Shown here: positions 1-64,000 of the stretch, one piece after another | How positions within the stretch are numbered: position 1 is the stretch's first letter | How the letters are laid out: each line of letters begins with the position of its first letter | From: Tepidiforma thermophila | GTDB lineage: Bacteria; Chloroflexota; Dehalococcoidia; Tepidiformales; Tepidiformaceae | DNA length: 64,000 nucleotides | Direction: 5' to 3' | Assembly (NCBI RefSeq): GCF_002563855.1 | Contig: NZ_PDJQ01000001.1 | Span: forward strand, 1,178,001-1,242,000 | Made by a program: the position numbers and the translations under genes | The notes under the pieces: generated by a model | Seen by the model: the letters and a program-made list of their open reading frames with translations, nothing else | Database searches by the model: none | What the model was told of the DNA's origin: nothing

Positions 1-1643
1 TCGTCCGGCGGGATCAGGATCTTCGGCAGCGTGTCGTTCCACGGCGTCGTGATGTACGGCTCCTCGAGCAGCCGGTCGTTGATATACACCTTCCCGTTCA
101 CGATCTCGATCGTCTCGCCCGGCAGACCGATGACCCGCTTGATCAGGTCCGTGCTCGGGTCGCGCGGGTCGCGCAGCACGATGATGTCCCCCCGCTGCGG
201 CCCGTGAAACACGTAGCGCGTCGGGTCGTCCCCCGGGTCGATAAACGGCAGGAAGTTCGACAGCTTCTCAAGGTCGACCTCCGAGTACACCAGCTTGTTC
301 ACGATCAGGAACTCGCCGTTCTCCAGCGTCGGATACATCGAGTTCCCGTCGACCTTGAAGTTGCCGAAGCTCGCCCGTACCGAGAGGAACACGAGCGCGG
401 CCAGCATCACGGTCTCGACCACCTCCCGGATCCACGCCTTGAGCTTCCCGTCGCTCCCGGCTTGCCCTGGCCGCTCGTCCTCCCCGGTCTCGGCCTCCGC
501 CAGCCACGGCGGCGTCCCTGCGACCGGCTCGACCGCGAACCCGAGCGGGTTCGCCCGGGCCTCCAGCTCCTGCCGGACCTCCTCCTCGGGGGCCCACCCG
601 TCGTCGGCCGGCAGGCTCCGCTGCGGCGCCCACGCGCCCAGGCGGATGAACGGCCGCTCCTGCGGCTCGTCCCCGGCCTCCGCCACGATCTCCGTCGCGT
701 TCTCGCCGAAGAGCGCCGAGAGCGCTGCCGCCGTCTCGGCTTCGAGGGCCGCGGCCTCCGCCGCATCCTCCTCCGGGTCCGGGGTCGAAGCGTGCGCCTC
801 GAACGCCTTCAGGATCACGTCGCCCTCGTCCTCGGTCGACCGGAACGCGTCGTTCTCGTCTTCCGCCGGTGACGGCTGCGGCCACGCCGGCTCTTCGAGC
901 GTTGCACCAAGCTGCGCTTCGAGGCTCGCGGCCAGGTCGAGGTCATCCTCCTTGCCGGTCGCGGCCGCCTCGGCGGTCTCCGCGATATCGCCCCACATAT
1001 CCTCGTTGCCGCCACCCCGGTCCTCGCCCGGCGAGGCCGCTGGCTGCGCGTGCGTCCATGCTGCGGGTGGTTCGAACACCGCCGGGCGCTCCCACCACGG
1101 CCGCTCCGCCGCCGCCGGCGCCTCCGGCTGGCTCTCGACCGCCGGCTCCGCGCCGGCGACGGCCTCCTGCGCCGTCTCCTCCGCCTCCGGCGTCTCCCAC
1201 CACGGCCGCTCCGCCGCCGGCGCCTCCGGCTCGTTCGCGACGGCCGGCTCCGAGCTTGCGACCGCCTCCTCGACGCTCTCCTCCGCCTCCGGCGTCTCCC
1301 ACCACGGCCGCTCCGCCGCCGGCGCCTCCGGCTGGCCCTCGACCGCCGGCTCCGCGCTGGCAACGGCCTCCTCGGTCGTCTCCTCCGCCTCCGGCGCCTC
1401 CCACCACGGCCGCTCCGCCGCCTGCGTCACCTCCGGCTGGCTCTCGACTGCCGGCTCCGCGCTGGCGACCGCCTCCTCAACAATCTCCTCGGCCTCGGGT
1501 GCCTCCCACCACGGCCGCTCCGCCGCTCGCGTCACCCCCGGCTGGCTCTCGGCCGCCGGCTCCGCGCTGGCAACGGCCTCCTCGAGAATCTCCTCAGCCT
1601 CCGGCGTCTCCCACCACGGCCGCTCCGCCGCAGCCGGCGCCCC
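1..1643 (-). CDS. lepB: Type I signal peptidase, catalytic C-terminal part of a frameshifted giant gene (runs off left edge)
   Basis: Cleaves signal peptides from exported proteins at the outer face of the membrane. Read leftward, an acidic linker is followed by one membrane segment (near 400-445), then the SPase box around GNSMYPTL with the nucleophile Ser codon at 339-341, and the general-base Lys in LIKRVIGLPGE at 138-140. The Ser-Lys pair and the PGE box are diagnostic of the family. The C-terminus lies beyond the window. This frame is open across 1-1643 but has no own start resembling a short LepB; it joins the long upstream frame (to 4402) through a one-base deletion near 1640, so the two pieces are very probably one gene. 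The extension would be cytoplasmic if the usual SPase topology holds. Confidence 0.9.
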
Positions 1644-2265
1644 GGCTGGCTCTCGACCGCCGGCTCCGAGCTTGCGACCGCCTCCTCGACGCTCTCCTCC
1701 GCCTCGGGCGCCTCCCACCACGGCCGCTCCGCCGCAGCCGCCGCCCCCGGCTGGCTCTCGACCGCCGGCTCCGCGCTGGCGACCGCCTCCTCGACGCTCT
1801 CCTCGGCCTCCGGCGTCTCCCACCACGGCCGCTCCGCCGCCGCCGGCGCCTCCGGCTGGCTCTCGACCGCCGGTTCCGCGCTGGCGACCGCCTCCTCGAC
1901 GCTCTCCTCCGCCTCCGGCGTCTCCCACCACGGCCGCTCCGCCGCGGGCGTCACCTCCGGCTGGCTCTCGACCGCCGGCTCCGGGCTGGCAACGGCCTCC
2001 TCGACGGTCTCCGCAGCCTCCGGCGCCTCCCACCACGGCCGCTCCGCCGCCTGCGTCACCTCCGGCTGGCTCTCGACTGCCGGCTCCGCGCTTGCGACCG
2101 CCTCCTCGACGCTCTCCTCCGCCTCGGGCGCCTCCCACCACGGCCGCTCCGCCGCCGGCGCCTCCGGCTGGCCCTCGACCGCCGGCTCCGCGCTGGCAAC
2201 GGCCTCCTCGGTCGTCTCCTCCGCCTCCGGCGCCTCCCACCACGGCCGCTCCGCCGCCGGGTCCG
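1084..2265 (-). repeat. Twelve-copy tandem repeat (about 105 bp, 34-35 aa) inside the signal peptidase gene
   Basis: The string cccaccacgg (encoding PWW on the minus strand) recurs at 1091, 1196, 1298, 1400, 1505, 1610, 1714, 1819, 1924, 2029, 2134 and 2236. Spacings are 105 or 102, all multiples of three, except 104 between 1610 and 1714, where the frameshift lies. Each unit has the pattern AERPWWE(A/T)PEAEE followed by VEEAVASAEPAVESQPE, with small variations. The block beginning at 1298 is repeated without visible change at 2134 over more than 100 bp, which indicates recent repeat exchange. Confidence 0.95.
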
Positions 2266-4402
2266 GTTCATCTGCCGGCATGCTCCAGAATGCCGCCTGG
2301 ACCGCAGCGCCAAACGCCGACGGGCTCAGCTCAACGGGCTCCGGAGCCCGCGCTTCGTTGTCCCCCCGCTGGTCCTGTGCCGTACCCCGCGCAGCGGCTG
2401 ACTCCGCCGGTGCCCCGAATACCGGTACCGGCTCAGGTGCCCACTCGTCCTCCTCCGGCTGCTCGGGCACCCCGCCGCGCGCAGCGGCAGGTTCCACCGG
2501 CTCCCGGACCATTGGCACCGGCTCCGGCGCCCACTCCTCGTCCTCCGCCAGTTCCTCCGCCCGGTCGAAGGGAACCCCTGCGTCCTCCACTGCCAGGCGT
2601 TCCTCCGCTCGAGCGGACCCGGACGTCCCCGCGGTCACCGGCGCACCCTGCGCGCGAACCTCCACCATAAACTCCTCACCGGTGGCCCGGCCTGCCGTTG
2701 TGGACGTGCTGGCGTTTGCGTCCCATCCCTCTGCGGGCGCCGAATCGGAGGGCGCAGCGCTGACGGGCGGCGCGTCCTCCTCCGTTTCGATCAGCCAGCC
2801 TGCTCCAGGTGCCACCGAAGGTTCGGGTGGTGGCGCCTCACCCCGGCTCCGCCCGAAAAACCGTCCGAACAGGCCGCGCTTCTCCTTTGCCGGCGGCGGG
2901 GTCGGCGCAGCGTCCCGCCGCGCGAAGATCCCGGCAAGCGGGTCCTCTTCGTCGCCGCCGGCCGGGCCTGCGCCCTCCGGCTCTCCGCCCGCGCGGAACG
3001 CCGCGAACGGGTCACCCTGGTGCACGTCGCCGCCCGCTGCGGGGGCCATCCACGCCGGCGCGCCGGCCTCCCGGTCGGCCCCCGGCTCCGGCTCTCCGCC
3101 CGCGCGGAAGGCCGCGAATGGGTCATCCTGGTGCACGTCACCGCCCGCTGCGGAATCGAACCACGCCGGCGCCCCCGCCTCCCGGTCGGCCCCCGGCTCC
3201 GGCTCCCGGCCAACGCGGAAGGCCGCGAACGGCTCATCCTGGTGCACGTCGCCGCCCGCCTGGCCCTGCTCTTCGAGCTCCCAGTCGAACGGCTTCAGGA
3301 ACTCCTCCGGGATCTCCCGGATATCGTCCCCGAGGGGCTTCTTCTTCGCCCACTCCCGCATCGCGGCGAGCCCTTCCGAGAGCCCCGGCCCGTCCTCCTC
3401 GCCTTTCTCCCGGTTCAGCCCGAAGAACTCGTCCCACCTGCTGCTCTTCCGCTCGCCGGCCCCCGGGGCGTCGCTCGCCGGGACGTCGGATGCGCGCCGG
3501 AGCCTGAGCGGCGGCAGCTCCGGCCCGTGGACCGGCCCCGCGGACCGCGCTTCGAGTCCGCCCTGGTCACCGCCGGGCGCCGGCGTCGCTGGCTCGGCAG
3601 CGCTGGCCGCTGCCCGTTCGCGCACCGGCTCCATGCTGGCCGCGGTGTCAGCCGCATCCCGGTCCAGGTGCCCGCCAGGCTCGTCGTCGTCGCGATGTCC
3701 CAGCCCCGGCCGCCGGTGCTGCTCCTCGCGCCCCCGCTCCGCCCACGTCTGCATCCGCGCAAAGATGCTCTCCTCGTTCTCCGGGCTGTCGACCGGGGGT
3801 TCTGCCGCGCCATTCGCCGGCGTCTCCGGCCAGGCGCCGGGTCCGAAGTCCCAGTTCAGCCGCGACCCCTCCTGCCGCTCCGTCCGCGACCGCAGCCGCA
3901 GCGGCGGCGGCTCGACCGGCGGAACGGCCGGCCGCTGCTCCGCGCTCCCCAGTCCCCCGTGCTCTCCTGCCTCCTCAGCCCGCATGCGCGGGCGCAGCCG
4001 CAGCGCCGCCTCCTCCGCCGGCGCGTCGAACGGAACCCGCTCCGTCGACCACTCGTCCGCGTCTCCATCATCGGCCGTCAGCCAGCCCGGCCGCCCGGCC
4101 CTCGGCTCCTCCCGCCGACCCGCCGGGCGCTCCGCTTCGTTCTCCCGTTTCTTCCGGCCAAGCCTGAACAGCCCGCGCTTCTTCGGCGGCTCCGGCTCCG
4201 GGCGCCGCAGCACAAACGGGTCCCCCCGCTCCGGCTCGGCCGGCTCAGCCGAACCCTGCCGCAACCGCTCCCGCAGCAGGCGGTTCTTCTCCTCCTGCCG
4301 CTTCCATGCATCGCTCGGGAGGTCGAAGTACCACCCCTGCGGGTCCTGCTCTCCTGATGCAAGCTCGTCGAGGGGCCGCCCCTCGCCATCGTTCATCGTC
4401 AT
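1532..4402 (-). CDS. N-terminal repetitive extension of the signal peptidase gene (long acidic low-complexity region)
   Basis: A 956-residue frame rich in Glu, Ala, Pro and Trp with no recognisable enzyme domain. It begins with a charged stretch containing WYFDLPSDAWKRQEEKNRLL, continues through Arg/Glu-rich disordered sequence, then three 37-residue repeats (GGDVHQ...FAAF) and then 34-35-residue repeats centred on AERPWWEAPEAEE. The last roughly 36 codons (1532-1640) turn into Arg-rich nonsense because of a one-base deletion; the repeat resumes in the other frame and leads into the LepB catalytic domain. The ATG at 4402 has TATGGT six nt upstream, and ATG 4396 has TACGCT seven nt upstream, so either may be the start. 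Such a long extension on LepB is unusual and its role is unknown; scaffolding or protein binding is only a guess. Confidence 0.75.
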   Translation of the reverse strand: MTMNDGEGRPLDELASGEQDPQGWYFDLPSDAWKRQEEKNRLLRERLRQGSAEPAEPERGDPFVLRRPEPEPPKKRGLFRLGRKKRENEAERPAGRREEPRAGRPGWLTADDGDADEWSTERVPFDAPAEEAALRLRPRMRAEEAGEHGGLGSAEQRPAVPPVEPPPLRLRSRTERQEGSRLNWDFGPGAWPETPANGAAEPPVDSPENEESIFARMQTWAERGREEQHRRPGLGHRDDDEPGGHLDRDAADTAASMEPVRERAAASAAEPATPAPGGDQGGLEARSAGPVHGPELPPLRLRRASDVPASDAPGAGERKSSRWDEFFGLNREKGEEDGPGLSEGLAAMREWAKKKPLGDDIREIPEEFLKPFDWELEEQGQAGGDVHQDEPFAAFRVGREPEPGADREAGAPAWFDSAAGGDVHQDDPFAAFRAGGEPEPGADREAGAPAWMAPAAGGDVHQGDPFAAFRAGGEPEGAGPAGGDEEDPLAGIFARRDAAPTPPPAKEKRGLFGRFFGRSRGEAPPPEPSVAPGAGWLIETEEDAPPVSAAPSDSAPAEGWDANASTSTTAGRATGEEFMVEVRAQGAPVTAGTSGSARAEERLAVEDAGVPFDRAEELAEDEEWAPEPVPMVREPVEPAAARGGVPEQPEEDEWAPEPVPVFGAPAESAAARGTAQDQRGDNEARAPEPVELSPSAFGAAVQAAFWSMPADEPDPAAERPWWEAPEAEETTEEAVASAEPAVEGQPEAPAAERPWWEAPEAEESVEEAVASAEPAVESQPEVTQAAERPWWEAPEAAETVEEAVASPEPAVESQPEVTPAAERPWWETPEAEESVEEAVASAEPAVESQPEAPAAAERPWWETPEAEESVEEAVASAEPAVESQPGAAAAAERPWWEAPEAEESVEEAVASSEPAVESQPGRRLRRSGRGGRRRRLRRFSRRPLPARSRRPRASRG
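1610..1714 (-). other. One-base frameshift site in the repeat array
   Basis: Ten of the eleven repeat spacings tested are multiples of three except this one, which is 104. Other units read gcgcctccggctgg here, whereas 1638-1648 reads gcgccccggctgg with one base missing. Restoring it joins the 956-residue frame to the LepB frame. It is either a C-run sequencing or assembly error or a true mutation. Confidence 0.85.
2980..3260 (-). repeat. Three-copy 111-bp tandem repeat inside the same gene
   Basis: The segment gcgcggaa(c/g)gccgcgaa begins near 2991, 3102 and 3213, giving a strict 111-bp period. Each unit encodes about 37 residues on the minus strand, with GGDVHQ(D/G)(D/E)PFAAFR as the conserved half and GADREAGAPAW as the other. 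The third copy (lowest coordinates) is diverged at its end. Confidence 0.9.
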
Positions 4403-4408
4403 CAGCGT

Positions 4409-4414
4409 ACCATA
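4409..4414 (-). promoter_or_regulatory. Putative -10 element (TATGGT) of a leaderless signal peptidase transcript
   Basis: On the minus strand TATGGT is separated by six nt from ATG 4402; an overlapping TACGCT (4404-4409) lies seven nt from ATG 4396. No Shine-Dalgarno sequence is present. Confidence 0.4.
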
Positions 4415-4469
4415 GCCTCCCCGCTGGCCCGGGCGGCGCTCCGGCTTCGCCCTTTACAGCCGATTGACC

Positions 4470-4475
4470 TACCCT
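4470..4475 (+). promoter_or_regulatory. Putative -10 element (TACCCT) of the sigma factor operon
   Basis: TACCCT lies eight nt before ATG 4484, with a weak TTCGCC 18 nt upstream as a possible -35. There is no Shine-Dalgarno sequence, consistent with a leaderless message. Confidence 0.4.
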
Positions 4476-4483
4476 CGGCGCAC

Positions 4484-5101
4484 ATGGCCGACATGCTCGA
4501 ACCCCCGGACGAGCACCTGGTCTCTTTGTCAAAAGACGGCAATCTTGCCGCCTTCAACAGCCTCGTCGACCGCTACCAGTCCATCGTCTTCAGCCTTTGC
4601 TACCGCCTCATCGGCGAACGAACCGCCGCCGAAGACGCTGCCCAGGAAACCTTCCTCTCCGCCTTTCGCGCCCTTCACCAGTTCAGCGGCGGCAGCTTCC
4701 GCGGCTGGCTCCTCCGCATCGCCACAAATTGCGCCCGCGATGAACTCCGCCGCCGCATGCGCCGCATCCCTGCCCGCTCCCTCGCCGCCGAGACGGACGA
4801 CGACCTCGCCATCGACCCGCCCGCCCCCGGCGCTGACCCCGCTCTCGCCCTCGACGACCGTACCCTCGGCCCCGCGCTCGAAGCCGCCCTCCGCAGCCTC
4901 CCGCCCGACCAGCGCGAGGTCGTCCTCCTCGCCGACGTCCACGGCCTCCAGTACGAAGAGATCGTCGCTATCACCGGCGTCACCATGGGCACCGTCAAAT
5001 CCCGTCTCTTCCGTGCCCGCGAACGCCTCCGCCGCGCCCTCCAGCGCCGCCCGGAACTTTTCACGCGCTCAGGACGTCTCCACGACCGAGGGGAACAATG
5101 A
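4484..5101 (+). CDS. ECF-type (sigma-70 family) RNA polymerase sigma factor
   Basis: Directs RNA polymerase to a stress regulon. The 205-residue protein has region 2 (LVDRYQSIVFSLCYRLIG, then EDAAQETFLSAF) at about residues 24-70 and region 4 (LPPDQREVVLLADVHGLQYEE, then TVKSRLFRARERLR) at about 135-190. There is no region 1 or 3, as in ECF sigma factors. An acidic Pro-rich linker separates the two regions. Its TGA overlaps the ATG of the next gene (ATGA at 5098-5101), whose product is a zinc anti-sigma factor, so the pair is probably a sensor and effector. The start at 4484 was chosen because the TACCCT element sits just upstream; ATG 4493 is an alternative. Confidence 0.93.
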   Translation: MADMLEPPDEHLVSLSKDGNLAAFNSLVDRYQSIVFSLCYRLIGERTAAEDAAQETFLSAFRALHQFSGGSFRGWLLRIATNCARDELRRRMRRIPARSLAAETDDDLAIDPPAPGADPALALDDRTLGPALEAALRSLPPDQREVVLLADVHGLQYEEIVAITGVTMGTVKSRLFRARERLRRALQRRPELFTRSGRLHDRGEQ

Positions 5102-5892
5102 TCGACTGGCTCTTTCGCAGGCATCGCCGCTGGCACGACCTCTTGACGGACGTCGTCAGCGGCCGCGCAGCCCCTGGCGAACGCGACGCCTTCGATCGCC
5201 ACCTCGCCGCCTGCGATGCCTGCCGCACCCGCTTCGAAGGGCAGCAGGCCATTCGCGCCGCCCTCCGCGGGCTCCCCCTCCTCGAGCCCTCGCGGTCGCT
5301 CCGGCTCTCCCCGGCCATGGTCGAGGCTTCCAACCCCCCGGCCCGGCCGCCGGGCCGCTCCCCGGTTGTCCTCATAACCCGGGTCGCCGCCGCTGCCGCC
5401 GTCGCCCTCTTCGCCGCCGTCGCCGTGCTCACGCTGGCCGATACCCCGGACCGCGGCAGCGTCTCTACCGCGCCCGCCGACGGCCCTGCCGGGGTCGGTC
5501 TCATGAGCACCGAAGCGGCCGATGATGCGCCTGTTGCTCCGCTTGCCGCTCCCTCGCCCGAGGCGGCGTTAACTGCCGGCGTCGGGCCTCCACCGAATGG
5601 CGGCGTCAGCGGTGCTGGCGCGACCGCCCCCGTCGGCGTCACCCCCGCGCCGCAGCCGGCCGCCGCCGGCGAAGCCCCGCCGCATGACGCATCCGCCAGC
5701 CCCGCCCCCGGCGAGCGCGCCGCCGATACGACCGCGCCAAAAGCTGCCGGCGATGCGCTCGGCCCCGCCTCCGCATCCCGTTCCGAAACGACGGAGGCCC
5801 GCTGGCCGCTGTACGCCTCCGGCGCCCTCGCCGTCCTCGCCCTTGTCGCCCTCGCCGCCGTCGAACTCCGCCGCAGGAGGCGCACCCCATGA
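5098..5892 (+). CDS. Membrane anti-sigma factor with zinc-finger (zf-HC2/ZAS) domain
   Basis: Probably holds the upstream sigma factor inactive at the membrane. The cytoplasmic N-terminus carries the H-x3-C-x2-C signature (His35, Cys39, Cys42 in DRHLAACDAC). A membrane segment follows at about residues 90-114. Then comes a long Ala/Pro/Gly-rich stretch, presumably outside the cell, and a second hydrophobic segment near the C-terminus ending in RRRRR. The second anchor is unusual for this family and would make the Pro-rich part an external loop, a possible sensory or cleavage region. It overlaps the sigma gene and the following lipoprotein gene by ATGA at both ends, so the genes are co-translated. 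Confidence 0.85.
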   Translation: MIDWLFRRHRRWHDLLTDVVSGRAAPGERDAFDRHLAACDACRTRFEGQQAIRAALRGLPLLEPSRSLRLSPAMVEASNPPARPPGRSPVVLITRVAAAAAVALFAAVAVLTLADTPDRGSVSTAPADGPAGVGLMSTEAADDAPVAPLAAPSPEAALTAGVGPPPNGGVSGAGATAPVGVTPAPQPAAAGEAPPHDASASPAPGERAADTTAPKAAGDALGPASASRSETTEARWPLYASGALAVLALVALAAVELRRRRRTP

Positions 5893-6623
5893 CCCCCACG
5901 CGACTGGCCGCCTTCCTGGCCGCGCTGCCTCTCGTCGCCGTGCTCGCGGCTGCCTGCAGCGGCGACACCACCATCGTCGCAGGAGAATCAACCACGGACC
6001 TCGGCATCACCGTCACCGGCACCGGCGAAGCCGCCGCCGCCCCCGACATGGCCATGCTCGACCTCGGCGTTGAAGTAACCGCCGCCTCCGTCGCCGACGC
6101 CCGTGAGCGCGCGGCCCAGGCCGCCAGCCGCCTCATCGCCTCGGTGAAAGGCAACGGCGTCGCCGACCGCGACATCCAGACCCGCGCCATCGCCGTCCAG
6201 CCCCAGTACGACTACTCCCGCTCCGGCCCGCCGGTCATCACCGGCTACACCGTCCAGAACCTCCTGGCGGTCCGCGTGCGCGACCTCGACCGCCTCGGCA
6301 AAGTCATCGACGACGCACTCGCCGCCGCCGGCGATGCCGCCCGGCTCAACAGCCTCCAGCTCGGCTTCAGCAAGCAGGACGACCTCCTCGAAACTGCCCG
6401 CAAAAACGCCGTCGCCGACGCCCGCAAGCGCGCCGAGACCTTTGCCGCTGCCGCCGGCGTCCGCGTCGGCGCTGTCCTTGCCATCACCGAGACCGCCGCC
6501 AGCGGCCCAATTCCCCTCGGCCTCCCCGCCGCCCGCTCCACCGCCGACACCGCCACCCCCATCGAGCCCGGCGAATCCACCGTCACCGTCACCGTCTCCG
6601 TCCGCTTCGCCGTCGCACAGTAG
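5889..6623 (+). CDS. SIMPL-domain (DUF541) lipoprotein
   Basis: A 244-residue exported protein. The signal peptide ends in the lipobox LAAAC (Cys about 23), so it should be a lipid-anchored envelope protein. The remainder matches the SIMPL/DUF541 pattern: an early GITVTGTGEAAAAPDMA strand, VTAASVADARERAA, GVADRDIQTRAIAVQPQYDY and a C-terminal SVRFAV. SIMPL proteins are periplasmic or surface proteins of poorly defined function, some implicated in oxidative or envelope stress. It is the third gene of the sigma/anti-sigma operon (ATGA overlap at 5889), which supports a role in the same stress response. The exact biochemical activity cannot be read from sequence. Confidence 0.85.
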   Translation: MTPTRLAAFLAALPLVAVLAAACSGDTTIVAGESTTDLGITVTGTGEAAAAPDMAMLDLGVEVTAASVADARERAAQAASRLIASVKGNGVADRDIQTRAIAVQPQYDYSRSGPPVITGYTVQNLLAVRVRDLDRLGKVIDDALAAAGDAARLNSLQLGFSKQDDLLETARKNAVADARKRAETFAAAAGVRVGAVLAITETAASGPIPLGLPAARSTADTATPIEPGESTVTVTVSVRFAVAQ

Positions 6624-6677
6624 CCCGCCGCCCGCCCGGAAATCCCCGGTCAAGCCCGCCGCTTTACAGCCCATCCG

Positions 6678-7532
6678 GTGGGCCGCCACCCTGTTCCTGT
6701 GAAGCCCCTCCTGGCCGCCATCCTCGCGCCCGTCGCCGCCATCCTCCTCCTCGCAGGCGCGGCCGTCCTCGTCCTGCGCTCCGCCTCCGATGCCGGCACC
6801 GATGCTCCCCGCACGCAGCCAGCCTCGCCCGTCGAACCCCGCACCTCGCCGACCATCCCCGCCGCCGGCGACGTCTGCCAGGGCGTCGCGAAAATGCCCG
6901 ACCCCGGCCAGCCGCGCCGCTTCTCGCCCGAATACACCACCATCACCGAAGCAGCCGGCATCACCATCGTGGCCAACCGCGACGTCTCCCCCCGCGCCGT
7001 CGAAGCCGCGAAGCGCACCGTCGAACGCTTCTTCGCCAGCAACGACCTCGAACAGGCCCTCGCCGCCGATGGCGCCTACGTTATCATCGCTGCCTCAGGC
7101 CAGGGCGTCCTCGACCTCCCTGAGTTCCGCTGCCTGGCCGAAACCGGGTCCCGCGACTTCTTCGACCACGTCTGCGGCGTCGCCGACCGCGCCGACTACC
7201 CGGTCGTCACCGTCAACGAAGACGACCTCCTCGGCCGCCGCTCAGGCCCCTGCGGCGGACTCAACATCCTCTACCACGAACTCGGCCACCTCGTGATGGG
7301 CTGGGCCATCCCGCCCGCCGACTACTTCGATATCCGCCAGCTCTATGCCAGCGCGATGGCCGCCGGCAAGTACCGCGGCGACTACGCCGCCACCAACGCC
7401 GAGGAGTACTTCGCCGAAGGCACCCAGGCCTACTTCCTCCACAGCGACCTCCGCGGCCGCCGCGACCGCGACTGGCTCCGCAGCTACGACCCCGACCTCT
7501 ACGCGCTCCTCGCCCGCATCTACGGCGAGTAG
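6678..7532 (+). CDS. Membrane-anchored putative zinc metalloprotease (HExxH)
   Basis: An N-terminal hydrophobic segment (AAILAPVAAILLLAGAAVLV) acts as signal anchor, followed by a Pro/Thr-rich linker and a catalytic-looking domain. YHELGH supplies His200, Glu201 and His204, and NAEEYFAEG (Glu242/243) is a plausible third zinc ligand, a gluzincin-like arrangement. Cys pairs in the external part may form disulphides. It lies 54 nt after the SIMPL gene and may belong to the same stress operon. The listed start is GTG 6678; GTG 6699 immediately before the basic residue of the signal anchor is equally possible. I cannot assign a peptidase family; substrate unknown. Confidence 0.7.
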   Translation: MGRHPVPVKPLLAAILAPVAAILLLAGAAVLVLRSASDAGTDAPRTQPASPVEPRTSPTIPAAGDVCQGVAKMPDPGQPRRFSPEYTTITEAAGITIVANRDVSPRAVEAAKRTVERFFASNDLEQALAADGAYVIIAASGQGVLDLPEFRCLAETGSRDFFDHVCGVADRADYPVVTVNEDDLLGRRSGPCGGLNILYHELGHLVMGWAIPPADYFDIRQLYASAMAAGKYRGDYAATNAEEYFAEGTQAYFLHSDLRGRRDRDWLRSYDPDLYALLARIYGE

Positions 7533-7537
7533 CCGCC

Positions 7538-8080
7538 CTACGCCTTCCCCTCTTTGCGCAGCACGGCGTACCGCAGCGCCGCCTTCCCAAGGTACTCGTC
7601 CAGCTCCGGGTACCGCGAGCGCAGCGCGACCATGAACTCGTTCATCGGCAGCCGGCGCCGCTCCCAACCGCTCGGCGTGTCCCCAACCTCCTTCGCCACC
7701 ACCAGGTACAGCGGCCGGACCGTGAGCGTTCCCTGCGGGTACTCCCGGTTGTGCCGCGTCGCCTTGCATTCGAAAAATCCCACGAGCTCCACCAGCCCGG
7801 GCTCGATGCCCATCCGCCCCCGCACTTCATCCTCCACAAACTGCTGGGCGTGCCGCTCGCCGGTCGGCCCCTCCACAATCCCCCAGGCCGGCTCGCCCGG
7901 CCGCCGCAGCACGTACCCCTTCTCTCCCGCCACCACCATCGCGTACGCGTAGTTCACCGGTGCATTCGGCGGCAGCACCTGCTCATTAACCCACCGCGCC
8001 CGCCACTGGTCCTGCAGGTTCAGCTCGACAACCCCCGGCCACCGGGGTTCGTACGCGGCCAGTGCCGCAAGGTTCACCAT
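7538..8080 (-). CDS. Uncharacterised protein with a degenerate Nudix-like region
   Basis: 180 residues, cytoplasmic, last gene of a three-gene operon and overlapping the upstream GcvT-like gene by seven nt. The middle reads GIVEGPTGERHAQQ then FVEDEVRGRMGI, which follows the spacing of a Nudix box, but the catalytic Glu pair of REUxEE is replaced, so hydrolase activity is doubtful. It could be a non-catalytic Nudix fold used for binding. The C-terminus (NEFMVALRSRYPELDEYLGKAAL) is helical. Function not recognised. Confidence 0.6.
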   Translation of the reverse strand: MVNLAALAAYEPRWPGVVELNLQDQWRARWVNEQVLPPNAPVNYAYAMVVAGEKGYVLRRPGEPAWGIVEGPTGERHAQQFVEDEVRGRMGIEPGLVELVGFFECKATRHNREYPQGTLTVRPLYLVVAKEVGDTPSGWERRRLPMNEFMVALRSRYPELDEYLGKAALRYAVLRKEGKA

Positions 8081-9135
8081 CGCTGCGCACTCCCCTCCGT
8101 TCGTCGTCGATACAGCGGCTTCGCCGCCACCAGCAGCCGCGCACCGCCCGCTGCGAGCGCTGCCCCGGGGTAGGCTGCCGCCGCCTCAATGATCGCCAGC
8201 CCCGCCGCCCCCTTCAATCCCCACGCCTGGAGGCACGACCGCACCTCGCCGACCCTCCGCCCCGCTTCGTCTGTCACCGCCGTCCCGGGCACCGCCGGCG
8301 GCCCTTCCAGCAGGAACGCCGCGAGGATCCGTCCCTCTCGCCCGCCAGGGATGCCGAGCAGCACGTCGAGGTCCGCCTCCGCCGGCGAAAGCCCCGGCTC
8401 AAGGTCCGGCGTCCAGGCAGGGATGCATGCCTCCACCCGCGCGACCTCCAGCGCCTCCGCACCCGCCAGCGCCACCCCCGCCGAGCGCAGCGTCCCCAGC
8501 AGGTGGCTGCCCACCGCCGGCGCCACCACCAGCTCGAAGCCGCCCTCCCCCGTATCGCTCGTCCGCACCGCCAGCGCCCGGAAGCCGTGGAACTCGAATG
8601 CCGCGCAGTGCAGCGGGCCGAGCCGCCCCGGCAGCGCCTCCGCCACGAACCGGGCCATGCACTGCCCCGCCGCCGGCCCGGCCACCCCGATCGTGCAGGT
8701 CGTCTCCGTCCGGTCGTCCACCCGCACCTCAAAGCCGTCGCCGATCGCCCCCCGCAGCTTCTCGCCGAGGACGCCCCGCCGTTCCGGCTCGCCGCTCACG
8801 AGATACGCCGCGCCGCCCGTCCGCGCCGCCAGCACGAGGTCCGCGATGTTCCCCTCGCCGTCGAGCACGGCGAACCGCCCTGCCCGCCCCTCTTCCAGCT
8901 CCTCCACCGGCCCGGCGAGCGCCCCCTTCAGCACATCCAGCGCATCCGGGCCCGATACGAGGAAGCGGCTCCGCGCGCTCCGGTCGAACGCCGCCGCCGA
9001 CTCCCGCAGCGCCCGGTACTCTCCCTCCGGGTCGCCGTACGCCAGCGGCACCTCCCAGCCCCGCCGCACCCCCAGCCTCGCCCCGAAGGCAACGTGCGTC
9101 TCCCGCAGCGCCAGCCGCATCACTCCGCCGCTCAT
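8074..9135 (-). CDS. Aminomethyltransferase (GcvT)-like folate-binding protein
   Basis: 353 residues with the overall pattern of the GcvT/YgfZ superfamily: an N-terminal YRALRESAAAFDRSARSRFLVSGPDAL, a central TCTIGVAGPAAG, and EALEVARVEACIPAW, which resembles the conserved glycine-cleavage T segment before its C-terminal barrel. These proteins bind tetrahydrofolate and move one-carbon units or assist Fe-S enzymes. No gcvH or gcvP gene is nearby, so it is unlikely to be the true T protein. It overlaps the upstream hydrolase gene by four nt and the downstream gene by seven, forming a tight operon. A demethylase or YgfZ-like role is possible. Confidence 0.75.
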   Translation of the reverse strand: MSGGVMRLALRETHVAFGARLGVRRGWEVPLAYGDPEGEYRALRESAAAFDRSARSRFLVSGPDALDVLKGALAGPVEELEEGRAGRFAVLDGEGNIADLVLAARTGGAAYLVSGEPERRGVLGEKLRGAIGDGFEVRVDDRTETTCTIGVAGPAAGQCMARFVAEALPGRLGPLHCAAFEFHGFRALAVRTSDTGEGGFELVVAPAVGSHLLGTLRSAGVALAGAEALEVARVEACIPAWTPDLEPGLSPAEADLDVLLGIPGGREGRILAAFLLEGPPAVPGTAVTDEAGRRVGEVRSCLQAWGLKGAAGLAIIEAAAAYPGAALAAGGARLLVAAKPLYRRRTEGSAQRW

Positions 9136-9995
9136 GCCGGCACGAACGTCCGACGGCCGTCCCGCTCAATCAGCCGCCCCGTCCCGGGGAAGGGGTTGTG
9201 CACGCAGATGAGCAGCGCGTTCTCCCGCAGCGCCCGTTCGGCCAGCTTCTTCTTCGATTCGAGCGACATCAGCGGCAGGATGTCGAATGCCGCGATCCAC
9301 GCCGGCCGCTCGATCTGCACCGCGTGGTGCACCAGGTCTCCGGTGTAGATCGCCGTCTCCCCCGCCGAGCTGAGGACAATTGACGCGTGGTCCGCCGTGT
9401 GGCCCGGCGTCGGCCAGTACGTCACCCCCGGGATGAGCTCCGTTTCCCCCTCCACCAGCTCCAGCTGCCCCGACTCCGCCAGCGGCGCGAAGTTCTCCTC
9501 GAAGTACGTCCCGCGCGTCCGCTCGTTCGGGTGCATCGCCGCCTCGAACTCCCCCGCCTGGATGATGTACCGCGCCCGCCGAAATGTCGGCACCAGCCGC
9601 CCGTCCTCGGCCCGCCGCGTGTTCCACCCGCAGTGGTCGGCGTGCAGGTGCGTGTTCGCCACCACCGTGATGTCCTCCGGCCCCAGCCCGAGCGCCCGCA
9701 GCCCCTCGAGCAGCCGCCCGTACTCTCCCGGGAACCCGCGCTCCCGGGGCGTGCCCTGCACCTTGTCCCCCATCCCGGTATCGACCAGCAGCACCTCGTC
9801 CCCGCTCCGCACCACAATGCAGTTCAGCGAGAGCTTCATCCGGTGCTCCCGGTCGATGTTCTCCGGCCCGATGATCGGCTCCCACATAACCCGCGGCACC
9901 AGCCCCATCACCGCCCCTGCGTCCAGCTTGATGTAGCCGTCGCAAATCACGGCAATATCGAGATTGCCCACGCGGTAGCGGACCGGCTGCTCCAT
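9132..9995 (-). CDS. Metallo-beta-lactamase-fold hydrolase
   Basis: Cytoplasmic zinc-dependent hydrolase. The HxHxDH metal motif is present in NTHLHADHCGWN, followed by PTPGHTADH (third-metal-site His) and YTGDLVHH. The layout, with a long insert after LVDTG and a late GDLVHH, is like the lactonase/aryl-hydrolase branch of the family; no substrate can be inferred. The frame is open further upstream to 10073, but that part is low-complexity; ATG 9995 is chosen because TATCGT lies seven nt before it and the family pattern starts there. First gene of the operon with the GcvT-like and Nudix-like genes (ATGA overlap at 9132-9135). Confidence 0.85.
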   Translation of the reverse strand: MEQPVRYRVGNLDIAVICDGYIKLDAGAVMGLVPRVMWEPIIGPENIDREHRMKLSLNCIVVRSGDEVLLVDTGMGDKVQGTPRERGFPGEYGRLLEGLRALGLGPEDITVVANTHLHADHCGWNTRRAEDGRLVPTFRRARYIIQAGEFEAAMHPNERTRGTYFEENFAPLAESGQLELVEGETELIPGVTYWPTPGHTADHASIVLSSAGETAIYTGDLVHHAVQIERPAWIAAFDILPLMSLESKKKLAERALRENALLICVHNPFPGTGRLIERDGRRTFVPA

Positions 9996-10002
9996 GCTCC
10001 GA

Positions 10003-10008
10003 ACGATA
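10003..10008 (-). promoter_or_regulatory. Putative -10 element (TATCGT) for the hydrolase operon
   Basis: TATCGT on the minus strand is seven nt from ATG 9995 with no Shine-Dalgarno between them. It faces the metal-transporter promoter across the divergent intergenic space. Confidence 0.35.
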
Positions 10009-10065
10009 CCCGCCCGGACCGCGCAACCGCCACCCTTTTGCACACCACGTCTGCCAGCACCTCGC

Positions 10066-10090
10066 AGCTGCAAACCGTTGCAGCTAAACT
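10066..10090 (+). promoter_or_regulatory. Palindromic operator overlapping the promoter of the metal-uptake operon
   Basis: AGCTGCAA-ACCG-TTGCAGCT (10066-10085) is a perfect dyad with 8-bp arms and a 4-bp centre. It runs directly into TAAACT (10085-10090), a good -10 candidate about 31 nt upstream of ATG 10122, so a bound repressor would occlude the promoter spacer. A metal-responsive repressor is the natural candidate; the TTGCA half-site recalls some Fur-family (Nur-type) boxes, but this is inference. Confidence 0.5.
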
Positions 10091-10121
10091 ACGGGAAGTA
10101 AGCAGGGAACAGGGGGAGACC

Positions 10122-10784
10122 ATGCCGCTCTTTTTGCTCCACGCCGCCGACGGATTCTTCTCCGTCCCGGTCAGCCTCGTCTTCTGGGCCATCACCGTCG
10201 CCGCGCTCGCCATCTCCCTCAAGCGCGCCGGCGAACGCCTCGACGAGCGCGCCATCCCGCTCATGGGCGTCATGGCCGCCTTCATCTTCGCCGGGCAGAT
10301 GTTCAACTTCCAGATTCCCGGTGGCACGTCCGGCCACCTCCTCGGCGGAGTCCTCGCCGGTATCCTCCTCGGCCCCTACGCCGGCACCGTCGTCATGGCC
10401 TGCGTGATCGCCGTCCAGGCAATCGTTTTCCAGGACGGCGGGCTCGTCGTCCTCGGCGCCAACATCTTCAACATGGGCATCATCGGCACCATGGGCGGCT
10501 ACTGGGTCTACCGCGCCATCGCCGGCGCCCTCGGCGGAGAAGAGAAGGGCCGCCTCCCGGCTGCCGCCGTCGCCGCCTGGCTCTCGGTCGTCACCGCCGC
10601 CGTCGTCGCATCCTTCCAGCTCGCCCTCTCCGACACCACCTCCCTCGGCGCCGCCCTCGTCGCCATGGTCGGCTGGCACGTCCTCATCGGCATCGGCGAG
10701 GCCATCATCACCGTCGGCGCCCTCGGCTTCATCCGGGTCGCGCGCGCCGACCTCCTCACCCTCCGCGAAGCATCCCCCGCCTGA
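10122..10784 (+). CDS. cbiM: Cobalt/nickel ECF transporter substrate-binding membrane protein, CbiM/NikM type
   Basis: Core S-component of an energy-coupling-factor transporter importing Co2+ or Ni2+. The N-terminal LHAADGF corresponds to the metal-binding His-x-x-(D/E)-G-F loop of CbiM/NikM, and GQMFNFQIPGGTSGHLLGG with ANIFNMGIIG are signature segments. About seven membrane helices are expected in its 220 residues. ATG 10122 follows AGGGGGAG with good spacing and begins the family pattern; the frame is open far upstream but that is shadow. It is followed by PDGLE, CbiQ and CbiO genes. Which metal is carried cannot be decided. Confidence 0.92.
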   Translation: MPLFLLHAADGFFSVPVSLVFWAITVAALAISLKRAGERLDERAIPLMGVMAAFIFAGQMFNFQIPGGTSGHLLGGVLAGILLGPYAGTVVMACVIAVQAIVFQDGGLVVLGANIFNMGIIGTMGGYWVYRAIAGALGGEEKGRLPAAAVAAWLSVVTAAVVASFQLALSDTTSLGAALVAMVGWHVLIGIGEAIITVGALGFIRVARADLLTLREASPA

Positions 10785-10799
10785 CAGGGAGCACCCGCA

Positions 10800-11138
10800 A
10801 TGACCGCTGCAGCACCCTTCGAACGTTCGTTCCTCCGCCGCTGGGGCTGGGCCATCGCCGGCCTCGTCATCGCCGCCCTCGTGGTCATCTTCCTCGCCCC
10901 TACCGCCTCCTCCGACCCCGACGGCCTCGACCGCGTCGCCGAGGACAAGGAGTTCGTCGACAAGGCCAAAGACCCGCCCTACGAATGGCTTACCGACTAC
11001 TCCATCCCCGGCGTCAACAATGAGTGGGCCAGCGTCGTCCTCGCCGGCCTCATCGGCGTCGGCATCGTCTTTGTCGTCACCGTCGGTCTCGGCGCAGCAG
11101 TCCGCGCTGCGAAGAAGAACAGGGGGAGCTCCGCCTGA
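10800..11138 (+). CDS. PDGLE-domain (CbiN-like) small membrane protein of the metal transporter
   Basis: 112 residues with two hydrophobic helices (about 13-31 and 75-98) flanking an external loop that contains SSDPDGLDRVAED, the PDGLE motif. PDGLE proteins take the place of CbiN in many NikM/CbiM systems. It lies 15 nt after cbiM, and its stop codon overlaps the proposed CTG start of cbiQ. Confidence 0.88.
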   Translation: MTAAAPFERSFLRRWGWAIAGLVIAALVVIFLAPTASSDPDGLDRVAEDKEFVDKAKDPPYEWLTDYSIPGVNNEWASVVLAGLIGVGIVFVVTVGLGAAVRAAKKNRGSSA

Positions 11139-11929
11139 ACCTCGACCGCTACGTCCCGCGCGAGAGCCCGCTCCACCGCGCCGACGCCCGGCTCAAGTTC
11201 CTGCTCGTCATCGCCTTCATCCTTTCGGTGAGCCTCCTCCCCGAGGGCGCCTTCCTCGCGCTCGCTGCAGCCTGGGCCCTCCTCTGCGCCGTCTCGCTCG
11301 TCGCCCGCATCGGCCCCCGGCCCATGGTCCGCGGCGCCTTCATCGCCCTCCCCTTCGCCTTCGCCGCAGTGCCTCTAATCTTCACCCGGCCCGGCAACCC
11401 CCTCGGTACCATCGACCTCGGCCTCTTCAGCCTCACCATCAGCGGCGAAGGCCTCGTCGCCTTCGCCACCATCCTGCTCAAAAGCTGGGTCTCCGTGCAG
11501 TCGGCCGCACTCCTCGTCTTCACCACCCAGTTTCACGACCTCCTCGAAGGTCTCGAGCGGCTCCGCCTTCCCCGCCTTATGGTCGCCATCATCTCCCTCA
11601 TGTACCGTTACCTCGCTGTGCTTACCGGAGAGGCCTCCCGCATGCTCCGCGCCCGCGCCTCCCGCGCCGCCGTGCCGCCCGGCGCCAGTGCACCCGGCTG
11701 GCGCTGGCAGGCCCGCGTCGTCGGCAACATGGTCGGCGCCCTCTTCATCCGCGCCTACGAACGGAGCGAACGCGTCTACGTCGCCATGCAGTCGCGCGGC
11801 TACGCCGGCCACCTCCGCCACCTCCACGACCGCCCCTTCCCCAGGCCCCAGCTCGCCCTCCTCGCGGCCGTCGTCGCCCTTCTCGTGGCCTTCGAACTTA
11901 GCGCCCATACCTGGGTTCCGCGCGCATGA
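11135..11929 (+). CDS. cbiQ: Energy-coupling factor transporter transmembrane protein CbiQ (probable CTG start)
   Basis: T-component that couples the ATPase to CbiM. The family pattern begins LDRYVPRESPLHRADARLKF and includes the two Ala-Arg-Gly-type coupling segments (MLRARASR and AMQSRGYAG). The frame extends up to 11024, but that portion is Arg-rich shadow of the PDGLE gene. No ATG, GTG or TTG lies at the family start; CTG 11135 is six nt after AGGGGGAG and overlaps the previous stop as CTGA, so a CTG start is likely. Ends with ATGA overlap into cbiO. Confidence 0.88.
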   Translation: MNLDRYVPRESPLHRADARLKFLLVIAFILSVSLLPEGAFLALAAAWALLCAVSLVARIGPRPMVRGAFIALPFAFAAVPLIFTRPGNPLGTIDLGLFSLTISGEGLVAFATILLKSWVSVQSAALLVFTTQFHDLLEGLERLRLPRLMVAIISLMYRYLAVLTGEASRMLRARASRAAVPPGASAPGWRWQARVVGNMVGALFIRAYERSERVYVAMQSRGYAGHLRHLHDRPFPRPQLALLAAVVALLVAFELSAHTWVPRA

Positions 11930-12678
11930 CGCTCGAAGCGCCTGCCTCGCCCCAGTCGCCGGCCGCGGCGCCCCTCGTCCTCGTCGAAGGGCTCGTCTTC
12001 CGCTACCCCAACGGCCACCAGGCCCTCCACGGCATCGACCTCCGCATCGACCCCGGCGAAAAAATCGCCCTCATCGGCCCCAACGGCGCCGGCAAGAGCA
12101 CCCTCATGCTCCACCTTAACGGCATCCACCTCCCCTCTGAAGGCCGCGTCGTCGTCAACGGCCTCCCCGTCTGCCGCGAACACCTCGGCCGCATCCGCGC
12201 CATGGTCGGCCTCGTCTTCCAGGACCCCGACGACCAGCTCTTCAGCCCGACCGTCTACGACGATGTCGCCTTCGGCCCCATCCACATGGGCCTCTCAAAA
12301 GAAGAGGTCGACGCCCGCGTCGCACGCGCCCTCGTTGCCGTCGGCCTCGCCGGCTTCGAACGCCGCCAGCCCTTCCACCTCTCCATCGGCCAGCGAAAGC
12401 GCGCCGCCCTCGCCACCGTTCTTTCCATGTCCCCCTCGCTCCTCGTCCTCGATGAGCCCTCCGCCGGTCTCGACCCCCGCGGCCGCCGCGAACTCATCAC
12501 CCTGCTCCGCGGCCTCGAACAGACCCTCCTCGTGAGCACCCACGACATGCGCCTCGTCGCCGAAGTCTTCCCCCGCACCGTCATCCTCGACGAGGGCCGC
12601 ATCGTCGCCGACGGCCCAACGGACCGCCTCCTCACCGACGCCCCCCTCCTCGAAGCCCACGGGCTCGAAATGCCCTGA
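11926..12678 (+). CDS. cbiO: Energy-coupling factor transporter ATP-binding protein CbiO
   Basis: 250-residue ABC ATPase powering Co/Ni uptake. Walker A GPNGAGKST (about residues 50-58), Q-loop VFQDPDDQLF, signature LSIGQRKR, Walker B LLVLDEPSAGLD and H-loop STHD are all intact. VFQDPDDQLFSPTVYDDVAFGP is typical of ECF ATPases. Only one ATPase gene is present, so it probably works as a homodimer, as in CbiMNQO. It is the last gene of the operon. Confidence 0.95.
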   Translation: MTLEAPASPQSPAAAPLVLVEGLVFRYPNGHQALHGIDLRIDPGEKIALIGPNGAGKSTLMLHLNGIHLPSEGRVVVNGLPVCREHLGRIRAMVGLVFQDPDDQLFSPTVYDDVAFGPIHMGLSKEEVDARVARALVAVGLAGFERRQPFHLSIGQRKRAALATVLSMSPSLLVLDEPSAGLDPRGRRELITLLRGLEQTLLVSTHDMRLVAEVFPRTVILDEGRIVADGPTDRLLTDAPLLEAHGLEMP

Positions 12679-12717
12679 ACCCCCGCGCTCCAGTGACGGG
12701 AATGACCCGCCCGCACG

Positions 12718-12723
12718 TATACT
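12718..12723 (+). promoter_or_regulatory. Putative -10 element (TATACT) of a leaderless transcript
   Basis: TATACT is one mismatch from the consensus and ends eight nt before GTG 12732. No Shine-Dalgarno sequence separates them. It would drive the 12732-16226 gene group. Confidence 0.55.
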
Positions 12724-12731
12724 GAAATGGA

Positions 12732-13568
12732 GTGAACACCGCCGACTTCGCCGCCTTCGAAGCCGCCATCCGCGGCGCCGACCACGAGGTGGACCTGTTC
12801 ACCGCTGCCATGGTGATCGCCCGCCTCGGCGGCCATGAGGTCGACCCCCACCGCGCCGCCCGCACCCTCGACCTCATCGCTGAGAACGTCCTCGCCGAAG
12901 CCGGCGAATCCCCCTCCCGCGACGCTCTCGCCCACGCCATCGACCACCAGCTCTTCACCGTCGAAGGCTTCCACGGCAGCTTCGATGACTACGACAATCC
13001 CGAAAACTCCTACCTTGACCGCGTCATCGAGCGCCGCCGCGGCATCCCCATCACCCTCTCCCTCGTCTACCTCGAAATCGCCCAGCGCGTCGGCCTCCCC
13101 GCCGATGGCGTTGGCTTCCCCGGTCACTTCATCGTCCGCTACGGTGAACCCGGCGCGTACACCTACCTCGACCCCTTCCAGCAGGGCGTCCGCCTCGACG
13201 AACAAGAACTCCTCGCCATGCTCCGCGGCCTCGACCTCGGCGGCGCCCGTCCCGAAACCTTTCTCGCCGCCGTCACCCGCCGCCAGGTGCTCCAGCGCAT
13301 GCTCAACAACCTCCACGTCGCGTTCCGTAACCGCCGCGACATCCAGCGCTGGCACGATACGATCGAACTCCAACTCCGCCTCGCGCCCTGGAACGTCAGC
13401 CTTATCGGCGAGCGCGGCATGCTCCGTTACCGCCTCGGCCGCCTCGAGGAGGCGCTCCCCGACCTCGAGACCTACGTCACCGCCAGCGAAACCGGCGCCA
13501 GCCCGGGCGCCATCCGCCTCCTCGACCAGCTCCGAATCCGCTACCGCAACATGGGGGAATCGCGATGA
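12732..13568 (+). CDS. SirB1-family transglutaminase-like protein with TPR-like C-terminus
   Basis: 278 residues. The conserved core RRRGIPITLSLVYLEIAQRVGLP followed by GVGFPGHFIVRY is typical of the SirB1 N-terminal/transglutaminase-like family; the C-terminal third (LIGERGMLRYRLGRLEEALPDLETYV) looks like a tetratricopeptide repeat. The family is widespread but functionally unclear. The GTG start is set by the TATACT promoter just upstream. It heads a group in which each gene overlaps the next by four nt: Crp/Fnr regulator, GDPD-like protein and HemW. Confidence 0.85.
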   Translation: MNTADFAAFEAAIRGADHEVDLFTAAMVIARLGGHEVDPHRAARTLDLIAENVLAEAGESPSRDALAHAIDHQLFTVEGFHGSFDDYDNPENSYLDRVIERRRGIPITLSLVYLEIAQRVGLPADGVGFPGHFIVRYGEPGAYTYLDPFQQGVRLDEQELLAMLRGLDLGGARPETFLAAVTRRQVLQRMLNNLHVAFRNRRDIQRWHDTIELQLRLAPWNVSLIGERGMLRYRLGRLEEALPDLETYVTASETGASPGAIRLLDQLRIRYRNMGESR

Positions 13569-14341
13569 CCATCGAAACGCCTGCTCGCCACAGCCAGCCC
13601 CGCGGACGCCAGGCTCTCCAGCGCTCCATCGCCTGGTACCTCCGCCAGCTCTCCCGCGTGCTCAACGTCCTCACCGACGAAGAGCTCGAACGGCTCGTCC
13701 CCCACCTCACCGAACGCCGCTTCAAGCCGCGCCAGGTCATCTTCGCCACCGGCGACCCCGCCGAACGCGTTTACCTCATCCTCAAAGGGCGCGTCAAGAT
13801 CTACCAGGTCGCCGATAACGGCAAGGAGATCATCCTCGATGTCGCCGGCAAGGGTGACGTCGTCGGCGATATGGCCATCGTCGAAGACGGCGAGCGCACC
13901 GCCACCGCCCAGGCCATCGACGAAACCATCGCCGTCTCCATCTCATGGGAAGACTTCTCCCACCTCCTCCAGCAGTCGCCCCGCCTCGGCATGGCGATGA
14001 TGGAGCTCATGGCCCGCCGCCTCGCCGGCATGCAGCGCACCTTCATGAACATCGTCTCCAAGCCCGTCTCGGCCCGCCTCGCCGATACCCTCCTCTCCCG
14101 CGCCGAAGATGGCATCATCCGCCTCGGCCTCACTCACCAGGAGCTCGCACAAACCATCGGCACCAGCCGCGAGACCGTCACCGCCCTCCTCTCCCGCTTC
14201 ACCACCCTCGGCGCCATCGCACCCATCCCCGACGGCTACCGCATCCTCGACGAAGACCTCCTCGATGACATCGCCGCCGGCGAGGTCCCCGTCTCCCCCC
14301 GGCATCCTGTGAACACACCGGCCAGTACCATGGCAGGGTGA
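13565..14341 (+). CDS. Crp/Fnr-family transcriptional regulator
   Basis: 258 residues with an N-terminal cyclic-nucleotide-binding-type barrel (about 45-155: VIFATGDPAERVYLILKGRVKIY, then GDVVGDMAIVEDGERTATAQA) and a C-terminal winged helix (LTHQELAQTIGTSRETVTALLSRF). No Cys cluster of the FNR type is present near the N-terminus, so an iron-sulphur redox sensor is unlikely; the ligand is unknown. It overlaps the SirB1-like gene and the GDPD-like gene by four nt each. Confidence 0.9.
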   Translation: MTIETPARHSQPRGRQALQRSIAWYLRQLSRVLNVLTDEELERLVPHLTERRFKPRQVIFATGDPAERVYLILKGRVKIYQVADNGKEIILDVAGKGDVVGDMAIVEDGERTATAQAIDETIAVSISWEDFSHLLQQSPRLGMAMMELMARRLAGMQRTFMNIVSKPVSARLADTLLSRAEDGIIRLGLTHQELAQTIGTSRETVTALLSRFTTLGAIAPIPDGYRILDEDLLDDIAAGEVPVSPRHPVNTPASTMAG

Positions 14342-15036
14342 GCCCGGCACACACGGACCCGCTCGCCCCGGACGGCCCCCGTCCCCTCCTCATCGCCCAC
14401 GGCGGCGGCAACAGCCCCTCAGCTGCTGCCGCCGCCCTCGCCGCCGGCGCCGACCTCCTCGAGGTCGACCTCTGGCTCCACCGCGGCCGCTTCGAAGCCC
14501 GCCACGAGCGCCGCATCCGCTTCCTCCCCTTCCTCGTCGAAACCTGGTACCTCAAGCGGCTTCCCTCCTCCCACTTCGGCCTCGAACAGCTCCTCGACCT
14601 CGCCGCCGCTTCCGGCGCCGCCGTCCTGCTCGACCTCAAAGACGGCGGCCGCGATGCAGCCCCAGCGCTGCGCGACCTCCTCGCTGCTTCCGAGCCGCGC
14701 CCGCCTGTCGTCGCCTCCTCCCAATCGTGGAATATCCTCCGCGCCCTCCACCAGGCCATCCCCGGCCTCCCCCTTCTCTATTCCATCGACGTCCGCGCCA
14801 AGCTCGATCTCTTCCTCGCCGTCGCCGAACGCGACCCCCTTCCCCGCGGCATCTCCTGCCGCCACACCCTCCTGGCCCGCCCTGTCGTCGAACAGCTCCG
14901 CGCCGCCGGCCTCGCCGTCGTCGCCTGGACCGTCGACGACCTCGACCGCGCCCGCGAACTCGCCGACTGGGGCGTCGACGGCATCACCACCCACCGCGTC
15001 GCCGAATTCCGCGACGCCTTCCGCGCCAGCCCATGA
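14338..15036 (+). CDS. Glycerophosphodiester phosphodiesterase-like protein with altered active site
   Basis: 232 residues following the GDPD barrel pattern: LLIAHGGGN, then LEVDLWLH, then a C-terminal GLAVVAWTVDDLDRARELADWGVDGITTHR. GDPD enzymes hydrolyse glycerophosphodiesters to glycerol-3-phosphate. Here the usual His-Arg-Gly of strand 1 is His-Gly-Gly and the HD metal pair is RHER, so catalysis may be altered or lost. GTG start overlaps the previous stop (GTGA). The next gene, hemW, starts at ATGA 15033. Confidence 0.8.
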   Translation: MSPAHTDPLAPDGPRPLLIAHGGGNSPSAAAAALAAGADLLEVDLWLHRGRFEARHERRIRFLPFLVETWYLKRLPSSHFGLEQLLDLAAASGAAVLLDLKDGGRDAAPALRDLLAASEPRPPVVASSQSWNILRALHQAIPGLPLLYSIDVRAKLDLFLAVAERDPLPRGISCRHTLLARPVVEQLRAAGLAVVAWTVDDLDRARELADWGVDGITTHRVAEFRDAFRASP

Positions 15037-16226
15037 GCCGCCCGATCGCCGTCTACGTCCACATCCCGTTCTGCACCGTGAAATGCGGCTACTGCGATTT
15101 CAACGCCTACGCCGGCATGGATGCCCTCAAGCCCGCCTACCTCGAAGCACTCCTCGCGGAAATCCGCGCCAACGCCCCCCTCCTCGAAGGCCGCACCATC
15201 GCTTCGGTCGGCTTCGGCGGCGGCACCCCCGGCGAACTCCCCGCCGCCCACATCGCCACCGTCCTCGATGCCCTCCGCAACACCGCGCCCTTCGCGCCCG
15301 GTGCCGAAGTCACCCTCGAAGTCAACCCCGGCACCTCCAGCCCGGCGCACCTCAATGCCCTCCGCGCCGCCGGCGTCACCCGCCTCTCCATCGGCGCCCA
15401 GTCCTTCGACCCGGCCGAGCTCGCCTTCCTCGACCGCATCCACTCCCCCGAAGCCACGGCCGCCACCGTCGCCGCAGCCCGCGCTGCCGGCTTCACCTCT
15501 GTCAGCCTCGACCTCATGTACGGCCTTCCCGGCCAGCCGCTCGAACGCTGGCTCGCCACCGTCCGGGCGGCCCTCGCCCTCCAGCCCGACCACCTCTCCC
15601 TCTACGCGCTTACTATCGAGCCCGGCACCCCCCTGGCGCGCCGCGTCGAGCGGGGCGAAGTGACCCCCGCCGACCCTGACCTTACCGCCGACATGTACGA
15701 GGCCGCCTCCGACCTCCTCGAAACCGCCGGGTTCGAACAGTACGAACTCTCGAACTGGGCCCGCCCGGGCCACCAGTCCCGCCACAACCGCGCCTACTGG
15801 ACCGATGCCGACTACCTCGCCCTCGGCGCCGGCGCGCACGGCTACCTCGCCGGCGAGCGCTACGCCAATATCGACCACCCCCGCGCCTACATCGATGCCG
15901 TCGCCTGCAACGCCCCCCGCGGGCCGCGCCCGGCGCTCGCCGCCGTCACGACGCCGCCCCACCCCGCGCACGTCGCCGATTGGCTCGCCCTCCGCCTCCG
16001 CCTCCTCGAAGGGTTCTCACCCCGGGAGTTCGAAGCCCGCTGGTCGCTCTCCCTCGAGGCCGCCGCCGGCCCGGTCCTCGCCGACGCCGAAGCAGCCGGC
16101 CTGCTCGAACGTTCCCCCCGCGTCCGCCTCACACGCCGCGGGCGCCTCCTCCACGGCGAACTCGCCGCCCGCCTCCTCGCCCACCTCGACCGCACCCTCC
16201 CGCGCGCAGCCCCTGCGGCCCGCTAA
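15033..16226 (+). CDS. hemW: Radical SAM haem chaperone HemW (coproporphyrinogen III oxidase-like)
   Basis: 397 residues. The radical SAM motif CxxxCxxC is at Cys14, Cys18 and Cys21 in FCTVKCGYCDFN, preceded by YVHIPFC, the family hallmark. GFGGGTPG, SIGAQSFD, DLMYGLPGQ and SNWARPGHQSRHNRAYW are also typical. Proteins of this branch were long annotated as oxygen-independent coproporphyrinogen oxidases but act as haem chaperones; they differ from true HemN by an N-terminal motif lacking the additional cysteine (C-x-F-C-x-C type). The ATG is fixed by four-base overlap with the upstream gene. Confidence 0.92.
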   Translation: MSRPIAVYVHIPFCTVKCGYCDFNAYAGMDALKPAYLEALLAEIRANAPLLEGRTIASVGFGGGTPGELPAAHIATVLDALRNTAPFAPGAEVTLEVNPGTSSPAHLNALRAAGVTRLSIGAQSFDPAELAFLDRIHSPEATAATVAAARAAGFTSVSLDLMYGLPGQPLERWLATVRAALALQPDHLSLYALTIEPGTPLARRVERGEVTPADPDLTADMYEAASDLLETAGFEQYELSNWARPGHQSRHNRAYWTDADYLALGAGAHGYLAGERYANIDHPRAYIDAVACNAPRGPRPALAAVTTPPHPAHVADWLALRLRLLEGFSPREFEARWSLSLEAAAGPVLADAEAAGLLERSPRVRLTRRGRLLHGELAARLLAHLDRTLPRAAPAAR

Positions 16227-16271
16227 ATCCCCGTACCTCCCGGCAAGAAGGGGAGATGCCTCCGGAACCGC

Positions 16272-17243
16272 TCAGGCCGCCTCGGCCGCCAGCTTCTGCT
16301 GCCCCCGCACCTTCCGCCACAGCTTCGCCAGGTCGCCGTTCTCCCACGCCACCAGCACCTGCGAGGCCACCCCGATGCTCGAATACGTCCCCGCCACGAT
16401 GCCCACCAGCAGCACCAGCAGGAAGTTCCGGATCGTTTCGCCGCCGATCAGCAGCATCGCCACGATCGTCAGCAGCACCGTCACCGACGTATTGATCGAC
16501 CGCGCCAGCGTCTCGGTCAGGCTCGCGTTCACCGCCTCCTCGAACGGCACATAGGGGTCCTGCGAGACCACCTCGCGCACCCGGTCGAACACCACAATCG
16601 TGTCGTGCACCGAGAAGCCGATGACCGTCAGGATTGCCGTGATAAACGCCGTATCCACCTCCACGCCCCTGAACTCCCCGAGCACCGCGAACAGCCCCAT
16701 CACAATCACCGCATCGTGCACCAGCGCGATCACCGCGCACGCACCGTACCGCCACGCCTTCGGCAGCTGCCGGAACGCCAGCCAGATGTAGACCAGGATC
16801 GCGACCGCCGCCGCAATCACCGCCAGCGTCGCATACCGCGCAATCTCCGCAGATACCGACCCTGACACCGTCGCAAAGTCCTTCCGCTCCAGCGCCCCGA
16901 ACCGCTCCTGCAGCGCCCGCTCGATGTCGTCGATCTCCCCCGGCGGAACCGGCCCGGCTCCGCCCGTCAGGCTTGGCGCGTTCTCCAGTTCGTTCGTCCG
17001 CACGATGAACGTGTTGGTGCCCGATTGCTGTACCCGCGCCTCCGGATGGCCCAGGTCGCGCATCGCCTGCCGCAGCTCCGCCTGCGTAACCGTCCGCTCC
17101 TTGAACTCAATCGTAAACGTCGACCCCGACGTGAACTCGATGCCCGGCTTGAGCCCAAAGATCGCCAGCGCAGCCAGTGCCGCCAGGAAAAACACGCCCG
17201 AAAACCCGAGGTACCACCAGCGCTTGCCTGCAAAGTCCAGCAT
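16272..17243 (-). CDS. secF: Protein translocase subunit SecF
   Basis: 323-residue membrane protein assisting Sec-dependent export. The pattern includes FGLKPGIEFTSGSTFTIEF near the N-terminus, VHDAVIVMGLFAVLG and VIGFSVHDTIVVFDRVRE, which are RND/SecF signatures. Six membrane helices are expected. ATG 17243 (MLDFAGKRWW) is chosen, four nt after the secD stop; the frame extends upstream to 17309 within secD and is not coding there. Last gene of HD-yajC-secD-secF. Confidence 0.95.
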   Translation of the reverse strand: MLDFAGKRWWYLGFSGVFFLAALAALAIFGLKPGIEFTSGSTFTIEFKERTVTQAELRQAMRDLGHPEARVQQSGTNTFIVRTNELENAPSLTGGAGPVPPGEIDDIERALQERFGALERKDFATVSGSVSAEIARYATLAVIAAAVAILVYIWLAFRQLPKAWRYGACAVIALVHDAVIVMGLFAVLGEFRGVEVDTAFITAILTVIGFSVHDTIVVFDRVREVVSQDPYVPFEEAVNASLTETLARSINTSVTVLLTIVAMLLIGGETIRNFLLVLLVGIVAGTYSSIGVASQVLVAWENGDLAKLWRKVRGQQKLAAEAA

Positions 17244-17247
17244 TCGC

Positions 17248-18648
17248 CTACTCCCCCGCGGCCTCGGCCAGCCGCCGGCGCCGCTCTTGCGCCGGCACTT
17301 CCGACGCATTGAACAGGAACCCGCTCTTCGCCAGCGGCGTCCCCAGCAGCATCTTCAGGAAGGTCCGCGTCACGGTGATCGCCGAGAACATGCTCACCAG
17401 CACACCGATCGCCAGCGTCAGCGCGAAACCTTTCACCAGCGCCGCCCCGAACTGGTCTCCGAACCAGTACAGGATGACGCACGTAATTAGCGTCGAGACG
17501 TTCGAGTCGCGAATCGACGACCACGCTCGCCGGAACCCGATGTCGATCGCCGCGTTCAGCGTCCGCCCGCGCCGCAGCTCCTCTTTCAGCCGCTCGAAAA
17601 TCAGGATGTTCGCGTCGACCGCCATACCCACCGAGAGCACGAACGCCGCAATGCCCGAGAGCGTCAGCGTCACCGGCACCAGCTTGAAAATCATTAGCGT
17701 CACCGACGTGTATACCACCAGCGCCGCCGAAGCCAGCAGGCCCGGGAGCCGGTAGTACAGCACCATGAACAGCATCACCGACGCCAGGCCGACGAGGCCG
17801 GCCTTTACCGAGGCGAGCACCGAGTCCTCGCCGAGCGTCGCGCTCACCTCGCTCGCCTGCACCGTCCGCAGCGGAATCGGCAGCGCGCCGGCGTTCAGCT
17901 GCTTCGAGAGCGTATTCGCCTCGCTGAACGTCGGCTGCCCTGTAATCTGCCCCCGGTCCCGGATGACGGCCTGCACCTCCGCCTCGCTCAGCACCTCGCC
18001 GTCGAGCATCACCACCAGCAGCCGCCGCGGGTCTCCCGGCGGATACTGCAGCGCCCGGGTCGTTATCTGCTCCATCAGCTCGGCGCCGACGCCCGTCGTC
18101 TCGAAGTTCACCGCAAACGTCGTCCCCAGCCGCGACGGGTACGTGTTGTTCTTCAGGTAGGCGCCCGTCATCTGCAGCGTCTGCCCGTTCACCACCCCGG
18201 TCGCCGGGACGAGGTTGTACTGGTCGTCGTACACCATGAACTCCAGCGACGCCGTCTTCCCGATGAGGTTCTGCGCCTCCGTCAGCGAAATCCCCGGGAC
18301 CTGCACGCTCAGCCGGTTCCCGCTCGCGCGCGCAATCTCCGCCTCGCTCACGCCGAACGCATTCACGCGCCGCTCCACCACCTGCTTCGCGCTCTCCAGC
18401 GCCTGGTCGAGGTCGCCCTGGTAGTCCGGCGGCGGGTCGGCCTCGAGTACCAGCCGCACCCCGCCCCGCAGGTCGAGCCCGAGCCGCATCGTCTCCCGCT
18501 CGAAGTCGCCAATCTTGATCCCGCGCCCCGAGGGCCAGAAGTCGCCCGGCAGGTACCGCTCGGGCGTGCTCGGCCAGACGACGATGATGCTGAAGGTCGT
18601 CAGCGCGACAACGAACAGAAACAGCAGGACCGTCGTGGTACTACGCAC
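17248..18648 (-). CDS. secD: Protein translocase subunit SecD
   Basis: 466 residues. N-terminal helix, then GLDLRGGVRLVLEAD, a large external P1 region with AEIARASGNRLSVQVPG and GQPTFSEANTLSKQLNAGALPIP, followed by five or six helices containing LSVGMAVDANILIFERLKEELRRG and IDIGFRRAWSSIRDSN. These are diagnostic SecD motifs. It uses proton motive force with SecF to pull proteins through SecYEG. Overlaps the end of yajC by eight nt. Confidence 0.97.
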   Translation of the reverse strand: MRSTTTVLLFLFVVALTTFSIIVVWPSTPERYLPGDFWPSGRGIKIGDFERETMRLGLDLRGGVRLVLEADPPPDYQGDLDQALESAKQVVERRVNAFGVSEAEIARASGNRLSVQVPGISLTEAQNLIGKTASLEFMVYDDQYNLVPATGVVNGQTLQMTGAYLKNNTYPSRLGTTFAVNFETTGVGAELMEQITTRALQYPPGDPRRLLVVMLDGEVLSEAEVQAVIRDRGQITGQPTFSEANTLSKQLNAGALPIPLRTVQASEVSATLGEDSVLASVKAGLVGLASVMLFMVLYYRLPGLLASAALVVYTSVTLMIFKLVPVTLTLSGIAAFVLSVGMAVDANILIFERLKEELRRGRTLNAAIDIGFRRAWSSIRDSNVSTLITCVILYWFGDQFGAALVKGFALTLAIGVLVSMFSAITVTRTFLKMLLGTPLAKSGFLFNASEVPAQERRRRLAEAAGE

Positions 18649-18988
18649 CCGAGCGTGTCACCTCGCCCGTCGTCCCCTCCGTCGCCTGCGCGGCGCCTCC
18701 CGCCGGCTCCAGCGTGCTCAGCCGCCGCGCGATCGCATCGGTCACCGCCCGGACCCGCACCCCCGGCGCAATCTCGAGGATGATCTGCGTCGGGCCCTCC
18801 GCAGGCACCACCACATCCTTCACCTCGCCGATCAGCCCGCCCGTCGTAATCACCTCGTCGCCGATCTTCAGCTGCTGGACCGCCTTCCGCTGCTCCTTCT
18901 TCTCCTTCAGCACCGGCTGCAGCAGGATGAAGTAAAAGGCGGCAACCGCCAGCCCCGTATAGAAAATCACGCTCCACATTGCGGCCAT
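18641..18988 (-). CDS. yajC: Preprotein translocase subunit YajC
   Basis: 115 residues: a single N-terminal helix (VIFYTGLAVAAFYFILLQPV) followed by KKEQRKAVQQLKIGDEVITTGGLIGEV, the YajC signature, then an acidic tail. It associates with SecDF in the membrane. GGAG precedes the ATG. The upstream HD gene ends 36 nt away, so co-transcription is likely. Confidence 0.95.
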   Translation of the reverse strand: MAAMWSVIFYTGLAVAAFYFILLQPVLKEKKEQRKAVQQLKIGDEVITTGGLIGEVKDVVVPAEGPTQIILEIAPGVRVRAVTDAIARRLSTLEPAGGAAQATEGTTGEVTRSGA

Positions 18989-19024
18989 GCTGGAATCTCC
19001 TCGCCGGCCCTTTACCCGGCCGGT

Positions 19025-19906
19025 CTACTCCGCGAACCCGGGGCGCGTCAGCACGTCGCGTGCCAGTGCGAGGGCCTCATCCCTCGTCCGAATCTGCCCC
19101 TCGAGCTGGGCGTGGCGAACCGATGTTAGGACAGCCCCCAGCAAGCGTCCACCGGAAAGCCCCAGCTCCGCGATGAGGTCATCACCGGTCACCAGCGGCT
19201 CCGGCCCGTCGCCTTCGGTCGCGCCCCACGCCCGCGCCAGCACATAGTTCACGAACCCACAGTGCCGCCGGAAGTGCTCCCGCGTGTACCGCGGCCCCTG
19301 CGTCGCCCATCCGTCGGCCAGGTTCACCACCATAAGCGCCAGCACCTCGCCGTCGAGGTCGCGAACGAACCGCCGCACCGCCCGGTCAGTCGCCGGCCAG
19401 TTCCGGACCAGCTCTGCCGGCCGCAGGTGGTAGCGGATGAGCCGCCCCACCAGCGCAGCCGCCTCGGCCTCGAGCCCGAGGGCCGCCAGCCGCGGCGCCA
19501 TCATATCCGCACCTGCCGGCCCGTGCCGCGGAAACCGCAGCCGCCCGTCCTCGAACGTCGCTGTCGCCGGCTTCGCCACGTCGTGCAGCAGCGCCCCCAG
19601 CCGAACCAGCGCCGGGAGCGGCACCCCGCCAACCTCCCGCTCCAGCCACCGGTCGAAATCCACCCACCCGATCGCCTCCCGGAACTCCCGCCCGGGGACT
19701 CCGTCGCCAAAGACCGCGTCCACCGCCTCCACCGCCGCGAGACTGTGCCCGAGCACGTCGTAGGCGTGCAGCTCCGGCTGCGCAAATCCGCGCCCCGCCT
19801 CCAGCTCGGGGATCAGCGCCGTAAGCCCGCCGGCCGCGTCGAACGCCCGCAGCCGTTCCCCGGCCCGGCCGTCGGCCAGCACATCCAGCAGCGTTGCCTG
19901 GCCCAT
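19025..19906 (-). CDS. HD-domain protein resembling the C-terminal half of CCA-adding enzymes
   Basis: 293 residues. ELHAYDVLGHSLAAVEAVD and LGALLHDVAKPATAT supply the HD metal residues, then HGPAGADM and RLIRYHLRP, as in the HD part of tRNA nucleotidyltransferases and poly(A) polymerases. No nucleotidyltransferase domain (GGxxRD) precedes it, so it is an HD-only phosphohydrolase-type protein. ATG 19906 is preceded by TACCCT and a six-nt gap on the minus strand, indicating a leaderless start; it appears to head the yajC-secD-secF operon. Confidence 0.82.
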   Translation of the reverse strand: MGQATLLDVLADGRAGERLRAFDAAGGLTALIPELEAGRGFAQPELHAYDVLGHSLAAVEAVDAVFGDGVPGREFREAIGWVDFDRWLEREVGGVPLPALVRLGALLHDVAKPATATFEDGRLRFPRHGPAGADMMAPRLAALGLEAEAAALVGRLIRYHLRPAELVRNWPATDRAVRRFVRDLDGEVLALMVVNLADGWATQGPRYTREHFRRHCGFVNYVLARAWGATEGDGPEPLVTGDDLIAELGLSGGRLLGAVLTSVRHAQLEGQIRTRDEALALARDVLTRPGFAE

Positions 19907-19912
19907 AACTGC

Positions 19913-19918
19913 AGGGTA
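19913..19918 (-). promoter_or_regulatory. Putative -10 element (TACCCT) for the HD-yajC-secDF operon
   Basis: TACCCT followed by six nt and ATG 19906 on the minus strand, with no ribosome-binding site. Confidence 0.5.
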
Positions 19919-19969
19919 CGCCCTGCCGCTTCGCCGTGCAGTCGGCTCGCCCGCGAACAGCACCGCCCC

Positions 19970-19975
19970 TACGAT
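19970..19975 (+). promoter_or_regulatory. Putative -10 element (TACGAT) for the MFS transporter
   Basis: TACGAT is followed by six nt and GTG 19982. The divergent HD gene has the same arrangement on the other strand. Confidence 0.45.
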
Positions 19976-19981
19976 GCTCAC

Positions 19982-21202
19982 GTGAACGGAAACGTCAGCC
20001 CGGCGTCCTTCCGCATCCGCTCCCTTACCGTCCCGGTCTACCTCCCCACCTTCCTCTTTGCGGTCGGGCAGGGCGCGGTCATCCCCGTCATGCCCCTCTA
20101 CGCCATCGAGATCGGCGCCTCCCCCGCCTTCGCCGGCTTCCTCGTTGCCCTCCGCGGCATCGGCACCATGGCCTTCGATATCCCCGCCGGCATCATGGTC
20201 TCCCGCCTCGGCGAACGCTGGGCCATGCTCGCCGCCACCGCCGTCCTCTTCTTCATCGCCGTCGGCTTCGCCCTCGCCCCGGCCACGCTCCTCCTCGCAC
20301 CGCTCGCCTTCCTCATGGGCTGCACCTGGGCCGTCTGGATGCTCGCCCGCCTCTCCTACGCCACCGACGTCTCCCCGCTCGACCAGCGCGGCCGCGTCCT
20401 CTCCCTCATCGGCGGCTCCAACCGCATCGGCAACTTCGCCGGCCCCTTCATCGGCGCTGCCGGCGCGACGCTCATCGGCACCGATGCCGCCTTCTACCTC
20501 CAGGCCCTGCTCGCCCTCGCCGCCGCCATCACGATCTTCGCCGTCGTCCGCGAAACACCCCCCGACCACGGCGCCGCCGCCGGCGGCCACCCCGTACTTG
20601 GCGTTCTCCGCGAACACGCCGCCGTCTTCGCCACAGCCGGGCTCGCTTCCCTTGCCATCCAGGTCCTCCGCTCCAGCCGCCAGGCCGTCATCCCCCTCTG
20701 GGGCGACCGCATCGGCCTCGATGCCGCCCAGGTCTCCATCATCTTCGGCCTCTCCTCCGCCCTCGATATGACCCTCTTCTACCCTGTCGGCATCGTCATG
20801 GACCGCTGGGGCCGGAAGTTCGCCGGCGTCCCCTGCCTCCTCTTCATGAGCGCCGGCATGCTCTTCGTCCCCCTCAGCGATTCCTACCTCGCCCTCCTGC
20901 TCGCCAGCCTTCTGATCTCCTTCGGGAACGGCCTCGGCAGCGGCATCAACATGACCCTCGGCTCCGACTTCTCCCCCGCCGTCGGCCGCGGAGAGTTCCT
21001 CGGCGCATGGCGCCTCGTCACCGACCTCGGCACCGCCGGCGGTCCCCTCCTCGTCAGCGCCATCATCGGCGTCAGCTCCCTCGGCGCCGCTGCCGTCGCC
21101 ACAGGCGGCATCGGGCTGGCCGGCGCAGCCGTCCTCACCTTCCTCGTCCCCGAACCGCTCCGCCGTCACCGCCCGGCTGCCGGGCCGGCCCCCGGCGCCT
21201 GA
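19982..21202 (+). CDS. Major facilitator superfamily transporter
   Basis: 406 residues with about twelve hydrophobic helices in two halves. GIMVSRLGERWAML between helices 2 and 3 and GIVMDRWGRKFAG in the second half are the MFS loop motifs. It resembles drug/proton or sugar efflux carriers, but the substrate cannot be told. GTG 19982 is chosen because TACGAT lies six nt upstream; the frame extends to 19262 only as shadow of the HD gene. It converges on the CoA transferase gene with a six-nt gap. Confidence 0.88.
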   Translation: MNGNVSPASFRIRSLTVPVYLPTFLFAVGQGAVIPVMPLYAIEIGASPAFAGFLVALRGIGTMAFDIPAGIMVSRLGERWAMLAATAVLFFIAVGFALAPATLLLAPLAFLMGCTWAVWMLARLSYATDVSPLDQRGRVLSLIGGSNRIGNFAGPFIGAAGATLIGTDAAFYLQALLALAAAITIFAVVRETPPDHGAAAGGHPVLGVLREHAAVFATAGLASLAIQVLRSSRQAVIPLWGDRIGLDAAQVSIIFGLSSALDMTLFYPVGIVMDRWGRKFAGVPCLLFMSAGMLFVPLSDSYLALLLASLLISFGNGLGSGINMTLGSDFSPAVGRGEFLGAWRLVTDLGTAGGPLLVSAIIGVSSLGAAAVATGGIGLAGAAVLTFLVPEPLRRHRPAAGPAPGA

Positions 21203-21208
21203 CCCGGC

Positions 21209-22408
21209 TCAGAGAATCGCGCCCGCGTCCTTCAGCGCCGCAATCTGCTCCCAGTCGTACCCCAGCTCCAGCAGCACCTCCTCCGTGTGCTGCCCCAGCT
21301 CCGGCGCCCACCCGTGCGGCCGCGCCGGCGTCCCGTAGAAGTCGGCCGGCGTGTTCACCTGCTCCACCACCCCGTCCGGCGACTCCAGCTCCACAAACGC
21401 CCCCGCGGCCCGCACCACCGGGTCCTTCACCACCTCGGCCACGTTCAGGATCGGCGCCCACCACACGTCGTGCGCATCGAAAATCGGCCCCCACTCCGCC
21501 AGCGGCTTCGTCGCGAAGATCCGGTCGAGGGCCGCCACCAGCGCCGGGGCGTTGTCCCGCCGCCCCGGGATATCCGCGAAGCGCGGGTCCTCGGCCAGCT
21601 CCGGCGGATTCCCCAGCGCCCGCAGCAGGTCCGGCCAGTGCCGGTCGCCCTGCAGGAGCAAAAGGTAAAACCACCGTCCCTCCGCATCACGGTACGGGTT
21701 GATCAGCGGGTTCGGCGCATGCCGCCGGTCGTGCGGCGGCGTCGGCGGCGGCTGCAGCCGGAGCTGCGTGTTCGTGTCCCACCCCATCATGTACACGCCG
21801 ATCCGCGCCAGCGAGACCGCCACCCGCTGCCCCCGCCCGGTCCGCGTCCGCGCGAACAGCGCCGCAGCCACCGCCCCGGCCGCGCTCGAACCGGTCATGT
21901 GGTCGCCCATGCCGCCCCGCTGCAGCGGCGGCTCCGCCCCTTCCGGCGTCAGTCCTGCAACAACCCCTGCCCGCGACCAGAACGCCCCAACGTCGTACGC
22001 CGCCCGGTTCGCCTCCGGCGAATCCGGCCCGTACCCCGTCACCTGGCAGTAGATCAGTCCCGGGTTCCGCGCCGAAAGCTCCTCGTAGGTCATCCCCAGC
22101 CGCTCCAGGGCCCGCGGCCGCATATTCGTCACGAACACATCCGCCCGGTCAATCAGCGCCCCGGCGATCGCCCGGCCCTCCGGCGTCTCCAGGTTCACCG
22201 CCACGCTCCGCTTGCCGCGGTTGTCCAGCTCGAACGGCGGGTTCATCGCCATGCCGAACGCCGCGCCCAGCCCCCGGAACGGGTCCCCCTCTGGCGGCTC
22301 CAGCTTTACGACCTCCGCGCCCCAGTCGGCCAGGATCGCGGCGCACGAGGGCCCCGCGACCCAGACGCCCATCTCGACCACCCGGATGCCTTCCAGCGGT
22401 CCAGCCAT
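21209..22408 (-). CDS. CaiB/BaiF family (type III) CoA transferase
   Basis: 399 residues. MAGPLEGIRVVEMGVWVAGP, then ADWGAEVVKLEPPEGDPFRG, KRSVAVNLETPEGR, ADVFVTNMRP and YCQVTGYGPDSP define the family. The segment AAYDVGAFWSRAGVV contains the probable catalytic Asp. These enzymes transfer CoA between organic acids. The substrate is unknown. GGAGGGAAGGAG precedes the ATG, a strong ribosome-binding site. A second paralogue is at 56570-57844. Confidence 0.92.
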   Translation of the reverse strand: MAGPLEGIRVVEMGVWVAGPSCAAILADWGAEVVKLEPPEGDPFRGLGAAFGMAMNPPFELDNRGKRSVAVNLETPEGRAIAGALIDRADVFVTNMRPRALERLGMTYEELSARNPGLIYCQVTGYGPDSPEANRAAYDVGAFWSRAGVVAGLTPEGAEPPLQRGGMGDHMTGSSAAGAVAAALFARTRTGRGQRVAVSLARIGVYMMGWDTNTQLRLQPPPTPPHDRRHAPNPLINPYRDAEGRWFYLLLLQGDRHWPDLLRALGNPPELAEDPRFADIPGRRDNAPALVAALDRIFATKPLAEWGPIFDAHDVWWAPILNVAEVVKDPVVRAAGAFVELESPDGVVEQVNTPADFYGTPARPHGWAPELGQHTEEVLLELGYDWEQIAALKDAGAIL

Positions 22409-22483
22409 CTCCTTCCCTCCGTTCCGAACCGAAAAGCGTCGCCCACGGATTCTACCGGCGCCTCCGCCAGCCGCGACCCGGCC

Positions 22484-23212
22484 CTACCGCACCGCGTTCG
22501 CCAGCGCCGAGCACGCGCTTGCCGCAAGAATCACGAACACCAGCAGCCGGAAGCGCCGCTCGTCCAGCCGGTGGAACAGCCGGTTGCCCGCCAGCCGCCC
22601 CGCCTGGCTCGCCGGAAACGCCAGCAGCGCCAGCCCGGCGGTGTGCCAGGTCAGCGTCCCCGAAGCCGCCAGCATCGCCGCTGCCCCGCCCGACGTCGCC
22701 AGAAAGTACACCGTCGTCGTCCCCCGGAACGCCAGCGGCGCCAGCCGCCGCCCCTGCAGATACAGCACGACCGGCGGCCCCGACATGCTCGTTGACGTAT
22801 TCAGCAGCCCGCTCACGAACCCCGTCCCCAGGTCCCACCCGGGCCCCGTACCGCGCAGCTGCCAGCCGCGTGCCAGCACCGCCGTGAACACCAGCACACA
22901 GATCGCCATGCCGGCCTGCAGCGCCCGCGGCTCCAGGAACAGCAGCACCGCCAGCCCGAACGGCATCCCCAGGTAACACCCAGCCACCATCCCCGCGGTC
23001 GTCCGCCGCTCCGCTGCCCGCCCCACCGCCCGCAGCTGCGTCAGGTTCACCGCCGTCCCGAGCAGGTTCGCCAGCGCCACCGTCTCCTTCGGCCCAATCA
23101 CCATCGCCAGGAACGGCACGATGAACAGCGAGAACCCGAAGCCCGAAAGCGCCTGGATCAGCGAGGCCGCCGCCGCAAGCCCCGTCACCGCCAGGCCCGT
23201 CTGCCAGTCCAC
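22484..23212 (-). CDS. TauE/SafE-family membrane permease
   Basis: 242 residues with about seven or eight hydrophobic helices. LIQALSGFGFSLFIVPFLAMVIGPKETVAL near the N-terminus and a matching second-half GLLNTSTSMSGPPVVLYL are the paired motifs of the sulfite exporter TauE/SafE family. It probably exports an organosulphur or other organic anion. GTG start at 23212 follows AAGGAGG. The stop is 75 nt from the upstream end of the CoA transferase gene, so the two may be co-transcribed. Confidence 0.85.
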   Translation of the reverse strand: MDWQTGLAVTGLAAAASLIQALSGFGFSLFIVPFLAMVIGPKETVALANLLGTAVNLTQLRAVGRAAERRTTAGMVAGCYLGMPFGLAVLLFLEPRALQAGMAICVLVFTAVLARGWQLRGTGPGWDLGTGFVSGLLNTSTSMSGPPVVLYLQGRRLAPLAFRGTTTVYFLATSGGAAAMLAASGTLTWHTAGLALLAFPASQAGRLAGNRLFHRLDERRFRLLVFVILAASACSALANAVR

Positions 23213-23266
23213 GCCTCCTTATCGCACGCCCCCGCGCTCCGACCAACGCACACCCCGCCGCCGCGC

Positions 23267-23272
23267 TACCCT
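23267..23272 (+). promoter_or_regulatory. Putative -10 element (TACCCT) for the hydrolase gene pair
   Basis: TACCCT is followed by six nt and ATG 23279 with no Shine-Dalgarno sequence. Confidence 0.5.
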
Positions 23273-23278
23273 ACACAT

Positions 23279-23974
23279 ATGGAAGTTGCCAACGAACTCA
23301 TGGTCCGCGGCATCGTCGTCGGCGTGTTCCAGGAAAACTGCTGGGTCATCGGGAACCGCCGCACCGGCGAAGCCATCTGCATCGACCCCGGCGACGAGCC
23401 CGAGGAGATCCTCGCCCTCGCCCGCGACATGGGCGTCACCATTAAGTACATCGCCAACTCCCACGCCCACGTCGACCACGTCATGGGCGTCGCCGGCGTC
23501 CACGCCGCCACCGGGGCGAAGTTCCTCCTCCACCAGGCCGACCTCGACCTCCTCCGCCACGGCTGGAAGGCGATCGCCGCCCGCTTCGGCATCTCCATCG
23601 AAAAGGGCCCGCCCGACCCCGACGCCTTCGTCACTCACGGCGACATCGTCGAAGTCGCCGGCCTCCGCCTCCACACCATCGCCACCCCCGGCCACACCCC
23701 CGGCTCCGTCTCCTACTACGCCGAAGAGGGCCTCCTCTTCAGCGGCGATACCCTCTTCCGCGGCTCGATCGGCCGCACCGACCTCCCGGGCGGGAACTTC
23801 GAGCAGGAGATGCGTTCCATCTGCGAGCGGCTGCTCGTGCTCCCGGATGAGACCATCGTCCTCCCCGGCCACATGCAGGAAACCACGATCGGCTTCGAAA
23901 AGCAGCACAACCCCTTCGTCCTCGAATGGCTCCGCCGCGGCCAGGACCCCGCCGCAAGCTGGCTCCGGCAGTAA
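23279..23974 (+). CDS. Metallo-beta-lactamase hydrolase, glyoxalase II-like
   Basis: 231 residues. FQENCWVIGNRRTGEAICIDPGDE, SHAHVDHVMG (HxHxDH), ATPGHTPGSVSYY, FSGDTLFRGSIGRTDLPGG and VLPGHM are the consecutive motifs of hydroxyacylglutathione-hydrolase-like proteins. It is likely to hydrolyse a thioester, but glutathione dependence is not shown. It is followed four nt later by a second metallo-beta-lactamase gene. Confidence 0.9.
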   Translation: MEVANELMVRGIVVGVFQENCWVIGNRRTGEAICIDPGDEPEEILALARDMGVTIKYIANSHAHVDHVMGVAGVHAATGAKFLLHQADLDLLRHGWKAIAARFGISIEKGPPDPDAFVTHGDIVEVAGLRLHTIATPGHTPGSVSYYAEEGLLFSGDTLFRGSIGRTDLPGGNFEQEMRSICERLLVLPDETIVLPGHMQETTIGFEKQHNPFVLEWLRRGQDPAASWLRQ

Positions 23975-23978
23975 CCCG

Positions 23979-25370
23979 GTGACGGCTCGTATCGAATTCC
24001 ATGGCGGCGCCGGCACCGTCACCGGCTCCCGCTTCCTCGTTTCCACCCGCGACGACGCCATCCTCGTCGATTGCGGCCTCTTCCAGGGCCTGAAAGAGCT
24101 CCGCCTGCGCAACTGGCAGGGCCCCGGCTTCGACCCCCAGGCCCCCCGCGCCATAATCCTTACCCACGCCCACATCGACCACACCGGCTACCTCCCCCGG
24201 CTCGTCCAGCTCGGCTACCGCGGCCCCATCTACACAACGCCCGCCACCGCCGAAATGACCCGCATCCTCCTCCTCGATGCGGCCGAAATCCAGGAGGAAG
24301 ATGCCGCCTTCGCTAACCGGAAAGGCTTCAGCAAACACCACCCCGCCCTCCCCCTCTACACCGTCAAAGACGCCCTTCGGGCCCTCCAGTACATCCGCAC
24401 CCGGCCCTATGGCGAACGCTTCGACGCCGGCACCTTCCGCGTCACCTTCCGCAACGCCGGCCATATCCTCGGCTCCGCCTTCGTACAGCTCGAAGTTCCC
24501 ATGGGCGAAGACCGCGCCCACCGCATCGTCTTCAGCGGCGACCTCGGGCGCTACCACCAGCCCATCCACACCGACCCCGCCCCCCTCCCGCCCTGCGACA
24601 CCCTCGTCCTCGAATCCACCTACGGCGACCGCTCCCACGGCCACCAGTCCGTCATCACGCAGCTCCGCGACGAACTCCTCCCCACCCTCGAGCGCGGCGG
24701 GACCGTCCTGGTGCCCGCCTTCGCTGTCGCCCGCGCCCAGCTCGTCACCCACCACCTCCGCATCGCCATCGAAACCGGCCGCTTCCCCGATGTCCCCATC
24801 CACATCGACTCCCCCATGGCCAACGACGTCACCGGCCTCTACAACCGCTACCTCGAAAGCGAATACCTCGACCGCGACATCCCTCACACTGCCCCCGGCG
24901 CCCTCTTCCCCCGCAACGTCCGTTTCCACCGCACCATCGAGGATTCGAAGAAGCTCAACAACCTCCCCGGCCCCCGCATCATCATCGCCGCCAGCGGCAT
25001 GCTCACCGGCGGCCGCGTCCTCCACCACCTCCAGCGGCTCGCCCCCGACCCGCGCAACCTCATCTGCCTGGTCGGCTACCAGGCCGCCGGAACCCGCGGC
25101 CGCGCCCTCCTCGAAGGAGCGCCCACCGTCCGCGTCTTCGGCATCGACGTCGACGTCCGCGCCCGCGTCACCTGCATCCACGGCCTTTCCGCCCACGCCG
25201 ACCGCGATGAACTGATCCGCTGGGTCGAATCCGCCCACGAGCCCCCGAAACGCATCGTCCTCGTCCACGGCGAACCGCCCGCCGCCGAGTCGCTCGCTGC
25301 CGCCCTCCGCGCCCGCGTGCTGTCCGACCTCGTCGTCCCCGCGCTTGGCCAGTCTCTCGCCCTCGCCTGA
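23979..25370 (+). CDS. Beta-CASP metallo-beta-lactamase ribonuclease-like protein (CPSF/Ysh1 type)
   Basis: 463 residues. FHGGAGTVTGSRFLV, LTHAHIDHTGYLPRL (HxHxDH) and FSGDLGRYHQP form the lactamase core; VLESTYGDRSHG, PAFAVARAQ, SGMLTGGRVLHHLQ and HGLSAHADRDELIRW are the beta-CASP and C-terminal motifs. Members process RNA endo- or exonucleolytically. GTG 23979 begins the family pattern and is four nt after the preceding stop. The N-terminal GGAGTVTGSR identifies the Ysh1/CPSF73-like branch, not RNase J. Confidence 0.9.
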   Translation: MTARIEFHGGAGTVTGSRFLVSTRDDAILVDCGLFQGLKELRLRNWQGPGFDPQAPRAIILTHAHIDHTGYLPRLVQLGYRGPIYTTPATAEMTRILLLDAAEIQEEDAAFANRKGFSKHHPALPLYTVKDALRALQYIRTRPYGERFDAGTFRVTFRNAGHILGSAFVQLEVPMGEDRAHRIVFSGDLGRYHQPIHTDPAPLPPCDTLVLESTYGDRSHGHQSVITQLRDELLPTLERGGTVLVPAFAVARAQLVTHHLRIAIETGRFPDVPIHIDSPMANDVTGLYNRYLESEYLDRDIPHTAPGALFPRNVRFHRTIEDSKKLNNLPGPRIIIAASGMLTGGRVLHHLQRLAPDPRNLICLVGYQAAGTRGRALLEGAPTVRVFGIDVDVRARVTCIHGLSAHADRDELIRWVESAHEPPKRIVLVHGEPPAAESLAAALRARVLSDLVVPALGQSLALA

Positions 25371-25382
25371 ACGGCCCGGCCG

Positions 25383-25955
25383 CTACTGCTCTTTCCGGAA
25401 GTTCAGGTAGTACCGGCTCGGCGTCGGCCCCTCCTGCCCCTGGTACTTGCTCCCCGCCTCCCGCGAACCGTACGGGTGCTCCGCCGGCTCCGTCAGCCGC
25501 AGGAACGAAATCTGCGAAACCTTCATCCCCGGATACAGCGCAATCGGCAGGTTCGCCACGTTCGAAAGCTCCAGCGTCAGCGCCCCGTTCCAGCCCGGGT
25601 CCACGTACCCCGCCGTCGAGTGCACCAGCAGCCCCAGCCGCCCGAGCGACGATTTCCCCTCCAGCCGCCCCACGATGAAATCGGGCAGCCGCACCCGCTC
25701 CAGCGTCACCGCCAGCGCAAACTCCCCCGGGTGCAGGATGAACGGCTGCTCGTCCGTCGCCGTCACCAGCTCCGTCAGGTCCGGGTACTCCTGCTTCACG
25801 TCGATGAACGGCACCCGCGAATTCCGGAACACCCGGAACTGGTGCCCCAGCCGAAGGTCCACGCTCGCCGGCTGGATTGCGTCCTCCCCCAGCGGCTCGA
25901 TCTCGATATTCCCGGCCGCAAGCTCGCGGCGGATCGTGCGGTCACTCAGGACCAT
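25383..25955 (-). CDS. dcd: dCTP deaminase
   Basis: 190 residues. Deaminates dCTP to dUTP, feeding thymidylate synthesis. MVLSDRTIRREL, IQPASVDLRLG, GRLEGKSSLGRLGLLVHSTAG and GWNGALTLELSNVANLPI are the signatures, and the C-terminal YQGQEGPTPSR closes over the active site. Length and motifs fit Dcd closely. Whether it also carries dUTPase activity cannot be read here. Converges with the beta-CASP gene. Confidence 0.96.
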   Translation of the reverse strand: MVLSDRTIRRELAAGNIEIEPLGEDAIQPASVDLRLGHQFRVFRNSRVPFIDVKQEYPDLTELVTATDEQPFILHPGEFALAVTLERVRLPDFIVGRLEGKSSLGRLGLLVHSTAGYVDPGWNGALTLELSNVANLPIALYPGMKVSQISFLRLTEPAEHPYGSREAGSKYQGQEGPTPSRYYLNFRKEQ

Positions 25956-26080
25956 CCCGGCTACCCCCGGCGGATTCTGCCCAAGTCTAGGGCTCCTGCG
26001 CCTTCCGGGCTCGTGCTGCCCGCCCGCGCCGCTGCCTGCGCGATAATCTCCCGCCAGACCCCTCCCGCCAGGTTCCCCAC

Positions 26081-27696
26081 ATGGATCCCTTCGCCCACCC
26101 CCTCCCCCGTCTCACCTCCCGCGTCGATCCCGCCTCCGATGCCTTCCGCGCCAACGCCGCGCACAACCTCGCCCTCGTCGACGACCTCCGCGCCCGGCTC
26201 GAACGCGTCGCCCGCGGCGCCGACCCGGCCGCGATCGAACGCCACCGCGCCCGCGGCAAGCTCCTCGCCCGCGAACGCATCCAGCTCCTCGTCGACCCTG
26301 CGACCGCCTTCCTCGAGTTCAGCCCCCTCGCCGCCGACGGCGTCTACGACGACGACGTCCCCTCCGCCGGCATCGTCACCGGCATCGGCATGGTCGCCGG
26401 CCGCCCCTGCGTCATCATCGCCAACGACGCCACCGTCAAGGGCGGCACCTACTACCCCCTCACCGTCAAGAAGCACCTCCGCGCCCAGGAAGTCGCCGAA
26501 GAGAACCGCCTCCCCTGCATCTACCTCGTCGATTCCGGCGGCGCCTTCCTCCCGCTCCAGCACGACGTCTTCCCCGATAAGCACCACTTCGGCCGCATCT
26601 TCTACAACCAGGCCCGCATGAGCGCCCGGGGCATCCCCCAAATTGCTGCCGTCATGGGCTCCTGCACCGCCGGCGGCGCCTACGTCCCCGCCATGAGCGA
26701 CGAAACGGTCATCGTCCGCGGCACCGGCACCATTTTCCTCGGCGGCCCGCCCCTCGTTCGCGCCGCCACCGGCGAAATCACCACCCCCGAAGAACTCGGC
26801 GGGGCCGACGTCCATACCCGCGTCTCCGGCGTCGCCGACCACCTCGCCGAGGACGACCACCACGCCCTCCGCATCGTCCGCGATATCGTCAGCACCCTCC
26901 CGCCCCGCCGCCCCCACCCTGGCCCGTCGCCCCCGCCGAACCGCCCGCCTGCCCTGCCGACGACCTCCTCGGCATCATCCCCGCCGACCTCCGCCACGCC
27001 TTCGACGTCCGCGAAGTCATCGCCCGCATTGTCGATGGCTCCCGCTTCCACGAGTTCAAGGCCCGCTACGGCACCACCCTCGTCTGCGGCTTCGCCCGCA
27101 TCGAAGGCCACCCCGTCGGCATCGTCGCCAACAACGGCATCCTCTTCTCCGAATCCGCCCTCAAAGGTGCCCACTTCATCGAACTCTGTGCCTCCCGCGG
27201 CATCCCCCTCGTCTTCCTCCAGAACATCACTGGCTTCATGGTCGGCCGCCAGTACGAAAACGCCGGCATCGCCAAAGACGGCGCCAAAATGGTCACCGCC
27301 GTCGCCTGCGCCGCCGTCCCAAAGTTCACCGTCATCATCGGCGGCAGCTTCGGCGCCGGGAACTACGCCATGTGCGGCCGCGCCTACGGCCCGCGCCAGC
27401 TCTGGATGTGGCCCAACGCCCGCATCTCCGTCATGGGCGGCGAACAGGCCGCCTCCGTCCTCCTCCAGGTCCGCCTCGACCGCGGCGAAACCCTCTCCGC
27501 CGAGGAACAGGAAGCCTTCAAAGCCCCGACCATCGCCCGCTACGAAGCCGAAGGGTCTCCCTACTTCTCCACCGCCCGCCTCTGGGACGACGGCGTCATC
27601 GACCCCCGCGACACCCGCCGGGTGCTCGCAATCGGGCTCCAGGCCGCCGCCTGCGCGCCGCTCGAACCCACTCGCTTCGGCACCTTCCGTATGTAG
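26081..27696 (+). CDS. Acyl-CoA carboxylase carboxyltransferase (beta) subunit, methylcrotonyl-CoA carboxylase type, frameshifted
   Basis: Transfers CO2 from biotin to an acyl-CoA. The N-terminal part carries [36 protein letters not shown] and [17 protein letters not shown]. The C-terminal part has [29 protein letters not shown] and [10 protein letters not shown]. Together they match methylcrotonyl-CoA carboxylase beta best. Reading starts in one frame and ends in another: a missing base in the C-rich stretch 26903-26916 shifts it. Adding one C gives an uninterrupted 538-residue protein of normal length, so this is either an assembly error or a recent mutation. The biotin subunit is encoded at 29487-31364 on the other strand. 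Confidence 0.88.
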
Positions 27697-27825
27697 GCCG
27701 CCCTCCCGCTTCTTTTCATCGCCGCCGAAAGGAACCAGTAAGACGCACGCAAACAAACGGGAACATCGCATCCGCTGCGCATCGTTTCCCCGGTCGGAGG
27801 GATACCCGCTCACCCAGGAGGAACC

Positions 27826-29415
27826 ATGCCTTCGAACCCACCAGTCCGTCTCTCCGGCCCGCTTGGCTGGGCCATTGCTGGCGTCGCCGCAGCTGCCCTC
27901 TTCGGGGCCGGCGTGCTGACCGCCCGCGCCCTCTTCGATGACGACGCCGAAGCGCCCCCGGCCGCCGGCGCCCCGGTTGCCACCCGGCCGCCCGTCCAGG
28001 GCGCTCCTGCCGGGACGGCGCGCCCCGGCGTGCCGGTATCGAGCGCTCCCGGCCGCGGCGGCGAAGACGTCGCCGCCCCGAAAGGCGGGTACGGCGGCCC
28101 CTACGGCTGCCTCGCCCCCCTGCCCGTTGATGCGCTCGGCACGTCCTTGGTCGACCTCGCCGCCGCCGGCGTCACGCCCCGCGTCCCGCGCTCCGGCTTC
28201 GAGCTGACCAGCCTCTACCTCTCCGCCGTCGCCGACTGCACCCCCGACGGCGCGCCCACCGGCAGCCCCCGGCCGTCGCTCTCCACATCGTGGCGCCACA
28301 CCGCCACCGGCCTCGACGTCTACATCACCCAAACTGCCAGCAGCGAGCCGGCCGCGCCCGTCCTCCGGCCCGATAGCGCCACCTTCTCGGCCCTCGGCTA
28401 CCTCTTCACCGTCTACGTCAACGCCTACCCCGTCATGCCGATGGATACCGGCACCACCACCTACCCCGCAAAGCCCGACCCCCGCGCGGCGGAGGTCCTG
28501 CGCGAGGTCATCAGCCAGGTCGCGCCCGGTTTCGACCAGCAGTGCTTCTGGGTCGCCGCCGATGGCGACTGGGCCAGCCTCGCCGACTACGGCATCGGCG
28601 ACCCGCGCCCCGCCGTCCCGGGCAACTTCAAGCTCGCGGAGGTCCACATCACGACCTTCCGTGCTCCCCAGCCTCCCTGCGACACCTCTACCCGCCCAAC
28701 CGAGGGCCTGGGCCTCTACGCCCAGTGGAACGCGCCCGGCGGCGACAGCCTCGGCATCTCTGTCACCGGCCTCCCCGCCGGCACCACGGTCGATTACCCC
28801 GGCTACCTCGACCAGTTCGGCGCCAACTGGACCGCACGCGGCCTCCAGTTCTCCATCTGGTACGGCAGCAAGGACGGGCGCGGCAACGCAGACCTTATCC
28901 GGTCCATCGCCCGCGCGCTCGACCCCTCCTTCACCGACGCCTGCTTCATCCAGCAGCGGACCCTCTCCGAGGCTGACCTCGCAAAGCTCGGCCTCCGCGC
29001 ACCCGTCCCGCCTGCCGGCTACACCATCGTCACCAAGAATCTCACGGTCTCTGATATCGCCCCTGGCTGTCCGCGCCCGAAAGACTTTTTCGCGAGCTAC
29101 GCGCTGTTCTGGACGCTCGAAAAGGGCGCCGACGTTATCGATATCTCCGTCTACGCCGCGCCCGATTCCCCGAAGCCCGGCGCCTTCTCCGGCTGGATCA
29201 GTGAATCCAACATCAGCTGGATGACCGCCGACGGAACGAGCTTCAACGTGAGCGGCTACTCGAAAGGAGTCAGCCCCGCCATCTCCCGCGACGACCTCGT
29301 CGCTGTCGCGAAAAGCCTCGACCCTTCCCTCGATATTTCGAAGCTCGAGGAGCAGCCTGGCGGCGGCGTCGTCCCGCCCCGGCCGGCCCCGGGCGGCCCC
29401 GAGAAGGTGAACTGA
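27826..29415 (+). CDS. Membrane-anchored external protein with three internal repeats, function unknown
   Basis: 529 residues. N-terminal signal anchor ([21 protein letters not shown]), a Pro/Ala/Gly linker to about residue 90, then three diverged units of about 130 residues. Each unit has an SLYL/GLYAQW/ALFWTL-type strand, a GLDVYIT or LGISVTG or DVIDISVY strand, a YGS or VNAYP-type strand, and a terminal helix with the pattern (V/I)(A/S)xxLDPS or QVAPGF. Cys pairs suggest disulphides. AGGAGGAACC precedes ATG 27826. The units do not match a family I know. It sits between the carboxyltransferase and biotin subunit genes but need not be related to them. Confidence 0.8.
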
Positions 29416-29486
29416 CCGCCTGTCGCGCCAGGCCTGCGCAGGGCTCCCGGATGGGGAGCCCCGCGTGCTTTCCGGCCATCCCGGGT

Positions 29487-31364
29487 CTACCAGAGGTCGA
29501 GCCGAACGAGCACCTCCCCCGCCGCGACGGTCGCCCCAGGGCCGGCGCATACCTCGGCGACGCGCCCGTCCGCATCCGCGCGCACCGGGTGCTCCATCTT
29601 CATCGCGTGGATCACCGCCAGCACCTGCCCCGCCGCGACCTCCTGCCCCTTCTCCACCAGCACCGCCGCAACAGTCCCGGCCAGCGGCGCGACCGCCACC
29701 GTCCCCGCCGGCCCGCCCTCCCCGTCCGCCCGCCGCGCCGGGGGCGCCGGCCAGGCCGGGCAGAAGGTCCACCGCTCGCCGCCCGGCCCTTCCACGGCGA
29801 TACCCCCGCCTGTTACCTGCGCCCGGAACCCGTGCGTGTCGACCGCAACCGCCAGCGCGTCCCGGACCGACCAGCCGTCAGTCAGCCAGAGCGCCGCCCG
29901 CCCCGCGCCGATCCATGCCGGCCCGGCGAACGCTCCCGCCCGTGGTGCCAGCCCGGCCGCGGCCCCTGCGGCTGCCGCCCACGCACCCTCCGGCGCCCCC
30001 GCCCGCTCCAGCAGTTCAGGCAGCCGCTCCTCCAGCCACTCCACGTGAACCTGCCCGCGCACGAACTCCGGGTCGCCCGCCAGCACCTGCACCAGCGGCG
30101 CCGTCGTCCGCGGCGTTTCGATGAGCCCCGGCGGGACCCCCCGGGCGAGCCGCAGCGCTTCCTCGCGGTCGCGCCCGTGCACCACCACCTTCGCCGCCAG
30201 CGAGTCGTAAAACCCCGGCACCCGGTCACCGTCGGCGTAACCGGCGTCGATCCGCCACCCCGCTGTCGCCGCCCCCGGCCACCAGCGCACCTCACCGCCC
30301 GTCGGCCGGAACCCTTCCCGCGGGTCCTCCGCGTTGATGCGGAATTCGATGGCGTGGCCCCGCAGCTCCACCTCCTCCTGCCCGAACGGCAGCCGCTCCC
30401 CGGCGGCAATCCGCACCTGCAGCTCCACGAGGTCCAGCCCGGTGATCGCCTCGGTCACCGGGTGCTCCACCTGCAGCCGCGGGTTCACCTCAAGGAAGTA
30501 CCACGGCCGCCGTCCCTCCGGCCCCGGTTCCCCCACAAGGAACTCCACCGTCCCCGCGTTCACGTACCCCGCTTCCCGGGCCAGCCGGACCGCCGCCTCC
30601 GTCAGCTCTGCCCGCAGCCCCGGGTCGACCGCCGGGCTCGGCGCCTCCTCCACCAGCTTCTGCCGCCGACGCTGCACCGAGCACTCCCGCTCCCAGAGGT
30701 GGAGCACCGTCCCGTGCCGGTCCGACAGCACCTGCACCTCGATGTGCCGCGGCCGCTCGACCAGCCGCTCCAGCAGCAGTCCCCCATCACCGAAGGCTGC
30801 CTCCGCCTCGCGCCGCGCCTCCGCCAGCAGCCCCGCCAGCTCCCTCGGCGTCCGCGCCAGCCGCATCCCCCGACCGCCGCCGCCGGCCCGCGCCTTGATC
30901 AGCAGCGGGAACCCCACCGCTTCCGCCGCCGCCAGCAGCGCCGCGTCATCCCCGTCGCCGTCGAACCCGGGTACCACCGGGATGCCAAGCCTCGCCGCGA
31001 ACTGCCGCGCCCGCGCCTTGTCGCCCAGCGCCTCCATTGCCTCCGGCGGCGGGCCGATGAACACGATTCCCGCCGCCGCGCACGCCCGCGCGAACGCCGC
31101 CGATTCCGCAAGGAACCCGTACCCGGGGTGAATCGCCCCGCACCCGTGCGAGTGCGCCGCCGCGAGCAACTGCTCCCCGTCGAGGTAGCTCTCCGCCGGT
31201 GCCGAACCCCGCAGCAGCGCTACCGCATCCGCCTCCCGCGCCGCCAGCGAATCCCTGTCCGCCGGCGAGGCCGCCACCACCGCCCGCACGCCCAGCCGCC
31301 GCAGTGTCCGCACGATGCGCACGGCGATTTCGCCCCGGTTCGCAACCAGCACCGCCTCAAACAT
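29487..31364 (-). CDS. Acyl-CoA carboxylase biotin subunit (biotin carboxylase plus carboxyl carrier domains)
   Basis: 625 residues. Biotin carboxylase domain (FEAVLVANRGEIAVRIVR, GCGAIHPGYGFLAE, GGGGRGMR, ERECSVQRRRQK, EVNPRLQVEHPVTE) occupies the first two thirds; a short middle region follows; the C-terminus is a biotinyl domain with AMKMEH, the biotin Lys at about 589. The architecture fits methylcrotonyl- or propionyl-type carboxylases. ATG 31364 was preferred over 31382 because MFEAVLVANRGE is the family start. It is convergent in function with the beta subunit gene at 26081. Confidence 0.93.
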   Translation of the reverse strand: MFEAVLVANRGEIAVRIVRTLRRLGVRAVVAASPADRDSLAAREADAVALLRGSAPAESYLDGEQLLAAAHSHGCGAIHPGYGFLAESAAFARACAAAGIVFIGPPPEAMEALGDKARARQFAARLGIPVVPGFDGDGDDAALLAAAEAVGFPLLIKARAGGGGRGMRLARTPRELAGLLAEARREAEAAFGDGGLLLERLVERPRHIEVQVLSDRHGTVLHLWERECSVQRRRQKLVEEAPSPAVDPGLRAELTEAAVRLAREAGYVNAGTVEFLVGEPGPEGRRPWYFLEVNPRLQVEHPVTEAITGLDLVELQVRIAAGERLPFGQEEVELRGHAIEFRINAEDPREGFRPTGGEVRWWPGAATAGWRIDAGYADGDRVPGFYDSLAAKVVVHGRDREEALRLARGVPPGLIETPRTTAPLVQVLAGDPEFVRGQVHVEWLEERLPELLERAGAPEGAWAAAAGAAAGLAPRAGAFAGPAWIGAGRAALWLTDGWSVRDALAVAVDTHGFRAQVTGGGIAVEGPGGERWTFCPAWPAPPARRADGEGGPAGTVAVAPLAGTVAAVLVEKGQEVAAGQVLAVIHAMKMEHPVRADADGRVAEVCAGPGATVAAGEVLVRLDLW

Positions 31365-31394
31365 CGCCGCGCATTCAACCACAGCCCGCGCCGG

Positions 31395-31619
31395 CTACGC
31401 GAGCTTCCCGTCGACCAGCCGCACCACCTCGCCGCGGCGCGCGCCGCACCACCGGCACGACCCATCCATCTCCGGGTCCGGGTGGCGCACCTCCACCTCA
31501 ATGACACCCGCGAGGTCGCCCGCCTCCGCCGCGGCCCACGCCGGCAGCTCCCACGCCACGAACTCGTTCGGCGGCCGGCACACGAAGACCAGCCGGCGCA
31601 CGCCCTCCCCGCCGCTCAC
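31395..31619 (-). CDS. Small protein with a CxxC pair
   Basis: 74 residues starting at GTG 31619, which overlaps the alcohol dehydrogenase stop (GTGA), and ending 30 nt before the biotin subunit start. Contains RRLVFVCRPPNEFVAWELP and a C-terminal DGSCRWCGARRGEVVRLVDG, where the CRWC pair could bind zinc or form a redox disulphide. Codon use and the tight overlap support expression. No family recognised. Confidence 0.65.
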   Translation of the reverse strand: MSGGEGVRRLVFVCRPPNEFVAWELPAWAAAEAGDLAGVIEVEVRHPDPEMDGSCRWCGARRGEVVRLVDGKLA

Positions 31620-32650
31620 GGCCGCAGCGCGATCTTGAGCACCCCGCCCTCCCGCTTCCGGAACAGCTCGTACCCGGCCGGGGTCTCGCTCAGTTTCATC
31701 GAATGCGTTAGCAGCGGCCGCAGGTCCACCCTGCCGCCCTGGATCAGCGCCATCAGCCGCTCCATCCGCGCCGTCCCCACCGGGCAGAGCGTCGTCACAA
31801 TCTTCCGGTGCATGAACGACCCTCCGGTCGGCAGCCGCAGCTCCGTGTAGCCGCCGTACACACCGACCGAGCTCACCGTGCCCCCGTTCCGCACCACCGC
31901 GCACGCGTTCTGGAACGTCACCTCGTGGCCCAGCGCTTCCACCGCCACGTCCACGCCCCGGTTGCCGGTCAGCCGCAGGATCTCTGCCACCGCGTTCGCC
32001 GGGTCCACCACCACGTCGGCGCCCAGCCGCTTCGCCATCGCCGCCCGCTCCGGAATCCCTTCCACCGCGATGATCAGCCCCGCGCCGTACGTCCGCGCCC
32101 CCGCCGTCGCGCACAGTCCCACCGGCCCCTGCGCAAAAATCGCCAGCGTATCCCCCGGCTTCAGCTCCGCCCGCTCAATCGCCGCAAATCCCGTCGACAT
32201 AATGTCGGTCACGAACAGCACCTGCTCGTCCTCCAGGCCGTCCGGGACCTTCGCCATCGACGTCTGCGCCCCGTTGACCAGGAAGAACTCCCCCTGTGCC
32301 CCAAAAAGCAGGTTCGCCGGCGCGTTGAACGTCTCGCACACCTGCTGGTCGCCCTCCATGCACCGCCGGCACGTCCCGCAGCAGAGCAGGCAGCTCACGA
32401 CCACCCGGTCGCCCGGCCGGAACGCTGTGACCCCCGCGCCCACCGCCTCCACCGTCCCCACCGCCTCATGCCCCATCGGCACGCCCGCCGGCACCGGCAG
32501 GTGGTCCACCACGTGGATATCGCTCCCGCAAATGGTCGAAAGCCGCGTCCGGATAAGCGCCTGCCCCGGCCCCGGCTCGTCCGGGTACGGGATCTGCAGC
32601 ATCGCGACCTGGCCCTCGCCCGTCTTCACGCACGTGTTCGAAACCGGCAT
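31616..32650 (-). CDS. Zinc-dependent alcohol dehydrogenase (medium-chain)
   Basis: 344 residues. STICGSDIHVVDH and PMGHEAVG supply catalytic zinc ligands, and CLLCCGTCRRCMEGDQQVC carries the four-Cys structural zinc lobe. The Rossmann segment is FAQGPVGLCATAGA. Substrate unknown; nucleotide preference not clear. GGAGGAGCAGGAG before the ATG is a strong ribosome-binding site. It follows leuB on the same strand and overlaps the small CxxC gene. Confidence 0.92.
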   Translation of the reverse strand: MPVSNTCVKTGEGQVAMLQIPYPDEPGPGQALIRTRLSTICGSDIHVVDHLPVPAGVPMGHEAVGTVEAVGAGVTAFRPGDRVVVSCLLCCGTCRRCMEGDQQVCETFNAPANLLFGAQGEFFLVNGAQTSMAKVPDGLEDEQVLFVTDIMSTGFAAIERAELKPGDTLAIFAQGPVGLCATAGARTYGAGLIIAVEGIPERAAMAKRLGADVVVDPANAVAEILRLTGNRGVDVAVEALGHEVTFQNACAVVRNGGTVSSVGVYGGYTELRLPTGGSFMHRKIVTTLCPVGTARMERLMALIQGGRVDLRPLLTHSMKLSETPAGYELFRKREGGVLKIALRP

Positions 32651-32713
32651 CTCCTGCTCCTCCTTCGTCCCCGGCGCGTCCGCGTCCCGCGCGAAGCCGC
32701 TGCCGGCGCCTCC

Positions 32714-33802
32714 TCAGATCCGTTCGGCCACCGCGCTGCCCATCGTCCGGGTGTCCACCACCTTCGCGCCCGGCCCCGCAATATCCGGCGTACGCAGCCC
32801 CTCGCGGATGACCGCGTCCACCGCGTCCTCGACAGCCTTCGCCTCCCGGTCCAGCCCCAGCGAGAGCCGCAGCATCATCGCCGCGCTCAGGATCATCGCC
32901 AGCGGGTTCGCTTTCCCCTGCCCCGCAATGTCCGGCGCGCTCCCGTGGATCGGCTCGTACAGCCCGATGCCCGTGCCGTCCTTTCGCCGCCGCCCCAGGC
33001 TCGCCGAAGGCATCATCCCCATCGAACCGGCCAGCATCGCCGCCTCGTCCGTCAGGATGTCCCCGAACATGTTCTCCGTCACAATCACGTCGAAGCTCGC
33101 CGGCCGGCGCACCAGGTACATCGCGCACGCATCCACCAGGATGTGCTCCAGCTCCACGTCGGGGTACTGCTTCCCAACCTCCGTCGCTACCTCCCGCCAC
33201 AGCTGCCCGGTCCGCAGCACATTCGCCTTGTCGACGCTGGTCACCTTCTTCCGGCGCTGCCGCGCCAGCTGGAACGCCACGTGGCATACCCGAGCGACCT
33301 CCCGCTCGCTGTACCGAAGCGTGTCGACCGCCTGCCGCCCTTCCGCGTTCTCCCACCGCCGCTTCGGCTTCCCGAAGTACAGCCCGCCGGTCAGCTCCCG
33401 GATGACGACCATGTCCACGCCCTGGAGCACCTCGGGCTTCAGCGTGCTCTCGCCGATAAGCTCCGGCGCAACCCGCACCGGCCGCAGGTTCGCGAACAGC
33501 CCCAGCTGCTTCCGCATCCCAAGGATGGCGTCCTCCGGGCGCACGCTCGCCCGCGGGTCATCCCACTTCGGTCCGCCAACCGCGCCGAACAGCACCGCAT
33601 CCGATGCCTTCGCCTTCGCAATGGTCTCGGGCCGCAGCGCCACGCCGTACCGGTCGATCGCCGCCCCGCCGATCGTCTCCTCGTCGTAGACAAACTCGTG
33701 CCCGAAGCGCTGCTGCACCCGCCCCAGCACTTTGAGCGCCTCTTCCATCACCTCCGGGCCGATCCCGTCGCCCGGCGTCACCAGGATGCGAAACGTTGCC
33801 AT
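32714..33802 (-). CDS. leuB: 3-isopropylmalate dehydrogenase
   Basis: 362 residues. Third step of leucine synthesis, oxidising 3-isopropylmalate with NAD+. The sequence contains [34 protein letters not shown], the metal-binding [29 protein letters not shown] split by usual spacing, and [15 protein letters not shown]. These are diagnostic of LeuB. It is separated from leuC and leuD by a cupin, aat and a thioesterase but lies on the same strand. Confidence 0.97.
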
Positions 33803-33860
33803 GGCCCCGTATTCTCCCGGCCACGCCGGTCACCGTCGACCGCGACCTCTGCCCCTGCTG

Positions 33861-34250
33861 CTAGTCCTCCACGTCGGCGTCGCTGCCCCGCGGCAGCTCC
33901 CGGTCCGCCGGCTCCGGGACGGTTGCCATCGGCACCTGGTCGTCTGCGCCCAGCGGCGGAATCGAGATGTTCGCCACCACCGCCTCGCCGTCCAGCGGGC
34001 TCGCACGGTGCACGCTCCCCGGCCACACCGCCAGCACCTCGTACGGCTTCAGCACCGTCTCCACGCCGTCGACCTCAACCACCACGCTCCCTTCGATCGC
34101 CAGGTACATCTGCATCGAACGCCGGTGCACGTGCGAACCCACCGCATCGCCCTCTCCGCTCATCCGGAATACCCGGACGCTCGCCGCCGGGCATTCGAAG
34201 TCCGTCAGCAGGTGGTAGAGCCCAACCGGGGTCGGCCGCGTCGAGGTCAT
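33861..34250 (-). CDS. Cupin-domain protein
   Basis: 129 residues forming a single cupin barrel. GSHVHRRSMQMYLAIEGSV is cupin motif 1 (with two His and a further acceptor), and VWPGSVHRA is motif 2. A metal site is likely. The N-terminus and C-terminus are variable. Role unknown; small cupins often bind metals, sugars or act in secondary metabolism. GGAGGGAGAGG precedes the ATG. Located between leuB and aat on the same strand. Confidence 0.85.
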   Translation of the reverse strand: MTSTRPTPVGLYHLLTDFECPAASVRVFRMSGEGDAVGSHVHRRSMQMYLAIEGSVVVEVDGVETVLKPYEVLAVWPGSVHRASPLDGEAVVANISIPPLGADDQVPMATVPEPADRELPRGSDADVED

Positions 34251-34324
34251 CCCTCTCCCTCCGCAGGTGCAGGTTCCCCCTAGTGTGCTCCGAATCGCCG
34301 CCGCCGTCGCGGGCCCTTCGGTCG

Positions 34325-35128
34325 TTACCCGCAGCCCGCAAGGCCCTCCGCCGCGCCGGCCCGGTGCCAGTCCACCGATCGCACCGCCGCCTGCCGGAAC
34401 CGCTCCAGGTACTCCTCCCGGGGAATCTCAATGCCGCCCAACCGCGCTGTGTGGTCGTTCAGCACCTGGATATCGACCAGCTCCACGCCCAGCGCCCGGC
34501 AGTGCTGCACCATCGCCGCCACCGCCACCTTCGAGGCATCCCGCACCCGCGAAAACATCGACTCCGCGCCGAACATCGCACCGAACGCCACGCCGTACAG
34601 CCCGCCGGCCAGCTCCCCCTCGTGCCACACCTCGAAGCTGTGCGCCCACCCCAGCCGGTGCAGCGTGCAGTACCCCTCGACCACCTGCGGGGTGATCCAC
34701 GTCCCCTCCTGCCGCTCCGCGCACGCCCGGATCACCGCATCGAACGCCGCATCCACCGTCACCCGGAACCTCCCCTGCCGGAGGGTACGCCCCAGCCGCC
34801 GCGGCACCGTGAACGTATCGACCGGCAGCACCGCCCGCGGGGCCGGCGAACACCAGACCACCTCCTCCTCGGGGCTCCTCGGCCACGGGAAAAACCCCGC
34901 AGCGTACGCCGCCAGCACCGTCGCCGGCGCAAGGTCTCCGCCCAGCACATACGCGCTGTGGCCCGGCCGCGGCTGCTCCCGACCCGGGAATCGATACCGC
35001 GCCGGCCCGGCCGGCTGCGGCGGCCCGGCCGTGAACACGTCAATCGCAACCGGGCACGGCCGTCCCCGCGAATCCCGCACCGGGGCCTCCGCAGGCACCG
35101 GGTATGGCCGCCCCGGGGCCGGCTCCAT
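34325..35128 (-). CDS. aat: Leucyl/phenylalanyl-tRNA-protein transferase
   Basis: 267 residues. Adds Leu or Phe to N-terminal Lys/Arg of proteins for N-end-rule degradation. LGGDLAPATVLAAYAAGFFPW, EEVVWCSPAPRAVLP, AERQEGTWITPQVVEGYCTLHRLGWAHSFEVW (read with its normal spacing) and GGLYGVAFGAMFGAESMFSR are the family blocks. The N-terminal 50 residues are an extra Pro-rich extension. Its ATG overlaps the stop of the thioesterase gene by one base. Confidence 0.95.
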   Translation of the reverse strand: MEPAPGRPYPVPAEAPVRDSRGRPCPVAIDVFTAGPPQPAGPARYRFPGREQPRPGHSAYVLGGDLAPATVLAAYAAGFFPWPRSPEEEVVWCSPAPRAVLPVDTFTVPRRLGRTLRQGRFRVTVDAAFDAVIRACAERQEGTWITPQVVEGYCTLHRLGWAHSFEVWHEGELAGGLYGVAFGAMFGAESMFSRVRDASKVAVAAMVQHCRALGVELVDIQVLNDHTARLGGIEIPREEYLERFRQAAVRSVDWHRAGAAEGLAGCG

Positions 35129-35562
35129 CAGCCGCCCTCCCGCCGTCCGCCAATGACGAAGGTCACCAGCCCCAGCGCAACCACCCGCCCGCTATCGTCC
35201 CGTACCTCCACCTGCGTGAACGCCGCCGTCCTCCCCATCTTCACCACCTTCGCCTCAGCCACCAGCTCCGTCCCCCGCGCCGGCGCAAGGTACGAAACGT
35301 GCAGGTCGCTCGTCGCATGCGGCCGCTGCCGGATCTCGCTCTCCTCCCGCAGGGTCCGCACCGCACCGCCCGCGACCGAATCAATCAGGCTCGAAATCAC
35401 GCCCCCGTGGACCACGTCGTTGTAGTTCAGGTGGTCTTCGCGCAGCCGCACCCGGTTCACCACCCGGCCCGGCTCGGCGGCTACCGTCTCGATGCCCACG
35501 AGCTCCCAGTACCGGCCGCGCGCCCACGCCCGCAGCCGTTCGACGAGGTCGCCCTCCTCCAT
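35128..35562 (-). CDS. PaaI-type hotdog-fold thioesterase
   Basis: 144 residues. LNYNDVVHGGVISSLIDSVAGGAV is the hotdog thioesterase signature, followed by SDLHVSYLAPARGTELVAEA. It should hydrolyse an acyl-CoA or related thioester. The open frame reaches 35643, but ATG 35562 (MEEGDLVERLRAW) is a better start. Translationally coupled to aat. Confidence 0.88.
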   Translation of the reverse strand: MEEGDLVERLRAWARGRYWELVGIETVAAEPGRVVNRVRLREDHLNYNDVVHGGVISSLIDSVAGGAVRTLREESEIRQRPHATSDLHVSYLAPARGTELVAEAKVVKMGRTAAFTQVEVRDDSGRVVALGLVTFVIGGRREGG

Positions 35563-35606
35563 GCCGCAATCCTGCGCGCGGGCGCGGCCATGGTCTACCG
35601 CCCGGG

Positions 35607-36215
35607 CTACCCCGCCAGCAGCGCCTCCGTCTTCGGCAGCCACTCCGGCCGGCGCTGCTCGTACGCCGCGATCCGGTCCTCCAGTTGCAGCGTCAGCCCA
35701 ATGTCATCCAGCCCGTTCAGCAGGCAGTACTTCACGAACGGGTCGATCTCGAACCGCCGCTGCCACGTCCCGTCCGCTGTCGCCACCGTCTGCGACTCGA
35801 GGTCGACCACCAGCTCCGCCTCCGGCAGCTCCTCCGCCCGCGCGATCAGCCAGTCGCAGTCCTCCTGCGGGAGCGTCACCGTCAGCAGCCCCACCTTCGA
35901 GGAGTTGTTCCGGAAGATGTCCGCAAACGACGGCGCGATGATCACCCGCAGTCCCATATCGTCCAGCGCCCACACCGCGTGCTCCCGCGAGGACCCGCAC
36001 CCGAAATTCGGCCCCGTCACCATGATCGGCGCGCCCTTGTACACCGGCCGGTTCAGCACGAAATCCGGGTCCTTCCGCCACTCGTCGAACGCAAACGGCC
36101 CGAACCCGGTCCGCTCGATCCGCTTCAGGAACTCCTTCGAAATGATCTGGTCCGTATCCACATCCGCCCGGTTCAGCGGGATCACCCGCCCGCGCACGGT
36201 CTCGAACTTCTTCAT
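35607..36215 (-). CDS. leuD: 3-isopropylmalate dehydratase small subunit
   Basis: About 202 residues from ATG 36215 (GTG 36227 would add four). RVIPLNRADVDTDQIISKEFLKRI, GPNFGCGSSREHAVWAL and IIAPSFADIFRNNSSKVGLL are the LeuD blocks. It pairs with LeuC to isomerise 2- to 3-isopropylmalate. It begins two nt after the leuC stop. Confidence 0.96.
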   Translation of the reverse strand: MKKFETVRGRVIPLNRADVDTDQIISKEFLKRIERTGFGPFAFDEWRKDPDFVLNRPVYKGAPIMVTGPNFGCGSSREHAVWALDDMGLRVIIAPSFADIFRNNSSKVGLLTVTLPQEDCDWLIARAEELPEAELVVDLESQTVATADGTWQRRFEIDPFVKYCLLNGLDDIGLTLQLEDRIAAYEQRRPEWLPKTEALLAG

Positions 36216-36217
36216 CG

Positions 36218-37624
36218 CTACTTCCACTCCCGGATGTCAACGAAATGCCCGGCGATCGCCGCCGCCGCCGCCATCTGCGGGCTCACCAGGTGCGTCCGCC
36301 CGCCGCGGCCCTGCCGCCCCTCGAAGTTCCGGTTCGACGTGCTCGCGCACCGCTCCCCCGGCAGCAGGATGTCCGGGTTCATCCCGAGGCACATCGAGCA
36401 GCCCGCATCGCGCCACTCGAACCCGGCCTCCTTGAAAATCCTGTCCAGCCCCTCTTCCTCGGCCTGGTGCTTCACCAGCCCCGACCCGGGAACCACCATC
36501 GCCCGCACATGCGGCGCCACCTTTCGGCCCCGGACAATTTCCGCCGCCGCCCGCAGGTCCTCAATCCGGCTGTTCGTGCACGAACCGATGAACACCCGGT
36601 CCAGCCGGATCTCCTGGATCGGCGTCCCCGGCTCCAGCCCCATGTAGTGAAGCGCCCGCTCGGCCAGCTCCCGCGCCTGCGGCGTCGGCGCCTCCGACGG
36701 GTCCGGCACCCGGCCGGTCACCGGCACGCTCTGCGCCGGCGTCGTCCCCCATGTCACCGTCGGCTCGATCTCGGACGCATCCAGCGTCACGTACGTGTCG
36801 AACTCGGCGCCCTCGTCCGTCGGCAGCGAACGCCAGTAGTCCAGCGCCTTCTCCCAGTCCGCCCCCTTCGGCGCGAACCGGCGCCCCTCCATATACGCGA
36901 AAGTCGTGTCGTCCGGCGCAATCAGCCCGGCGCGCGCCCCGCCTTCGATCGACATGTTGCAGATGGTCATCCGGCCCTCCATCGAGAGCTTCCGGATCAC
37001 CTCGCCCCGGTACTCAATGACATGCCCCACGCCGCCCGAGACGCCGATCTTCGCGATGATCCCGAGAATCACGTCCTTCGCCGTCACACCCGGGTGCAGC
37101 TCGCCGTTCACCTCGACGGACATCGTCTTCGGCTTCGCCTGCGGCAGCGTCTGCGTCGCCAGCACGTGCTCCACCTCGCTCGTCCCGATGCCGAACGCCA
37201 GCGCCCCGAACGCGCCGTGCGTCGAGGTGTGGCTGTCGCCGCAGACAATCGTCATGCCCGGCTGTGTCAGCCCCTGCTCCGGCCCGATGACGTGCACAAT
37301 CCCCTGCCGGATGTCGCCAACCCCGAACAGCGGAATGCCAAACTCTTCGCAGTTCCGCCGCAGCGCCTCCACCTGCTGCACCGAAAGCGGGTCCGTCCAC
37401 GGCTTGTCCCGGTCGATCGTCGGCACATTGTGGTCCACCGTCGCCAGCGTCAGCTCCGGGTGCCGGACCCGCCGGCCCGCCAGCCGCAGCCCCTCGAACG
37501 CCTGCGGAGAGGTCACCTCGTGCACAAGGTGGAGGTCGATGAACAGCAGGTCGGGCTTCCCCGGCTCGCTCGCCACGACGTGCTGGTCCCAGATCTTCTG
37601 GATGATCGTGTTCGGAGTGCTCAC
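36218..37624 (-). CDS. leuC: 3-isopropylmalate dehydratase large subunit
   Basis: 468 residues of normal length. Contains the [4Fe-4S] cysteines in [15 protein letters not shown] and [10 protein letters not shown], and [32 protein letters not shown] (conserved block). GTG start at 37624. An upstream TACATT/TACACT pair on the minus strand about 40-70 nt away could be promoter elements; there is no clear leader peptide or T-box. Confidence 0.97.
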
Positions 37625-37702
37625 AGTCTGTCCTGCCGCGCGGATGTCGTTGCGGAATGTACTCCCCAGTGTAACAGGAGCCCGCCTTCCGGCCGCCGCG
37701 CC

Positions 37703-40444
37703 CTACCGCCGGAGCGGCGGCCTCGGGGCCTTTGTCGACTTCTCACGTTCCGCAAGCAGCGCCGCCTGCACCACCGCGACCAGCACCTGCGGCCCCGCGA
37801 ACGCCCGCGCAACGACCCGGTTGTCCGCCGAATCTGCCGCTTTGGTCACCCTGCCCGAAGCCGCGTGGCTGATGTATCCCGTGTTCACCACCACCAGGTC
37901 CACCGACCCGCGCGCACGGTCCACCGCCCTGTCGCCCTGTTTCGCCGCATCGGCGTCCAGCCAGTCCACCTTCAGCCCCAGCTCCTCGAGCCTCGGCACG
38001 GCCTTTGCCTGCAGGCTCGGGTGCCCGCCCACCACCAGCACCGACTTCCCCTTCAGTGCTCCGGCGGCCGCCTCCTTCGCAACCGGTGTGCCCAGCAGCT
38101 CATGCAGCTTCTCCCCGCCCGCCTCGCGAATCGGCGGCAGGTAAATCGACAGCGCCCTGAAATCGTCGAGGAGCGGCGAACTCTTCCGCTGCCGGAACAC
38201 CGCAATCGCCCGCTCCAGCAGCTCCTCGAACGGCTCCTCCCGCTCCACGGCCCACTCGAGCGCGGCCAGCACCGCCCGCTCCCGCAGGTACGGGAACGAA
38301 TCGAAGCACGTCTCGCACAGGTTCGGAATCTCGCCCTCGCGCCCCTGCCGCAGGTACTCCCGCACCAGCCGCTGAAATGCCTGGTCGGCGTCCTTATCGT
38401 GCTTCTTCTTCTCCGCCACTTCGAGCGCTTTCCGAAAAATCTTCAGCCGCTGCTCGCCATCCAGGGCGTCCGCACCCGGGATCGTTCCCTCCTCGATCCC
38501 GTCCGCAATCCGGTTCAGCGTATTGTCGCCCCGCTGCGTCGCCGCCGCGAACTCCACCGCCTCACTGAGCGCCCCCAAATCCCGGATTCCCCGCGCTTCC
38601 AGCGCACATGGCAGCACCTCGTCAATGACCTTGTCGGTCACGTGCCCGCTATCGTTCGCCAGCACCTCCGAAAGGTGCTCCCAGCTGTCGTCCAGTGGGA
38701 CCTGCGCCAGGTAGTCGAAGTACCCCTTGAATTCCTTTTCCAGCCCCCTCCCGTCCCCGTCGGCCGCCAGCCGGAAGGCCGCCAGGAACTCCGCGTACCC
38801 CCGCAGCTGGTTGTCGGTCTCGATCTGCCGCAGCAGCCGCCGCCGCTGGTCCCGCGTCGCCCACTCCCGCGGCCCGCGCGCGATGATCGCCAGCGCCGCG
38901 ACTGCCGCCGCCGAGGCGACCTCCTGGTGCGTGCGCGCCGCCTCGGGAATGAGCTCCAACGCCGTCTCCGCCGCCCACGCAAAATCCCCTGCAATCCTCG
39001 GGTCAACCGGCCACTGCATCTGCCATTCGGACATGTCGCCGGCGCGGTACAGCACATTGGCGAGCAGGACCAGCCCAAGAGCACGGATGTCCGCAGCCAC
39101 CTGCCCATCCCGCACAAATTCGCCGAGCCGCTCTTCGCCCACGTGGTCACCGCTCCGCTGCTTGCCGACGAACTGTGCGAGCCGCGCCAGCCCGTGGAGG
39201 TTCGGCTCCCGCCGGGCCGCCTGGGTATCCTCCACCAGCTCCGTCACCGCCCCGAGCCCCTCCCGGAACCTCGCCTCCGGCACGCCGCTCCCTGCACGCT
39301 GCACCTCGCTCAACAGCGCCGCATAGGCCTCGGCGAATCGCTCCCCGTCCTGCCCGAGCGCGCGGTTCAGCACCCGCCAGCCGCACTTCTGGAAGACCCT
39401 CCCCGCTTCCGCCTCGAGGTCGGGGTCCATCCGGCCGTCACGTTCTGCGGCAAACGCCCGGCGCAGCATCCGCAGCGCCTCGTCGTGCTGCTGGTTGTAG
39501 AAGTGCCACACCCCCAGCAGTGCCATCAGCGTCGCCCGCTCATCCGCCTCCGCATTCTCAAGCCGGCCCGCCAGCGCGAGCCGCGCAGCCTCGTCATGCT
39601 CGCCCCGCAGCCGCTCGAGCTCCGCCCGCCAGTCGAACGCCCCGCCCGGGGGCACGCTCTCCGCTTCCGGCTCCGCGTTGCCGACGGTCTCCTCTCCGCC
39701 TCCGAACGTCCCCGCGCCCGCCGTCGCCTGCCCGGATTCCAGCGCCTCCACCAGCCGCTCCAGCGCCGCCGTCAGCCGGTCCAGCCGCTCGAGCAGCCCC
39801 GCTCCGTCGATGGGCGCGGCCGCACTCGCTTCGCGCGCAAATACCACCGCCGGGCCCGCGGGTTCGTCCCCAGCCTCCGGCGCCGGCACAGCTGCCTGGC
39901 CGACAGCCCCGGGCGCGCCCTCCGCCGCTGCCGCATCCTCCCGCTCTGCCGCCTGCCGGTCCGCATCAATCCGCTGCTCCTCCGCGGCGCACCATGCCAG
40001 CACCCGCTCCCCGTCAGCGATCACCAGCCGCTCCCCGAACACCTGCTGCAGCACCCGCACTGTCAGCGGCACCCGCGGCAGCCGCCACCGCCGCTCCGGC
40101 GGCACCCACCGGTATCCCGGGACCCGCTTCACCAGCTCCTTGTCGGCGAACGCGCAGTGCACCGAGAACTCCGACTCCGCGTCTTCCAGCACGGCATCCG
40201 CCGTAGGCGCGCCCGCCGGCTTCCGCGCCTCCTGCACCTCCTCGCCGAGGTCCGATGGCGCACGCCAGTTTTCCGGCCCGAACAGCTCGTCGAGCAGCCG
40301 GTACACGCCTGTCTGCCGCGGCAGCGAAAACGCCCCCCGCGCCGGCACCCACCGGGCCCCGGGGAAATACCGCAGCATCACCCGCTCGCTCGCCAGCGAC
40401 GGCGCTGCGAGCAGGCGATTCTCCTCCGCTCGAATCTCCAGCAT
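37703..40444 (-). CDS. Large protein with two HARP-like units, helical repeat region and DUF2325-like C-terminus
   Basis: 913 residues, no clear full-length family. Residues about 23-56 (YFPGARWVPARGAFSLPR...LLDELFG) and 94-139 (RVPGYRWVPPERRWRLPRV...VLQQVFG) are two copies of a small module resembling the HARP DNA-repair domain. A linker rich in Ala, Glu and Pro (about 150-270) includes a helix ALERLVEALESG. Residues about 280-790 are helical, TPR-like at first (WHFYNQQHDEALRMLRRAF). The C-terminal ~110 residues (SVLVVGGHPSLQ, DLVVVNTGYISHAA) resemble DUF2325. No helicase, nuclease or transmembrane motif is seen. Start ATG 40444 with TAGAGT nine nt upstream. Function unknown. Confidence 0.75.
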   Translation of the reverse strand: MLEIRAEENRLLAAPSLASERVMLRYFPGARWVPARGAFSLPRQTGVYRLLDELFGPENWRAPSDLGEEVQEARKPAGAPTADAVLEDAESEFSVHCAFADKELVKRVPGYRWVPPERRWRLPRVPLTVRVLQQVFGERLVIADGERVLAWCAAEEQRIDADRQAAEREDAAAAEGAPGAVGQAAVPAPEAGDEPAGPAVVFAREASAAAPIDGAGLLERLDRLTAALERLVEALESGQATAGAGTFGGGEETVGNAEPEAESVPPGGAFDWRAELERLRGEHDEAARLALAGRLENAEADERATLMALLGVWHFYNQQHDEALRMLRRAFAAERDGRMDPDLEAEAGRVFQKCGWRVLNRALGQDGERFAEAYAALLSEVQRAGSGVPEARFREGLGAVTELVEDTQAARREPNLHGLARLAQFVGKQRSGDHVGEERLGEFVRDGQVAADIRALGLVLLANVLYRAGDMSEWQMQWPVDPRIAGDFAWAAETALELIPEAARTHQEVASAAAVAALAIIARGPREWATRDQRRRLLRQIETDNQLRGYAEFLAAFRLAADGDGRGLEKEFKGYFDYLAQVPLDDSWEHLSEVLANDSGHVTDKVIDEVLPCALEARGIRDLGALSEAVEFAAATQRGDNTLNRIADGIEEGTIPGADALDGEQRLKIFRKALEVAEKKKHDKDADQAFQRLVREYLRQGREGEIPNLCETCFDSFPYLRERAVLAALEWAVEREEPFEELLERAIAVFRQRKSSPLLDDFRALSIYLPPIREAGGEKLHELLGTPVAKEAAAGALKGKSVLVVGGHPSLQAKAVPRLEELGLKVDWLDADAAKQGDRAVDRARGSVDLVVVNTGYISHAASGRVTKAADSADNRVVARAFAGPQVLVAVVQAALLAEREKSTKAPRPPLRR

Positions 40445-40715
40445 CGACGCCCAACTCTACCACGCCCCCGGCCGGCCGATAGCGACAATTTCCCGCCACC
40501 TCCGGTGGCCGGCAGGGTCCCGTCAGGTGAACCCCGGGTGCACTTCTAACAGCCCTCTTATGGCTGCCCCTTGACACCCTGCGGTATCTTCACGGTGCGT
40601 TCACTGAAGTGGTCGAGCGGTGGACAGCACGGTTCGAGCGGGTGGCCGCACGGGACACCCGGGTTCGCTGGGGAGAGAACCCGGACCGCGCAGCCGGCCC
40701 GCAGGGAAGGTTCAG
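40445..40715. other. Divergent intergenic region upstream of the surface island
   Basis: 271 nt between the HARP-like gene and the first secreted protein. TTGACA at 40571-40576 is a perfect -35, but no good -10 follows at 16-18 nt. No RNA gene or convincing operator is seen. Confidence 0.4.
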
Positions 40716-41684
40716 ATGATGCCCCCCCGCATCGCTGCGCTCCTCGCCGCCGCCGTGGCTGCGTTCATTGCACTCGCTGCCCTCCCGGCAGCCGCCCAGG
40801 TCCCCTACACCGTCACCGCCATCTCGCCGGCACCCGTCCAGCCCGGCGCCCAGGCCGCCGTCACCATCCGCGTCGAAGGGCAGGTCGCCGCGCTCCCGAG
40901 CTTCGGCTACGACGTTGAAGGCGGCACCCTCGTCGGCGTTCTCGCCCCGACCCCGGTCGCCGCAGGTATCGCCGAAGGCACCGTGTTCGTCCGCCGCGAA
41001 ACCCCCGGCGCCGCCCGCCTCACCGTCAGCTTCGCCGGGCAGACCCTCGCCGCCGCCGATATCCGCTTTGCAGCCCCGGACGGCACCCTCCGCGTCCAGA
41101 CCACCCTCGATGCCGGGCCCGATGCCGCGGCCCGCACCTGGCGCTACCAGGTCCTGGATGCCGCCGGCACCGTCGTCGCCGAACTCCAGACGTCCACCAG
41201 CGGCGATGCACCCACCGGCGCCGCCCAGGTCACTCTCCCGCCCGGCGCCTACGCCGTCCGCCAGGTGCTCGGCAGCGATACCGCCCTCGCCTGCGCGCCC
41301 GGCGTCTTCTACGCCGTCGCCAGCCCCGCCGGCGCCGTCGCGACGGTCACCCTCGGCGCGGCCCCGGCCGTCGTCAGCTTCACCATCATCCCCTGCCCGG
41401 ACCTCCCGGAAGGGCTCGAAGTCATCATCCCGGTCGACACCATCATCCCCGGCGCTGGCCCGGGCATCGTCGGCGAACCCGTCGCCGCCCCGGCTGAGCC
41501 GCCCTTCAGCGAGGTCGCCGGCGCCCGCCAGCCCGGCCCCGGCGTTCTCCCCCCGGCCGCCGGCAACAGCCCCGCACCCCGGCCGGCGGGTCCTGCCCCG
41601 CTCCTCATCGCCGGCGTCCTGCTCCTCCTCTCCGGCGGCGGTGTGCTCCTCCTCGGCCGCCTCCGGTCCCGTCCCCTGGTGTGA
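40716..41684 (+). CDS. Secreted surface protein with C-terminal membrane anchor
   Basis: About 322 residues from ATG 40716, which follows AGGGAAGG by five nt. A signal peptide (IAALLAAAVAAFIALAALPAAAQ) precedes beta-rich repeats that look Ig-like, then a Pro/Gly-rich stretch and a terminal hydrophobic segment PLLIAGVLLLLSGGGVLLLG ending in Arg residues. The arrangement resembles a sortase sorting signal, but no LPxTG-like motif is visible before the helix. Cys 227 and others may form disulphides. First gene of the island that carries two sortases. Product unknown. Confidence 0.75.
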   Translation: MMPPRIAALLAAAVAAFIALAALPAAAQVPYTVTAISPAPVQPGAQAAVTIRVEGQVAALPSFGYDVEGGTLVGVLAPTPVAAGIAEGTVFVRRETPGAARLTVSFAGQTLAAADIRFAAPDGTLRVQTTLDAGPDAAARTWRYQVLDAAGTVVAELQTSTSGDAPTGAAQVTLPPGAYAVRQVLGSDTALACAPGVFYAVASPAGAVATVTLGAAPAVVSFTIIPCPDLPEGLEVIIPVDTIIPGAGPGIVGEPVAAPAEPPFSEVAGARQPGPGVLPPAAGNSPAPRPAGPAPLLIAGVLLLLSGGGVLLLGRLRSRPLV

Positions 41685-41701
41685 GCCTTCGGTCAGGAGG
41701 C

Positions 41702-41737
41702 ACCCCGGGTGCGCCAGTTGGCCGGCGCACCCGGGGT
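41702..41737 (+). terminator. Strong hairpin, probable transcription terminator
   Basis: ACCCCGGGTGCGCC (41702-41715) is perfectly complementary to GGCGCACCCGGGGT (41724-41737), a 14-bp stem with an 8-nt loop, 17 nt after the preceding stop. No U-run follows, so termination by another mechanism or a structured mRNA end is possible. TTGACG...CAATAA (41781-41809, 17-nt spacer) downstream is a candidate promoter for the next gene. Confidence 0.6.
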
Positions 41738-41917
41738 AACTATTTCCACGAACAGGCGTTCAGATTTTACGAACGAAGGCTTGACGCTATGCCCGGCCTT
41801 CGGCAATAACTGCAACAGCATTCCGGGCAGCCGCCGGTGGGTCGAGACGCCGGCGGACGCGCCCGCCACAATCCCACGGCGCCGGCGGGGTGCGCCCACG
41901 AGTCCCAGGGGGACTTC

Positions 41918-44900
41918 ATGGTGCGTTCCTCACGGCGGCTTCTGCTGTTTACCGCCCTCGCGATTCTCGCGGCCGTTGTCTCCGTCGGCCAGCTCCGCTT
42001 CGGCGAAACGCCCGCCCGCGCTGCCTACGACCCCTCCGGCCCCGCCTGGGACCCGCTCTCGACCTTCGATACCTCCAGCGACCCCGGCCCCGTCTTCCAG
42101 CCGCCGAAGCTCCTCGCTGGCACCAACTCCCACGCCCTCCCCGCGAACGCTGCCGCCCGCAACGGCTACTGCCTCGACGTGAACGTCCCCGGCGTCACCG
42201 CCGCCGGCATCGGCACGCTCGGCTTCGTCATCACCGCCAAAGATCCCATCGACCCCTCCAGCCCGCCCACCATCAACGTGCCCGTGCCGGCCTCCGGCAC
42301 CTACGCCTACGGCCCCGTCGGCCCGGCGGCCGGCGCCGACTTCTCCGACGGCGGCACCCCGGCCAACACCGCCGACGACGTCTACTGCGTCGTCGCCTAC
42401 GCCCCGCCCGGCTACCGCACCCTCTCCATCGCCTGGCACTGGGAGGGCACCGCTTCGGTTCCGAACCCCATCGTCCTTCCCGATATCTCCATCGTCACCG
42501 TCACCCTCGACAAGATCGGCGATGGCATCGTCGGCGGCCCTGCCGAGGTCTGCACCACCGGCTGGGACAGCACCTTCCTCACCGGCGCAGCCTCCAACCC
42601 GGTCTCCGGCGTAAATAGCCCCGCTATCCCCAACGGCCTCACCGACCTGCCCGACCCCGTCAACGCCGTCTCCACCTCCGACTTCACCATCGTGAGCTTC
42701 AGCGGCGCCAATCCCACCGTCGCCTACGTCCGCCAGGTCGGCCCCGAGTGGTGCGCCGGCATCGATGCCTCCGGCAACTCTTCGGACATCCAGGTCCAGT
42801 TCAACTTCCACGCCATCTACAACCGCGTCGATATCGGCAGCCCCACCGTCGCTATCGATAAGGACGGCGATGACCAGCCTGCCTCGCTCCAGCTGCCGGC
42901 CAACCGCCTCGTCAACATCACGCAGGTTGTCGAGCTGCGCCACGTCACCGTCGACGGCCGCACCCCGCCGCGGCCGCTCTCCGGCCCGCTCGCCCTCGGT
43001 TTCACCCACTACGTCTGCCTCATCGGCACCGTCGCCGCCGACTCGCTCCTCGCCAGCAACATCGTCTTCAGCCCCATTGGCGGCCCCGATGTCCCGGGCG
43101 CCAGCGCCGTCACCGTCTTCCACAAGTCCGCTGCCAATGAGCCCCGCATCGGTTCCCAGGTGCCCAACGGCACGCTCTGCTTCTCCTACACCTCGAACGC
43201 GCCCGGACAGCACACCATCGCCGCCTACTTCAACAACTCCGCAGCCGGCGGTGCCCTCACCGCAGCCTTCTTCGATACCGACGGCGACGGCAACGGCATC
43301 GTCGACCCCGGCCCCGCCAGCCCCCTCATCACCCGCTGGGTCCGTATCGACCGCACCGAGATTACCACCGGCGGCTCCCCAACCGCGGGCCGCGTCACCT
43401 TCGGCACCATCGAAATCCCCCTCCGCTTCAACGTCGCCGATGGCACCTTCCTCGCCAGCGCCAACCTCAGCGAGTGGGTCATCGGCTCCTTCAACTCCGG
43501 CAGCCCCCAAACCACGAACCTCCTCGTCGATGGCGCCCGCCTCGAAATGCGCATCATCGGCTGCGGCTACTTCCAGGTCCCCAACACCGCCCTCAAGCCC
43601 ACCACCGTCACCGGCATCTCCGTCGGCGGCCGCTTCGAACTGAACGACGGCTCCCAGGACCCCTTCGCACCCGACTTCGGCGATACCGACGCCAACCCCG
43701 ACGACATCCGCATCTCGACCACCAACGCCACAAACTGCGGTCCCTCCGCCGTCACCCGCCTCGAAATCGATGTCTTCTATCCCGGGCAAACCACGCCCGC
43801 GGGGACCACCGAATTCGTCACCATCCGCTACGTCTTCTTCCCCGGTCAGAAGGACATCCGCGTCGCCTGGGCCGGGCAAATCGTCACCCTCACCTACGCC
43901 TTCGCCTCCAACGTCTCCTGCGCCGGGCAAACCGTCCGCTTCAGTCGCGCCTCCGGCCCGGGCGCCTTCCTGCCCGCCGCCGGCGTGACCCTCGACGGCC
44001 CCGGCGCCGCATCCGCCGACTTCGGCGCGAACTGCTCCGTCACCGTCCGCTACGAAAGCGAATCCCCCGGTGAAGTCGATATCGAAGTCTTCATCGAGGG
44101 CCGCCCCTGGACCAAGATAGCCTTCCTCATCTACTACCTCGTCTTCGAGGACATCACGATCGACGCCACTCCCGACCAGTTCGTCTCCACCCTCGGCGGC
44201 GTTACAGCAAATGTCCGCGGCTACTTCGTCGGCTCGAACCCCTCCGGCCGGCCGGCAGAAACCAAGCCCGATGGCCGCACCGTCCCCGCCGACCGCTGGG
44301 TCCTCCCCGATGACTGGGCGAAACTCCGCGGCGATCCGAACTTCCGCTCCGACCCGCCCGAAATGCCCGCCGCCATCGTCACCTTCATGATGCAGAACGA
44401 GCCCGTCCGCAACAGCTACAAACCGCTCGTCACCAGCGGCTCCTCCGGCTTCTTCGTCCCCGACGACCCGACCGACTTCTCCCCCAACGTTAACCCGCAC
44501 ACGAAGGCGCCCACGGTCCTCGGCTCCGCCGCCAAACCGCGCATGTACTCCCAGCCCTCCGACGGCCAGGGCCAGGCCACAATCAGCACCTACGGCGACT
44601 TCAACCTCACCTTCGAGGAGTGCCCGGCCAACCGCATCACCGGCAACCCCCACTGCGAGCCGGAGCAGATCGTCGGCCGCGGGCGGTATATCGCCGTCGC
44701 CGAGTACCCCGAACCGACCACCCGCGGCAAGCACCCGGCGGTTGCCTCCACCATCGCCGAGACCGTCTGGCGCTGGGCCGGCTACAAGCGCGTCACCGTC
44801 GTCAACGGCGAATCGCCCCAGTTCAAGTACGTCGTCGCCCACCTCAAAGACCGCGACGGCTTCTGCGACGCCGCCAACTACAACAACGTCCTCGGCATCC

Positions 44901-45808
44901 CCATCCGCTTCGAAATCGATGCCGGCTCCGGCGTCATCCTCGATGCCGCCGACCAGCCCGTGACCATCAACGGCACCCGCCGCTTCGCCACCGCCACCAC
45001 CTTCGACACCGTCGACCCGCTCGGCAACCCAATCAACGTCGCGATCGCGAAGCCCGTCATCCAGGACGACGAATGCCAGGCCTGGATCCGCATCAGCAAC
45101 AGCCTCATGAAGCCCGCCAACGTCATCGTCACCTTCCCGGCGCTCCCGGCCCCCATCCCGGGCAACGTCACCATCTCTGCCTTCACCTGCACCGGTCAGG
45201 AGTCCATCACCATCACCAACCGCGGCACCGCGCCCGTTAACCTCGCCGGCTTCGGCCTCCAGAGCCCCGGCGGACAGGTCGGCATCGCCGAGCACCTCGA
45301 CCTGTCCGGCCTCCTCCAGCCCGGCCAGAGCGCCACCTTCTTCGGCGGCCCCGGCGCCGCCGCCCGCGGCTGGATCGGCAACACCGGCGACCGCATCCTC
45401 GGCCCCGGCGATTACGTCGCCCTCACCTGGAACGACGTCGTCCTCGCCACCGCCTTCTGCAGCACCGGCCAGGTCGTCGAACCGTTCATCCCGCCCGTCC
45501 TCCCGCTCGACCCCGAAGGCGAACTCGTCCTCGACGTCATCGTTCCCTTCGGCGACGAGGTCGAGGTGCCCCTCACCGCCGGCTGGAACCTCGTCCCCAC
45601 CGGCCAGAGTACCATCGCGGTCGGCAGCGCCCTCGGCGATAACGCCGCAAAGGTCGCCGTCATCTACGCCTGGGACGCCGAGAAGCAGGAATGGCTCCGC
45701 TACATCCCGGGCGCGCCCGATGCCGTTAACACGCTCACCGAACTCGGCGGCGGCCGCGCCGTCTGGGTCTACGTCAACGAGCCGTTTACCCTCGTGCTCC
45801 CGCGCTGA
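41918..45808 (+). CDS. Giant secreted surface protein with lamin-tail-like domain and C-terminal GWN module
   Basis: About 1296 residues from ATG 41918, which follows AGGGGGAC. An N-terminal signal helix (RRLLLFTALAILAAVVSVGQL) is followed by roughly 900 residues of beta-rich sequence with many Cys. Near the C-terminus ESITITNRGTAPVNLAGFGL then FFGGPG and GDYVALTWNDV fits a lamin-tail (LTD) domain. The last ~85 residues (GWNLVPTG, YAWDAEKQEWLRYIPGAP, VNTLTELGGGRAVWVYV) form a module shared with the 51473 gene. No anchor helix or LPxTG is present at the C-terminus. Function is structural or adhesive at best; unknown. Confidence 0.82.
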   Translation: MVRSSRRLLLFTALAILAAVVSVGQLRFGETPARAAYDPSGPAWDPLSTFDTSSDPGPVFQPPKLLAGTNSHALPANAAARNGYCLDVNVPGVTAAGIGTLGFVITAKDPIDPSSPPTINVPVPASGTYAYGPVGPAAGADFSDGGTPANTADDVYCVVAYAPPGYRTLSIAWHWEGTASVPNPIVLPDISIVTVTLDKIGDGIVGGPAEVCTTGWDSTFLTGAASNPVSGVNSPAIPNGLTDLPDPVNAVSTSDFTIVSFSGANPTVAYVRQVGPEWCAGIDASGNSSDIQVQFNFHAIYNRVDIGSPTVAIDKDGDDQPASLQLPANRLVNITQVVELRHVTVDGRTPPRPLSGPLALGFTHYVCLIGTVAADSLLASNIVFSPIGGPDVPGASAVTVFHKSAANEPRIGSQVPNGTLCFSYTSNAPGQHTIAAYFNNSAAGGALTAAFFDTDGDGNGIVDPGPASPLITRWVRIDRTEITTGGSPTAGRVTFGTIEIPLRFNVADGTFLASANLSEWVIGSFNSGSPQTTNLLVDGARLEMRIIGCGYFQVPNTALKPTTVTGISVGGRFELNDGSQDPFAPDFGDTDANPDDIRISTTNATNCGPSAVTRLEIDVFYPGQTTPAGTTEFVTIRYVFFPGQKDIRVAWAGQIVTLTYAFASNVSCAGQTVRFSRASGPGAFLPAAGVTLDGPGAASADFGANCSVTVRYESESPGEVDIEVFIEGRPWTKIAFLIYYLVFEDITIDATPDQFVSTLGGVTANVRGYFVGSNPSGRPAETKPDGRTVPADRWVLPDDWAKLRGDPNFRSDPPEMPAAIVTFMMQNEPVRNSYKPLVTSGSSGFFVPDDPTDFSPNVNPHTKAPTVLGSAAKPRMYSQPSDGQGQATISTYGDFNLTFEECPANRITGNPHCEPEQIVGRGRYIAVAEYPEPTTRGKHPAVASTIAETVWRWAGYKRVTVVNGESPQFKYVVAHLKDRDGFCDAANYNNVLGIPIRFEIDAGSGVILDAADQPVTINGTRRFATATTFDTVDPLGNPINVAIAKPVIQDDECQAWIRISNSLMKPANVIVTFPALPAPIPGNVTISAFTCTGQESITITNRGTAPVNLAGFGLQSPGGQVGIAEHLDLSGLLQPGQSATFFGGPGAAARGWIGNTGDRILGPGDYVALTWNDVVLATAFCSTGQVVEPFIPPVLPLDPEGELVLDVIVPFGDEVEVPLTAGWNLVPTGQSTIAVGSALGDNAAKVAVIYAWDAEKQEWLRYIPGAPDAVNTLTELGGGRAVWVYVNEPFTLVLPR

Positions 45809-45873
45809 TGACCCTGTCGCACACCTGCCGTACCTTGGGGATGGCCGTCAAGTCCCGCATCCAGGATGAGACC

Positions 45874-46653
45874 ATGACCCACTTCCGTGGCGCCCTCGTG
45901 GCTGCAGCGGCAGCCGCCGCCGGCACCGTCGCCCTCCTCACCGCCGCCCCCGCGAGCGCGCAGTTCGACCCCCCGTCCACCGTGTTCGGCTCGGTCACCG
46001 ATTCCGCCGGTCCCGTGCCCGAAGGGCTCCCCGTCGAGGCCTACATCGGCGATACCCTCTGCGGCAAAGACGGCAGGACCGAATACACCGGCGAGGGCAG
46101 TGCCCGCGTCACCGTCTACGCCATCGACGTCGTCGCCGATTCGCAAATCAAAGGCTGCGGCCGCTCCGGCGCCGAGGTCCGCATCAAAATCGGCGACCGG
46201 TTCGCCCCGCAAACTGCCCGCTGGCAGCCCGGCCCCGTCCAGCTCGATATCACCTTCGGCAACGCCACCCCCGCTCCTATCCCCACCTTCACCCCCACCC
46301 CAACCCGGACGCCCGTGCCAGCGGCGACCGGCACCCCGGCGCCAGGCCAGCCCACTCCCGGCAGCGGCGGCCAGGGCGGCTCCGACGGCGGCCAGGGCGG
46401 CTCCGTTGCGACCATCCCCGCCGGCTCCCCCGGCGCCGGCTCACCCGTCACTGGCGGGGGCGTCACCAGCGCCACGCCCGGCCAGCAGAATGCCGCCGGC
46501 GGCGATGAGAGCGGCTTCCCAATCTGGGGCGTCATCGTCCTCGTTCTCGGGGCTATCGCTGCGGTGGGCGGCGGCGCCGGCTGGATGCTCGCCCGAAACC
46601 GCCAGTCCGCCGCCGACGGTGACGACTTCGGCCCGCCCGACGCCCTCGAGTAA
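45874..46653 (+). CDS. Secreted cell-surface protein with PT-rich stalk and C-terminal helix (paralogue of 49147)
   Basis: About 259 residues from ATG 45874, 22 codons inside the open frame; the start is set by the signal peptide (GALVAAAAAAAGTVALLTAAPASA). The globular part (TVFGSVTDSAGPVPEGLPVEAYIGDTLC ... GCGRSGAEVRIKIG, ARWQPGPVQLDI) is matched by the protein at 49147. Then TPTPTRTPVP-rich linker, Gly-rich region, and hydrophobic helix FPIWGVIVLVLGAIAAVGGG with a polar tail. Four Cys could form two disulphides. Probably a wall or membrane-anchored protein; function unknown. Confidence 0.75.
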   Translation: MTHFRGALVAAAAAAAGTVALLTAAPASAQFDPPSTVFGSVTDSAGPVPEGLPVEAYIGDTLCGKDGRTEYTGEGSARVTVYAIDVVADSQIKGCGRSGAEVRIKIGDRFAPQTARWQPGPVQLDITFGNATPAPIPTFTPTPTRTPVPAATGTPAPGQPTPGSGGQGGSDGGQGGSVATIPAGSPGAGSPVTGGGVTSATPGQQNAAGGDESGFPIWGVIVLVLGAIAAVGGGAGWMLARNRQSAADGDDFGPPDALE

Positions 46654-46683
46654 TCTCGCGTCCCGGCCGGGCCGGCCGACCCG

Positions 46684-47634
46684 CTAGCCGAGGAAGATCA
46701 TCGTGAAGTAGTGGCGCCCCTGCGCGTCCGTGATCTCACCAATGCCCACCCGCGTGAAATCCCCCGCGAGCAGATTCGCCCGGTGCGTCGGGCTGTTCAT
46801 CAGCCCCTCCAGCGCCACCGCTGCCGCCTGCCCGGCCGGGTAGTTGTTCATCGCCAGGTTCTCTCCTGCCCACGCGTAGCTCGTGTAGCCGAAGTACGCC
46901 AGCAGCTCCACGTACATCGAATACCCGTACGGGTCCACGTGCCCGAAGTACCCCTGGTCGATCAGCTGCTGCGAGCGGGTCCGCGCAATCCGCGTCAGGC
47001 CTGCATCGAGCACATACGGCGCCAGCCCGGCCTTCACCCGCTCCGCATTGATCAGCTCGAACAGCTGCAGTTCCAGCGCCGTCGCCGGCCCGCCCGAAAC
47101 CTGCGGTACGTAAAAGTTCGGCTTTGCGGGCGGCGCCGCTGGGGCGGCCGGCGCAGCCGGCGCGGCCGCGGGCGCAGCAGGCGGGTTCCCGGCTGCCGGC
47201 TTCGGCGCAGGTGCGGCAGCAGCGGGCCGGACCGGCGCAGCAGGTGCAGCCGGCTGGGGCGCTGACTCCTCCGTCGCCGGCGCCGCCTCGCTCCACGGCC
47301 CGAATGCCCCCAGCGCCCGCGCGAACTCCATCGGCAGCGCCCCGGGGCCCGGGTCGAAGGCCATGCCATCCTCAACCGCCGGCTCCGGGAGCTGCGCCGG
47401 TGCGATTTCCTCCGGGGACGGCGCGACGGGCCGCAACGGGACGGAAGCCGCCTGTCCCTCCACGATGCCCCGCGGCGCCACCCGCTCCGCATCCGCCGCG
47501 AACACCGAGAAGCCGATCCCCAGTCCCGCGCCGGCCAGCAGCGCCGCCGCATAGAGCGGCAGAAACCGCCCTGGCCGCCACTCGCGCAGCCAGCCGCCGA
47601 ACGTTCCCGGGCGCGCAAGCTCGAACCCTGCCAT
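46684..47634 (-). CDS. Membrane-anchored CAP (SCP/PR1)-domain protein
   Basis: About 316 residues from ATG 47634. N-terminal signal anchor (PLYAAALLAGAGLGIGFSVFA), an Ala/Pro-rich linker of about 100 residues, then a CAP domain: LINAERVKAGLAPYVLDAGLTRIARTRSQQ, GYFGHVDPYG, AGENLAMN, GLMNSPTHRANLLAGDFTRVGIG. Bacterial CAP proteins of this type are secreted and often linked to the wall or spores. A structured leader on the same strand (47660-47825) may regulate it. Confidence 0.85.
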   Translation of the reverse strand: MAGFELARPGTFGGWLREWRPGRFLPLYAAALLAGAGLGIGFSVFAADAERVAPRGIVEGQAASVPLRPVAPSPEEIAPAQLPEPAVEDGMAFDPGPGALPMEFARALGAFGPWSEAAPATEESAPQPAAPAAPVRPAAAAPAPKPAAGNPPAAPAAAPAAPAAPAAPPAKPNFYVPQVSGGPATALELQLFELINAERVKAGLAPYVLDAGLTRIARTRSQQLIDQGYFGHVDPYGYSMYVELLAYFGYTSYAWAGENLAMNNYPAGQAAAVALEGLMNSPTHRANLLAGDFTRVGIGEITDAQGRHYFTMIFLG

Positions 47635-47659
47635 CTGAACCCCGCCGCCGACCCATGTC

Positions 47660-47825
47660 TCTGGCGGTTGCCCGCCGGGTCTCAGTTGGGGGTTCGACGG
47701 CGCCCTCCGCGGCCCGCATGGACACGGAGAGGTCACCCCGGTAACGGCTTGGGGGCGCCGTCACCGGGTGTCCCCTCGGGAAATTCCCCTAAGGCTCCTG
47801 AGTTGCTCCCGGGTTGCTGAGTGCT
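47660..47825 (-). ncRNA. Candidate structured leader, c-di-AMP (ydaO/yuaA)-riboswitch-like, upstream of the CAP gene
   Basis: On the minus strand this segment contains GGGGACACCC, a 10-bp hairpin (47767-47758 with 47747-47738, one G.U), GGGGTGACC and GAACCCCCAACTGAGACCCGG, which resemble the GGGGAnCC, GGGGUGAAUC and CCGAACCCGACAGCU-type blocks of ydaO leaders in order. GACGGCGCCC (47762-47753) can alternatively pair perfectly over 10 bp with GGGCGCCGTC (47705-47696), a typical switch layout. Riboswitches of this class often control cell-wall genes, as here. The match is imperfect. Confidence 0.35.
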
Positions 47826-47834
47826 ACCGCCCGT

Positions 47835-49046
47835 TCACTGGCAGCCCCGCTGCCCGGCGGCGATGAGCGGCCCGACGCTCACCGTGTACTCCACGTACAC
47901 CTCGCGCCATCCCGGCTGCAGCGGATACGTCCCGCTCACGTCCACGAACCAGTTCGAGTTCGAGCCAACACCGAGGTCCGCCGGGAACGGCGGGAAGCAA
48001 ATCACCCGCGCCGGCGAAGGCCCGCACTTCCCCAGTTCGAGGTTCAGATTGCACGCGCTCAACGTGCTCGGCCGCGGCGGCAGCGGCGTGGGCGTCGGCG
48101 TCGGGACGAACGGCGTCGGCGTGGCAGTCGGTGCAACAGTCGGCGTCGGCGCCGTCGTCGGCGTCTGCGTCGGCGTCGCAGCCGCACCCGGCGTCGTTTC
48201 CGCGGCCACGGTTGGCGTGCCCGTTCCCGGCGTGCCGGTCACGGTCGCCGTCGCGGTCCCCGCCGGCGTGCCCGTGCCGGTCGGCGATGCTGCCGCCGTC
48301 CCTGTCGTCCGCGGCGTCGGCGACCCCACCGGAACCACCGCCGCCGGCGTCACGGCCCGCGTCGGCTCGCCCGGCGCACCCCCCGCAGGGGTGCCGTCAC
48401 TGTCTCCCCCGCCCCCCAGCACGACCGCAACGGCCAGCGCTACCACCGCCACCATCGCAGCCCCCAGGGCCAGCAGCACACCGCGCGGCACCCCGCCCTG
48501 CCCCGGCAGCTCCGGCCGCTCCAGCAGCACACCCCCGGTCGCCCGCCGGTAGGGCGCCGGCCCCCGTTCGAACCCGTACGGGTCGGGATTCAGTTCCCCC
48601 TGGTACGACGGCGGCGCAATCGGCGTCGGCCCGGCGTCCCGCACGCCCCGCTCTGCGGGCTCGGGCGCCCAGCGCTCGTCGTCATCGGCTCCCATCCCTG
48701 CTGCCGGCGGAGGTCCTGCCGCCCGCCGGAACGGGTCCGTCCGCTCGCGCGACGTGGTCGGCCGCCCCGGCGGCCGCGGCCCGCCCACGTAGCCCGCCGG
48801 TCCCGCGGGAAACCCAATTTCTCCCCCAACCAGCTGGTCCAGCAGCGGCTGCGGGTCGATCCGCAGGAAATTCGCGTACGACCGCAGAAATCCCCGCACA
48901 TAGACCGGCGCCGGCAGCGCGTCGAACTCCTCCGCCTCCAGCGCCTCCAGGAACCGCGGCGAAATCCGCGTCTCCTGCGCCACCTGCTCGATGGTCAGCC
49001 CGCGCCGCTCCCGCGCCTCACGCAGCGTATGCCCGATGTTCGCCAT
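47835..49046 (-). CDS. RodZ-like helix-turn-helix membrane protein
   Basis: 403 residues. N-terminal HTH (IGHTLREARERRGLTIEQVAQETRISPRFLEALE) as in RodZ, a disordered Pro/Arg-rich segment, one membrane helix (LLALGAAMVAVVALAVAVVLGG, about 190-212), then a long Thr/Pro/Gly external stalk and a C-terminal ~75-residue domain with Cys residues (LSACNLNLELGKCGPSP ... PGWREVYVEYTV). RodZ links the actin MreB to the wall in rods; the outer domain here is not the usual one. GGGGAGG precedes the ATG. Divergent from 49147. Confidence 0.8.
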   Translation of the reverse strand: MANIGHTLREARERRGLTIEQVAQETRISPRFLEALEAEEFDALPAPVYVRGFLRSYANFLRIDPQPLLDQLVGGEIGFPAGPAGYVGGPRPPGRPTTSRERTDPFRRAAGPPPAAGMGADDDERWAPEPAERGVRDAGPTPIAPPSYQGELNPDPYGFERGPAPYRRATGGVLLERPELPGQGGVPRGVLLALGAAMVAVVALAVAVVLGGGGDSDGTPAGGAPGEPTRAVTPAAVVPVGSPTPRTTGTAAASPTGTGTPAGTATATVTGTPGTGTPTVAAETTPGAAATPTQTPTTAPTPTVAPTATPTPFVPTPTPTPLPPRPSTLSACNLNLELGKCGPSPARVICFPPFPADLGVGSNSNWFVDVSGTYPLQPGWREVYVEYTVSVGPLIAAGQRGCQ

Positions 49047-49111
49047 GCAGCTGCCTCCCCAGGGGGAAACATAAAGTACGCGACATCCGTCAATCGATCG
49101 AATCCCCGCAG

Positions 49112-49140
49112 TTGGGCTCCCCCGCCGCCCGCGCTACCAT
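49112..49140 (+). promoter_or_regulatory. Promoter TTGGGC-17-TACCAT for a leaderless transcript
   Basis: TTGGGC (49112-49117) and TACCAT (49135-49140) have 17-nt spacing; GTG 49147 follows after six nt. Confidence 0.55.
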
Positions 49141-49146
49141 CCTCCC

Positions 49147-49782
49147 GTGCGCATCCTCCTCCCGCTCGCCGCCGCCCTCCTCGCGGCCGGCGCAGCCGCG
49201 GCTGCTGCCCAGCCCCAGCTTCCCGCCACCGTCTACGGCTCCGTCACCATCGACGGCCAGCCCGCTCCGACCGGCACCGAAGTCCGCGCCTTCATCGGCG
49301 CCACTGACTGCACCCAGGCCGCCCCCGGCGAGCGGCTCACCTTCCGCGATGGAAACGCCACCGCCTACGTCGTCACCGTCCTCCACGAATCCCAGCGCCC
49401 CGGCTGCGGCCGCACCGGCGCCGTCATCACCTTCACGGTCGACGGCCGCCCCGCGCTCCAGTCCGTCGCCTGGGAGCCCGGTCCGATCCGCCTCGACCTC
49501 AGCCTCGGCTCGCCTACCGTCATTCCCCTCCCCACGCCCAGCCCCACCGTGCCCGGCGGCCCCTCCCCCTCCCCGCGCCCCGCCCCCACCGGGCCGCCGC
49601 CCACCGACGATATCACGCTCCCCGGCACCCTTGTCCCGTCTCCGCCCGATGCCCGCGCCGCCGCCGATGCTGCCGATGGCGAACAGCGCATCACCCTGTG
49701 GCCGTGGCTGATGGGCGGGCTCCTCGTCATCGTCGGCGGCGCCGCGGCTGCTGCCGTCGCCCTCCGCCGCCGCAAGGACTAA
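49147..49782 (+). CDS. Secreted cell-surface protein with C-terminal anchor (paralogue of 45874)
   Basis: 211 residues. Signal peptide (LLPLAAALLAAGAAAAAA), globular part (VYGSVTIDGQPAPTGTEVRAFI ... GCGRTGAVITFTVDG, VAWEPGPIRLDLSLG) homologous to that of 45874, then a Pro/Ser/Thr stalk, and terminal helix WPWLMGGLLVIVGGAAAAAVAL ending RRRKD. The GTG start is leaderless and follows the TTGGGC/TACCAT promoter. Its position right before two sortases suggests it may be a substrate, but no canonical sorting motif is visible. Confidence 0.75.
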   Translation: MRILLPLAAALLAAGAAAAAAQPQLPATVYGSVTIDGQPAPTGTEVRAFIGATDCTQAAPGERLTFRDGNATAYVVTVLHESQRPGCGRTGAVITFTVDGRPALQSVAWEPGPIRLDLSLGSPTVIPLPTPSPTVPGGPSPSPRPAPTGPPPTDDITLPGTLVPSPPDARAAADAADGEQRITLWPWLMGGLLVIVGGAAAAAVALRRRKD

Positions 49783-49845
49783 CCCGCCCTTTGGTTCCGG
49801 TCGTATACCATGTTGACAGGGGTAGGGAACTGCCCCGGGAATCCT

Positions 49846-50529
49846 ATGCGCATCCTCCCGTACGCCGCGGTCTTCACCTTCGTCGCCGGCATCAGCCTCC
49901 TCGCCGTCGGCTGGGCATACTCCCCTGCCGAAGCACCGTCCGCGCCCGTAACCGTCGTGGGCTTCGACGTCCGTCCGACACTTACCCCAACCCCGACAGC
50001 CAGCCCCACCGCCGTCCCGAGCCCGACGCCCACCCCGACCCCCTTCGACGGCAAAATCGCCCGCATGGTTGCACCGTCCCTCGGCATCGACCACGCCATC
50101 GAAGAGATCGGCCTCCTCCCCAACAACCAGCTCGATACCCCCCACGACGGCGTCAACAAGGTCGGCTGGTACTACATCTACGACAAGCCCGGTTTCGGCA
50201 GGAACGCCGTCTTCTCCGCGCACGTCAACTACAACTTCAAACCCGGCCCCTTCGCCAACCTCTACAAAGCGAAGCCCGGCGACCGCATCACCATCCAAAT
50301 GGAAAACGGCCCCGCCTACGTCTACGAGGTCTTCTTCTTCCAGCGGTACGACGTGAACACCATCCCCATGGGCGACCTCATCGCAGGCGTGGTCAACGGC
50401 ACCCCGAGGCCCGATGGCGAAGAGTGGATAACCCTCATCACCTGCGGCGGCCGCTTCGTCGCCACCCAGCCCAACGGCCTCGGCGAATACCTCGACCGCG
50501 ACGTCGTCGTCGCCCGGCGTATCCAGTAA
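49846..50529 (+). CDS. Sortase (first of a tandem pair)
   Basis: 227 residues from ATG 49846. N-terminal membrane anchor (AAVFTFVAGISLLAVGWAY), a TPTPTASPT-type stalk, then the catalytic domain with His126 in FSAHVNYN, Cys200 in TLITCGG and Arg218 in DRDVVVARR, the Cys-His-Arg set of class D/E/F-type transpeptidases. Sortases attach surface proteins to peptidoglycan or to each other. TLITCGG is typical of several non-A classes. ATG 49810 would add 12 residues. Followed 95 nt later by a second sortase. Confidence 0.9.
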   Translation: MRILPYAAVFTFVAGISLLAVGWAYSPAEAPSAPVTVVGFDVRPTLTPTPTASPTAVPSPTPTPTPFDGKIARMVAPSLGIDHAIEEIGLLPNNQLDTPHDGVNKVGWYYIYDKPGFGRNAVFSAHVNYNFKPGPFANLYKAKPGDRITIQMENGPAYVYEVFFFQRYDVNTIPMGDLIAGVVNGTPRPDGEEWITLITCGGRFVATQPNGLGEYLDRDVVVARRIQ

Positions 50530-50624
50530 CCTCCCGGCCTTACCGCGCGTTTTCGAAGCCGAGCCCGTTGCGCCGCCCTGCGCTACGGTAAACCCACAAT
50601 CCCGAACATCCCGGAGCCGCCTCC

Positions 50625-51275
50625 GTGCAGTCTGCCCGAAACCTCGCCGTTGCCGTTTTCGTGCTTGGCCTCGCACTCCTCGTCGTCGGCGTCGCCTGCA
50701 ACAGCAGCAGCGCCAGCGACCAGCCCGCACCCAGCCCAACCCCCGAGCCCACCGCAACCGCTACCTCGACCCCGACGCCGCGCCCCAGCCCCACTGCCAC
50801 GCCCACACCCTTCGCCGGCAAGGTCGCCCGCCTCAAGATCCCCCGCTTCGGCGTCGATGCCCCCATCGAGGAGCTCGGCATCGACTCCACCAACGCCCTC
50901 GAAACCCCGAAGGCCGAAAATACCGCCGTCGGCTGGTACTCCATCTACGACCGGCCCGGCTGGGGCGGCAACGCCATCTTCAGCGCCCACGTCTACTACC
51001 ACTCCAAACCGGCGCCGTTCGTCAACCTCGCCAAAGCCCAGCCCGGCGACCTCGTCATCGTCGTCATGGAAGACGGCACCGAGTATCGCTACGAAGTGTT
51101 CTCCAATACCCGCTACCACCGCGACACCATCCCCATGGGCGAAATCATCGACGCCCCCCAGAAGGCCGACTACGACGAATGGGTGACCCTCATCACCTGC
51201 GGCGGCGAACTCGACGACACCGGCCTCGAATACCTCCACCGCGACGTCGTCGTCGCGAAACGCATCTGGCAGTAA
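50625..51275 (+). CDS. Sortase (second of a tandem pair)
   Basis: 216 residues with GTG start after a GGAG-containing spacer. Signal segment (LAVAVFVLGLALLVVGVAC) ends in Cys that is near, but not a standard, lipobox. Then TPTPRPSPT stalk and sortase domain with His122 (FSAHVYYH), Cys192 (TLITCGG) and Arg206 (HRDVVVAKR). It is clearly paralogous to the first sortase (shared GKxAR, PIEELG, VGWYxIYD, NTIPMG-type blocks). Two sortases in a row imply different substrates or steps. Confidence 0.9.
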   Translation: MQSARNLAVAVFVLGLALLVVGVACNSSSASDQPAPSPTPEPTATATSTPTPRPSPTATPTPFAGKVARLKIPRFGVDAPIEELGIDSTNALETPKAENTAVGWYSIYDRPGWGGNAIFSAHVYYHSKPAPFVNLAKAQPGDLVIVVMEDGTEYRYEVFSNTRYHRDTIPMGEIIDAPQKADYDEWVTLITCGGELDDTGLEYLHRDVVVAKRIWQ

Positions 51276-51385
51276 CCCCCGCACCGCCCGTCACACACCA
51301 CTCAGGGCTGCCTGTGCCCCTCCCCCGCGGCACGCACCCCGCAGATCAGGGTTTCCCCGCCCCCGAACGCGGTGATCCCCCTTCC

Positions 51386-51398
51386 AGCCCTCGGGGCT
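51386..51398 (+). terminator. Small hairpin after the sortase pair, possible terminator
   Basis: AGCCC-TCG-GGGCT followed by two T residues, 110 nt after the sortase stop. The stem is only 5 bp, so this is tentative. Confidence 0.3.
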
Positions 51399-51472
51399 TT
51401 GCCCATTAAGGCCGGGCACGCATCCTCCCTACCCTGACCTTCGACTCGAGCAGCCGCTCCCGGAGGTCACCC

Positions 51473-52252
51473 ATGCGAACCCGGCTCCTTACTGCCGTCG
51501 CTCTCCCCGCGCTGGCAGCTGTCGTTGCCGCCTCCGCCATCATTGCCGGCGGCACCGGCGCCAGCGCCGCCCAGCTCCTTCGCGGCTGGAACAACATCGC
51601 CTACTTCGGCGAATCCGCCCCGCCCGCGCAGGCGCTCGCCCCCCTCACCGGCGAATACACCGCCGTCTATCGCTGGGACCCCGCCACCCAGTCCTACCAG
51701 CTCTACGCCCCCGGCGTCCCCGGTTTCGTCAACACCCTCTCGACCATCAATCCCGGCGACGCCATCTGGATCCACTACACCGGCAACGGCCGCGAATTCA
51801 ATACCGGCGCACCCCCCACCGGCTCCGCTCCGGGCGGCGCCGGCAAGATCAGCATCGCCGCCAGCACCTTCGTCCCCGCCAGCGACCTCGCCGTGTACGA
51901 AAAGGGCTTCAACCAGCTCTACCCCCTCACCACCGACCCCGCCTCCCACCGCTACTTCGCCCCGGTCCATCTGCCCCACGGCGCCACCATCACCGCCATG
52001 ACCGCCGCCTTCGAAGGCTCCGGCGACACCGTCAAAATCCGCCTCGACTACACCCCGCTCGCCAACGGCGATACCCCGGGCCAGGTCTTCAAGCTCGCCG
52101 AGGTGCTCTCCAGCGCCGGCCCCTCGCCGCAGACCGTTTCCGCCTACCCCCACCAGGTCGATAACGGCGCCAACGTCTACTTCGTCGTCGTCGACCTCAC
52201 CGGCGGCCCCGCCTCGAAGCTCCGCGGCATCACCATCAGCTACACCTACTAG
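51473..52252 (+). CDS. Secreted protein with N-terminal GWN module
   Basis: 259 residues. GGAGGTCACCC precedes ATG 51473. Signal peptide (LPALAAVVAASAIIAGG), then a module (GWNNIAYFG, YRWDPATQSYQLYAPGVP, VNTLSTINPGDAIWIHY, about 38-105) that matches the C-terminus of the giant 41918 protein. The second half (SASSTFVPASDLAVYEKG-like, ... YPHQVDNGANVYFVVVDL) is a beta-sandwich-like domain. No membrane anchor is seen. It lies just before the 719-residue protein, which starts 10 nt after its stop. Confidence 0.75.
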   Translation: MRTRLLTAVALPALAAVVAASAIIAGGTGASAAQLLRGWNNIAYFGESAPPAQALAPLTGEYTAVYRWDPATQSYQLYAPGVPGFVNTLSTINPGDAIWIHYTGNGREFNTGAPPTGSAPGGAGKISIAASTFVPASDLAVYEKGFNQLYPLTTDPASHRYFAPVHLPHGATITAMTAAFEGSGDTVKIRLDYTPLANGDTPGQVFKLAEVLSSAGPSPQTVSAYPHQVDNGANVYFVVVDLTGGPASKLRGITISYTY

Positions 52253-52262
52253 GAGGCCCCCA

Positions 52263-54422
52263 GTGCTCACCTCCAGCGGCCTCCCCGCGCGCCTCCTCCT
52301 GCCGGCCGCTCTCGCCGCGCTCGTCCTCCTCCTGCTCCTGGGGGGCTCGCGGCCGGCCCGCGCCCTCGCCGAAGGTGACGTCAGCTTCACCGTCACCCAG
52401 TCGCCTGCGGCCCCCGCCACCGTCCAGGTCGGCTCCGAGGTCACCTTCACCGTCACCGCCAACGTCGCCGTTAGCCCCGGCGTCCCGCCGCTCCTCTTCG
52501 AACTCACCTACCCCGCCGCCCTGCTCTTCGTCGAAGGGTTTTCCGACCCCCCTTCCGTTACCTGCGTGGACAACACCCCCATCGCCGGAACCGTCCGCTG
52601 CAGTTACGGGCCTGTCTCCGACGGGGACCTCGTCGTCCTCACCCTCCGCTTCACCATCACCGCTGACGCCACCACATCTGCCGCGAATGCCGTCATGCGT
52701 GCCGGCCCATCCGACGGCGCACCCGACTCCGCCGCCGACGGCAACGATGCCTTCGTCGGCGCCGGCACCCTCACCGTGTTTGCCGCCTCGATGTTCACCG
52801 CGGCCGGCTCTGCATCACCGCCCGCCACCTTCGAACGCGCCTCCCTCACCTACACCGCCACACTCCTGAACAACTCCGGCACCGCCACCGGCCCGTTCAC
52901 CGCGACCGTCGACCTTCCCAACGCCATCGTACAGGGCGTGACATGCTCCTCGGGCACCGGCAGCTACGCCGGCAGCCAGGCCGTCTGCACCGACGCCACC
53001 CTCGCCGACGGCGAAACGCTCACCATCACCACCACCCTCCGTCCCGAGAACACCGCCAGCGGCGACGACATCGCCCCGGTCATCTCCGCTCCCGCCCTCG
53101 GCATCTCCGGCGTCACGCTGCCCGCCATCACCGTGCACGAAGTCGGTCTCCAGCGCACCTCCGGCGCCCCCGCGGTCGACTCGCCGATTACCGTCTGCAC
53201 CGCCGCTGTCCCCACCGACGACCCGGACACCGCCGCCGCCGGGGCGGCCCAGCCCGCCAATGCCGCCCTGATGGTCGGCGCCCCCTCAGCCCAACCCCTC
53301 CTCCAGCTCGGCGACTTCATCGTGTCCGGCCCCGGCGACGGCACCGTATCCCCCGCTTCCGGCTGCGGCGCGAACCAGTCCGGCGTCACCTTTACCCCCT
53401 CAGCGCCCGGCACCTACACCATCACCGCTAAGTACAACGTCGGCGGCACCAACGACCTGGCCATCGAAGTCCCCGGTGCCCCCAACCCGCTGCCCGTGCT
53501 GACTTCCATCAGCCCGTCGAGCGCCGTCGCCGGCTCCGGCCCGGTCACCGTGGCGCTGACCGGCTCCGGCTTCGTCGCCGCCAGCGAAGTCCGCTGGAAC
53601 GGCACCCCGCTCGCGTCCGTCACCTTCAACTCGTCCACCAGCCTCACCGCCGTCGTCCCCGCCGCAAACCTCACCGCGCCCGGCACCTTCTCCGTGACCG
53701 TATTCAACCCGGCCCCCGGCGGCGGCACCTCCGCCCCGCAGACCTTCACCGTCACCGCAGCCGCCAGCAAGCTCGCCTTCACCACCCAGCCCGGCAACGG
53801 TGTCGCCGGCCAGCCGCTGGCCGTGCAGCCCATCGTCGCCGTGCAAACCGACGCCGGCGCAACCGTCACCTCCGACAACACCACCGTCGTTACCCTTGCC
53901 GTCTCCGGCGGGGCCGCACTGACCTGCACCGGCGGCCTTTCGAAGACCGTCGCGGCCGGGGTGGCCGCCTTCTCCGGCTGCGCCGTCACCCCCGCCGGCA
54001 CCGGCTACATCCTGACCGCAACCGCCTCGCCGCCGCTCACGCCGGCCACCAGCGCCCCCTTCGATGTCACGGCTGCGCCGCCCACCGCGACCCCCCAGCT
54101 CACCTTCCCGGCCGTCGCCGGCCCCGTCCCGCGCTCCCGCCTCGCCTTCCGCGTCGAATCCGGCACCCTCGCGCCGACGCAGGTCCGCCTGGTCATCCGC
54201 CGCGCCTCCGACGGCAAGTACTGGAACGCAACGTCCGCCGCCTGGCAGAACGACCCCGTCCAGAACGTCATGACCGCCGCCGGTTCCGCCCGCTGGGAGC
54301 TGCCCATCACCGGCATCGACCGCCGCGCCTTCCGGGACACTGCCGTCACCATCGAAGCCTTCGCCACCGCCGGCGGCACCGAATACCGCAGCGCTGCCAC
54401 CGCCAACCTCAGCGTGAGGTAA
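52263..54422 (+). CDS. Large secreted surface protein with IPT/TIG and Ig-like domains
   Basis: 719 residues; GTG start follows AGGAGG. Signal peptide (LLLPAALAALVLLLLLGG), then cadherin/invasin-like beta domains with DVSFTVTQSPAAPATVQVG, a conserved-repeat domain (ASLTYTATLLNNSGTATGPF), an IPT/TIG domain (LTSISPSSAVAGSGPVTVALTG ... TAPGTFSVTVFNPAP) at about 405-500, another Ig-like domain, and a C-terminal beta region. No C-terminal anchor helix is present. Adhesion or carbohydrate binding would be typical of TIG proteins. Confidence 0.8.
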   Translation: MLTSSGLPARLLLPAALAALVLLLLLGGSRPARALAEGDVSFTVTQSPAAPATVQVGSEVTFTVTANVAVSPGVPPLLFELTYPAALLFVEGFSDPPSVTCVDNTPIAGTVRCSYGPVSDGDLVVLTLRFTITADATTSAANAVMRAGPSDGAPDSAADGNDAFVGAGTLTVFAASMFTAAGSASPPATFERASLTYTATLLNNSGTATGPFTATVDLPNAIVQGVTCSSGTGSYAGSQAVCTDATLADGETLTITTTLRPENTASGDDIAPVISAPALGISGVTLPAITVHEVGLQRTSGAPAVDSPITVCTAAVPTDDPDTAAAGAAQPANAALMVGAPSAQPLLQLGDFIVSGPGDGTVSPASGCGANQSGVTFTPSAPGTYTITAKYNVGGTNDLAIEVPGAPNPLPVLTSISPSSAVAGSGPVTVALTGSGFVAASEVRWNGTPLASVTFNSSTSLTAVVPAANLTAPGTFSVTVFNPAPGGGTSAPQTFTVTAAASKLAFTTQPGNGVAGQPLAVQPIVAVQTDAGATVTSDNTTVVTLAVSGGAALTCTGGLSKTVAAGVAAFSGCAVTPAGTGYILTATASPPLTPATSAPFDVTAAPPTATPQLTFPAVAGPVPRSRLAFRVESGTLAPTQVRLVIRRASDGKYWNATSAAWQNDPVQNVMTAAGSARWELPITGIDRRAFRDTAVTIEAFATAGGTEYRSAATANLSVR

Positions 54423-54525
54423 GAACCCCATGCCGCCAACGCCGCGCCCCGGCCGGATCTTCCCCTACGGCATCCGCCGCCGGCGAATCGGTGCCCTGCC
54501 GATGCCGTCCGCGGCCCCCCAGCCC

Positions 54526-54531
54526 TACCCT
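54526..54531 (+). promoter_or_regulatory. Putative -10 element (TACCCT) of a leaderless lipoprotein transcript
   Basis: TACCCT is followed by six nt and ATG 54538, without a Shine-Dalgarno sequence. Confidence 0.45.
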
Positions 54532-54537
54532 CGAATC

Positions 54538-55084
54538 ATGCCCGGCAACCTCCCGCGCCTCGCCGCTGCCCTGGTCAGCTTCCCCCTCGCAGGCCTCGTG
54601 GCCGCCGGCTGCCTCGCCTACGCGCCGGATGGCTCGGTCGCCACCCCCGCCCCCCAGGACCAGTCCGAGGGCTCCCGCCTGCCTCAGCTCCTCTCCCAGC
54701 TGCAGGGCGCAGGCGCCGGCATGGAGGTCTTCTCCGAACAGCCCCAGAACGAAGTCCTCGCCGCCCAGGACGAGGAACCCGGCAAGGGCGTCTCCTCCCC
54801 CACCCCCGGCGTCAGCCCCACCGCGACCCTTGCCGGCGACCGCACCACCCCGACGCCCACCCCGCGGCCCGGCACCCCGACCCCACGCCCCGCCCGCCTC
54901 GCCCACGCCCACCCCCGCCGGCAGCGAAGGCGCCACCCCGACGCCCACCCCCACTGCCACCCCGACCCAAACCCCCACCCCAACGCCCACCCCCACTCGA
55001 ACCCCGACCCCGACGCCCACTCCGCGCCCGCCCACCGAGGGCGGTTCGAACGGTACCCCCACACCGCCGCCCACCGAGGGGTGA
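54538..55084 (+). CDS. Lipoprotein with Thr-Pro-rich tail, frameshifted
   Basis: Signal peptide with lipobox (LAGLVAAGC) and a Gln/Glu-rich middle (SRLPQLLSQLQGAG). After GTPTPTPRP, at about 54886-54900 (C-rich), the frame changes by one base; with one C removed the protein continues PASPTPTPAGSEG then TPTPTPT repeats to a stop at 55082-55084, 181 residues in all. In the unshifted frame the gene would instead run on as His/Pro-rich sequence and fuse to the zinc-ribbon gene to 55587. The Thr-Pro tail in the corrected frame resembles the stalks of the sortases, which supports the frameshift reading. Confidence 0.65.
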
Positions 55085-55086
55085 CC

Positions 55087-55587
55087 ATGCCAGCCGCCGC
55101 CAACCGCACCCGCTGCACCTCCTGCGGCCGTGCCCTCACGTTCGCCGACTGGACCCGCGGCCGCCCCCTCTGCGACCCCTGCGCCCGCCCGCTCGCCGCG
55201 CTCCGGCATGAGCTCGAAGCTCCCGGCCCCGCCCCCGCAGACGACCCCGCCGCCTTCGAGCGCATCCTCGAGTCAGTCCCTGATGCGCTCATCGACGAGC
55301 TCGTCGCCGCGCTAGAAGCCGAAGCCGCAAAGCTCGACCAGGCGAACCCCGTTGCCGGCGTCCTCGCCGAGCTCGAACTTGGCCGCACCCCCCGCGAGCG
55401 CCACTGGGCAGCCTGGGGCTTCGCCGCCGGTTTCGCCCTCAACGTCGGCATCGCCAAGTGGGCCCAGGTCGCCTCCGGCGCACCGATCACCGATTTCATC
55501 GTCCCCATCCTCGCGGGCGGCGTCATCGCCGGCAGCACCTGTGCCGCAATCGGCTGGGGCCTTGCCCGCCTCCGCCAGCCCGCCTGA
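55087..55587 (+). CDS. Zinc-ribbon membrane protein
   Basis: 166 residues. N-terminal CTSCGRALTFADWTRG then CDPC form a four-Cys zinc ribbon; a helical middle (AFERILESVPDALIDELVAALEAEAA) precedes two C-terminal hydrophobic helices (WGFAAGFALNVGIA and FIVPILAGGVIAGSTCAAIGWGLA). Possibly a membrane-tethered regulator or adaptor; no family recognised. GTG 55081 is an in-frame alternative start overlapping the lipoprotein stop (GTGA). Confidence 0.75.
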   Translation: MPAAANRTRCTSCGRALTFADWTRGRPLCDPCARPLAALRHELEAPGPAPADDPAAFERILESVPDALIDELVAALEAEAAKLDQANPVAGVLAELELGRTPRERHWAAWGFAAGFALNVGIAKWAQVASGAPITDFIVPILAGGVIAGSTCAAIGWGLARLRQPA

Positions 55588-55627
55588 GCGGTTGCCCGTT
55601 GGCACCCGTCCCGCACACTGGTTTGCG

Positions 55628-56557
55628 ATGCGCATCCTCGTCACCGGCGGCGCCGGCTTCATCGGCTCCCACATCGTCGATGCCTTCGTCGAAGCCGGCC
55701 ATGACGTCGCTGTCGTCGACAACCTCTCCACCGGCCGCCGCTCCAACGTCAACCGCGAAGCACGCCTCTACGAGGTCGATATCCACGCCCGCGAGTTCGA
55801 GCGCATCGTCGCCGACTTCCGCCCCGAGGTCATCAGCCACCACGCCGCCCAGGCCAGCGTCAAAGTCGGCCAGGCCGACCCCGTCCATGACCTCGAAGTC
55901 AACGGAGGCGGCACCGCCCGCGTCTGCGCCCTCGCCATCCAGTACGGCGTCCGCAAAATCGTCTACGCCTCCTCCGGCGGCACCGTCTACGGCGAGCCGC
56001 AAACCCTCCCCGTCCCCGAAGGCCACCCCATCGCGCCCCGCTCCAACTACGGCGCCTCGAAGTACGTCGGCGAACTCTACGTCGAACTCGCCGCCCGCAC
56101 CGCCGGCATCGAATTCACCACCTTCCGCTACGGCAACGCCTTCGGCCCCCGGCAGGACCCCCACGGCGAGGCCGGCGTCGTCGCCATCTTCACCGGCCTG
56201 ATGCTCGCCGGCCAGCCCTGCACCATCGACGGCGATGGCGAGCAGCGCAAGGACTACCTCTACGTCGCCGATGTCGCCCGCGCCAACCTCCTCGCCCTCG
56301 AAGCCGGCAACGGCCTCGTCGCGAACATCGGCACCGGCGTCGGCACCACCGTCAACGAAATCTACCGCGTCCTCTCCGAAGCCACCGGCAACACTGTTCC
56401 CCCGCGCCACGGCCCGCCCCGCCCCGGCGACGTCCGCAACTTCTGGCTCGATTGCACCCGCGCCCGCGAAGTCCTCGGCTGGCAGCCCGAGGTCAGCTTC
56501 GAAGAGGGCATCCGCCGCACCGTCGAAGCCTTCCGCGCCGCGGCCGGCGCCCGCTGA
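55628..56557 (+). CDS. NAD-dependent sugar-nucleotide epimerase/dehydratase (GalE-like)
   Basis: 309 residues of the extended SDR type. GGAGFIGSHIVDAF is the NAD-binding loop, YGASKY holds the catalytic Tyr and Lys, and the catalytic Ser/Thr lies in ASSGGTVYGE. RYGNAFGPRQDPHGEAGVVAIF fits UDP-glucose 4-epimerase or related enzymes. It probably makes sugar nucleotides for surface polysaccharide. It starts at ATG 55628, 40 nt after the zinc-ribbon gene. Confidence 0.9.
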   Translation: MRILVTGGAGFIGSHIVDAFVEAGHDVAVVDNLSTGRRSNVNREARLYEVDIHAREFERIVADFRPEVISHHAAQASVKVGQADPVHDLEVNGGGTARVCALAIQYGVRKIVYASSGGTVYGEPQTLPVPEGHPIAPRSNYGASKYVGELYVELAARTAGIEFTTFRYGNAFGPRQDPHGEAGVVAIFTGLMLAGQPCTIDGDGEQRKDYLYVADVARANLLALEAGNGLVANIGTGVGTTVNEIYRVLSEATGNTVPPRHGPPRPGDVRNFWLDCTRAREVLGWQPEVSFEEGIRRTVEAFRAAAGAR

Positions 56558-56569
56558 CCCCGCCGCCCG

Positions 56570-57844
56570 CTACCGCACCACGCCCGCCGACCTCAGTGCC
56601 GCAATCTCCTCTGCGCCCAGCCCTGCCTCCGCCAGCACCTCATCCGTGTGCTCGCCCAGCATCGGGCTCGGCCCCTGCGCCGCCAGCCGCGCCTCCGACA
56701 TCTGGAACGGCGGCCCCACCATCTTGTACGGCCCCAGCAGCGGGTGCTCCAGCTCCACCTGCAGCCCGTTCGCCAGCGTCTGCGGGTGGTCGAACAGCTC
56801 TTCGATGAAGTACAGCGGCCCGGCAGGCACGCCGTGCCGCTCAAGGATCTCCGCCCACTCCTCCGTGGTCTTCGTCCGGAACAGCGCTTCCGCCTCTTGC
56901 ACCAGCTTCGGGCCTTCCACCTCCCATCCCGGCGGATTCATCTCGAAACTCCCGTCCTCGCGGAACCGCGGGTCCCGAAGCCCCGTCGCCGCCAGCACCT
57001 TCAGCCGCAGCGACTGGCTCAGCGCCCCCACCGCGATGAACCCGTCCTTCGTCTGGTACACCCGGTAGTAAATGTTCCCCGCGGCCGCCGGCCGGTACTT
57101 GTTATGCACCGCCACCTGCTCCGCGAAGCTCTTCATCTCCGCCCGCGCCTGCTGCAGCTCCGCGAGCATCGGCGGGATAACCTCCTCGTCGAACGCCCGG
57201 ATCCATGTGAACTGGCTCGTCTGCATCGCAATCGCCGTCCCCATCAGCGTGCAGTCGATGCGCTGCCCCTTCCCGGTCCGCTCCCGGTAAAACAGCGCCG
57301 CGCAGATGGCGTTAGCCATCTGGATCCCCGTCGCGTAGTCCGCAACCGCCGGGTAGATGTACGTCGGCACGTCGCCCTGCATCTTCGCTTCGCCCGCCAT
57401 CAGGCCGGTCATCGCCTGCACCACCAGGTCGTAGCCGCCCCGGTGCGCCAGCGGCCCGTATCGCCCGTACGCCGTGTTCTCGCAGTAGATCAGCCGCGGA
57501 TTGATCGCCCGCAGCGTCTCGTAGTCGATCCGCAGCTGTTCGGCCACGCCCGGGCGATAGTTGATCACCACCACATCCGCGTCGCGCACCAGGCGGTGGA
57601 TCACCTCCTGCGCCTCCGGCCGCGTCATATCCATCGCCACGCCCCGCTTCCCGCGGTTCAGGCTCGCGAAGGTCCGCGACTCCTTCGGCACCAGCTCCAC
57701 GAACACCCGCCACGGCTCCCCTTCCAGCGGCTCGAACTTCGTGACCTGTGCCCCCATGTCGGCCAGGTGCATCCCGCAAAACGGCCCGGCGATGATCTGC
57801 GAAAACTCGAGTACCTTGACGCCCTGCAGCGGTCCGGTTGCCAT
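56570..57844 (-). CDS. CaiB/BaiF family CoA transferase (MarR-linked)
   Basis: 424 residues. LQGVKVLEFSQIIAGPFCGMHLADMGAQV, NRGKRGVAMDMTRPEAQEV, VVINYRPGVAEQLRIDY and YGRYGPLAHRGGYDLVVQAMTGLM are the family blocks, with the probable catalytic Asp in GGYDLVVQ. It transfers CoA between carboxylic acids; substrate unknown. GGAGGGA precedes the ATG. A MarR regulator gene lies directly upstream on the same strand, with a palindrome between them. Confidence 0.92.
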   Translation of the reverse strand: MATGPLQGVKVLEFSQIIAGPFCGMHLADMGAQVTKFEPLEGEPWRVFVELVPKESRTFASLNRGKRGVAMDMTRPEAQEVIHRLVRDADVVVINYRPGVAEQLRIDYETLRAINPRLIYCENTAYGRYGPLAHRGGYDLVVQAMTGLMAGEAKMQGDVPTYIYPAVADYATGIQMANAICAALFYRERTGKGQRIDCTLMGTAIAMQTSQFTWIRAFDEEVIPPMLAELQQARAEMKSFAEQVAVHNKYRPAAAGNIYYRVYQTKDGFIAVGALSQSLRLKVLAATGLRDPRFREDGSFEMNPPGWEVEGPKLVQEAEALFRTKTTEEWAEILERHGVPAGPLYFIEELFDHPQTLANGLQVELEHPLLGPYKMVGPPFQMSEARLAAQGPSPMLGEHTDEVLAEAGLGAEEIAALRSAGVVR

Positions 57845-57864
57845 CTCTGTCCCTCCGGCCGCCT

Positions 57865-57886
57865 ATTCTAACGTTCGCGTGAACGT
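57865..57886 (-). promoter_or_regulatory. Palindromic operator and -10 element between the MarR gene and the CoA transferase gene
   Basis: ACGTTC-GCGT-GAACGT (57871-57886) is a perfect dyad with 6-bp arms. On the minus strand TAGAAT (57870-57865) abuts it, so the dyad sits where the promoter spacer would be. This is the usual layout for MarR-family repression, and a MarR gene ends four nt away. Confidence 0.5.
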
Positions 57887-57889
57887 ACG

Positions 57890-58519
57890 CTAGCCCCCCG
57901 CCTGCTCGCCTCCGCCCGTCCCCTCCGTGCGCTCCTCCTGCGGCAGCGCAACCACCGCCGGCCGCACCTTCGGCTCCATGCCCGCCCGGCGCGCCGTCTC
58001 GTAGTTCAGCCGCCAGAATGCCCGCGCCAGCCGCGAGAGCGCCGTCCGCTCCTCCCTGCTGAAGCCCTCGAAGAACTGCCCCACCAGCTGCACGTAGGCC
58101 TCCCGTCCCCGGCGCGCCGCCTCACGCCCGGCCGCCGTGGCCTCCACCACCACCAGCCGCCGGTCATTCGCCGCACGCTGTCGGGTGATGTAGCCCAGCT
58201 CCTCCAGCCGATTCAGCGCAGCTGTGACCGCCGGCCGGCTCAGCCAGAGCGTGTGCGCGAGCCGCCGCGGCTCGCTGCTCTGAACCAGTTCGAGCAGCCA
58301 CAGGATCCGCCACGCCTCGTACGTCAGCCCGATTGCCCGTTGCGTCGCCTGGTTCAGCGCGCTCAGCAAGAGCTGCCCCGCCGAGTTCAGGTCGTAGGCC
58401 GCGAAGAAGGTCGCCTCGTCCAGCCCGCCCTCGGCAACCCATGCCGCGGCCCGCTCCTCGAGCCGCGAGCGCGGGAACTCCCGCTTCGTCCGGTCCGTGC
58501 CGCCGTCCCCTCCGCCCAT
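57890..58519 (-). CDS. MarR-family transcriptional regulator
   Basis: 209 residues. The winged helix (LAHTLWLSRPAVTAALNRLEELGYITRQRAANDRRLVVVEATAAGREA) lies in the middle, with the wing containing NDRR; N-terminal and C-terminal helices form the dimer region. A likely ligand is a phenolic or acyl-CoA-related compound linked to the CoA transferase, but this is inferred from position alone. It is followed by the CoA transferase gene. Confidence 0.9.
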   Translation of the reverse strand: MGGGDGGTDRTKREFPRSRLEERAAAWVAEGGLDEATFFAAYDLNSAGQLLLSALNQATQRAIGLTYEAWRILWLLELVQSSEPRRLAHTLWLSRPAVTAALNRLEELGYITRQRAANDRRLVVVEATAAGREAARRGREAYVQLVGQFFEGFSREERTALSRLARAFWRLNYETARRAGMEPKVRPAVVALPQEERTEGTGGGEQAGG

Positions 58520-58543
58520 CGCCGTGCGCCGGTTTGCCGCCGT

Positions 58544-59380
58544 TCAGTCGTGGTGCGTGGGCACCACCAGCACCGGCCGATGCGTGCTGTGCACCACCCG
58601 GTCGGTCGTGCTGCCCAGCGCCAGCCGCTTCAGCACGCCTTTGCCCGTCGAGGTCATCACAATCAGGCTGGCGTTCTCCCGGTCCGCGACCTCGAGAACT
58701 GCCGTCGCGGCATCGCCCTGGACCAGCACCGTCCGCTCGCCCGGCTTTGCTGTCGCCTGCAGATACTCGCGTGCCGCTGCTTCCAGCGTCGCCGAAAGGT
58801 CCGCCGGGTAGTACGAAAACTCAATCCCCGCCGGCGGCGGCACGCTGTACGCCCGCAGCAGCACCAGCGGCAGCTCCGCCTTCGCCGCCAGCTCCCGCGC
58901 AAGCGACAGCCCCCGCTCGGCCTCCTCCGAACCGTCCAGCGCCACGAGAATCGGCCTCCCGTTCCCGGGCGGCTCCGGCGCCTCGGTCCCCGGCTCCACC
59001 AGCACCGGCACCTTCGCGCCCCGGATCACCTTGTCCGCCACGCTCCCGAGAATCATCGCCTTGAAGCCGCCCCGCCCGTGCGTCGCAATGACGATGTACG
59101 ACGCCGTCTCCGACGCCTGCAGAATCTCCTTCGCAGGCGGCCCAACGACCACGTCGCACGTCACCTCGCCCAGCCCGTGCTTCTCAGCCTGCGCCGTCGC
59201 GTACTCCCGGAACTTCTCCGCCGCATGCTGCCGCTCTTCCGGCGTCCCGTCGTGCTCCATCACATGGATCAGCCGCACCGGCAGCCCCGTAATCCGTCGC
59301 AGCCACGCAGCATCCACGAGCGCATGCTCCGCAAGGCTCGAACCGTCGAGCGGGATCAGAATCGGTCCGTTCTCTGCCAT
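58544..59380 (-). CDS. Universal stress protein with two Usp domains
   Basis: 278 residues in two tandem UspA-like halves. The first (ILIPLDGSSLAEHALVDA ... IVIATHGRGGFKAMILGSVADKVIRGAKVPVLV) and second (ILVALDGSEEAERGLSLA ... VMTSTGKGVLKRLALGSTTDRVVHSTHRPVLVV) both retain the G-x2-G-x9-G(S/T) nucleotide loop, so ATP binding is likely. A GAGGTGG site precedes the ATG. No regulatory motif is seen. Confidence 0.93.
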   Translation of the reverse strand: MAENGPILIPLDGSSLAEHALVDAAWLRRITGLPVRLIHVMEHDGTPEERQHAAEKFREYATAQAEKHGLGEVTCDVVVGPPAKEILQASETASYIVIATHGRGGFKAMILGSVADKVIRGAKVPVLVEPGTEAPEPPGNGRPILVALDGSEEAERGLSLARELAAKAELPLVLLRAYSVPPPAGIEFSYYPADLSATLEAAAREYLQATAKPGERTVLVQGDAATAVLEVADRENASLIVMTSTGKGVLKRLALGSTTDRVVHSTHRPVLVVPTHHD

Positions 59381-59678
59381 GGTTCAATCCACCTCTACGC
59401 TGGTTGCCCAAGCATGAACGATCGTGCCGGACTGCGCGAGGGCCCACTTGGTCCCCCTTCCGCTGCCGAACGCCCGCTCACCCGGTCACCCCGCCAATTC
59501 CGCTCCCCCGCGTTCCGGTGCCCGCAGTCCCGTAACCGACTGGCCGCAGCCTGTCCCCATACCCCACCCTTCTCGACCTGCAGCACCTCGCCGGGCCCCG
59601 GCGTTCGCCTCTTGGCCCGAGCTTCTCCGGCAGCCCGCCCCTACAATAGGGACACACGCACCACCTCCCGGAGACGCC
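59381..59678. other. Divergent intergenic region between the Usp and JAMM genes
   Basis: 298 nt. TACAAT at 59642-59647 with a GTG start 31 nt downstream is a plausible promoter for the JAMM-folP-folK operon; no good -35 is seen. No convincing gene, RNA or palindrome was found; short open frames here look like chance. Confidence 0.4.
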
Positions 59679-60101
59679 GTGGCCATCGCCATCCGCCTCA
59701 CCAGGGCGCAGCTCGACCAGATGATCGCCCACGCCCTCGAAGACGCCCCCATCGAAGCCTGCGGCCTCATCGCCGCCCGCAACGGCGTCGTCACCGAAAT
59801 CCGCCGCGCCCGCAACGCCGAAAACAGCCCCTACCGCTTCTCCATCGACCCCCTCGAAACCCGCCGCCACGAAGAGGCCATCGATGCCGCCGGCGCAGAG
59901 CTCGCCGGCTTCTACCATTCCCACACCGGCTCGCCGCCCATCCCCAGCCCCACCGACATCCGCATGATGGGCCCATTCTTCGGCCCGCCCTTCGTCCACT
60001 TCGTCATCGGCGTTGCCGACCGCGCCAACCCGGAGGTCCGCGCCTGGTACATCCAGGACGGCCAGCCGATCGAGCAGGAGTTCGAAATCCTCCCCGGATG
60101 A
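59679..60101 (+). CDS. JAMM/MPN+ metallopeptidase (M67 family)
   Basis: 140 residues from GTG 59679. The complete JAMM set is present: Glu26 (IEACGL), His80, His82, Ser90 and Asp93 in the arrangement H-S-H-x7-S-x2-D (HSHTGSPPIPSPTD). It is thus probably an active zinc isopeptidase or peptidase. In bacteria such proteins act on ThiS/MoaD-like sulphur carriers, but no such carrier is encoded here. Its stop overlaps folP (ATGA). Confidence 0.9.
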   Translation: MAIAIRLTRAQLDQMIAHALEDAPIEACGLIAARNGVVTEIRRARNAENSPYRFSIDPLETRRHEEAIDAAGAELAGFYHSHTGSPPIPSPTDIRMMGPFFGPPFVHFVIGVADRANPEVRAWYIQDGQPIEQEFEILPG

Positions 60102-60985
60102 CCACCGCCCGGCCTGTCTCCTGGCCCCTCGCGCGCACCTACCGCGCACCCGCCACCGTCATCCGCGGCCGCGAATTCCGCTGGGGCGCCCGCACGTACG
60201 TCATGGGCATCATCAACGTCACCCCCGACTCCTTCAGCGGCGACGGCGTCAATGCCGACCCTGGCGCTGCCGCAGCCCTCGCCTGCCGCTTCGAGGCCGA
60301 GGGCGCCGACATCCTCGATATCGGCGCCGAATCCTCCCGTCCCGGCGCGCAGGAACTCGACCCCGCCGAGGAACTCCGCCGCCTCCTCCCCTGCCTCCGC
60401 GCGGTGCGCGCCGCCACGGGGCTCCCCATCTCCGTCGATACCTACCACGCCTCCGTCGCCGAAGCCGCGCTCGAGGCCGGCGCCGACGCCGTTAACGACA
60501 TCTGGGGCCTCCGCCGCGACCCTGCCATGGCCGCCGTCGTCGCCAGCGCAGGCTGCCCCCTCATCGCCATGCACAACCAGCGCGGCCGCACCTTCCGCGA
60601 TGTTGCCGGTGACATCGCCGCTGGCTTCGAGGCCACCCTTGCCATCGCCTCCGGCGCGGGCATCCCCCCGGAACGCATCATCCTCGACCCCGGCTTCGGC
60701 TTCGGCTGGACCCCCGAGCAGAACCTCGAGATGCTCCGCCGTCTTCCCGAGCTCTGGCGCTTTGACCTGCCCCTCCTCGTCGGCACCTCCCGGAAGTCCA
60801 CCATCGGCCTCGTCCTCCATGCGCCGGTCGACCGGCGGCTCGAAGGCACCGCCGCCACCGTCGCCTTTAGCATCGCCGCCGGCGCCGATATCGTCCGCGT
60901 CCACGATGTCGCCGCCATGGTCCGCGTCGCCCGCATGACCGACGCCATCGCCCGCGCCGGCTGGCGCCAGCCCCCAGCCCCGTGA
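60098..60985 (+). CDS. folP: Dihydropteroate synthase
   Basis: 295 residues. Condenses p-aminobenzoate with dihydropterin pyrophosphate. MGIINVTPDSFSGDG, DIGAESSRPGA, SVDTYHASVAEAALEAGADAVNDIWG, DPGFGFGWTPEQNLEML and GTSRKS are diagnostic and in order. The N-terminal ~30 residues are an extension. It is a classical sulfonamide target family; the first loop Thr-Pro-Asp-Ser is intact. Overlaps the JAMM and folK genes by four nt on each side. Confidence 0.97.
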   Translation: MTTARPVSWPLARTYRAPATVIRGREFRWGARTYVMGIINVTPDSFSGDGVNADPGAAAALACRFEAEGADILDIGAESSRPGAQELDPAEELRRLLPCLRAVRAATGLPISVDTYHASVAEAALEAGADAVNDIWGLRRDPAMAAVVASAGCPLIAMHNQRGRTFRDVAGDIAAGFEATLAIASGAGIPPERIILDPGFGFGWTPEQNLEMLRRLPELWRFDLPLLVGTSRKSTIGLVLHAPVDRRLEGTAATVAFSIAAGADIVRVHDVAAMVRVARMTDAIARAGWRQPPAP

Positions 60986-61461
60986 CCCGCGTCGCTATCG
61001 CCCTCGGGTCCAACCTCGGCGACCGCCTCGGCAACCTCCGCGCCGCCGTCGCCGCCCTCGAAGAAGCCGGCGTGGCCGTCGTCCGTCGCTCATTCGCCTG
61101 GGAAACTCCCCCCGTGCCGGCCGACCAGCCGCCGTTCCTTAACGCCGCCGTCCTCGCCGAAACCGACCTCCCGCCCGCGTCCCTCCTCGCCGCGCTCAAA
61201 GGCATCGAACACGCCCTCGGCCGCCGCCCCGGCCGCCGCTGGGGCCCGCGCCCCATCGACCTCGACATCCTCTTCTACGGCGACCTGCGCCTCGAAACCC
61301 CCGACCTTACCATCCCCCACCCGCGCATTGCCGAGCGCGCCTTCGTGCTCGCGCCGCTTGCCGAAATTCTCGAAGACCCCCTGCCCGTCCTTGGCGCCTC
61401 CGCGCTCGAGCTGCTCCAAACGACCGGCCTCCAGGGCGCCCGCCGCCTCTGCGCCCTCTGA
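60982..61461 (+). CDS. folK: 2-amino-4-hydroxy-6-hydroxymethyldihydropteridine pyrophosphokinase
   Basis: 159 residues. Activates hydroxymethyldihydropterin for FolP. VAIALGSNLGDRLGNLRAAV, SFAWETPPVPADQPPFLNAAV, GRRPGRRWGPRPIDLDILFYG and IPHPRIAERAFVLAPLAEI are the HPPK blocks. GTG start overlaps folP (GTGA). The folB (aldolase) gene that usually accompanies folK is not in this window. Convergent with the P450 gene. Confidence 0.96.
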   Translation: MTRVAIALGSNLGDRLGNLRAAVAALEEAGVAVVRRSFAWETPPVPADQPPFLNAAVLAETDLPPASLLAALKGIEHALGRRPGRRWGPRPIDLDILFYGDLRLETPDLTIPHPRIAERAFVLAPLAEILEDPLPVLGASALELLQTTGLQGARRLCAL

Positions 61462-61473
61462 CGAATCCGAACC

Positions 61474-62688
61474 TCAGCCCTCCAGTTCGCCGGGCTCCCG
61501 CGGCGCGATGACCAGCCGTTCGAACCCGCGGACCAGCAGCGTCCCGCCCCGTACCGCCTCGACCACCCGCGGCACGCCGAACCGCCGGACCAGCTCCTCG
61601 AGCGCAATCGCCAGCTCCGCGCGCGCCAGCGGCGCACCCAGGCAGTAGTGCTTCCCCACGCCGAAGCTCAGGTGCCGGTCCTCCCGTCGCCACGGATCGA
61701 ACCGGTCCGGCTCCGCAAACCGCTCCGGGTCCCGGTTCGCCGCCCCGATCATCACCAGCAGCCGCTGGCCAGCGCGGACCCGCCGTCCGCCCACCTGCAC
61801 ATCGGCGAGCGCGAACCGCGGCACCGCGTGCGTCGGGCTGTCCCACCGCAGCGTCTCCTCCACCACCGCACCCGGCGCAAGGTCGCCGCGCAGCATCGCC
61901 TCCCCGGCCGCCGGGTGCGCAGCCAGCGCAGCAACCGCGTGGCCGAGTGCCATCGCCGTCGGCCCGTTCCCTGCCAGTCCGATGTGCACCAGCAGCATCA
62001 CCGCCTCCGCCGCCGAAAGCTCCCCGGCATCGAGCGCCCGCGCCAGCTCGCTCGCCACCGTGGAACCGTCCTCCCCCGGCGCCGGGGCGGCTTCGTCCAG
62101 CGCCTCGAGGATGTAGTCAGCCGCCGCCTCAGCCCCCGCCGGCGCCGCCGGGTCCGAAAGCCCCTCGACCCGCGCCCGCATCACCGCCAGTGCCGCCGCG
62201 TGAAATCCCTCCCAGCGCGCGGGCGGCAGCCCAAAGTGCTGGAGCGCCGTCATCGCCGCCAGCGGCCGCGCCAGCCCGCCCATCAGCTCGAACGGCCTGC
62301 CCGGCTCCGCCCGCCCGAGGAGCTCCGCCACGATCGCGCGGATGTCCCGTTGCCGCCCGGCGATCGCCCGCGCCCCGAAAGCGCGGTTCACCACCCCGCG
62401 CAGCCGGGCGTGGTCCGGGCCATCCTCATGCCCGAGGATCGGTGCATCGCCCAGCGGCATGGCAGCCCGGTGCGCTGCCACCCGCTCGCCCGCCGGCCCG
62501 CCTTCATCGGCCGGGTCCGCCGAAAACGTCTCCGCATCGAGGAGCACCTGCTCGCACTCCGCGTACCGCGTCAGCACCCACGCTCCGAGATTCGCGCTCC
62601 AGTGCACCGGCTCCGCCCGGCGAAGCCGCTCCAGCTCCGGGTACGGGTTCTCACCGTAGCCCGGCCGGTCCGGGCGAAAGAACACCAC
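61474..62688 (-). CDS. Cytochrome P450
   Basis: 404 residues. The haem-binding loop SFGVGKHYCLGAPLARAE has Cys349. The K-helix ExxR is in VVEETLRWDSPT. The I-helix reads LAGNGPTAM: the acid and first Thr of the usual (A/G)Gx(D/E)T are Gly and Pro, so oxygen activation may differ from ordinary P450s. It resembles bacterial class I enzymes needing a ferredoxin; none is nearby. GTG start is preceded by TACACT and a six-nt gap. Confidence 0.92.
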   Translation of the reverse strand: MVFFRPDRPGYGENPYPELERLRRAEPVHWSANLGAWVLTRYAECEQVLLDAETFSADPADEGGPAGERVAAHRAAMPLGDAPILGHEDGPDHARLRGVVNRAFGARAIAGRQRDIRAIVAELLGRAEPGRPFELMGGLARPLAAMTALQHFGLPPARWEGFHAAALAVMRARVEGLSDPAAPAGAEAAADYILEALDEAAPAPGEDGSTVASELARALDAGELSAAEAVMLLVHIGLAGNGPTAMALGHAVAALAAHPAAGEAMLRGDLAPGAVVEETLRWDSPTHAVPRFALADVQVGGRRVRAGQRLLVMIGAANRDPERFAEPDRFDPWRREDRHLSFGVGKHYCLGAPLARAELAIALEELVRRFGVPRVVEAVRGGTLLVRGFERLVIAPREPGELEG

Positions 62689-62694
62689 CCGGAC

Positions 62695-62722
62695 AGTGTA
62701 AGCATGCCAAACAGTTGATCAA
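62695..62722 (-). promoter_or_regulatory. Promoter TTGATC-16-TACACT for a leaderless P450 transcript
   Basis: On the minus strand TTGATC (62722-62717), 16-nt spacer, TACACT (62700-62695) and, after six nt, GTG 62688. It lies in an unusually AT-rich patch for this window. Confidence 0.6.
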
Positions 62723-62930
62723 GCCAGAATTATCGGCCAGTCAATCGGTGACGGGCGGACCGGGTCGCTTTCCCGCGTCCGCCCGCCCGACCGGAGGCGG
62801 GCCGGGTGCCCGCGCCGAGGCCCGCGCGGCCACGTCCCGCCACCACCCCTGGAGCGACGTTCCCTCCATATCCATGTACGCCGCCGCCCAAATCAGGGAT
62901 TTCCGGATCCCGACCGCGGGCTTCGGGCCA

Positions 62931-62936
62931 TACCGT
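62931..62936 (+). promoter_or_regulatory. Putative -10 element (TACCGT)
   Basis: TACCGT is followed by seven nt and GTG 62944, without a Shine-Dalgarno sequence. Confidence 0.35.
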
Positions 62937-62943
62937 AACACCG

Positions 62944-63783
62944 GTGGAAACGCGCAATCGCCCGCCGGGAACCCTCCAGCCGAATCCTGCCATCGGCCGC
63001 TTCCTCCGCCCGGCCTACCTCCTCCCCGCTGCTGTCGTCGCCGGCGCGTTCCTCCTTGCGCTCGCCGTCCAGCCCTCCCCCAGGCACTCCACCGCCGATG
63101 ACACCCCCAGGGTCGCGTCCGTCCCCTCGTCACCGACCGTCGCCGCCCCGTCGCCCACCTCGTCCCCATCGCCCGTCCCGCACTCCCCGTCCCCGTCGCC
63201 GTCGCCACCGGCTGCGCCCGAAGAAGCCGTCGCCGGCGCGCGCTCCACACCGTCAGCTACGCCCACCGTCGACCCTGCCCTGCTCGAGCAGCCCACCCGG
63301 TGCGGCACCCTCCGCGAAACCGCCGTCGCCCTCTCCGTCGAACAGGCCATCAGCGGCATCTCTGTCAGGGCCACCCGCGCAGCCGTCTACCCCATCGAGT
63401 ACTTCTCCTGCATCCTCGTCGCCGCCGGCGGCAGCGAATCACTCCAGCTCGCCAGCGCCATCCGCAAGCAGGAGACCGCCGGCATGACCCACGTCGTCCT
63501 CATCGACCTCTGGGTCGCAAACGGCTCCAAACTCTTCGGCCAGCTCAACTTCCGCACCGCGACCATCGCCGCCGCCGGCCAAACCTTCGCCGCCATCGCA
63601 ACCCTCGGCAGCCGCTCCGAACTGGTCATCGCCTCCGGCCAGGGGCGGAACGTCACCCTGGTCGCTGCCGTCCGCAACACCATCGGCGAATCCGTCGGCC
63701 CCGTGACCCTCGTCATCGATGCCCCCCTCGCCGCTGGCACCCCCATCGCCGGCAGGTACCAGCTCTTCCTCCCCACCCCCTGA
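62944..63783 (+). CDS. Membrane-anchored protein with Ser/Pro-rich linker
   Basis: 279 residues from GTG 62944. Signal anchor (AYLLPAAVVAGAFLLALAV), then a Ser/Pro/Thr-rich linker to about residue 115, then a domain with Cys (TRCGTLRETAVALSVEQAIS), beta-rich segments (THVVLIDLWVANGSKLFGQL) and a late VIASGQGRNVTLVAAV. It looks like a secreted beta-sandwich (DUF4352-like) protein, but that identification is weak. Function unknown. Confidence 0.7.
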   Translation: METRNRPPGTLQPNPAIGRFLRPAYLLPAAVVAGAFLLALAVQPSPRHSTADDTPRVASVPSSPTVAAPSPTSSPSPVPHSPSPSPSPPAAPEEAVAGARSTPSATPTVDPALLEQPTRCGTLRETAVALSVEQAISGISVRATRAAVYPIEYFSCILVAAGGSESLQLASAIRKQETAGMTHVVLIDLWVANGSKLFGQLNFRTATIAAAGQTFAAIATLGSRSELVIASGQGRNVTLVAAVRNTIGESVGPVTLVIDAPLAAGTPIAGRYQLFLPTP

Positions 63784-63827
63784 GCCGCCGCTTTCCCGCA
63801 ACCGGTGCCGGCCCCATCCTTCCCATC

Positions 63828-64000
63828 ATGGCGACCTACGACGATATCTCCATTGGCGACTCCGCAACCTTTTCCAAAACCATCACCGAATCCGACGTCT
63901 ACCTCTTCGCGGGCATCACCGGCGACCTCAATCCCGCCCACGTCGATGCCGTCAGCGCCGGCCGCGGCATGTTCAAGCAGCGCATCGCGCACGGCATGCT
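63828..64000 (+). CDS. MaoC-like dehydratase, N-terminal part (runs off right edge)
   Basis: Only 57 codons are in the window. MATYDDISIGDSATFSKTIT then DVYLFAGITGDLNPAHVD and FKQRIAHGML match the hydratase 2/MaoC hotdog family, including the Asp and His of GDLNPAH that activate water. Likely an (R)-specific enoyl-CoA hydratase. The rest lies beyond the window. Confidence 0.85.
   Translation, partial: MATYDDISIGDSATFSKTITESDVYLFAGITGDLNPAHVDAVSAGRGMFKQRIAHGM

Follow-up and report, generated by a model that had tools for sequence, protein, structure and literature searches.

What switches the importer operon cbiM-PDGLE-cbiQ-cbiO of Tepidiforma thermophila on and off, and in response to which metal? 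The question arises from a stretch of 64,000 nucleotides (the window; G000:C1:1178001-1242000 of the organism's own genome, G000), in which a perfect 8-4-8 dyad, AGCTGCAA-ACCG-TTGCAGCT, can be read directly in the sequence upstream of cbiM. The first-pass annotation had pointed to this palindrome and to a gap of 31 nt between the hexamer TAAACT and the cbiM ATG (10122), both of which are confirmed in the sequence. It had further suggested that TAAACT ends a promoter, that no riboswitch is present and that a metal-sensing repressor is the likely control.

Table 1. Features of the dyad and the surrounding gene row (positions in the window; genes are from a mechanical listing of open reading frames, with predicted starts).
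Feature	Position	Strand	Basis
MBL-fold hydrolase, divergent	9132..9995	-	domain match
Proposed operator, dyad AGCTGCAA-ACCG-TTGCAGCT	10066..10085	.	sequence and conservation
Conserved core, CTGCAA-ACCG-TTGCAG	10068..10083	.	2 mismatches against TTGCAA-N4-TTGCAA
TAAACT, −10-like, abuts the dyad (promoter inferred)	10085..10090	+	sequence; recurrence in relatives
AGGGGGAG, likely Shine-Dalgarno sequence of cbiM	10111..10118	+	sequence
cbiM, substrate-specific S component (PF01891)	10122..10784	+	domain match
PDGLE-domain / CbiN-like subunit	10800..11138	+	domain match
cbiQ, T component (start not fixed)	11117..11929	+	domain match
cbiO, ATPase	11926..12678	+	domain match
Crp/Fnr-type regulator, end of gene row	13565..14341	+	domain match

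The dyad and the hexamer share the T at 10085, and in the genus as well as in L020 the dyad is again followed immediately, on its 3′ side, by TA(A/G)ACT or a close variant. A sigma-70 consensus scan, on the other hand, found no promoter at the TAAACT/dyad position. TAAACT is a −10 element by resemblance only, and the position of the promoter is one that we infer. The absence of a riboswitch agrees with a scan of the whole window against Rfam, in which no family reached its gathering threshold. Downstream, the gene of a transglutaminase-like protein stands between cbiO and the gene of the Crp/Fnr-type regulator.

As a bare palindrome the dyad is unremarkable: three perfect 8-4-8 palindromes are found in the window (71% GC) against 2.8 expected, which is what one would expect of a palindrome that arose by chance or of a local similarity in sequence that serves no function. 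The cbiM dyad is the only one of them with arms of 50% GC or less (expected 0.1), and at up to three mismatches it has a single match in the window (mean of shuffles 0.17). Its significance comes from other genomes. Of 61 relatives searched with PF01891, 24 gave matches, at 26 loci in all. At the level of the family, TTGCAA-N4-TTGCAA (hereafter the box) precedes cbiM with up to three mismatches in all 17 oriented loci and with up to two in 16 (six exact, five with one mismatch, five with two, one with three), always at a distance of no more than about 115 bases before the matched CbiM domain. Between the half-sites the four bases differ from locus to locus, for which reason a LacI-type palindrome with central CG was rejected, and much of the flanks varies too. 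At the level of the class a FUR gene often stands directly before cbiM, and there the box precedes the FUR gene (exact in G038, G048 and G043, with two mismatches in G057); in G053 a box with one mismatch lies directly upstream of cbiM. Counting sites before an adjacent fur, the box is present at 22 of the 26 loci. The four loci lacking it are both copies of G040, the copy of G044 and the second copy of G043, a genome in which the boxed cbiM adjoins fur and the unboxed one adjoins cbiC.

A second set of loci was obtained by scanning named genomes with a cbiM alignment and examining 700 bases upstream of each match; a few of its genomes are shared with the first set (e.g., L222, L223, L224). 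Among these 80 loci the N4 box occurs with up to two mismatches at 52, compared with 2 loci for N2, 5 for N3, 5 for N5, 5 for N6, 7 for N7 and 3 for N8, and with 4 loci when the N4 pattern is sought in a control stretch inside or downstream of the gene. All 52 boxed loci fall among the 68 titled Chloroflexota or one of its classes (one of the 68 has just 13 bases of upstream sequence), and none of the 12 cbiM loci from elsewhere (Microcystis, Omnitrophota, Elusimicrobia, Poribacteria, an archaeon) has a box. In an unbiased ranking of all 6-N-6 palindromes TTGCAA-N4 came first, with 21 exact sites and 39 with at most one mismatch among 78 loci. The 52 sites yield the extended consensus TTATTGCAA-N4-TTGCAATAA.

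Exact N4 sites number 16 in the 61 genomes, one in each genome concerned, against one in the control; exact N5 sites are at background (7, control 7), so the N5 spacing of the Nur box was rejected. Fifteen of the 16 exact N4 sites precede cbiM (6), fur-cbiM (3), fur (1), fur-znuA (1), znuA (3) or an FmdE-family gene (1). Near the last of these (G053:C68:2944; L145/L183), at a distance of a few kb, stands a cbiM with a box of its own, and the remaining exact site, in G041 (L136/L181), is flanked by an MFS transporter gene and a selA-like gene. A chance origin of the cbiM dyad is hardly credible in the face of these results: conservation is specific to one spacing over much of the phylum while flanks and central bases are free to change, and both the enrichment of exact N4 sites over the control and the unbiased ranking contradict it. 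The first-pass annotation had named two observations that would speak against a regulatory role, namely absence of the palindrome before orthologous cbiM genes and its being common throughout the genome. The site is present before those genes in both sets of loci, and the core TGCAA-N4-TTGCA occurs only three times in the 2.74 Mb single-contig genome.

Across 38 family genomes this degenerate core shows no genome-wide enrichment (50 sites, 82 in the reversed control), so single extra matches outside the named targets are not callable as targets. By hand count, 15 of the 50 sites precede cbiM, six a ZnuA-like gene, two sodF, one a nikA-like gene, one a NicO-like gene and three the gene of an unknown protein, while one stands shortly after furA (G010); the other 21 are probably chance.

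Which protein reads the box? The genome encodes three FUR proteins. FurA, encoded about 38 kb ahead of the window at G000:C1:1139818-1140165, has as its best PDB match Nur of Streptomyces coelicolor, 3EYY. The lead over the next structure is 83.3 to 80.3 bits with the single sequence and 144.4 to 135.3 bits with a profile. The closest solved relative of FurB is the Fur of 6D57/4ETS, which we take to be the Campylobacter protein, and that of FurC is the peroxide regulator 2FE3. At 48 of the 80 loci a FUR gene lies within 1 kb upstream of cbiM, and in every case FurA is a better match to its product than FurB and FurC are. The box is present at 42 of these 48 loci (before a co-directional fur at 37, between divergent fur and cbiM at 5) and missing from six; among the 32 loci without fur it is found at 10. 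In a tree of 45 proteins, which included 16 of the 48 cbiM-linked FURs, a weakly supported branch (76/84) separates Nur, FurA, the FURs linked to cbiM and some C-type FURs from FurB and from the reference sequences for Fur and PerR. The cbiM-adjacent FUR of G040, a class-level genome without a box, groups with the latter. FurA is thus tied to the dyad, as its candidate reader, by linkage and a shared box more than by the tree. The upstream regions of furA in the family contain no box, so autoregulation of furA is ruled out there; several class-level furs that adjoin cbiM do have one.

Alternatively, the Crp/Fnr-type protein encoded at the end of the gene row might bind the dyad. Proteins of this type bind palindromes of similar size, and the gene keeps its place with the cbi operon in six of nine relatives examined (the stretch from G010 ended at cbiO). 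However, G018 and G020 retain the dyad while the gene is missing from the stretch examined, and it is a FUR gene that accompanies box and cbiM across the phylum. We consider this protein a highly unlikely regulator of the dyad.

Very probably a metal-sensing repressor of the Fur family docks on the dyad and would thereby switch off metal uptake. The repressor postulated by the first-pass annotation gains support from the conservation of the box before cbiM, from the Fur-family protein nearest to Nur that a check for such regulators brought to light, and from the absence of NikR: its C-terminal domain (PF08753) is missing from all 61 genomes, whereas the same search detected it in 5 of 14 control genomes. 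The likeness of the half-site to Nur boxes rather than NikR sites holds for TTGCAA itself; it does not extend to the spacing, which is N4 here and N5 in Streptomyces Nur.

As to the metal, the generic annotation of CbiM would suit a cobalt importer serving B12 synthesis, with the dyad bound by a cobalt sensor. Against this, CbiC, a marker of corrin synthesis, was found in none of 37 family genomes, the organism's own included, and cobalt for corrin synthesis is therefore probably not needed. Moreover, the cbiM copies that adjoin cbiC in G043 and G044 are ones without a box, and the cobalamin riboswitch of the organism's own genome, the single one found among four loci scanned (36.6 bits; L003:1572-1688 (+), equal to G000:C1:2325668-2325784), precedes a FecCD-type permease, not cbiM. 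Control by cobalt is very improbable.

The FecCD permease gene is divergent from the gene of a NikA-like binding protein, whose promoter region contains the third core site of the genome and which is followed by a NikC-like permease. Among NCBIfam models the binding protein scores best with NikA, at 233 bits, which falls short of the cut-off. Syntenic stretches (three of G004, four of G001) gave no match to nikA or nikC, so this target rests on one genome.

A further candidate target comes from the superoxide dismutases. A nickel enzyme (NiSOD) is encoded in the organism's own genome and in 40 of the 61 genomes. An Fe/Mn enzyme (sodF) like its own is found in four of six genus genomes and in none of 17 other family genomes searched. 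A box stands about 122–124 bases upstream of sodF, with one mismatch in the organism's own genome and in G002, two in G003 and three in G001. About 16 bases further upstream, at about −140 from the matched start, a second and weaker TGCAA-like dyad is seen in G000, G001 and G003 (L211).

Other importers also stand behind the box. ZnuA-like substrate-binding proteins do so in six family genomes (G006, G007, G014, G016, G023, G036), all without cbiM, and at class level in G042 and G056. In four of the six family cases the gene occupies the same MBL-hydrolase locus where others have cbiM, so that the hydrolase is flanked, in other genomes of the family, by either cbiM or a ZnuA-like transporter behind a box. 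At L153, L156, L159 and L164, for example, an MBL-hydrolase/aminomethyltransferase locus has a ZnuA-like ABC importer in place of cbiMNQO. G026, likewise without cbiM, has a weak NicO/NiCoT-like permease behind its box. We read the ZnuA-like and NicO-like cases as replacement of the importer behind one operator. Copies of the box before other metal genes are found at sodF and at the ZnuA-like and NicO-like genes, and at the NikA-like gene in one genome only. Separately, a TGCAA dyad lies in the divergent promoter of an FmdB-like zinc-ribbon gene and the gene of a Pfam-less protein in G001, G003 and G024. It has two mismatches in G001 and G003; in other genus members it is degraded, with three mismatches in the organism's own genome, G004 and G002 and no match at up to three in G005 (loci L206, L205, L203, L204, L207, L208, L150). 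As a target this promoter is doubtful.

Because ZnuA-like proteins sit behind the same box, the operator and its FurA-type regulator could instead serve zinc or manganese, sensed in the manner of Zur or Mur, with CbiM and the ZnuA-like importers both supplying that metal. The best NCBIfam models for the two ZnuA-like proteins scanned are AztC and MntC, zinc/manganese models whose cut-offs are not reached. In alignment FurA has the common Fur ligand set and not the extra histidines of Nur. Nickel is nevertheless favored by the box of sodF, present in a genus that encodes NiSOD as well, by the NicO/NiCoT-like permease of G026, by Nur being nearest to FurA among solved structures, and by CbiM/NikM-type importers being known for Ni and Co (PMC2667541). 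Zinc or manganese sensing is the main rival to nickel, and we regard it as unlikely.

Our preferred reading, which we consider likely, is that the dyad is the operator of FurA, a Nur-like repressor of cbiM-PDGLE-cbiQ-cbiO whose metal is most likely Ni2+. When metal is sufficient, a metal-loaded FurA dimer would bind TTGCAA-N4-TTGCAA, cover the promoter by TAAACT, exclude RNA polymerase and so block transcription of the four genes; when it is scarce, FurA would be released and the ECF importer made. FurA probably also controls the Fe/Mn superoxide dismutase, and perhaps the NikA-like ABC transporter, which would parallel the role of Nur in Streptomyces.

Whether this extends to a general statement about the phylum – that Chloroflexota have a widespread Nur-like nickel regulon of their own, in which the N4 box TTATTGCAA-N4-TTGCAATAA is read by the FurA lineage, unrelated importers are interchanged behind it and sodF has been recruited in one genus – is in our judgment evenly balanced. 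If true, ECF CbiMNQO, ZnuA-type ABC importers and a NicO-like permease would be interchangeable parts, and one genus would have a Streptomyces-like nickel-dependent SOD switch without the small-RNA mechanism of Streptomyces. Box and regulator together would give a large and mostly uncultured phylum a nickel regulon that is open to direct test. CbiM importers of nickel type could be told from those of cobalt type by the box, which would also hint at the metal of the ZnuA-like transporters standing behind it. Within the reach of our searches, the literature contained no description of Nur, or of a nickel regulator, from Chloroflexota. The Chloroflexi collection of RegPrecise 3.0 comprises 30 TF regulogs (PMC3840689), and the available part of PMC2667541 discusses NikR and does not contain the word Nur.

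Several known systems invite comparison. The cbiMNQO operons of cobalt type that are controlled by cobalamin riboswitches encode related ECF importers; they differ in that the cbiM described here has no riboswitch and the family lacks the corrin marker CbiC. NikR, with a fold unrelated to that of the Fur family, likewise represses nickel import, but is absent here. In other taxa its targets include NikMNQO and NiCoT importers (PMC2667541). Closer in protein family are Zur and Mur, which act on importers of the ZnuABC/MntABC type: they too repress metal import, and ZnuA-like genes share the box in some relatives, but the nearest solved relative of FurA is Nur rather than Zur. The half-site of Zur/Mur boxes also differs from TTGCAA.

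The closest parallel is Nur of Streptomyces coelicolor. The half-site TTGCAA is the same, although the Nur box reads tTGCaa-N5-ttGCAA, and FurA is the Fur-family protein most similar to Nur, with weak support in the tree. An alignment to Nur shows His33, His88, His90 and His126 kept in FurA, while His70, His72 and His86 are replaced by Ser, Asp and Ala; these seven we take to be the histidines of the nickel and M sites. Because the spacing differs and the extra nickel histidines are not conserved, we do not file the system as Nur proper. Nur represses sodF and nikABCDE (PMC3919588, PMC7055735). A box before a cbiM-type importer and sodF gives the target pair known for Nur, a parallel drawn from sequence, in a genome that also has NiSOD. 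The Streptomyces sodF 3′ UTR RNA represses sodN through a complementarity of 18–19 nt (PMC3919588); pairing of that kind was not found here, the longest sodF/sodN complementarity in three genomes compared being 9–12 nt. The system differs from Nur, finally, in its main target, which is CbiMNQO here and ZnuA-like or NicO-like permeases elsewhere, and in a regulator that in Chloroflexota often shares one operon with cbiM.

Follow-up and report, generated by a model that had tools for sequence, protein, structure and literature searches.

A motor-less protein with paired HARP-like units, a helical region and a DUF2325 domain in Tepidiforma thermophila and its relatives

A 913-aa protein of the hot-spring bacterium Tepidiforma thermophila joins two N-terminal HARP-like units, a long helical scaffold and a C-terminal DUF2325 domain without a motor, and the analysis confirmed that this three-part plan is real and conserved. 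The protein is encoded in the window (the whole stretch of 64,000 nucleotides that was analysed), which lies inside one 2.74-Mb contig. Its domain anatomy is firm; its function, including DNA binding, a partner and a ligand, is inferred. The features, in positions of the window, are as follows.

37703..40444, minus strand: whole gene (ATG start, 913 aa; 13 full-length relatives in 61 genomes)
40259..40444, minus strand: HARP-like unit 1 (about residues 1-62)
40010..40198, minus strand: HARP-like unit 2 (about residues 83-145; invariant K106, GYRW 110-113 and W120)
39653..40009, minus strand: acidic linker of low conservation (net charge -3 to -16; about residues 146-264)
38063..39652, minus strand: helical repeat (TPR-like) region, from predicted structure (about residues 265-794)
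37808..38044, minus strand: DUF2325 (PF10087), residues 801-879
37668..37676, minus strand: extended -10-like motif TGTTACACT, which fits TGnTAnnnT, between the gene and leuC
36218..37624, minus strand: leuC (isopropylmalate isomerase large subunit), the next gene downstream after a 78 bp gap; structure-database match
35607..36227, minus strand: leuD (small subunit); structure-database match

The start codon agrees across the relatives, since M1 is invariant in 13 of 13, and the gene is under coding constraint (dN/dS 0.355 for the pair G000/G004 and 0.243 for a second close pair). By part, dN/dS was highest in the linker (0.64 and 0.43), which was also the least conserved part by identity (mean 0.28), and that of unit 2 differed between the pairs (0.63 and 0.19, from few sites). 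In the pair G000/G004 the protein shares 83% identity, against 100% for LeuD, 99.8% for LeuC and 87-99% for most neighbours; only the transferase falls below it (82%). No helicase family was found in the 13 members (Pfam scan, E <= 1), in the ten neighbouring proteins scanned or in leuC and leuD, in agreement with the first-pass annotation, which had stated that no helicase is present.

Two N-terminal units related to phage SNF2 helicases

The N-terminus had been described as tandem HARP-like units. The presence of two units and their HARP-like fold were borne out, and a direct match to the Pfam HARP family (PF07443) was not: neither the protein nor the genome as a whole gave a hit at E <= 10. 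The two units are a duplication and are related to the N-terminal parts of phage SNF2 helicases. Profile to profile, unit 1 aligned with unit 2 at P 1e-11 (100 column shuffles gave a probability of at most 3.4%), and the profile comparison with the phage N-termini gave P 6.3e-9 for unit 1 and P 2.9e-13 (probability 97.5-98%) for unit 2, where 100 column shuffles per comparison reached a best P of 0.013. The reversed phage units against unit 2 gave a probability of 33% (P 4.6e-4), a control that is not clean: it lies above the 100 shuffles, though far below the real 98%. The phage set consisted of 10 helicases chosen among 40 listed of 89 records, of which the N-termini were aligned; these helicases had been found by way of the 913-aa protein, and the profile test is therefore not blind, although its margin is wide. 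The phage search itself returned 4 records (tblastn, E 0.5-0.7), all of them unit 2 against helicases of related Streptomyces phages, with the match at the N-terminus of a 628-aa SNF2-type helicase; such weak matches became a lead only after the profile test. In one phage helicase the SNF2 domain lies directly behind the HARP-like unit. No match was obtained in the plasmid search, and no relative in the viral-contig scans with the N-terminal and DUF2325 alignments.

With AlphaFold2 on a 12-row alignment (A2), the N-terminal pair was predicted at pLDDT 94.8, and the order strand-strand-helix-strand-strand-helix occurs twice, in unit 1 as E2-6 E10-14 H18-25 E31-33 E38-42 H45-55. Each predicted unit has four strands of three or more residues and two helices, and a fifth short strand follows unit 2. 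By element count and order, the units agree with the HARP fold as given in passages of PMC4666394, in which some five strands form a sheet that packs against two helices; in the same passages HARP domains are required for fork reversal, and there are two in SMARCAL1 and one in UvsW. Both units carry a PG-x-RW ... LP ... L...FG pattern in A2, and the columns invariant over the 13 members concentrate in unit 2 (C97, D101, K106, G110-W113, W120) and in DUF2325.

In a Foldseek search of the PDB with the N-terminal pair, no match passed E 0.001, and the top rows were weak ones (E 0.14 upward) to MutS and to XPB/TFIIH chains, including the XPB N-terminal domain. A second structural comparison placed archaeal XPB first (Z 5.6, rmsd 2.1, 55 residues; then Z 5.4 and Z 5.3), with CASTOR1 and initiation factor eIF1 tied within 1 of the archaeal XPB Z score; Z values of this size (5.3-5.6) prove little on their own. 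The HARP domain reportedly (in work of Mason et al. 2014) resembles the XPB damage recognition domain. Against viral models two Foldseek matches passed E 0.001, the best to an uncharacterised phage protein (151 columns, E 4.7e-7) and the second to a 'HepA-related protein' of a Bacillus phage (E 1.7e-4); the weaker rows included DNA helicases, a DUF5710 protein and a SMARCAL1-named protein. Among solved structures, neither the full profile nor the N-terminal pair nor the DUF2325 domain had a convincing sequence relative. The SMARCAL1 HARP structure was absent among the PDB matches listed, which is evidence neither way.

The label 'HARP-like' is thus right as a statement of fold and of relation to the phage SNF2 helicase N-termini, because of the profile alignment with these N-termini, the unit-unit alignment, the confident AlphaFold2 model and the structural matches; it does not denote membership of Pfam HARP. 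The element order and size are those of the HARP domain of SMARCAL1 and UvsW, and the tandem arrangement is that of vertebrate SMARCAL1, whereas these annealing helicases carry an SNF2/SF2 ATPase in the same protein. The phage helicases (for example Streptomyces phage Wentworth gp70), of which the N-terminal unit is homologous to both units, have one unit each and then an SNF2 motor, where the 913-aa protein has two units and no motor. DUF5710 (PF18974) shares a motif around PG-x-RW and the W residues, and is the best sequence label for unit 2, but it was below its cut-off of 26.5 bits in 7 of 7 relatives' N-termini scanned (best 22.2 bits, E 1.2e-4), touched 5 of the 13 members in the Pfam scan at E <= 1, and had no match at E <= 10 in the 913-aa protein of the window. 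Among the ten phage units, one touched HARP (E 0.018) and two touched DUF5710 (0.025), all below cut-off. Single HARP-like units were also seen before a tyrosine-recombinase-like ORF (copy in G601; G594 also matches) and in a 139-aa coiled-coil-like protein.

The helical region, DUF2325 and the Dpd islands

Residues 265-913 were predicted at pLDDT 87.4, with helices from about residue 272 to 784 and then four strands alternating with helices, so that the structure prediction agreed with the earlier description of the middle as helical, though TPR models were all below their cut-offs (TPR_10 13.8 bits against 27.5; matches in 1 to 5 of 13 members, depending on the model). In structure searches the helical part behaves like any long repeat protein, and the prediction permits the term 'TPR-like'. 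The DUF2325-like C-terminus of the first-pass annotation was upheld by a Pfam match over the cut-off (34.9 bits against 33.6; 39.8 bits in the genome search) and by matches in 13 of 13 members (E <= 1); the domain has conserved GG, D and I-[SG]-H-A-A motifs. Similarity to HARP-type modules and to DUF2325 was accordingly found, and the protein is not a plain TPR scaffold.

The predicted alpha/beta Rossmann-like domain of the DUF2325 part (about residues 795-897) resembles cobalamin-binding Rossmann-like domains (Z 9.1, rmsd 2.8, 97 residues; Z 8.2, 110 residues). B12-binding domains carry a DxHxxG motif in the first loop; B12 binding was rejected, as the fold match is of a common kind, DxHxxG is absent and the loop reads GG[HR] with a histidine that is not conserved. 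Other proteins with DUF2325 include Campylobacter jejuni Cj1384, which in passages of PMC9426514 is a cysteine-rich protein of 104 aa encoded beside katA; DUF2325 exceeds the cut-off in the 913-aa protein too, but here it is the end of a long protein and not, as in Cj1384, a protein of 104 aa in total.

In the search of the phylum with the full profile (below), two proteins of other families (G112 and G429) were matched at their ends. The G429 protein, a 752-aa TPR-DUF2325 protein, is encoded between DpdK and DpdE of a Dpd (7-deazaguanine DNA modification) island, in the run DpdJ-DpdK-X-DpdE-DpdF-DpdG-DpdH, where X is the TPR-DUF2325 protein. On a Scytonema plasmid DpdA, DpdJ and DpdK are followed by X, the order DpdJ-DpdK-X was found in G298 and G070, and in G112 X lies on a 4-kb contig with an unrelated neighbour; X thus stands directly after DpdJ-DpdK in 4 of 5 loci. 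It has no PADLOC label, and it is not mentioned in the available passages of the Dpd literature (PMC11888242, PMC12839542). The possibility that X is DpdD was ruled out, as the two genomes tested each have their DpdD match at another place. We conclude that X is an additional protein, unlabelled by PADLOC, that recurs next to DpdK in Dpd islands (4 of the 5 loci). Like the 913-aa protein, X has a helical region and a C-terminal DUF2325, and the DUF2325 domains are homologous (P 1.9e-11, profile comparison); unlike it, X has no HARP-like units and another neighbourhood, and its helical region does not align with that of the three-part protein (P 0.024). HARP-like units at the N-terminus of X seemed plausible by eye and failed the profile test (P 0.13-0.5, no better than the reversed sequence). 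Separately, a small DUF2325 protein was seen two genes after cas2 on a plasmid. The paired HARP-like, helical and DUF2325 architecture was not found in a literature search that covered listings and passages.

Relatives and distribution

The 13 full-length relatives in the 61 genomes searched all lie within the 37 genomes of the window's family; most score three to five hundred bits or more, with 26-83% identity in the alignment, and two more matches (G056), short and one with a stop, were left out. Among named sequences, chromosomes and metagenome bins of Tepidiforma (class Dehalococcoidia, Chloroflexota) come closest. When the GTDB contig collection was scanned, the single protein gave no match and the alignment gave 11, all of which were already among the 13 by coordinates. 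In another family of the same class, G058 has a relative of 1003 aa (L049:188-3196, minus strand) that aligns end to end with the family profile at P 2e-13; its units were found by the A2 profile, in which G058 was lacking (E 9e-14 and 1.2e-4), and its C-terminus is DUF2325 (E 8.4e-6, 27.5 bits, below the cut-off). With a profile including G058, 21 of 393 genomes of the class had a match at E <= 0.01, of which 14 (the 13 family members and G058) have the three-part protein and the other 7, G594 and G601 included, match by a single unit or by chance. Matches of the N-terminal profile in rhodanese-like proteins (G604, and G703 of the same family) and in short or interrupted frames (G294, G524, G687) were left out as chance. 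Among 400 genomes of the phylum, the full profile gave 6 matches, 3 of which are three-part proteins. The three-part plan is therefore older than the window's family and conserved in two families, and since all parts occur together in the 13 relatives and in the very divergent G058 protein, they likely work together.

Chromosomal setting and possible functions

The gene lies directly upstream of leuC on the same strand in 10 of the 13 loci (gene calling), with gaps of 66-106 bp, and leuD follows leuC in 9 of these 10, the tenth contig (L026) ending inside leuC. In 8 of the 10 gaps TGnTAnnnT occurs, always 16 to 26 bases past the stop; the sigma-70 promoter scan gave no site and Rfam no RNA. 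The neighbourhood is housekeeping, with leuB, a leucyl/phenylalanyl-tRNA transferase (aat-like), a thioesterase, a biotin carboxylase (acyl/biotin carboxylase-like), a cupin and a dehydrogenase confirmed by Pfam, besides secreted proteins. The first-pass annotation had proposed a survey for conserved helicase or nuclease partners; in the neighbourhoods of the 13 loci no conserved DNA-repair, helicase or nuclease neighbour was found.

Our preferred reading, to which we give somewhat less than an even chance, is that the 913-aa protein is a chromosomal, motor-less adaptor acting on nucleic acid, probably DNA. The paired HARP-like units, of the fork- or junction-sensing 'wedge' type that other proteins combine with SNF2/SF2 motors, would hold a branched or a single/double-strand DNA junction, the helical superhelix would dock a partner that supplies any enzymatic activity, and the small Rossmann-like DUF2325 domain may bind a ligand or partner and so set the state of the protein. 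This reading is drawn from the shared fold of the tandem units, their relation to the N-termini of SNF2 helicases in phages, the structure matches, the single units in other contexts and the conservation of the plan; it is weakened because the units are not basic overall, no DNA-repair, helicase or nuclease neighbour is conserved and Pfam HARP is not matched. Over the 13 members the net charge is -1 to +4 for unit 1, -3 to 0 for unit 2, -19 to -33 for the helical region and +1 to +6 for DUF2325, and that of the phage units is +1 to +9 in 9 of 10 compared and -1 in one. Near-neutral units with an acidic remainder are the main point against DNA binding; the one support for the earlier suggestion of such binding is that the units are akin to modules of DNA enzymes, and their net charge does not help it. 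The charges would also suit units that lost or never had DNA binding and act as protein-interaction modules of a large intracellular scaffold, whose DUF2325 binds a partner or a small ligand. The long helical repeat region is typical of scaffolds and the neighbours are metabolic, but the aromatic and basic signature of unit 2 (K106, GYRW, W120) is kept in 13 of 13 members and the units have their closest relatives in parts of DNA enzymes, and we regard this explanation as rather unlikely. Research on HARP modules treats them as the components that make fork-remodelling enzymes of SNF2 motors; in a conserved HARP-like pair without a motor, sensing is set apart from motion, and such a protein could reveal how the wedge acts by itself.

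A defence-related role had also been suggested for the protein, and the results do not support it: no PADLOC match was found at E <= 1, the neighbourhood is housekeeping, the plasmid search was empty and the phage matches were the weak ones of unit 2. The link to defence exists only for the distant DUF2325-domain relatives in Dpd islands; no Dpd protein is encoded beside the gene of the 913-aa protein, where the neighbours are metabolic. If the protein nevertheless sensed DNA that is damaged or comes from an invader, as the chromosomal counterpart of the Dpd-island TPR-DUF2325 proteins, with its DUF2325 triggering a response, then the place of these proteins after DpdJ-DpdK, the homology of the domains, the fast evolution relative to the neighbours, the patchy presence (13 of 37 family genomes) and the small DUF2325 protein near cas2 would agree with it. 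The position beside leuCD is stable, however, the N-termini and helical regions of the Dpd proteins do not align with those of the three-part family, and HARP-bearing DUF2325 kin lie in a defence island in 0 of 13 neighbourhoods, so that we hold such a sensor to be improbable. A wider idea, which we offer as a speculation slightly less probable again, is that HARP-type wedges form the core of motor-free junction sensors that pass their state through the superhelix to DUF2325, a ligand- or partner-binding switch that also ends the Dpd-island TPR proteins; if true, a sensor of DNA structure on the chromosome and a defence island that modifies DNA would have one switch domain in common. DUF2325 in any case gains a structural setting and a tie to Dpd islands. 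Cotranscription with leuCD, and with it a role as regulator or helper in leucine biosynthesis, is what the conserved place upstream of leuC and the lack of a terminator-like site between 37500 and 40900 might lead one to expect; we consider it highly improbable, as 3 of 13 carriers have the gene elsewhere, 6 of 6 non-carrier family genomes with full-length matches among those examined upstream possess leuC, one of them with an empty site, and the extended -10-like motif would serve leuC alone. The promoter-like motif and the empty site in one relative suggest that the adjacency to leuC is a position effect. About 4 kb upstream of leuC were examined in seven non-carrier genomes and in two carriers whose copy lies elsewhere, and no remnant was found in either group (tblastn, no row at E <= 0.001); in G012, of a genus in which three genomes carry the gene, the flanking gene is 456 bp from leuC, which makes this the empty site. 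The gene is thus accessory, kept at a stable place and gained or lost whole. A 263-aa protein of unfamiliar kind is encoded at the site upstream of leuC in two non-carriers, and directly upstream of the gene in two carriers.

TPR-DUF2325 proteins in Dpd islands

In four of five loci, DpdJ and DpdK (Dpd, 7-deazaguanine DNA modification) were directly followed by a TPR-DUF2325 protein, which shares the DUF2325 domain with the main protein and is devoid of HARP-like units. No PADLOC label was assigned to the TPR-DUF2325 proteins beside DpdJ-DpdK, which are listed here:

L065:7652-9907, +, TPR-DUF2325 protein
L067:14001-16184, +, TPR-DUF2325 protein
L071:1501-3714, +, TPR-DUF2325 protein
L078:1-1822, -, TPR-DUF2325 protein

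The TPR-DUF2325 protein is different from DpdD, and is a candidate for an additional component of the Dpd islands.

Other DUF2325-like and HARP-like proteins

L068:9989-10336, +, small DUF2325-like protein (115 aa), Pseudanabaena plasmid, type III-A CRISPR region
L064:1393-1812, +, 139-aa protein, single HARP-like unit and coiled-coil-like tail
L140:1441-1902, +, ORF with N-terminal HARP-like unit, continuing into the first part of a tyrosine recombinase

The 115-aa protein is encoded two genes after cas2 and adjoins a four-helix-bundle protein. The gene for the 139-aa protein adjoins a DNA methyltransferase-like gene; in L140, the remainder of the recombinase is the following ORF.

Neighbours of the main gene

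Window 41837-45808, +, divergent surface-type protein (1323 aa), lamin-tail domain match below the cut-off
L029:8089-8877, +, 263-aa protein

The surface-type protein gene kept its place in the gene order beside the main gene (37703-40444) in most of the closest relatives. Two genomes carry the 263-aa protein gene directly upstream of the main-gene relative, and two that lack the main gene have it upstream of leuC.
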